IMG/VR virus record: IMGVR_UViG_3300030101_000432
Coordinates: 1 to 20,924 of that record
Direction: 5' to 3' (one strand)
DNA from: a virus
DNA length: 20,924 nt
The notes under the pieces are model-generated. The model saw nothing but the letters and a program-made list of their open reading frames with translations, was not told the origin of the DNA and searched no databases. Both the position numbers and the translations under genes were made by a program. Below, piece after piece: positions 1 to 20,924 of the stretch. Positions within the stretch are counted from its first letter, which is position 1; each line of letters starts with the position of its first letter.

Positions 1-75
1 TGCAAGGGGATTGTCGTATTGGCCGGGAGCCATACGCTGTCTTCTGCTATATATACTTCTAGGGCCGTTAGCCAT
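1..75 (-). CDS. Hypothetical phage protein, N-terminal fragment
   Basis: Only the first 25 codons lie inside the window. The reading frame opens with ATG at 75, begins MANGPRSIYSRRQRMAPGQY, and stays open to the left edge. A GGTGG stretch six bases before the ATG could serve as a weak ribosome binding site. It starts 12 bases after the stop of the 414-aa glycine-rich protein, which fits the dense operon layout. By position it should be another tail or internal virion protein, but nothing in this short piece identifies a function. The competing ATG at 88, which overlaps the upstream stop, gives only six codons. Confidence 0.55.
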   Translation of the reverse strand, partial: MANGPRSIYSRRQRMAPGQYDNPLA

Positions 76-87
76 TATTATCCACCA

Positions 88-1332
88 TTATCCAGTTACC
101 CACTCACTACCAGTCCAGACATATTTTCTTCCATCAGCACCCTGTCTTATCCAAGATGCATTAGGCACACTACTTGCCGGAGGACTCGTTGGTGGCTGTT
201 TTGGAACAGAGTCGGCTACCTTAAATTCTGCACCACCACCTATAAGTTCAGCCGCAGTTCCTTTTACCTGAGACTCAAAAGCCTTTGCCTCATCTGCTAT
301 TCCTTGATCGTAAGATTGTTGCATGCCTTCTACCGCTTGAGATATAGCACTTTGACCGGCTCCAAATCCTGTTCCAGCACTAGCAAGTCCTTGGCCTCCA
401 GTCATTCCCAATAACCCTTGACCTAATTGTTCAGCACCTCTGGTAATGGCCGATGTATCACGAGCTTGAAACAAGGCTTCTTGTTGCGGGGTAAGCTCAA
501 AGCCCAGCATCTCTTCTATATTACTTAAATTTTCTTCATTATCTTGTCCACCAGATCCCATACTCCCAGTTAAACCGCCTTCTAAATAACCAATAAGTCC
601 ACCATCTTCAAGCCCAAGAAAACCTCTCACTGACTTTGCCGCCTTATCAAAAAATGTAGGGCTACCCGCATAAGTTAAAGGAACATCGCTACCCTCATAT
701 AAAGGCCTGCCAAATCCAAATAACCCCTGACCCTCTGTGTAACCCGTAACACCTAAACCTTGTAACCCAGCTTTAATGCCCTCTCGACCAGAGGATGTCA
801 ATGGGTTATACTGCCCATAAAGTCCACCACCGGGAGTTAATCCTGCTGTTGCACCAGCCATTAAGCCTTGTCCCAAAGCTCTTTTTCCAATACCTCTTGT
901 AAAGTCACGACTAGCCTTTTCTACGTCTCTAAATGATTGTTGTCCAAATACAGTACCACTTGTGTTTACATCCCTTGATTTTCCAGCTCCTAATTTTTGA
1001 CCTATTCCTTGACCAAGTGCGGTACCCAAAGCAACGCCAGCAGGGCCAAGTCCTATGGCACCGCCAACCAATCCCAATCCGGTTCCAAGAACGCTACCAA
1101 ATAAACCACCTTTCTTTTGTCTATCAGCTTCTCTTCTTTGTGCCCGCTCTAACCTTTTTTGATCTTTCTGCATTTGTAATGCACGGGCCAATGCGGCCCC
1201 ACCTGCTGTAGTCTGTCCACCAGTCTGCATCATCTCCATTAGACTAGATGTTTTACCCATGTCAAAACCAGTCATGTTTGGGCCAGAAGGAACTGGCATA
1301 TAACCTTTTGATTTGTTAGAACTGTTATGCAT
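88..1332 (-). CDS. Glycine-rich internal virion / ejection-type protein
   Basis: A 414-aa protein. Residues 45-74 are a charged helix rich in K, R, E and Q. Residues 75-117 form a glycine-zipper segment with repeated GxxxG spacing, the kind of sequence that packs or inserts in membranes. Residues 238-248 carry the motif FLGLEDGGLIG, followed by a second 'LEGG' copy. The C-terminus is a short aromatic module (YVWTGSEWV) preceded by a proline/serine linker. Short-tailed phages often encode such glycine-rich proteins near the tail genes as internal proteins ejected with the DNA; that role is inferred from composition and position. ATG at 1332 has AAGGA eight bases upstream and follows a 47-bp gap after the 232-aa gene. 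A structural or tail-chaperone role is an alternative. Confidence 0.7.
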   Translation of the reverse strand: MHNSSNKSKGYMPVPSGPNMTGFDMGKTSSLMEMMQTGGQTTAGGAALARALQMQKDQKRLERAQRREADRQKKGGLFGSVLGTGLGLVGGAIGLGPAGVALGTALGQGIGQKLGAGKSRDVNTSGTVFGQQSFRDVEKASRDFTRGIGKRALGQGLMAGATAGLTPGGGLYGQYNPLTSSGREGIKAGLQGLGVTGYTEGQGLFGFGRPLYEGSDVPLTYAGSPTFFDKAAKSVRGFLGLEDGGLIGYLEGGLTGSMGSGGQDNEENLSNIEEMLGFELTPQQEALFQARDTSAITRGAEQLGQGLLGMTGGQGLASAGTGFGAGQSAISQAVEGMQQSYDQGIADEAKAFESQVKGTAAELIGGGAEFKVADSVPKQPPTSPPASSVPNASWIRQGADGRKYVWTGSEWVTG

Positions 1333-1369
1333 GGTGTGATTCCTTTGAATTTAATAAAACTTTTATCAT

Positions 1370-1386
1370 AATATAAAGATTATATT
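1370..1386. repeat. AT-only inverted repeat at a gene end
   Basis: A 7-base arm, AATATAA, is separated by three bases from its exact complement TTATATT. The repeat overlaps the stop codon of the 232-aa gene. All pairs are A-T, so the hairpin would be weak, and no U-run follows on the minus transcript. It may simply reflect an AT-rich spacer that includes TATAAT-like sequence. A minor promoter for the 414-aa gene is possible, but no matching -35 box is clear. Confidence 0.25.
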
Positions 1387-2078
1387 GTTACGATTGTCTT
1401 CCATACTGACGTTATAATAAAATGTCTTTCTGCATCTGTAATATTAGAGTTATCTGGATTCAATCCTATATGTATTAAAGAACCGGCAGGCACTGTTGGA
1501 TCTGCGTTCCAGTCAGATCTATTGATAGTGATAACCGAATCATCTACAAAACTATCGGTAAAATCAAATGTGCAAACAGTACTTGGTGCAAGGTCATTCT
1601 CTACTGTTTCTTCAACAGTAAACACAATGTCAGTAGTCGAAGTAGCCATCTCTGGTATCTTCATCATAAGTTTGTGACAGGTCATGTCAAAGGGAGCCAA
1701 GAAAGAAGATCGTGCTTCTGGAACTGATGTTTGTTCCGCTGTGCCCTGCCAAGGTATGTATATCTTTGAACTGGGTAAGTCATCTGTAAAATTATGAGAA
1801 AATATTCTATAGTCTATAAATGATGTTGTGTACTCCAACCTTGAGTTTACTTGCAGATTATCAACAGTAAGCTTGCCCTTTTCGTGTTTGTTTTGACTGC
1901 CGTGCATATCAGAAGTCCAAATCTTACCACGTTCTTTTCTGTATCTTGTAAGGGTACCACGATTTCTAAAGTACAGCACCTCTTCACCTTCCCTCATAGA
2001 CTGAACAGAGGGCTGTTCTCTTACAACTCTAATCTTGTCCTGTTTTCTGTTGGCAATAAATCGAGTAGCCCTGTCCAT
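1380..2078 (-). CDS. Virion structural protein (tail-associated)
   Basis: A 232-aa protein. The start is taken as ATG at 2078, which shares one base with the stop of the 908-aa gene (TGATG) and has AAGG six bases upstream; a TTG one codon earlier is less likely. The sequence is rich in predicted beta strands, with a basic N-terminus (residues 1-60) and a region around residues 88-115 containing FIDYRIFSHNFTDDLP and YIPWQGTAEQT. I recall similar proteins in marine phages next to tail genes, but know no established function. Coupled translation with the tail/stabilisation protein suggests a tail or fiber-attachment component made in similar amounts. Confidence 0.75.
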   Translation of the reverse strand: MDRATRFIANRKQDKIRVVREQPSVQSMREGEEVLYFRNRGTLTRYRKERGKIWTSDMHGSQNKHEKGKLTVDNLQVNSRLEYTTSFIDYRIFSHNFTDDLPSSKIYIPWQGTAEQTSVPEARSSFLAPFDMTCHKLMMKIPEMATSTTDIVFTVEETVENDLAPSTVCTFDFTDSFVDDSVITINRSDWNADPTVPAGSLIHIGLNPDNSNITDAERHFIITSVWKTIVTI

Positions 2079-4804
2079 CAAGAACCTTTCTTATAGAGGG
2101 TTCTATACTCTATTGCAATATCATTAATATATGTCTTAACAGCAGTACTGCTACTATTAAACCTTAACGAAATTTTATTGCAAGTTACTGGCGATGATGG
2201 AGTAAGCTTTACCTTTGCCCAGTTAGATGCCGATGCACTAATAGTACCACTTAATGCTGTGCTGGTACCATCTTCCTCTAATAAGCTAAACATACCAGTA
2301 AGTGCTACATCTGATTTATATGTAATGTGCACAGCGTATACCTTCTTTACCTGATGTATGTCCCCAAAGCTTAACGCCTTTGTTGTAAACTGTGTTTGTG
2401 TATTAGCCACAACTGTTCTATGTATTTGATATATGTCAATTTGACTACCACTATCGTGAGCAATCAATGTATTGTTACTTTCAGTGTCTACTGAATTTGT
2501 AAGCCCATCATTGCTATCTAAAACAAAATCTCTAGCAAGTGTAAAATTACCTTTCTTTAAATCACACATATATACATCACCATCATTGTCAAGGCTCTTT
2601 ACTACAAAAACCATAGACTCTTGTTCATCGTATATAATACCTGTAGTTCCTCCAACATGACTATTCCAATCACTATCACTAATTTTATTTTCTCTTAGGT
2701 TGGTTATAGAGGATCCATTATACAGATATAAACCCTGTCTATTGGCCCATATTACGCCATACTGGGTTTTTTTTACTGCTTCTGGATGCAATATACCCTG
2801 ATACTGTTTACTGTCCTCTAGGAACCAGTTACGGTCATCTCCAGCTATATTAATAATGTCTAAACTTTTATTCTTGTAGGCTAACAATCTATCTGCATAC
2901 GCCTCTATTGCAACGTACACATCTGCATCACCCTTAGCCGCCTCTATAAAATTAGTAGAAGGAAATGTATCGTACCTGTTAGGCATAGAGTACATGATTC
3001 TATCTGGGTAAGACCTTAGTGTTGCATCTGCTTTGGTGTCACCAGTGTCTTCATCTTTCATGGTTACATTACACACAAAAACTCTATTGTTTGCAACTAC
3101 TGCATCTTTCCAATGTTCTCCAGAGTCACCCAATGCATTGCTAAATATACTGGAACTAAATCCATTGATTACTTCATAGGTAATAAAACCAAGTTCTGTT
3201 ACCCTAAAATTATCTGCAACTGTAGCATTGGGACATTTGTATTGAGAACTGCCAGCATCGTGCCATGCAGTATAATCATCTGATAACTTTGTCCTAGCTC
3301 CTTTTGTAAGGTCTATATCTACAAGCATAATAAACTCAGAGTCATCACCTACTTTCCTAATATACACCCTACCTCCAGATACCCTAGGGTCAAATGGCCC
3401 TTTAGCACCAATACTTACAGACAATGCCTTAAATTCATTTGCTTCTGAGACTGTATGAGTAGTTGTATATTTTTTAGGCAAAGACTCTTGATTGCCATCG
3501 TAAATAAAGGTAGAGGCAAGTTCGTAAGTTCCTGCTTCTATCAATCCATCTTCATCTGTTTCTGTTGATATTGCAACCGTAAACCCATTTCCAGCACTTC
3601 CGGGGTTGGAGGCAGTAGCACCAGTAGTACTTGTTGCTGAACTAAGAACAACCTCTGTTGGTTTTGCAAGATCATTGTCCTTTGCAAAATAATTCATATA
3701 GGAATTATCGTCAGTGGAAGAATTAACTCCGTCAAAATGCCTTCTTTGTATCCAGCCATACCATTGAATTTTACAATCATTTTTATCGGCAGTATCGCAA
3801 CATCTTATAGACTCTTCTACTTTGTAATACTTAACCTTAGAAGGATTACCTGATACTGTTGATGATCGTAAAGTAATTGAGCTTAACTCCCATGTACCAG
3901 AATTTATAGAAAAGGTATCTATTGTGTGATCTACTGGACTAGACAAAAGCAATACTTGATCGCCCATAGAGGCACCTGTAAGAGTAGCACTCCAATAAAC
4001 TTGAGGTAATGGGCCGCCACCAATCGGATCGTTGCCTTCAACTAAAAGACCAATACCTTTATTAAAAACAATATTATTTCCATTGGTATCTACTACACGA
4101 TATATTCCCTGACCATTTGGATCAATTCCATTTGTGGCAAAAGAACTAGAAGTTATATTAACCAACGTGCCAACAGGAAAAGAAGATGCTAAATTTTGTT
4201 GAGTGCCACTAATTCTATATTCCAACTCTTTTAATACACCGCCATTAGTTCTTGCTATGAACCCAGTAGCGGAACCTTCATTATCGTCATCTCCTGTAAT
4301 AGAACTCGTTTGAGAAACTGTAACCAAGTCTCTTGCGAAGTCTGTCTCAAAATAACCTAATCCATATCCGGGTTGTACCGTATCCACACCAGTTGTAAAA
4401 GTTAATGTTCCATTTGTTACGCTACCCCCAGTAGTAGAAACATTACTTCCATTGGGGCCGTCACCTAACTCAAAAGAGGTGCTACTAGTTACAGACTTCA
4501 CAAATGAATTGGAGGGTATTCCTGTTCCAGCAACAGTCATCCCAAGAACAATTCTAGTATTTGCATCGTGTGCAATCGTAGGGCTATCATTGTAGTCACA
4601 AGTTTCATCTGTAAACGAGGTAGAGTAGGAGGCAATTTTATTATTGGTGCTGTCTTTCATACTGTAGAATGGCTGTATACCACCATACACATTGAACATG
4701 ACAGCCCTAGCCGCACCTACCTCATTGTCAGCAATGTCAGCAATGTCCTTAACGGTGTTTAATCCACCGCTAAAGTCATTTAATTGGTACAGTCTTTTAG
4801 GCAC
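2078..4804 (-). CDS. Tail tube / stabilisation-type structural protein
   Basis: The largest tail gene here encodes 908 aa. It opens with LNDFSGGLNTVKD, a pattern common at the N-terminus of phage tail tubular or stabilisation proteins. The middle (roughly residues 620-770) has several beta-propeller-like strands such as RLLAYKNKSLDIINI and YGVIWANRQGLYLYNG. The C-terminal hundred residues look like a beta sandwich. By length, order and composition it fits the class that closes the neck in short-tailed phages (T7 gp12-like or P22 gp10-like); this is a family-level inference, not a match I can prove. The start is GTG at 4804, sharing one base with the preceding stop (TAGTG), with AAAGG six bases upstream. 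A few cysteines cluster near residue 345 (CCDTADKNDC). Confidence 0.75.
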   Translation of the reverse strand: MPKRLYQLNDFSGGLNTVKDIADIADNEVGAARAVMFNVYGGIQPFYSMKDSTNNKIASYSTSFTDETCDYNDSPTIAHDANTRIVLGMTVAGTGIPSNSFVKSVTSSTSFELGDGPNGSNVSTTGGSVTNGTLTFTTGVDTVQPGYGLGYFETDFARDLVTVSQTSSITGDDDNEGSATGFIARTNGGVLKELEYRISGTQQNLASSFPVGTLVNITSSSFATNGIDPNGQGIYRVVDTNGNNIVFNKGIGLLVEGNDPIGGGPLPQVYWSATLTGASMGDQVLLLSSPVDHTIDTFSINSGTWELSSITLRSSTVSGNPSKVKYYKVEESIRCCDTADKNDCKIQWYGWIQRRHFDGVNSSTDDNSYMNYFAKDNDLAKPTEVVLSSATSTTGATASNPGSAGNGFTVAISTETDEDGLIEAGTYELASTFIYDGNQESLPKKYTTTHTVSEANEFKALSVSIGAKGPFDPRVSGGRVYIRKVGDDSEFIMLVDIDLTKGARTKLSDDYTAWHDAGSSQYKCPNATVADNFRVTELGFITYEVINGFSSSIFSNALGDSGEHWKDAVVANNRVFVCNVTMKDEDTGDTKADATLRSYPDRIMYSMPNRYDTFPSTNFIEAAKGDADVYVAIEAYADRLLAYKNKSLDIINIAGDDRNWFLEDSKQYQGILHPEAVKKTQYGVIWANRQGLYLYNGSSITNLRENKISDSDWNSHVGGTTGIIYDEQESMVFVVKSLDNDGDVYMCDLKKGNFTLARDFVLDSNDGLTNSVDTESNNTLIAHDSGSQIDIYQIHRTVVANTQTQFTTKALSFGDIHQVKKVYAVHITYKSDVALTGMFSLLEEDGTSTALSGTISASASNWAKVKLTPSSPVTCNKISLRFNSSSTAVKTYINDIAIEYRTLYKKGS

Positions 4805-5031
4805 TACTTACCTTTGAATAATCCCTCTATAACGTCTGTTACAACGTCTACCATCTTTTCAAAGAAGATTTGTTCTTTTTCTTCAGATACGAAAGGGATG
4901 TCAATCTTTTTGTTGATTGCAGTAGCAATACTCTCTGACATCTCATCTGATGCAAGGTGATTGATTGCTTCTTCTTTCATCTTGTCTGCCTGCTCTTCTG
5001 CAAGCTTTACTAACATTGATTTAATATCCAT
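4804..5031 (-). CDS. Small acidic helical phage protein, unknown function
   Basis: A 75-aa protein starting with MDIKSMLVKLAEEQADKMK. It is helical and charged throughout, with no signal peptide or membrane segment; the C-terminus (MVDVVTDVIEGLFKG) could form a short amphipathic helix. It is joined by one-base stop-start overlaps to both neighbours (TAATG with the XhlA-like gene upstream and TAGTG with the 908-aa tail gene downstream), so it is embedded in the cluster. I do not recognise a named family. It could be a small cytoplasmic partner of the membrane proteins upstream or a chaperone for the tail protein downstream. Confidence 0.65.
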   Translation of the reverse strand: MDIKSMLVKLAEEQADKMKEEAINHLASDEMSESIATAINKKIDIPFVSEEKEQIFFEKMVDVVTDVIEGLFKGK

Positions 5032-5243
5032 TACATTAACCTCATTATTGCGTTGATTACGATTGGAAAAGTAACTAAGGCTACACTACCCCAGACTTGC
5101 ATCTTTGCTATGCCTGTTTCGTGCCTTTCCACTTTGCCATTTAACTTATCTAAATGTTTTTCAATCCTATTTAAAGTAGAGTATATGTTTTTTAATCTTT
5201 CATCGTGCTTTACCAGCACTTGGTATATATCTTTATTTTCCAT
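5031..5243 (-). CDS. XhlA-like coiled-coil protein with C-terminal membrane segment
   Basis: A 70-aa protein. Residues 5-47 are a charged heptad-type coiled coil (RIEKHLDKLNGKVERHE), and residues about 50-67 (VWGSVALVTFPIVINAIM) form one C-terminal membrane segment. This architecture and length match the XhlA (haemolysin/PBSX lysis) family, whose members attach to the cytoplasmic membrane and assist a holin. The match is by pattern only. The ATG at 5243 overlaps the end of the MscS-like gene by 11 bases. The setting among other small membrane genes supports a lysis or membrane role. A simple tail-anchored scaffold is the alternative. Confidence 0.6.
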   Translation of the reverse strand: MENKDIYQVLVKHDERLKNIYSTLNRIEKHLDKLNGKVERHETGIAKMQVWGSVALVTFPIVINAIMRLM

Positions 5244-5601
5244 CTTCCTGTCCTGTTATGCTATGGAACCTACCACCATTTTTCGGTAACTCTTTTTTAA
5301 TTACCATTGTTTTTAAGGATTCGTTAGGAACCGCCATCTTAATCGTCCACCTGCCATCTCCGTCCTTCATATAGAAAACAGTTTTTCTAATTCCCATACG
5401 AACAATTCTAGCAGGCCGTTCTTCTGGGCCCAAATATACAACGTCATCTTGATTAAAATCATTCCCAATAAAAACCATAAGACCTTCGTAGACATTAAGA
5501 ATGAGTCCCTTAAAGATAGATATGCCCAAATACGCAAAAGCCAGCCATACTGCTTTTCCGAATAATTCTTCTGCAATAATCTGAAACTCATTATGATTCA
5601 T
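5233..5601 (-). CDS. Mini MscS-like membrane channel protein
   Basis: A 122-aa protein with a hydrophobic helix at residues 13-47, then a beta-rich domain at about 48-102. Residues 31-58 line up without gaps with the pore helix TM3 and start of the beta domain of E. coli MscS as I remember it: the G-x3-N-x3-G helix pattern, then F, then VxLG at the same spacing. The 'VPN' at 91-93 matches the PN turn at the end of that beta domain. Cellular MscS is 286 aa; this version lacks TM1-TM2 and the large cytoplasmic vestibule. It could form a pore, act in lysis, or buffer osmotic stress. The ATG at 5601 overlaps the upstream stop as ATGA. An unrelated small beta-barrel with one membrane helix cannot be excluded. 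Confidence 0.65.
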   Translation of the reverse strand: MNHNEFQIIAEELFGKAVWLAFAYLGISIFKGLILNVYEGLMVFIGNDFNQDDVVYLGPEERPARIVRMGIRKTVFYMKDGDGRWTIKMAVPNESLKTMVIKKELPKNGGRFHSITGQEDGK

Positions 5602-5918
5602 TTCCGCTTCTTCTTACCCCAACTGAATGGGTTTAGATTTAACTCTTTTTCGTAAAATGCTACCTTCTGTGCTAGTTCTTCCCTTTCCGCTTTTTCTTCA
5701 ACAATATGTTTACTAAGTAAGTTTTCAATTTGTTCATCCGCAGAAGCCACTTTATTTTCCAACGCCTTGATACGACTCTCAATTTGCCAATAACCATAGA
5801 CCAATACTGCCACAAGAACACATCCCTGAGCAAGCCATTTAAGATTAATAGATACAATGGCGTTATCATCAAGAACGGTAGCACGATAGCTTCTGGCGGT
5901 ATCCGGCTTTCCACTCAT
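5598..5918 (-). CDS. Single-pass membrane coiled-coil protein (i-spanin-like)
   Basis: A 106-aa protein. The soluble N-terminus (residues 1-26) is followed by one membrane segment at about 27-44 (KWLAQGCVLVAVLVYGYW), a long charged coiled coil at 46-95, and a basic tail ending SWGKKKRK. This is the layout of an inner-membrane spanin subunit, which spans the periplasm with a coiled coil and contacts an outer-membrane lipoprotein; a lipoprotein gene lies immediately upstream. I recall similar proteins in marine phages but no tested function. The basic C-terminus is unusual for a periplasmic end and leaves open the reverse topology. Start and stop are both coupled to neighbours by ATGA. Confidence 0.65.
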   Translation of the reverse strand: MSGKPDTARSYRATVLDDNAIVSINLKWLAQGCVLVAVLVYGYWQIESRIKALENKVASADEQIENLLSKHIVEEKAEREELAQKVAFYEKELNLNPFSWGKKKRK

Positions 5919-6148
5919 TTCACCACGTCTTCAAACTGATGATGCACCCAACACCAATTAGATGTTTCGTACACTCTGCCATGATAGTAATGCAAGACTG
6001 AATCAATCCCCATTACTTCTATAAATACTGTATTTGTAACCGTATCCTGCGGTGTGATTTGGTAGCCCCCTACGCTCCAACCGTGACTGCACCCTCCTGT
6101 CATACTCATACACAACAGGAGTCCCATAACTCGTACTAACAACTTCAT
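5915..6148 (-). CDS. Small lipoprotein (possible o-spanin)
   Basis: A 77-aa protein. It has a basic start (MKLLVR), a hydrophobic core to residue 16, and a lipobox-like MTGGC with the lipidated cysteine at residue 20, so about 58 mature residues would sit at a membrane surface. The box is imperfect, with T rather than L at -3. The mature part contains histidines and tryptophans (HYYHGR, WCWVHHQF) and no family I know. AAGG lies close before the ATG at 6148. Its stop overlaps the start of the coiled-coil membrane protein as ATGA, which suggests a functional pair such as outer and inner spanin, although the usual order is reversed. It overlaps the 60-codon frame at 6003-6185 by 146 bases in the +1 frame. 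Confidence 0.65.
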   Translation of the reverse strand: MKLLVRVMGLLLCMSMTGGCSHGWSVGGYQITPQDTVTNTVFIEVMGIDSVLHYYHGRVYETSNWCWVHHQFEDVVK

Positions 6149-6185
6149 AACCCTTTTTAATTACTTTTTTTATTACTTGACTCAT
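6003..6185 (-). CDS. Possible small overlapping gene, unknown function
   Basis: A 60-aa frame beginning MSQVIKKVIKKGYEVV and ending YKYSIYRSNGD. Its ATG at 6185 overlaps the stop of the upstream membrane protein as ATGA, exactly like the other couplings in this cluster. The product is basic and tyrosine-rich with no membrane segment or signal. Most of it (146 bases) overlaps the lipoprotein gene in another frame, so one of the two may be a by-product. The lipoprotein has the stronger protein-level signals, and this frame has the better start context. There is no clear Shine-Dalgarno sequence. Confidence 0.38.
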   Translation of the reverse strand: MSQVIKKVIKKGYEVVSTSYGTPVVYEYDRRVQSRLERRGLPNHTAGYGYKYSIYRSNGD

Positions 6186-6472
6186 AGCACCATCCACCAT
6201 GCTATTGCAGTTTCTACCACAATATCAGCAAGGGTATTGTATGCCCACCTTTTTTTACTGCCATAAGGCTTCCAATTTTCTATGTAATACTCAAACACCT
6301 CCCAAAGAACACCAACAATAAAGACTCCCATCACACACCAAAAATCAGTCCATCCCCACCACTGAAACACCTTACAAAGAAACGCACCAGCCGCTAAATG
6401 ATAAGCTGTCCAACCGTCTAGTTGTCCAGTTTCTTTTTGCCAAGTTACCAAATCAGTTAATGGACTTTTCAT
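6182..6472 (-). CDS. Small multi-pass membrane protein
   Basis: A 96-aa protein starting MKSPLTDLVTWQ. The chosen ATG at 6472 has GAGGAG seven bases upstream and lies 32 bases after the previous stop; the frame stays open to 6526, but that longer version would overlap the previous gene and add an arginine-rich stretch with no signal. Three hydrophobic segments lie at about 22-38, 43-62 and 79-96, unusually rich in tryptophan (WWGWTDFW). Conserved-looking polar residues sit at the membrane edges (H25, the WEVFEYY motif at 57-63, D83). This resembles small VanZ- or YfiM-like membrane proteins, but I cannot name the family. Holin activity is possible, given the neighbours. Confidence 0.7.
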   Translation of the reverse strand: MKSPLTDLVTWQKETGQLDGWTAYHLAAGAFLCKVFQWWGWTDFWCVMGVFIVGVLWEVFEYYIENWKPYGSKKRWAYNTLADIVVETAIAWWMVL

Positions 6473-6479
6473 CTTTGCT

Positions 6480-6485
6480 CTCCTC
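6480..6485 (-). promoter_or_regulatory. Ribosome binding site that fixes the membrane-protein start
   Basis: GAGGAG lies seven bases before the ATG at 6472. It selects this internal start over an in-frame ATG at 6526, which lies inside the preceding gene. Confidence 0.65.
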
Positions 6486-6504
6486 TTTAGCCTCTCTGTC
6501 CTTC

Positions 6505-6813
6505 TTACCCTCTGTAAGCTATGCATACTGCTGTAGAGTCTGTATGGTTTACAATACCACTAAAGTTTCCATACAGTATCTCTCCGGGTATTAGGTTGAC
6601 AAAAGAACTAATGTCATCACCTATATTAGATGTTGCTTTTATTTTAAGAAACTCAGTCGTACCACTAGAGTCTTTACCTAATGCCTGTATAGCTATCCAA
6701 GAACCTGTATCTGGGTTTACAACATTTGTATCGTGCTCTGCTATAACATCGAAACCATTCTGACCTATTAAGAGATTAGCCGCCTCTTTCTGTGTGTATT
6801 TGTAAAGACTCAT
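6505..6813 (-). CDS. Small conserved phage protein, probably virion-associated
   Basis: A 102-aa protein with no signal or membrane segment. The C-terminal half alternates strands and turns (KATSNIGDDISSFVNLIPGE, then LYGNFSGI), a pattern I recall from small proteins of marine phages that sit near fiber or tail genes. No specific function is known to me. It starts with ATG at 6813, sharing one base with the stop of the lysine-rich peptide gene (TAATG). It may be a fiber tip, decoration or attachment protein; this is inference from fold type and position only. Confidence 0.65.
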   Translation of the reverse strand: MSLYKYTQKEAANLLIGQNGFDVIAEHDTNVVNPDTGSWIAIQALGKDSSGTTEFLKIKATSNIGDDISSFVNLIPGEILYGNFSGIVNHTDSTAVCIAYRG

Positions 6814-7007
6814 TACTTAGAACCAAACACCTTTGAAAAGAAACCTTTCTTTTTATTCTTCTTGCCTTTGTTTTTAAGCTTTTTACCTTTCTTCTTTTTT
6901 TTCTTCTTTATCTCTTCGCTCATCACCAACTGTTCGTATTGAACAGAATCAGAAGGAGACCCACCTACAAAAGAAAAAGCAATTAAAAAAGCCATTATCT
7001 TTTTCAT
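6813..7007 (-). CDS. Signal-anchored lysine-rich peptide
   Basis: A 64-aa protein. Residues 1-16 (MKKIMAFLIAFSFVGG) look like a signal peptide or short membrane anchor. Residues 34-54 are almost entirely lysine and glycine, including seven consecutive lysines, and the end is GFFSKVFGSK. By hand count 20 of 64 residues are lysine. An exported polycation could bind lipopolysaccharide or anionic lipid; small cationic lysis proteins (disruptins) are known in some phages, but I see no sequence relation that proves this. AAAGG lies seven bases before the ATG at 7007, which is two bases after the previous stop. A cytoplasmic nucleic-acid binding role is possible if the N-terminus is not exported. 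Confidence 0.65.
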   Translation of the reverse strand: MKKIMAFLIAFSFVGGSPSDSVQYEQLVMSEEIKKKKKKKGKKLKNKGKKNKKKGFFSKVFGSK

Positions 7008-7009
7008 AT

Positions 7010-7459
7010 CTATACCTTTATGTGTTTTGAGACTTCTTCATCTCCAGCCATCATTGGAACTATCCTAGACAGCAACTCTGATTTGGTTTCTGAGCTGGAG
7101 TATGATATACCTCGTTTATCGTAAAAATCTTGTATCTCTGCCTTTGTGTTATCCATTGTAGGATAATCAGACTGTGATGTAGCCACACAATTAATAAGGT
7201 GATGATGTCCGGGGTCTAACCTACCATGACCTCCACCATGACTATCTTCACATTCATCAACATAAGCCTGTTCAATGGTTGCCCAACTATTACTTCTTTG
7301 AACAACTTCACCATCTACTACTAAAAAATATTTATATCTAGAAGGATAAGTCAGGGTCTCAGTCGTACCATCTGGGTATGTCTTCGTCCTAGTAGCACCG
7401 GGAGTACTGTTTCTATATAGTCGCAAGTAATGACCCTGAGAACTTTTCCTTATAAGCAT
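7010..7459 (-). CDS. Phage protein with histidine cluster and HeH/LEM-like motif
   Basis: A 149-aa protein. Residues 1-68 look like a small beta-rich domain with a YFLVVDGE strand. Residues 70-91 hold two cysteines bracketing five histidines (C70, H74, H78, H85-H87, C91), a possible metal site. Residues 104-134 (TKAEIQDFYDKRGISYSSS, then KSELLSRI) match the helix-extended-helix HeH/LEM pattern seen at the ends of phage structural and tail proteins, where it is thought to bind DNA or protein. It starts with ATG at 7459, sharing one base with the upstream stop. The overall function is unknown; a head-tail or fiber accessory role fits the position. Confidence 0.65.
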   Translation of the reverse strand: MLIRKSSQGHYLRLYRNSTPGATRTKTYPDGTTETLTYPSRYKYFLVVDGEVVQRSNSWATIEQAYVDECEDSHGGGHGRLDPGHHHLINCVATSQSDYPTMDNTKAEIQDFYDKRGISYSSSETKSELLSRIVPMMAGDEEVSKHIKV

Positions 7460-7686
7460 TAGTCTTCTTTAACCTCTTCTTCAGACTCTAACGACTCTTT
7501 CAACATCTTAACAAATGCATCGTGACCAACTTGTAGCTGATCTGCAATAAATCTGTTTGATGCTTGTTTGTTTTGTATGTCGTTTATATGATTCACCATC
7601 ATCTTCTGTTCATCAGTTAAGTCCTCAATGATATACTCTTTACCATCAAGATTAATAACTGGCTTTTCTTTTTTTTCTTTAGCCAT
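7459..7686 (-). CDS. Small conserved phage protein (DUF6447-like)
   Basis: A 75-aa acidic helical protein. Residues 10-32 carry the pattern NLDGKEYIIEDLTDEQK, and residues 47-68 the pattern DQLQVGHDAFVKMLKESL. I recall this two-part pattern from a family of small phage proteins labelled DUF6447, without a known function; the family number is from memory. ATG at 7686 has AAGGAG six bases upstream. It sits between the fiber and the membrane-gene cluster and is coupled by TAATG to the HeH-like gene. It could be a fiber chaperone or small regulator, but nothing in the sequence decides this. Confidence 0.65.
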   Translation of the reverse strand: MAKEKKEKPVINLDGKEYIIEDLTDEQKMMVNHINDIQNKQASNRFIADQLQVGHDAFVKMLKESLESEEEVKED

Positions 7687-7704
7687 TATTGACTCCTTGT
7701 TTAG

Positions 7705-7947
7705 TTAATCTTCTTTTTTACTATCTGCATACGCTTTTTTGATTTCATCTGTCCACAGTGCATTTGCTAATGCCTTTAACTCATCAGACTCACCACTTAT
7801 ATCGGCATCTGGTGCAAATGATTTTCTATTGTATGAATATGATATTTCTTCACCATCTTCCATAATAGATGTTTTACAGCGTTCTTGGATACATTTGTAT
7901 TCTCCACGCACTTCATAATCGTATGTTTGTTTCTTTTCTAAACTCAT
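7705..7947 (-). CDS. Small conserved phage protein downstream of fiber
   Basis: An 80-aa protein. The N-terminal half is a beta hairpin type (YDYEVRGEYKCIQERCKTSI), followed by EDGEEISYSY, and the C-terminal half is an acidic helix (DELKALANALWTDEIKKAY). Similar small proteins follow fiber genes in marine phages as I recall. Two cysteines (residues 19 and 24) are present, not enough for a zinc site. ATG at 7947 has a strong AAGGAG six bases upstream; it starts 35 bases after the fiber stop. Fiber assembly or chaperone function is a reasonable guess only. Confidence 0.65.
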   Translation of the reverse strand: MSLEKKQTYDYEVRGEYKCIQERCKTSIMEDGEEISYSYNRKSFAPDADISGESDELKALANALWTDEIKKAYADSKKED

Positions 7948-7982
7948 TATTTACTCCTTATTAGTTCCACTTAATTATCCAA

Positions 7983-10900
7983 TTAAGATGTAAAATATGT
8001 CAATGTCACAGTTACTTCATCATTCGTTGAACACATTGCACCAGTTACAGAAGACTCTATTCCATCATCTGTTATCTCTACAATATAAAAATACTGTGTA
8101 GCGTTTACAGCTTTTGCCACCAGACTAACAGCATTTGCAGTATGATTAACATTTCTTGTTTGTACAACTCCAAGAAATCTATCACCGCCTGTTGAATGGT
8201 CTAATAATGCAAAAGGTAATGTAAATCTTAATTCCCCAGATACAGTGCTACTTAAATCATTTAATGCAAGTTCACCAGAAACAGTAACTTGTCTTCCAAT
8301 TTTTGTATATGTCAATTTGTTGTAACTGCTGTTCAATGTAAATGTACCGCCACCAGCATCTGTTCCAGTAACAGTATGTTCACCTTCTTCGTAGTCATCA
8401 AGTACATTTGCTCCACCACTTGCCGCTTGACTTGATGGAAATTGAATACCAGCAGTATGAACTGTAGCACCACTATCTGATGCCATATAAACATCAGTAA
8501 TGTCTGCATTACCAATTGTTGCTTTATTAGAGCCTTTTCCTGTTACCCCATATCCTAATACTATTTCATTACCAGCATCTACAGCACTAATATCTGAATC
8601 TGCTCCAACAATAACATTTTGAACACCAGCTGTCATAGCATCCCCAGTAAAAGCACCTAAAATTGTATTTTCTCTGCCTGTGGTTACAGCCTGACCAGCA
8701 TTTATTCCTACTGCTGTATTTTTCCCATCTATGTCGCTATTAAAAGTCTCTAAGGCTTGATGTCCAAAAGCTGTATTGAAATTACCACTTACATTTGAAC
8801 CTAAAGTACCTCTTCCAAATGATACGTTTGCTACTCCATCTACATTAGCAAACTGTGATTGATACCCAAATGCGTGATTTGATGCTCCTGTAGTAAGTGC
8901 TTTTAATGCTTCGTGTCCCACAGCCACGTTTGCAGTACCACTTGTTAATCCTCCCAATGCATCTGTGCCAATAGCAATCGTTCCTGTTTGATTATTATTA
9001 GAGACTGCATCCATAGCATTAGAACCGATTGCCACGCAACCTATAATTTCACCATTTCCGCCCTGTAGTGCATTTTTACCAATGATTACATTATCGTGAG
9101 ATGCGTCATTATTGATAAAATAACCAGCTTCACTTCCAATGGCAATATTAAAATCTTCTCCACCATCAGCAGTATACATTGTTCCATATCCAAGAGTTGT
9201 ATTTCTATTTCCAGTAGTTTGATTTGCTTGAGATTGATAACCAACAGCAACTGATTTAATACCAGTTGTTAACGACTTTAAGCTATCTTTACCGACTGCT
9301 ACCGTACCATTTGTACCAGTTGTTGTATTTGTAGCATCTCCAAAGAAAGCATTTGCTCCAATCGCTACACAATCTGCAATTCCATTAGCAGTTCCATTCA
9401 TTACTCTCATTGCAGAATCACCAATCGCAACATTCTTACTTGGGCTTACTGCCGACAACATAGCTTTATGTCCTAAAACAGTATTGTCTGATCCATCTCC
9501 ATCAGCATCGCCAGTAAGTGCTTGGTAGCCCAAAACTGTGTTCCCACCGCCTGTAGTAGTTTGTTCGGCTGTACCAAATCCAACGGCGGTATTTCCAGAG
9601 CCACTTGATAAATTAGTAAGTGAATTTTTACCTATTGCAACTGTTCCTGTTTGTGTAGCACTTCCTAAAAACATAGTTTGTCTACCTATAGCCACACAAT
9701 CAATTGCATCGGTAGAATTATATAAAGAATATCTGCCTATAGCAACATTACCATTTGTTGTTGTGAGGTTATATCCAGCTCTACTACCTATTAACACTGA
9801 TTCAGCTCCAGATGTTAAGTCAAGACCCGCTTCAGAACCCATTGCAACATTCTCACCACCTGTATCAACAGACTTCAGAGCTTCAAATCCAACTGCTGTG
9901 TTACCAGCCCCCGATGTCAACACTTTTAAACTGTCATAACCTATCGCCACAGTGCCAGTAGCGGCAGTAGTAACATTTGCAGTCCCAATTGCACCTACGC
10001 CAACAGCAACCATCTTAGTTCCAGAAACAGATGTAGCACCAGCGTTCATTCCTATAAAGGTGTTTTCTGAACCATCTTGCATCTCTAGTCCAGTTTGCCT
10101 ACCATAGAAACTATTACTATCTCCAGAAGTTAAACTATGTCCTGACCTGTATCCGACAGCGGTGTTTTGAGTAGCATCGTCTAATGTATTTTCAGTAGCT
10201 ACATCTTCCCCAATAAATACATTGTAATTTGAACCAGAGTCAATAGTTCCAACATTTTTTCCAAAGATGGTATTTGATGTACCACTATCATTATTAGAAA
10301 GTGAGATTCTGGAGTTGCCATCAAGCACCATATTTGTAACTAACCCAGAGGATTCAAGATATGTTTTTAAGGTAAAATTTGTACCTTTTGTTGAGCTACC
10401 ATCTATTGAGCCGTTTGTAGTCCAGTCTATAGAACCAGCAACTCCCGGCAAGTTACCACTTGCATCAGATATAAATGCTTCAACTTTTCCAACAAGTTCA
10501 GCACCAGTTATATTTGTATTGGCAGATGTAAGTCTTAATGTAGAACCACTTGCTCCGTGCAAATCTCCAACGACACCAGTGCTGTTTTGCTCAATTTTCA
10601 ATGGTACAGCACCAGTTGCACTTGCGTGATTATTTACTATCTGAATAAGACTTCTTGAACTTGAATCAGATGAATTAGAATAAAATCTTGCAATACCATT
10701 TGAGGTGAGAGCATCACATTCAACTAATATAGCATTAGCTGTAGTGTTTTCAGAGTCTATCTCTAAAGCAAAATTATTAGAATCTTGGTCTATTTTTACT
10801 TTATTAGAAAAAGTAACATTTCCACCAGATGAAATAACTATATCTTCATTAAAAGCAGAGCCATAAGAATGACCTATAAATAAATGGTCACTGCTATCAT

Positions 10901-11573
10901 TCCAACCTATATGTCCAAATGCTCCGCCAGATAAACCAGATTCACCTATTAATATTTTTCTGTTTGCACCATCTACATTTACATTACCGCCAGACACAGT
11001 TACTGCACCAGAAAAAGTAGCATCACCACTTTTTAACTGCATTGTTTGAGTTAGTGTTCCAGATTTCATAGTTCTAAATGTCATAGAACCATCTTCTGAA
11101 CCATCAGCAACATCTTCAGTTGAAACAAAATGGTCAGCATAAGTTGTTAATTCTGGAGTGCCAGCATTATTAAACGCTTGATATTTAAACTGACCTACTT
11201 CATCACCATTATTGGCATCACCACTATTGCTTTTTTTGAAAGTTAAAAAAGCTGGACTATCATCAGTATTAGTATTTTCAAGTGTTAATATTGGATGATT
11301 TGATGCAGATGATGTTATGGTCATATCACCATTTACCACTTCACTTACGTTAGCAACACTATCACCATTGACTGTTAAGTCTCCTGATATAGTTACATCT
11401 CCAGAAATCGTACCTCCGGCTAGGGACATATTTAATCTGTTGTTTGTAGTATCTAAAACACTGTTTAGTGCTTCTTGTGAGGTTACTGAGTTTGCCGTGA
11501 CGGCGTTTCCTGAAGAGTCTAGAAGTACTTTGTTTAGAACTTCCTTAGCGGTGAATTTATTTGGGTTTGCCAT
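7983..11573 (-). CDS. Tail fiber / receptor-binding protein with YadA-like repeats
   Basis: A 1196-aa protein. The N-terminal region (about 1-110) contains SGDVTISGDLTVNGD-type strands, common in fiber shafts. Residues 434-1040 contain about 33 tandem units of roughly 18 aa with the core N-T/V-A-V/I-G (NTAVGYQAL-like), the beta-roll repeat of YadA-type adhesin heads and some phage fibers. Residues from about 1058 form a C-terminal module beginning DDYEEGEHTVTGTD and containing YTKIGRQVTVSGEL, a tip domain frequent in marine phage fibers. Such proteins form trimers and bind the host surface. ATG at 11573 has AGGA six bases upstream. No protease or chaperone domain is visible at the end. An adhesin-like virion spike is the alternative name for the same job. 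Confidence 0.85.
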   Translation of the reverse strand: MANPNKFTAKEVLNKVLLDSSGNAVTANSVTSQEALNSVLDTTNNRLNMSLAGGTISGDVTISGDLTVNGDSVANVSEVVNGDMTITSSASNHPILTLENTNTDDSPAFLTFKKSNSGDANNGDEVGQFKYQAFNNAGTPELTTYADHFVSTEDVADGSEDGSMTFRTMKSGTLTQTMQLKSGDATFSGAVTVSGGNVNVDGANRKILIGESGLSGGAFGHIGWNDSSDHLFIGHSYGSAFNEDIVISSGGNVTFSNKVKIDQDSNNFALEIDSENTTANAILVECDALTSNGIARFYSNSSDSSSRSLIQIVNNHASATGAVPLKIEQNSTGVVGDLHGASGSTLRLTSANTNITGAELVGKVEAFISDASGNLPGVAGSIDWTTNGSIDGSSTKGTNFTLKTYLESSGLVTNMVLDGNSRISLSNNDSGTSNTIFGKNVGTIDSGSNYNVFIGEDVATENTLDDATQNTAVGYRSGHSLTSGDSNSFYGRQTGLEMQDGSENTFIGMNAGATSVSGTKMVAVGVGAIGTANVTTAATGTVAIGYDSLKVLTSGAGNTAVGFEALKSVDTGGENVAMGSEAGLDLTSGAESVLIGSRAGYNLTTTNGNVAIGRYSLYNSTDAIDCVAIGRQTMFLGSATQTGTVAIGKNSLTNLSSGSGNTAVGFGTAEQTTTGGGNTVLGYQALTGDADGDGSDNTVLGHKAMLSAVSPSKNVAIGDSAMRVMNGTANGIADCVAIGANAFFGDATNTTTGTNGTVAVGKDSLKSLTTGIKSVAVGYQSQANQTTGNRNTTLGYGTMYTADGGEDFNIAIGSEAGYFINNDASHDNVIIGKNALQGGNGEIIGCVAIGSNAMDAVSNNNQTGTIAIGTDALGGLTSGTANVAVGHEALKALTTGASNHAFGYQSQFANVDGVANVSFGRGTLGSNVSGNFNTAFGHQALETFNSDIDGKNTAVGINAGQAVTTGRENTILGAFTGDAMTAGVQNVIVGADSDISAVDAGNEIVLGYGVTGKGSNKATIGNADITDVYMASDSGATVHTAGIQFPSSQAASGGANVLDDYEEGEHTVTGTDAGGGTFTLNSSYNKLTYTKIGRQVTVSGELALNDLSSTVSGELRFTLPFALLDHSTGGDRFLGVVQTRNVNHTANAVSLVAKAVNATQYFYIVEITDDGIESSVTGAMCSTNDEVTVTLTYFTS
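8510..10274 (-). repeat. Coding tandem repeat of the fiber, about 33 units
   Basis: Degenerate coding repeats of about 54 bases encode one beta-roll unit each. From 10013 to about 8720 they are arranged in four blocks of six units (block starts at 10013, 9698, 9371 and 9038). The block starts are marked by MVAVG or CVAIG, each followed by a TGT[VI]A[IV]G unit. Repeats are conserved at protein level and diverged at DNA level. Confidence 0.8.
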
Positions 11574-11622
11574 AATCTATCCTATATTCCTCCACCACCG
11601 CTTAAAGCATCCATATAGTTAA

Positions 11623-11653
11623 ATTATATGTTCTGTAACTTACCTTATATCAA
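11623..11653 (-). promoter_or_regulatory. Possible promoter upstream of fiber gene
   Basis: The 102-bp gap before the fiber is one of the few real spacers. On the minus strand TTGATA is followed after 19 bases by TATAAT, a plausible sigma70-type promoter with a slightly long spacer. A second TATAAT lies further upstream. A phage-specific late promoter could equally hide here. No terminator is visible in the gap. Confidence 0.3.
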
Positions 11654-11675
11654 AACAAATAATCAATCAATTATA

Positions 11676-12104
11676 TTAAGTAAAACTTGCTGGTACTACT
11701 GCTCTGGTTCCTCCAGTCTTACTTCTCTTTTTGGTGCCGTATTTCTTTACGGCCATGTCAAATTTTCTTTCGTGTTGCATCATCAGGTTCATAGACACTT
11801 GAGCCATACTAGCATCTGATTCTGTACCAGCCCTATCCATATACAAACACTTCTTTACATAATCAACAATGGCTGAATGAAAAAGATTGTCTATGTCTGG
11901 GGTCTGTGTAATCGCAGTAACCTTATTTGGATTACCGTAATAATGAAGAAGCATACCGTTAGTAACTGAGTGGTCAAATGCCTGATATGCCTTTCTGTCA
12001 GTCCTAGACTCGCCAGAAGAAGAGAATGTTGTTATGAGACCTAAATGATCTCCTCTTATAAAATACAGTACCTTATCTTCCGGATGTTTTATTTCACTTG
12101 CCAT
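11676..12104 (-). CDS. Head completion / head-tail adaptor protein
   Basis: A 142-aa protein. It is mixed alpha/beta in the first 75 residues (KVLYFIRGDHLGLITTF), then has a long helix region (HSAIVDYVKKCLYMDRAG, followed by QVSMNLMMQHERKFDMAVKKY) and a basic end. The size, and its place directly after another short connector gene, fit the small adaptor proteins below the portal. The exact family is not recognised. ATG at 12104 shares one base with the previous stop (TAATG) and has GAGGAG eight bases upstream. It is the last gene before the spacer and the fiber. Confidence 0.65.
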   Translation of the reverse strand: MASEIKHPEDKVLYFIRGDHLGLITTFSSSGESRTDRKAYQAFDHSVTNGMLLHYYGNPNKVTAITQTPDIDNLFHSAIVDYVKKCLYMDRAGTESDASMAQVSMNLMMQHERKFDMAVKKYGTKKRSKTGGTRAVVPASFT

Positions 12105-12454
12105 TATGAAGGCTCCTCTATTGCAGATTCAGATGTCATGTCAAACATTAATGGTTCACCGTCAACAACTCTAGGTATTCTTATGTAATCACCATCGTTA
12201 TCCATTATATCTACTCTATAAACTTTATTAATACCCATTGCATTGCTACTAGAATCTGTTGCACTGTCTGACAAATCATAAAATGTTTTATTAGCTTCTA
12301 TGTTTATTTTAGCAGACATGGACTTCTGCGAGTATTGACCTAACTCATTCAATGCATCATTTATTAAGGACATGATATATGTTTCAGGTGCGTTAGGAAA
12401 AACCTGTCTAACCCTGCTGATAATCTGTTTTACTGTTAGTGATTGTATCGCCAT
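12104..12454 (-). CDS. Short head-tail connector protein
   Basis: A 116-aa protein with the N-terminal pattern LTVKQIISRVRQVFPNAPET, then YIMSLINDALNELGQ, two helices typical of phage head-tail connector or gp4/gp6-type adaptors. The C-terminal half is beta (KTFYDLSDSA, INKVYRVDIMDNDGDYIRIP). Its role would be to bind the portal underside and shape the neck; this is inferred from fold pattern and gene order. It is joined by TAATG to genes on both sides, so production is probably coupled to the 413-aa protein. Confidence 0.7.
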   Translation of the reverse strand: MAIQSLTVKQIISRVRQVFPNAPETYIMSLINDALNELGQYSQKSMSAKINIEANKTFYDLSDSATDSSSNAMGINKVYRVDIMDNDGDYIRIPRVVDGEPLMFDMTSESAIEEPS

Positions 12455-13695
12455 TATCTCAACGCCTGTATTCCTTTGTCGTAATCTGCCTGTAATTTAG
12501 CCTGTTGTTGAGCATAGATGTTGTAATTACGTTGATTATTTTCAAGGTTTTGAGAATAGGTTTGCACTTCAGTGTTGACCTGTGCACTATATTTATTTAA
12601 TTCTGCTAAAAACTTAGATACAAGATCGTCATTATTTTGTACAGCCGCTTGTAAAGTCTGTGCTTTGTTTTGCAAATCTAATGCTTGATCTTGTGATTTG
12701 TTAAATTTATCTACATCTGTTGCTTGAGATGCCTCTTGCTGTGCATCTGCGGCATCAAGTTGGGCCTGTCTTAATGCTACCTGTAAATCAGTATTGTGTT
12801 TTGCAAGCACTCCCTGCACACTGGCCTGATACCTTGCATTTTCTTTATTAAACTCATTTAACTCATTCTGTATATCCGTTCTATGAGCATCAAGTAATTG
12901 ATTTTGTTTTTGTAATTCAACAGAGGCCAATTCAGTATCTTCATTTGTGCCTAACAACGTATCAAAATCATTACCACTTCCAAAATTAACGGTAGTGCCG
13001 GGCTTTGTATACGTTGGAGCATTTCCACTTGTATCTGCAACTGAAACTGTAGAGACCGTAACAGAGTTCACAGCACTAGAACTAGCACCTGTGTTACTGG
13101 CATTTGAATAAGACAGTGTAGCCAGACTAGGAGCACTTGGTGCTGATGCAGATATGCTTAAATCTGATTTTATCAAAGTGCTTAATTTATTACTAAGAGA
13201 TTTAATAGCACCATAAAGAGCAACTAAATATTCTCCATCATCTGGAAACTTTGCAATAACACTATTTTCAAATGTTACCGTAGGGTAGTTCAATGTATGT
13301 ACATGAGCGTTTTGAGCGTTAGTAGGCTCTGGTACAACACTTAATATATTGTTGGTTATATAGTATGCTGGGTCTGTAGCAGTAGCCGCCATCATGTCAT
13401 CAGCATCTCTAATCCTTCCATTTAGTTCTGGTCTTACTATTCTACAAGGTTGATTAATTGTGCCATCATCTCTAGTAACACTAAATATTTCTGAGCCAAG
13501 AACTGTGAAGTTTGGACTACTACCGTTCAAATCATTTGAGGTTGTAAACAGGGATTGCTTAGATCTAGGCAAAGAATTTAGCACTTCCTTTGCACCATCT
13601 GTTAAGAACTGACTTAGTTCTGTTTTGGTCGGTGCACTACTATCATCTATAGTTAAACTTGTTAATGCTTGTACTTGTGCATGAAATGTTGCCAT
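12454..13695 (-). CDS. Connector-like virion protein with long coiled-coil tail
   Basis: A 413-aa protein in three parts. Residues 1-175 form a globular domain with helices (TKTELSQFLTDGAKEVLNSL) and strands (QPCRIVRPELNGRIRDADD), similar to connector or virion proteins near the head-tail joint. Residues about 180-230 are a Ser/Ala/Thr-rich linker. Residues 250-413 are a glutamine-rich coiled coil (LQVALRQAQLDAADAQQEAS). The combination resembles an adaptor fused to a filament, so it may line the neck or anchor the fiber. ATG at 13695 directly follows the stop of the upstream basic-protein gene. I do not know a named family. Confidence 0.65.
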   Translation of the reverse strand: MATFHAQVQALTSLTIDDSSAPTKTELSQFLTDGAKEVLNSLPRSKQSLFTTSNDLNGSSPNFTVLGSEIFSVTRDDGTINQPCRIVRPELNGRIRDADDMMAATATDPAYYITNNILSVVPEPTNAQNAHVHTLNYPTVTFENSVIAKFPDDGEYLVALYGAIKSLSNKLSTLIKSDLSISASAPSAPSLATLSYSNASNTGASSSAVNSVTVSTVSVADTSGNAPTYTKPGTTVNFGSGNDFDTLLGTNEDTELASVELQKQNQLLDAHRTDIQNELNEFNKENARYQASVQGVLAKHNTDLQVALRQAQLDAADAQQEASQATDVDKFNKSQDQALDLQNKAQTLQAAVQNNDDLVSKFLAELNKYSAQVNTEVQTYSQNLENNQRNYNIYAQQQAKLQADYDKGIQALR

Positions 13696-14016
13696 CTATT
13701 TCTTCTTTCTTCTTCTTACAGTTTTTTTCTTTGCTGTTTTCTTTTTACCACCACGAATTAAATCTGCATCTGCTTTTCTAGCACCACCTTTACCAGTAGC
13801 AAAACTTCTTACCCTACCAGCGGCCCACTGATGTGCACTGACTCCGGGCCTAGACCCACTAGAGTAGTATGCACCCAAGCCTCTAGAGTAAACCTTAGAT
13901 AGCGTACCTTTAGATATTCCAGAACTTTTGGAATACTTAGCAAGTACAGCGGCTTTACTACCGCCTGCTTTTCTTTTTGGCTTTGCTTTTCTTTTTACTG
14001 CTTTTTTTCTTGCCAC
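13696..14016 (-). CDS. Basic protein with DUF5824-like core
   Basis: A 106-aa protein. Lysine/arginine-rich ends (residues 1-16 and 91-106) flank a central domain with ISKGTLSKVYSRGLGAYY, then GVSAHQWAAGRVRSF and GGARKADADL. I recall this core from marine phages and large algal viruses as DUF5824, of unknown function; the number is from memory. By hand count there are 35 K+R against two acidic residues. Binding to packaged DNA is a natural inference. The GTG at 14016 is chosen because AAAGGAG lies five bases upstream. The gene overlaps the preceding 78-aa gene by 59 bases in another frame. Confidence 0.75.
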   Translation of the reverse strand: MARKKAVKRKAKPKRKAGGSKAAVLAKYSKSSGISKGTLSKVYSRGLGAYYSSGSRPGVSAHQWAAGRVRSFATGKGGARKADADLIRGGKKKTAKKKTVRRRKKK

Positions 14017-14194
14017 TTTTACTCCTTTGCTTAGAGATCATATCCATCATTGCAGGTGTTAATGCACCCTCTCTGTACATCTTTCTAGTTCTTAATATCT
14101 CGTCTTGTGTCTTCTTTCTATTCTTAGAACCTCTTACATACTTCTTAGGAACGCCTCTTTTAGTCTTGGGTACTTTTTTAAATTTTCTAGGCAC
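13958..14194 (-). CDS. Small lysine/arginine-rich phage protein
   Basis: A 78-aa protein. The N-terminal two thirds carry a conserved-looking stretch (VPKKYVRGSKNRKKTQDEI, then ALTPAMMDMISKQRSK), and the last 20 residues are nearly pure K, S and R. By hand count there are 33 K+R and four acidic residues. Small basic proteins like this appear next to capsid genes in several marine phages as I recall, without a known role. The start is GTG at 14194, sharing one base with the preceding stop (TAGTG). The 3' end overlaps the next gene by 59 bases, and both frames remain lysine-rich there. Confidence 0.7.
   Translation of the reverse strand: MPRKFKKVPKTKRGVPKKYVRGSKNRKKTQDEILRTRKMYREGALTPAMMDMISKQRSKSGKKKSSKKKSKAKKKSRR
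14022..14028 (-). promoter_or_regulatory. Ribosome binding site for a GTG start inside an upstream gene
   Basis: AAAGGAG lies five bases before GTG at 14016. It sits within the coding region of the 78-aa gene and fixes the start of the 106-aa gene, making their 59-base overlap credible. Confidence 0.65.
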
Positions 14195-14316
14195 TACTTC
14201 TTAATCTTTTTGATCTTTCCGTTTTTTGTTCTGGCAAATTTATGAGTTTTAGTTTCTCTTATCAATGTTCCGTAGTGTTTTTTACCACCCCACATCCAAC
14301 TAACGGTTCTTGCCAC
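14194..14316 (-). CDS. 40-aa basic protein (very short gene)
   Basis: The frame encodes 40 aa beginning MARTVSWMWGGKKHYGTL and ending GKIKKIKK, with 13 K+R and one acidic residue. Although very short, it is supported on both sides: its GTG start at 14316 shares one base with the upstream stop, and its TAG stop shares one base with the GTG start of the next gene, both as TAGTG. Without it there would be an unexplained 120-base gap in an otherwise packed block. The aromatic WMWGG core plus basic tail suggests a small DNA- or capsid-binding peptide. No family is known to me. Confidence 0.6.
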   Translation of the reverse strand: MARTVSWMWGGKKHYGTLIRETKTHKFARTKNGKIKKIKK

Positions 14317-14564
14317 TACCTTCCAACTTTCTTTTGAGCCATTTTATGAGACTCAGTAAAGCTTTTTCCTTTCTTCATAGCGTTTGCCATCATTCTAAGG
14401 TGCTTTGCAGTGTGATGCTTTGAATGTTTTTTCATAGCATTAGCCTGTCTCATATTCAACCCAGCCATAGAAACACCCTTTACACTCTTAGGTGCTTTTG
14501 ATTTCATTTTTGACTTCTTTGGCCTTCCACGTTTAGACCCATAAGTTCCTTTACCCATTGGCAT
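14316..14564 (-). CDS. Basic protein with AT-hook-like motif
   Basis: An 82-aa protein. Residues 11-17 (KRGRPKK) contain the RGRP core of an AT-hook, the minor-groove binding motif. The rest is helical and rich in K, H and M (HSKHHTAKHLRMMANAMKKG, then SHKMAQKKVGR). By hand count there are 24 K+R and one acidic residue. DNA binding is likely, and a virion or DNA-compaction role fits its place in the capsid block. ATG at 14564 has AAGGAG six bases upstream, 12 bases after the previous stop. One AT-hook core alone is weak evidence in such a basic protein. Confidence 0.7.
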   Translation of the reverse strand: MPMGKGTYGSKRGRPKKSKMKSKAPKSVKGVSMAGLNMRQANAMKKHSKHHTAKHLRMMANAMKKGKSFTESHKMAQKKVGR

Positions 14565-14576
14565 ATTAGACTCCTT

Positions 14577-14870
14577 TTACCATTTAACTTTGTGACTCCA
14601 ATACCTTGCTGATAATTTGCTAGGTCTAGGGTCTTGTGCATTATGTCTAGCGTAATAACTTTTACGTCTAGCTTTATCTTTTTTACTCTTTGGATTTTTA
14701 CCAGCACCCCTAACTCCTTGCTGTCCAAACCTAATTAACTTTGTTTTACTACCAACTTTAGCAACCACCACATGTGACTTTTTTGGATGATTTGGAGTAC
14801 GCTTTGGCTTGTTATAGCCACTCACACCAGCCCTTGCGAGCTTTGGATCCTTTTTCTTTTTAGCTGGCAT
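14577..14870 (-). CDS. Small basic conserved phage protein
   Basis: A 97-aa protein with a strongly patterned sequence: AGVSGYNKPKRTPNHPKKSH, then IRFGQQGVRGAG, KARRKSYYARH and the ending SARYWSHKVKW. I have seen close relatives in many marine phage genomes and recall a DUF6321 label, function unknown; the label is from memory. By hand count there are 30 K+R and three acidic residues. The fixed aromatic and glycine positions suggest a folded protein rather than a loose tail. ATG at 14870 overlaps the end of the zinc-ribbon gene by 11 bases, with a weak TTAGG just before it. Confidence 0.75.
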   Translation of the reverse strand: MPAKKKKDPKLARAGVSGYNKPKRTPNHPKKSHVVVAKVGSKTKLIRFGQQGVRGAGKNPKSKKDKARRKSYYARHNAQDPRPSKLSARYWSHKVKW

Positions 14871-15066
14871 AACCTAAATTTTTTCTCATGCTTTTTACAT
14901 TGTCATCCATAGTTTGAGAAGAAAACTCAATATCTGTTCTTTTTCCTAAGTCAGAAGTCATCCACATATTAGTAGTAAACTTACTTTCAGATGCTTGTTT
15001 ACCGCAAGACTTGCAGTAGAACCATCCTCCCTTGTTATCTTTATTACAATGTATACATTTTTTCAT
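14860..15066 (-). CDS. Small zinc-ribbon protein
   Basis: A 68-aa protein. Residues 4-21 hold C4, C7, C18 and C21 in a CxxC-x10-CxxC arrangement (KKCIHCNKDNKGGWFYCKSC), a classic zinc ribbon that can bind nucleic acid or protein. The C-terminal two thirds are polar (MWMTSDLGKRTDIEFS) and unassigned. I choose ATG at 15066 because AAAAGGA lies six bases upstream; an in-frame TTG two codons earlier would sit against that site. It is the first gene after the hairpin and begins the block of small basic proteins. A regulatory or assembly role is possible, and no precise family is recognised. Confidence 0.7.
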   Translation of the reverse strand: MKKCIHCNKDNKGGWFYCKSCGKQASESKFTTNMWMTSDLGKRTDIEFSSQTMDDNVKSMRKNLGYAS

Positions 15067-15072
15067 AATCAA

Positions 15073-15079
15073 TCCTTTT
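15073..15079 (-). promoter_or_regulatory. Ribosome binding site fixing the zinc-ribbon start
   Basis: AAAAGGA lies six bases before the ATG at 15066. This spacing favours the ATG over the in-frame TTG at 15072. Confidence 0.55.
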
Positions 15080-15086
15080 AGGTTTC

Positions 15087-15113
15087 GAGGGCCGCCTTTT
15101 TTTGACAGCCCTC
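15087..15113 (-). ncRNA. RNA hairpin with 10-bp stem and seven-A loop
   Basis: On the minus transcript GAGGGCTGTC pairs with GGCGGCCCTC around a loop of seven A. Eight pairs are Watson-Crick and two are G-U, so the perfect stem exists only in minus-strand RNA; the plus-strand RNA would have A-C mismatches. It lies after the decoration-protein gene and before the zinc-ribbon gene. No U-run follows, so it is not a standard intrinsic terminator; a processing, stabilising or partial-termination element is more likely. Confidence 0.6.
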
Positions 15114-15148
15114 ACAGTACCTATTACTGTTATCCTTATGTATTCGGA

Positions 15149-15577
15149 TTAAGATATGGTTATATGAGCCGCATCGTGAGCCTGTGCTTTGGCATAATAA
15201 ATTGCACCATCGCAAACTAACTCAACCTGATCTCCTAAAGCCGCACCACTGATGAAAACAATCTCATCAACAGCAGACTCAGCACTGCTACCAGCACTAC
15301 CATCAGCACCAACTGTTGTTCCAACAATAGTGTCCTCAGATGTGTTGTTAGCAATCGTTACAGCATTAGATGCAACTTCAGATAAGACGAACTTAGCATG
15401 CCAGCCTGAACCAGCAGTTGCCGCTAATGGTAATGTAATCTCATAAGCAGAGTCTTGCTGAACCATAAAAACCTTACCAGAATCTAAAGCAGTTAAGGTT
15501 TTAGCCGCATTAACAGTCTCTACTTTTAATTTAAGATCAGCTTTACCGCTGTTATTATTTAGATAATCAGCTCTCAT
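15149..15577 (-). CDS. Capsid decoration-like protein
   Basis: A 142-aa protein rich in A, S, T and V with alternating strands (KVFMVQQDSAYEITLPLAA, WHAKFVLSE, DEIVFISGAALGDQVELV). Short beta-rich proteins directly after the capsid gene commonly decorate the shell, and I recall similar proteins in marine phages in this place. The start ATG at 15577 is one base after the capsid stop, with AGGAG six bases upstream formed by the last capsid codons, so expression should be strong and coupled. A small fiber or head spike with the same strand pattern is an alternative. Confidence 0.7.
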   Translation of the reverse strand: MRADYLNNNSGKADLKLKVETVNAAKTLTALDSGKVFMVQQDSAYEITLPLAATAGSGWHAKFVLSEVASNAVTIANNTSEDTIVGTTVGADGSAGSSAESAVDEIVFISGAALGDQVELVCDGAIYYAKAQAHDAAHITIS

Positions 15578-15578
15578 C

Positions 15579-16943
15579 TTAGACTCCTTCTAGGTTGAAC
15601 AGTGCGTGTGACTCAGGAAGAGTAATCTCTAAACCAGCTTCGGTCAAGATCATATCTTTCCTTAAATCCTCATCAGCCGCCTGTATATTAGTCATAACCT
15701 GAGTGTCACGATTGATACCGTTACCAATTAATGGACGATAAGCAAGCTGTGTCATATCAGCCATGAGCATAAACCCAGATGCGATTCCTCTAAACAATGG
15801 CTCTTTGACAAGGTTCAACTTTCCGTGAATGGTATCAATCACCATTACAGAATGTCCGAAAGCACCTTCTCTTGAATCAAAGTTTAGTCTGAAAGGCATG
15901 TTGTTTGAAGATCCGATAGACGCATCAAGAAACGCACCATCACCTAACTTGTTAAAGAATGTAATGACTGGTAAACTACATAGTACTAGCTTCTCTGCCA
16001 TTCCACCTCTAGCTGGATCAAAAATAACTTCAAGATCACTGAGCAATCTATCGTATGTTAATTCAGCTTGTGCAACACTACGATGATATGCATTTCCAGA
16101 AGAATAGGAAAGTGCAGAATCATCTGTTACTGGTGACACATTCTTTACAATGTGACCGACTAGACCTTCAGAGTACTGGATACCACCTACACGAGCTTTT
16201 TGACCAAAGAGCATAGCTCTTTCAATGTCAATCTTGTGCTCACGCAGTTTGGTAGCCCAGATACGATTCCACTCTTCAGCATACCCACGATAGCGAGTTG
16301 CATAAGCAGTGTTGGTCATTTCTGCCGCTGTTTTAAAAATCTGGGTGTACCCAAAGTCATCTTCTATTTCAGAAGAAAATACATCGGGGGAACCAGAACC
16401 TTCTTCATAGGAAGTACCTATGATTTGAGCTACGTCATTATCAGCCAAGCTATTACTTCCGCTGACAGCAGACACATCAATTACTTTACCAGTAAATGAT
16501 GAATCAGAACTTGCATGACTTACTCCTGACTCTACCCTAACTAATGCCTGACCGTATCCGTCTGTATCGTCTTTCGTCCCGATAGCCAAAACCATACCTT
16601 TTACTAGGTACTCGACAGCGGCTCCCCCAGCAGTATCAACAGTAAATGAATACGAAGAACCTGCGGAAACCGTGCCAACAGCACCTTTAAGAAGCAAGGA
16701 ACGATCTGTAAAGCTAATTCGGTTACGATTTTCTAAATAACGGAACACTGGATCATCGGTAGGTGCTTTAGCGACCTGATTTAGATAGACGAAAAATGGA
16801 GATTCCTCTGGAACCAACTCGGCAACTCTGTCGCCGAAATTAAATATTCGTCTTCTATCCGGTCTTTGACCTACACCAGCATCAGAGGTAGTAGCAGTAA
16901 TATCACTGGACTTTAATACTCCAGAATTGAATGATATTGCCAT
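15579..16943 (-). CDS. Major capsid protein
   Basis: A 454-aa protein, the right size for an HK97-fold coat subunit. Evidence is position (portal, scaffold, then this gene, followed by a decoration-like gene) and sequence: an N-terminal arm, the stretch RRRIFNFGDRVAELVPEESP near residues 30-50, a helix containing TRYRGYAEEWNRIWATKLRE in the middle, and a C-terminal part with FRLNFDSREGAFGHSVMVID and LAYRPLIGNGINRDTQ. The precise coat family is uncertain; an N4-gp56-like group is possible. ATG at 16943 has AAAGG seven bases upstream. There is no protease gene between portal and capsid, consistent with a separate scaffold. Confidence 0.85.
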   Translation of the reverse strand: MAISFNSGVLKSSDITATTSDAGVGQRPDRRRIFNFGDRVAELVPEESPFFVYLNQVAKAPTDDPVFRYLENRNRISFTDRSLLLKGAVGTVSAGSSYSFTVDTAGGAAVEYLVKGMVLAIGTKDDTDGYGQALVRVESGVSHASSDSSFTGKVIDVSAVSGSNSLADNDVAQIIGTSYEEGSGSPDVFSSEIEDDFGYTQIFKTAAEMTNTAYATRYRGYAEEWNRIWATKLREHKIDIERAMLFGQKARVGGIQYSEGLVGHIVKNVSPVTDDSALSYSSGNAYHRSVAQAELTYDRLLSDLEVIFDPARGGMAEKLVLCSLPVITFFNKLGDGAFLDASIGSSNNMPFRLNFDSREGAFGHSVMVIDTIHGKLNLVKEPLFRGIASGFMLMADMTQLAYRPLIGNGINRDTQVMTNIQAADEDLRKDMILTEAGLEITLPESHALFNLEGV

Positions 16944-16976
16944 TTTGTTACCTTTGTGTTATGTGGTTATTATTAA

Positions 16977-17759
16977 TCACGGTAATCTTCCAGAGCTACT
17001 GGTTGCCATGATTGAATCAAACATATTGTCTGTATCATTCTTTTTAGGCATTGGTGGCTCTCCTTGGAGAACTCCTGCTGTGCGAGGAGCCTGCTGTGCC
17101 GCAGTTACCGCTTCCATTGTATCATTATTAGCAACGGATTTACCGCTCTGCATCTGCCAAAGTTTGACTAGATTATTCAAACCTACTCTCTCTTTAGGCT
17201 GTGTTGTAAACTGTAAGAACTCTTGAATCTCACCATCGGACATTTTATAAGTTCCCCTCAACTCATTCACAGTGTTTTGCATTTGCATTTCAGCCTGTAT
17301 CTGTTGCTGTTGTTGGGCCATTTTTTGATCTACAACACTTTGTATTTTATCTCCAAGCTGTCTATCTACATATCTGCCTGTATCAGTGTTTAAATCAAAA
17401 GTGTCCCAAGGATTGAAATCATCCTTGCCTACTGTTTGCTCTGGTTGCTGTTGTGTTCTGTTTCCGGCTATACCATCCTCAAGAACCTGAACTAAATCAG
17501 GTCTCTGTTCTAGTAGCTGTAATATCTGAGCACCTTGTTGCAATTTAGCATTTTCGGCCTGTGACCGATCATACATAGACTGAAACTTTTTAGACTCAGC
17601 TTCATAATCTACAGCAGGAACTTCTTCCTGTACTGGTTCTTGAGCTTCAGCGACAAGCTGTGGGCCTGCCTGCTGACTGATGATATCCTCTTCAAAAGTA
17701 CTATTAGCACCGGGCTGTTCGGCTGGGATATTCATTTCCTGTTGTTCTAGTGTTGACAT
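16977..17759 (-). CDS. Scaffolding protein
   Basis: A 260-aa acidic, glutamine-rich, mostly helical protein placed between portal and major capsid genes, the usual place for a scaffold. The first 50 residues are acidic and disordered-looking (EAQEPVQEEVPAVDYEAES), residues 50-85 form a helix, 130-175 are a Q-rich coiled coil (DQKMAQQQQQIQAEMQMQN), and residues 176-215 form a compact helical piece. Scaffold proteins guide coat assembly and leave the procapsid; their sequences diverge quickly, so role is assigned from order and composition. ATG at 17759 has AAGGAG five bases upstream. Confidence 0.75.
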   Translation of the reverse strand: MSTLEQQEMNIPAEQPGANSTFEEDIISQQAGPQLVAEAQEPVQEEVPAVDYEAESKKFQSMYDRSQAENAKLQQGAQILQLLEQRPDLVQVLEDGIAGNRTQQQPEQTVGKDDFNPWDTFDLNTDTGRYVDRQLGDKIQSVVDQKMAQQQQQIQAEMQMQNTVNELRGTYKMSDGEIQEFLQFTTQPKERVGLNNLVKLWQMQSGKSVANNDTMEAVTAAQQAPRTAGVLQGEPPMPKKNDTDNMFDSIMATSSSGRLP

Positions 17760-17778
17760 AGTTTCTCCTTAGATGTCT

Positions 17779-19809
17779 TTAGGCTTCTGGAGTAGAACTG
17801 ACTTTTCTCTGTACATCTTTGAGATTGCTAGCCAATTTCTCCACCTCAAGCTTCACCTCGTTTTCTAGTTTTCCACGTTGTACCCTTCTATCAGCCTTAG
17901 ACTCGGAATTGATTTCGCTCAAACGTGATTTGAACTTCTCAACTTCGACTCTCTTTCTATCACTGACTGATTCTCTTTGGGCTGTCTGCAAGTCACCTTG
18001 CAAATTCTTTATCTGAGCATCCATTGCCTGTATCTGCTGTTGCATTAACTGCTTCTCTTCCGTCCTCCTCATAATACCTTCCTTGTCAAATAGCTCAGGA
18101 TTCTTCTTCAATACTTCATAACGGTCTACAATACCCATCTGGAACGCTTCTAGATATACAGCTAGTTCTGCATACTTACTGGATGGCATTGTTGATCCCG
18201 GTTCAATTCTTACATCGTGCTGGTCTAACATGTGCCTTTCTTTCTTCAGGTCTAATATTGCCTGAGATACATCTGTATAGAAGTTTGCCATAACCTCTGT
18301 GATGTTGTTATTTGGCTGTGCTAGTCTAAAAATCTTTTTGTAGGTGTAGTGACCTTTGGACAGGTTATACAAAACCTTACCCAATTTGTTAATACTAAAC
18401 TCTATGTCTCGGAGTTTGGACTTTGGTCTTTCGCTACCCAGTGCTATCATTCTTTCTGTAGCCCTCATAGTCTCCGGAGCCTTCTCTGCAAACCCATGCA
18501 TCATTTCTGGTAGACCAAAGATAAAATCTATATAAAACTCTGACTGCTGTATCAACCTGTAAAACTCACCAGCAAGCGGTTGAGGAGCAGGGTAGTGCGG
18601 TTCGCCTTGGGATGAGTCCACTTCAATGACTGCGTTCGGGTTAGCCCAGTCTTTTTCAAGTTGATCTATGTCGTCCACACTACCCAAAGGTACTAAAAGC
18701 TTTAATCCTGCTGATGCCTGTGCATGAGACAGTGCCAAAGACCATAGCTTATTTAAAAGCCTTTGCATTGGTCTAGCCCTAGATACATCAGACTTTGGAT
18801 ATGGAGTACCAGTCCAAATGTTTGGAAGTGGTATGATTGGATACTCATCCGTATTTAAAATCTGTTCATACAAAACAACTTCTCCCATTGATGCACATAC
18901 TTTCACTCTAGTCTGTAAGACTTCTATGGCTGTAAATGCACCAATCTCAAATGCTTCTGTGTTTTCCTGATAGAACTTGGCGTACTCTTCTTGAGACAGA
19001 ATGTCTTCATCCTGTGTCTGCATGTCAATGACCCTGTAGTAAGGAACCTTGACTTTATAAAATCTTTCTAATACCTGATACTTCTTTACCTGATAGTAAT
19101 CTTTATCTTTTACATCTGCTGGTGTAAACACCACCATTGAGTTTTTATTTTGTGATGACGGATAATCTTCCTCATCATAAGTAAATCCAGAAATATCGTT
19201 TATGATTCCCGGTATTGTCTCTCCAGTAAGGGGGTCTTGCTTGTCTGCCAATTCAGGGTAGAGGTTGACGGCTTGTTCCCCCGTTAGGATGGTGGAAAGG
19301 ATAATGCCATCCGAATCGCCAAACCAGCGATCTCTAGAGCTGGGAGATGCGTACACTCTAAACGGGTCAACATAAGTGAACTTAACGTCACCTCTACCGA
19401 AATCTGATTCTGAGTCAATGTAGGCATACAGATACCCCATGCCGGTAGTAGCATAATCCTGTATTGCCTGTTTCATCTGCCAGTCACCATCTGAGTTTTG
19501 CCACACATAACCCATGACTGTTCTCCACAATGTAGCAACTTGTACATCGGAATCTTCTCTAGGGGTTATCGTAAACGCTGGTGGTCTGGATGTTAGTACT
19601 GCTTTAAACTTTTCAATAGCGGCAGAGATCCTGTCCATTGGTATGTCTGCCTGATTTCTCTGAGACAACTCATCAGATTCATCTTGACTAAAATGATTCC
19701 CAAGATAAAAGTCAATATCCTTACGGGCCTCTGTGTCCCAGTCAGATCTTGAATCACGCCATTGGCGATATAATTCTTCGTTATAAGAAGCTCTAGGGTC
19801 TTTATCCAT
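17779..19809 (-). CDS. Portal protein (P22-like)
   Basis: A 676-aa protein, close to the 725 aa of P22 portal. The N-terminal segment (YNEELYRQWRDSRSDWDTEA, then FYLGNHFS) is typical of the P22 portal group. The middle has the wing and stem region (GMGYLYAYIDSESDFGRGDV; YVDPFRVYASPSSRD) and HGFAEKAPETMRATERMIAL near residue 450. Residues about 590-665 are a long coiled coil (QQQIQAMDAQIKNLQGDLQT), matching the extended helical barrel of portals in short-tailed phages. It forms the dodecameric ring through which DNA is packed and leaves. ATG at 19809 shares one base with the upstream stop (TAATG). Confidence in the role is high; the subfamily is from pattern only. Confidence 0.88.
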   Translation of the reverse strand: MDKDPRASYNEELYRQWRDSRSDWDTEARKDIDFYLGNHFSQDESDELSQRNQADIPMDRISAAIEKFKAVLTSRPPAFTITPREDSDVQVATLWRTVMGYVWQNSDGDWQMKQAIQDYATTGMGYLYAYIDSESDFGRGDVKFTYVDPFRVYASPSSRDRWFGDSDGIILSTILTGEQAVNLYPELADKQDPLTGETIPGIINDISGFTYDEEDYPSSQNKNSMVVFTPADVKDKDYYQVKKYQVLERFYKVKVPYYRVIDMQTQDEDILSQEEYAKFYQENTEAFEIGAFTAIEVLQTRVKVCASMGEVVLYEQILNTDEYPIIPLPNIWTGTPYPKSDVSRARPMQRLLNKLWSLALSHAQASAGLKLLVPLGSVDDIDQLEKDWANPNAVIEVDSSQGEPHYPAPQPLAGEFYRLIQQSEFYIDFIFGLPEMMHGFAEKAPETMRATERMIALGSERPKSKLRDIEFSINKLGKVLYNLSKGHYTYKKIFRLAQPNNNITEVMANFYTDVSQAILDLKKERHMLDQHDVRIEPGSTMPSSKYAELAVYLEAFQMGIVDRYEVLKKNPELFDKEGIMRRTEEKQLMQQQIQAMDAQIKNLQGDLQTAQRESVSDRKRVEVEKFKSRLSEINSESKADRRVQRGKLENEVKLEVEKLASNLKDVQRKVSSTPEA

Positions 19810-20924
19810 TATCTAAGAGCTCTCATTGGTTCATCTCCCATGCCTTCGATTACTGAACCCATGCCTCTTTGCATTGTTTGCATTTTTAAAAACTCCATTA
19901 AGTCTCTAGCCCTTGCACTTTCCATTTCTTGATTTGGAGGCATCATAGACCCTTCAAAGTTCAGTGTGTCCCCACCCTCACTTAACAAGGATTTCAATTT
20001 TAATAACTGTAATGACTTTCTAGCACTATCCACAGTGTTCATATTGATACTATCTTGCAGAGCCATAGCTTGATCACGAGCTACTCCAATACTACCGCCT
20101 GCCTGAGGATTTTGCATCCTCATGTCAATGCTGTCACTTAATCGTTGATTTATTGCCTGTCCCATCATTTCTGGTGGTAATGGCGGGCCTATCATGCCGC
20201 CATCTTGAAACCCCAGTAAGCCCATAAGTCCTTTTTTCTTTTTTGGTGCTAAATACTGTTCTATCATAGCTACAGGGATAGAGTCCTGAGGAGATACATT
20301 CATTTTGAATGTTGCATCCATAAACGACTGAGGTCTAAGAGATGATAATCTATCAGAAGTAGCTTCTCCAGAGTAATACCTTAAACCGCTACCCTCACCA
20401 ACTTGTTCAGCAGGCACGGACAGGACTCGTCTCATATTATACATACCATCATCCATATCTAACTCTGCCTTATCAAGATCTAATCCTATTCCACGATAAA
20501 TTTTACTAACAACTTTACCACCATCTTGATAGGGGGCAACTTCAGGCGACTTCATTTGAGCAAACTTTCTTTTTATAAATTCTTGGTGAGCACCACTATC
20601 TAAATATTTCTCCATTTCAGGACTTCCTTGATAAATCCTCGTCCCTTTAAACTCCCCAGCAACAGGGACTATGCTAAAACCTGCATCGTCTTGCATTTTC
20701 TTTCTGGCTAAAACAGCATCCATATCAATCATTGGAGCATCTATCTGTTCTTCCATCAATGGCATATCGCTTTTAACCTGACTAACCATAGGATTAGAAG
20801 ATCTTCCTAAGTTGGCAAATAGTCCCTTTATCGTATCTAAAACACCTCCACCTTCCTGATAACTATACATTTTTTTATTTTTATCGGCCATACCACCGCC
20901 CATCATTCCCATCAAAGAATCTTC
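19809..20924 (-). CDS. Gly/Met-rich phage protein upstream of portal, 5' end missing
   Basis: The frame is open to the right edge (preceding codons read E, D, S), so the true start lies outside and the TTG at 20915 is not a real start. Visible are at least 370 residues. It has a methionine/glycine-rich segment (MMGMMGGGMADKNKK), then three [YF]Q[DE]GG motifs (YQEGGGV, YQDGGKV and FQDGGMIG, numbered 19-25, 129-135 and 236-243 from 20915), and helical C-terminal regions with QAMALQDSINM. The last motif, LLGFQDGGMIG, nearly repeats one in the 414-aa protein at the other end of the window. Such motifs are common in marine phage proteins of unknown function. A virion or packaging-associated role is inferred from its coupling to the portal. 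Confidence 0.65.
   Translation of the reverse strand, partial: EDSLMGMMGGGMADKNKKMYSYQEGGGVLDTIKGLFANLGRSSNPMVSQVKSDMPLMEEQIDAPMIDMDAVLARKKMQDDAGFSIVPVAGEFKGTRIYQGSPEMEKYLDSGAHQEFIKRKFAQMKSPEVAPYQDGGKVVSKIYRGIGLDLDKAELDMDDGMYNMRRVLSVPAEQVGEGSGLRYYSGEATSDRLSSLRPQSFMDATFKMNVSPQDSIPVAMIEQYLAPKKKKGLMGLLGFQDGGMIGPPLPPEMMGQAINQRLSDSIDMRMQNPQAGGSIGVARDQAMALQDSINMNTVDSARKSLQLLKLKSLLSEGGDTLNFEGSMMPPNQEMESARARDLMEFLKMQTMQRGMGSVIEGMGDEPMRALR

Follow-up and report, generated by a model that had tools for sequence, protein, structure and literature searches.

A relocatable cassette of small polycationic proteins in a lineage of probably marine phages and its candidate role in the phage head

Neutralization of the DNA in phage heads is usually ascribed to small cations and polyamines. 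The closest described counterparts of the genes presented here are the internal proteins (IPs) of phage T4, three small basic proteins present at ~300 copies each that bind DNA at low salt and are ejected with it (PMC9026906). They are poorly conserved, and relatives of T4 have other basic proteins in their place (PMC9026906). Large eukaryotic DNA viruses also have DNA-condensing basic proteins in abundance in their virions, examples being PBCV-1 (PMC3281028) and ascovirus (P64, PMC6163548), but these are taken as functional analogues only, and P64 and A278L are far larger than the proteins of the window (i.e., the whole stretch of DNA analyzed, a viral record of 20,924 bases). Like T4 IPI, IPII, and IPIII, the window proteins are several, small, and strongly basic, and T4-like relatives of two of them (g97 and g106) have N-termini resembling the capsid-targeting peptide. 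On the other hand, the five window proteins carry no T4-type targeting peptide themselves (scores −4 to 1) and have no demonstrated sequence kinship to the IPs, and genes of this type are grouped in one cassette that occupies alternative sites as a block.

The window derives from an uncultured phage of probably marine origin, and its major genes lie on the minus strand. Their order is portal, capsid, a 142-aa gene, zinc ribbon, five basic genes, a 413-aa coiled protein, an adaptor-like pair, a long fibre, and late genes, with the P22-type portal (P22_portal, 8.9e-40) and the SU10-type major capsid protein (15579-16943; SU10_MCP, 7.7e-25) upstream of the basic island. Within the lineage the basic genes occupy either of two sites. 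Site 1 lies between zn70 and the neck-like c413, and site 2, ~9 kb downstream and also late, between t75 and t908; the latter is empty in the window, where t75 abuts t908 (2078-4804). The features concerned are as follows.

g97: 14577..14870, minus strand, 97 aa (K21 R9, D3 E0), polycation of the phrog_7595 family
g82: 14316..14564, minus strand, 82 aa, basic
g40: 14194..14316, minus strand, 40 aa, basic, GTG start
g78: 13958..14194, minus strand, 78 aa, basic, GTG start, recurrently directly upstream of g106
g106: 13696..14016, minus strand, 106 aa, GTG start, C-terminal half of DUF5824 with Lys/Arg-rich tails
zn70: 14860..15072, minus strand, zinc ribbon (DZR 0.0016, below the cut-off), upstream edge of site 1 and overlapping with the g97 start
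c413: 12454..13695, minus strand, coiled neck/tail-like protein (weak tape-measure match, 0.00069), downstream edge of site 1
t75: 4804..5031, minus strand, upstream edge of site 2

The zinc-ribbon gene was found in nearly all lineage contigs that reach its position, and the length of c413 differs among relatives. Further downstream, two adjacent genes (11676-12104 and 12104-12454) match opposite halves of Pfam SU10_adaptor (0.00028 and 0.0045, below the cut-off), like one split adaptor gene; in some sister contigs a protein of 275-278 aa replaces the 142-aa member of this pair. Several stretches of the 1196-aa fibre (7983-11573) match tail-spike and virion structural families.

The island (13696-14870) consists of five minus-strand ORFs of 97, 82, 40, 78, and 106 aa that together hold 403 aa, 135 K+R, and 11 D+E, exactly as counted by hand in the preliminary description, with a net charge of +124 and pI values of 11.3-11.9. 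Net charge per residue ranges from +0.28 to +0.37 in these five genes versus −0.09 to +0.07 in the other window genes. The sole other basic gene, outside the cassette at 6813-7007 (64 aa, +0.25 per residue), begins with a hydrophobic, signal-like stretch and ends in a tail rich in lysine, and relatives of it were found in G033 and G029. Five basic genes in a row are not due to chance, since only 4-9% of distant small ORFs in unrelated contigs exceed +0.2. The genes abut or overlap (by 1 bp at 82/40 and 40/78, and by 59 bp at 78/106), which suggests a single transcription unit; a scan for promoters and terminators gave signals no higher than in shuffles. Median dN/dS was 0.043 for g97, 0.149 for g82, 0.074 for g40, 0.099 for g78, and 0.090 for g106, within the range of the capsid (0.090) and neck genes, so the five genes are constrained and protein-coding. 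An AT-rich genome with AAA/AAG-rich codons can yield lysine-rich ORFs of low complexity and no function, but dN/dS values of 0.04-0.15, conserved patterned domains, and occurrence in hundreds of contigs leave this explanation a practically negligible probability, chance lysine-rich ORFs being ruled out by the selection test and by conservation.

At the level of protein families, g97 matches phrog_7595 over its full length (profile match 1.1e-33, positions 2-96 of 96). Its AlphaFold2 model predicts a beta hairpin and two helices (pLDDT 79), with fold matches in BFVD to ICP1 ORF125, an XkdF, a ChaB protein and, at E 0.011, Tunisvirus. Against DUF5754 and DUF6321 it scored 16.5 and 16.2 bits, under the curated cut-offs of 27.4 and 28.5, and a distant kinship is possible. 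DUF5824 (PF19141) was matched by g106 (2.2e-13, 50.9 bits versus a cut-off of 25) in its C-terminal half only (model positions 63-123 of 127). The protein also matched phrog_28338 (5.1e-15), and its AlphaFold2 model (pLDDT 74) predicts a core of helices and basic tails of low confidence. The position of g78 immediately ahead of g106 makes it an attractive candidate for the missing half, and g78 is possibly the N-terminal half of DUF5824. It had no Pfam match, and hhalign gave a weak profile similarity to that half (positions 1-55; E 0.066, probability 0.8%). Within these weak statistics, the best 10 of 38 g78 relatives outscored all 1140 shuffles and the other basic families. In a separate profile comparison, the scores of two g78 and two g106 relatives that had been in the searching models were circular and were left out. 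No accepted family was found for g78 or g40; the C-terminal half of the latter is nearly invariant, THKFARTKNGKIKKIKK, and the protein gave a weak match to Hva1_TUDOR (E 0.17, below the cut-off). A supposed g40-g97 fusion in CRP-902, labelled 'HVA1 family', was discarded, its translation being a plain g97 relative without a Pfam match.

The remaining protein, g82, has a C-terminal core of ~45 aa (phrog_31838) with five invariant histidines and an optional AT-hook-like N-terminal extension. The AT-hook-like core seen in the preliminary description is a look-alike only, as Pfam AT_hook scored 10.7 bits (E 0.55) against a cut-off of 17.4 and most relatives lack that extension; g82 was thus rejected as an AT-hook protein. 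The invariant histidines (47, 50, 51, 55, and 73) could form a metal site in a nominal polycation. Kinship to histones, HU, protamines, or ribosomal proteins was likewise rejected, since neither a sequence search of the PDB with four family profiles nor a fold search with g97 gave a relative of solved structure; for g106, the fold comparison was limited to viral models.

The lineage was surveyed through 80 relatives of the capsid protein. Complete stretches from zn70 to c413 are of two kinds, those with several basic genes and those with no more than a single short ORF. Among contigs with both sites readable, the cassette was at site 1 only in 11 (the window, G003, G004, G005, G007, G011, G019, G020, G021, G030, and G033), at site 2 only in nine (G001, G014, G015, G022, G023, G025, G026, G029, and G034, with G022, G023, and G034 being near-copies of each other), split across both in one (G036), and missing from none; G005 was counted under site 1 only, and the boundary of its two sequence pieces falls at site 2. 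Every contig with an empty site 1 and a readable site 2 had the cassette at site 2. The capsid tree requires at least five changes of site-1 occupancy, all forced by well-supported (starred) branches. Thus the location between capsid and connector genes given in the preliminary description holds for the window and is not obligatory, as sister phages carry the cassette as a block at the second late site. In some contigs whose main cassette is located, or may be located, at site 2, site 1 still holds a 32-aa basic ORF (L132:8093-8191; L118, L110, and L115-L117), perhaps a remnant and perhaps a gene of its own.

The contents of the cassette also change within the lineage. A DUF6321 protein (7.2e-23) may stand in the place of g97, a 56-aa protein in that of g82, and a 127-131-aa phrog_14910 protein may replace g40-g78-g106; members of DUF6321 and DUF5872 sit in the same cassette in sister phages. 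Whatever these contents, the net charge of the cassette is ~+69 to +158 (overlapping frames discounted), i.e., ~+72 to +158 for full site 1, ~+75 to +102 for site 2, and +69 as the sum of the split case, with lower values in a few partly read or reduced site-1 cassettes. The cassette is a relocatable unit in which the contents are swapped and the strong positive charge is kept.

The same families recur in unrelated phages. Relatives of g97 were detected in 66 phage records (E<=0.01), among them HMO-2011, SIO1 and other cobaviruses, CRP phages, cyanosiphophages, and Aeromonas and Vibrio phages. With relatives of g97, g106, g82, and g78 in unrelated viral contigs as anchors, 35-69% of the small ORFs no more than three genes from an anchor were strongly basic (>+0.2 charge per residue) versus 4-9% of a background of small ORFs 5-12 genes away (p 1e-18 to 1e-58; 1e-14 to 1e-34 without the five families). 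In several contigs, four or five families occur together but in a rearranged order (e.g., L311, L309, L314, L317, and L319). In the cultured cyanophage P-HS2, genes of the g78, g106, g82, and g97 types are consecutive, as are those of the g82, g78, and g106 types in HTVC111P, and g78 is directly ahead of g106 in most multi-family contigs. What stands of the conserved order of five families is hence their co-clustering in unrelated phages; content and order are shuffled.

TerL or portal genes lie within 1 kb of 21/78, 22/71, 24/78, and 6/40 loci of four families, about a quarter to a third for three of them, and one contig (L191) reads TerL-portal-69-g97-g78-g106. The neighbouring genes are those for lysis, tail, or fibre instead of head genes at site 2 of the lineage, and likewise in cobaviruses and HTVC111P. 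A scan of 84,980 prokaryote genomes returned 51 loci, nearly all of them on contigs assembled from metagenomes or obtained from single cells, a distribution that a viral gene would be expected to show. The pool comprises DUF5824 (PF19141), DUF6321 (PF19846), DUF5872 (PF19197), DUF5754 (PF19058, sub-threshold match only), phrog_7595, phrog_28338, phrog_31838, phrog_16028, and phrog_14910, all of unassigned function in Pfam and PHROGs. DUF5754 and DUF5872 are also reported from the giant algal virus CpV-BQ1 (PMC12085832).

Several lines of evidence link the families to the phage head. The g97 domain lies inside the head maturation proteases ICP1 gp125 (phrog_9979) and Aeromonas 2L372D_102 (1e-14 and 6e-17; Peptidase_S78_2), the former encoded between portal and scaffold genes, and the same stretch of both proteins matches phrog_220, 'minor head protein and DNA pilot' (4e-8 and 2e-9). 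In these proteins the domain is part of a protease without net charge, whereas g97 of the window is a free polycation. Among T4-like phages that infect marine bacteria, the domains of g106 and g97 occur as tails or neighbours of a cytidylyltransferase-like protein (Melnitz gp18, HTVC008M gp130/gp131, C48C1, and Rhodobacteraceae bin L477); Melnitz gp18 carries both domains and HTVC008M gp130 that of g106. The cyanophage citidylyltransferase T4-GC190 was detected in S-SM1 virions (PMC3037559), and S-CREM2 ORF154, of the same enzyme family, was also found in virions, with possible carry-over mentioned by the authors (PMC10665884). We placed Melnitz gp18 and T4-GC190 in one family on the basis of ~35-46% identity across the enzyme domain of cyanophage proteins annotated in this way. 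The cyanophage enzyme detected in virions aligns with no more of Melnitz gp18 than about residues 14-274 and lacks the g97 and g106 domains, and thus its packaging does not depend on such tails. The direct virion data bear on this cyanophage relative of a fusion partner and not on the cassette proteins themselves.

When the N-termini of domain-bearing T4-like proteins were compared with the T4 capsid-targeting peptide, they ranked 5/186, 3/197, 6/197, 8/200, and 24/215 among the ORFs of four genomes, partly related. This ranking was made against T4 IPIII and IPI alone because a first pattern had been written after the N-termini were viewed (post hoc), and it is suggestive. Targeting-like starts (MKKFSELTSE, MQGFKTFLSE, MLSFKQFVSE, and MLDFKNFITE) are also present in genes beside the cytidylyltransferase-like gene of Melnitz (L410:165-2879) and C48C1 (61824-65126; L415 and L513), and these genes may be a cluster that encodes internal head proteins. 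The literature searched yielded no virion proteome of a cassette carrier, and the cobavirus paper shows none; the ICP1 capsid paper covers procapsid-like particles only, analyzed against coat, scaffold, decoration, and TcaP.

Since they share the logic of T4 IPs (small, basic, late, exchangeable, and with head-linked domains), we favor a head-internal role for the five proteins, which by analogy would be a DNA-associated, cassette version of that system; the chances of this being right appear to us about evenly balanced. The genes would be expressed late, judging by their position, and the small polycations would enter the procapsid or go in alongside the DNA, associate non-specifically with the packaged genome, and remain on it. 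Once bound, they could partly neutralize or order the genome, and they would possibly reach the next host together with it. Of the histone-like set proposed in the preliminary description, a conserved, head-linked module is upheld by co-clustering, fusions, and purifying selection, but not a membership in the histone, HU, or AT-hook families.

Any effect on compaction or neutralization depends on copy number. By arithmetic on assumed copy numbers for a 42-kb genome, 60 copies of each protein would offset ~9% of the phosphates and 415 copies ~61%. A broader proposition is that, throughout a large group of tailed phages from the sea, DNA is packed with obligatory, exchangeable, chromatin-like polycations, protein neutralizing a sizeable share of the DNA charge beside small cations and polyamines. 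We regard it as conceivable though doubtful, and the published view is against it, stating that there is no evidence that basic proteins neutralize phage dsDNA to a large extent (PMC3281028).

Other roles were weighed against the head-internal, DNA-associated one, the chief alternatives being delivery into the next host and action solely inside the infected cell. The proteins might be head-internal but serve delivery instead of packing, being ejected to act in the cell, through anti-restriction or a takeover of nucleoid or transcription, in which case the rapid swapping of contents would reflect an arms race, as proposed for T4 IPs. The contents are indeed swappable at one locus, the fusions are linked to the head, and T4 IPs are ejected, with IPI inhibiting restriction (PMC9026906). 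Yet all members are polycations despite their lack of sequence kinship, a pattern suggestive of selection on charge itself, and their low dN/dS is atypical for an arms race, leaving delivery into the cell unlikely in our judgment. That the proteins are never packaged and serve as late RNA- or DNA-binding factors (in translation, on the host nucleoid, or in concatemer handling) would agree with their late position, with head genes that do not always adjoin, with a 70-aa zinc-ribbon neighbour, and with the readiness of polycations to take RNA as well as DNA. We consider it quite unlikely, however, given the fusions to head maturation proteases and to a nucleotidyltransferase family found in virions, and no kinship to ribosomal proteins was found in the PDB by sequence.

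Finally, the proteins could coat or reinforce the capsid on its inside as scaffold or cement, any contact with DNA being incidental. The conserved cores are predicted to be folded, the island of the window is placed between capsid and neck genes, and the ICP1-type fusion protease has to work inside the procapsid. However, contents differ between phages with capsid proteins >80% identical, which means that no specific contact with the capsid is conserved, and a part in the shell is very improbable.

In the open-access literature searched we came upon no account of the cassette, of its two sites, or of a turnover that preserves its charge, an absence that carries little weight. The cassette would be a variant of the internal basic head proteins, made up of sequence families already catalogued without function. 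It is kept by every readable member of the lineage, as a block at either site, and refilled with unrelated basic proteins, which argues that late positive charge itself is selected. This provides hypotheses on function for phrog_7595, DUF5824, DUF6321, and DUF5872 in marine phages. Another family that shares the cassette, phrog_16028, is a widespread basic family of 50-58 aa, GLYANIHAKRKRIKAGSGEKMRKPGSKGAP (L163:8244-8411, L261:5174-5338, and L087:4043-4201), and its copy in CRP-810 is labelled, probably wrongly, as a ribonucleotide reductase.
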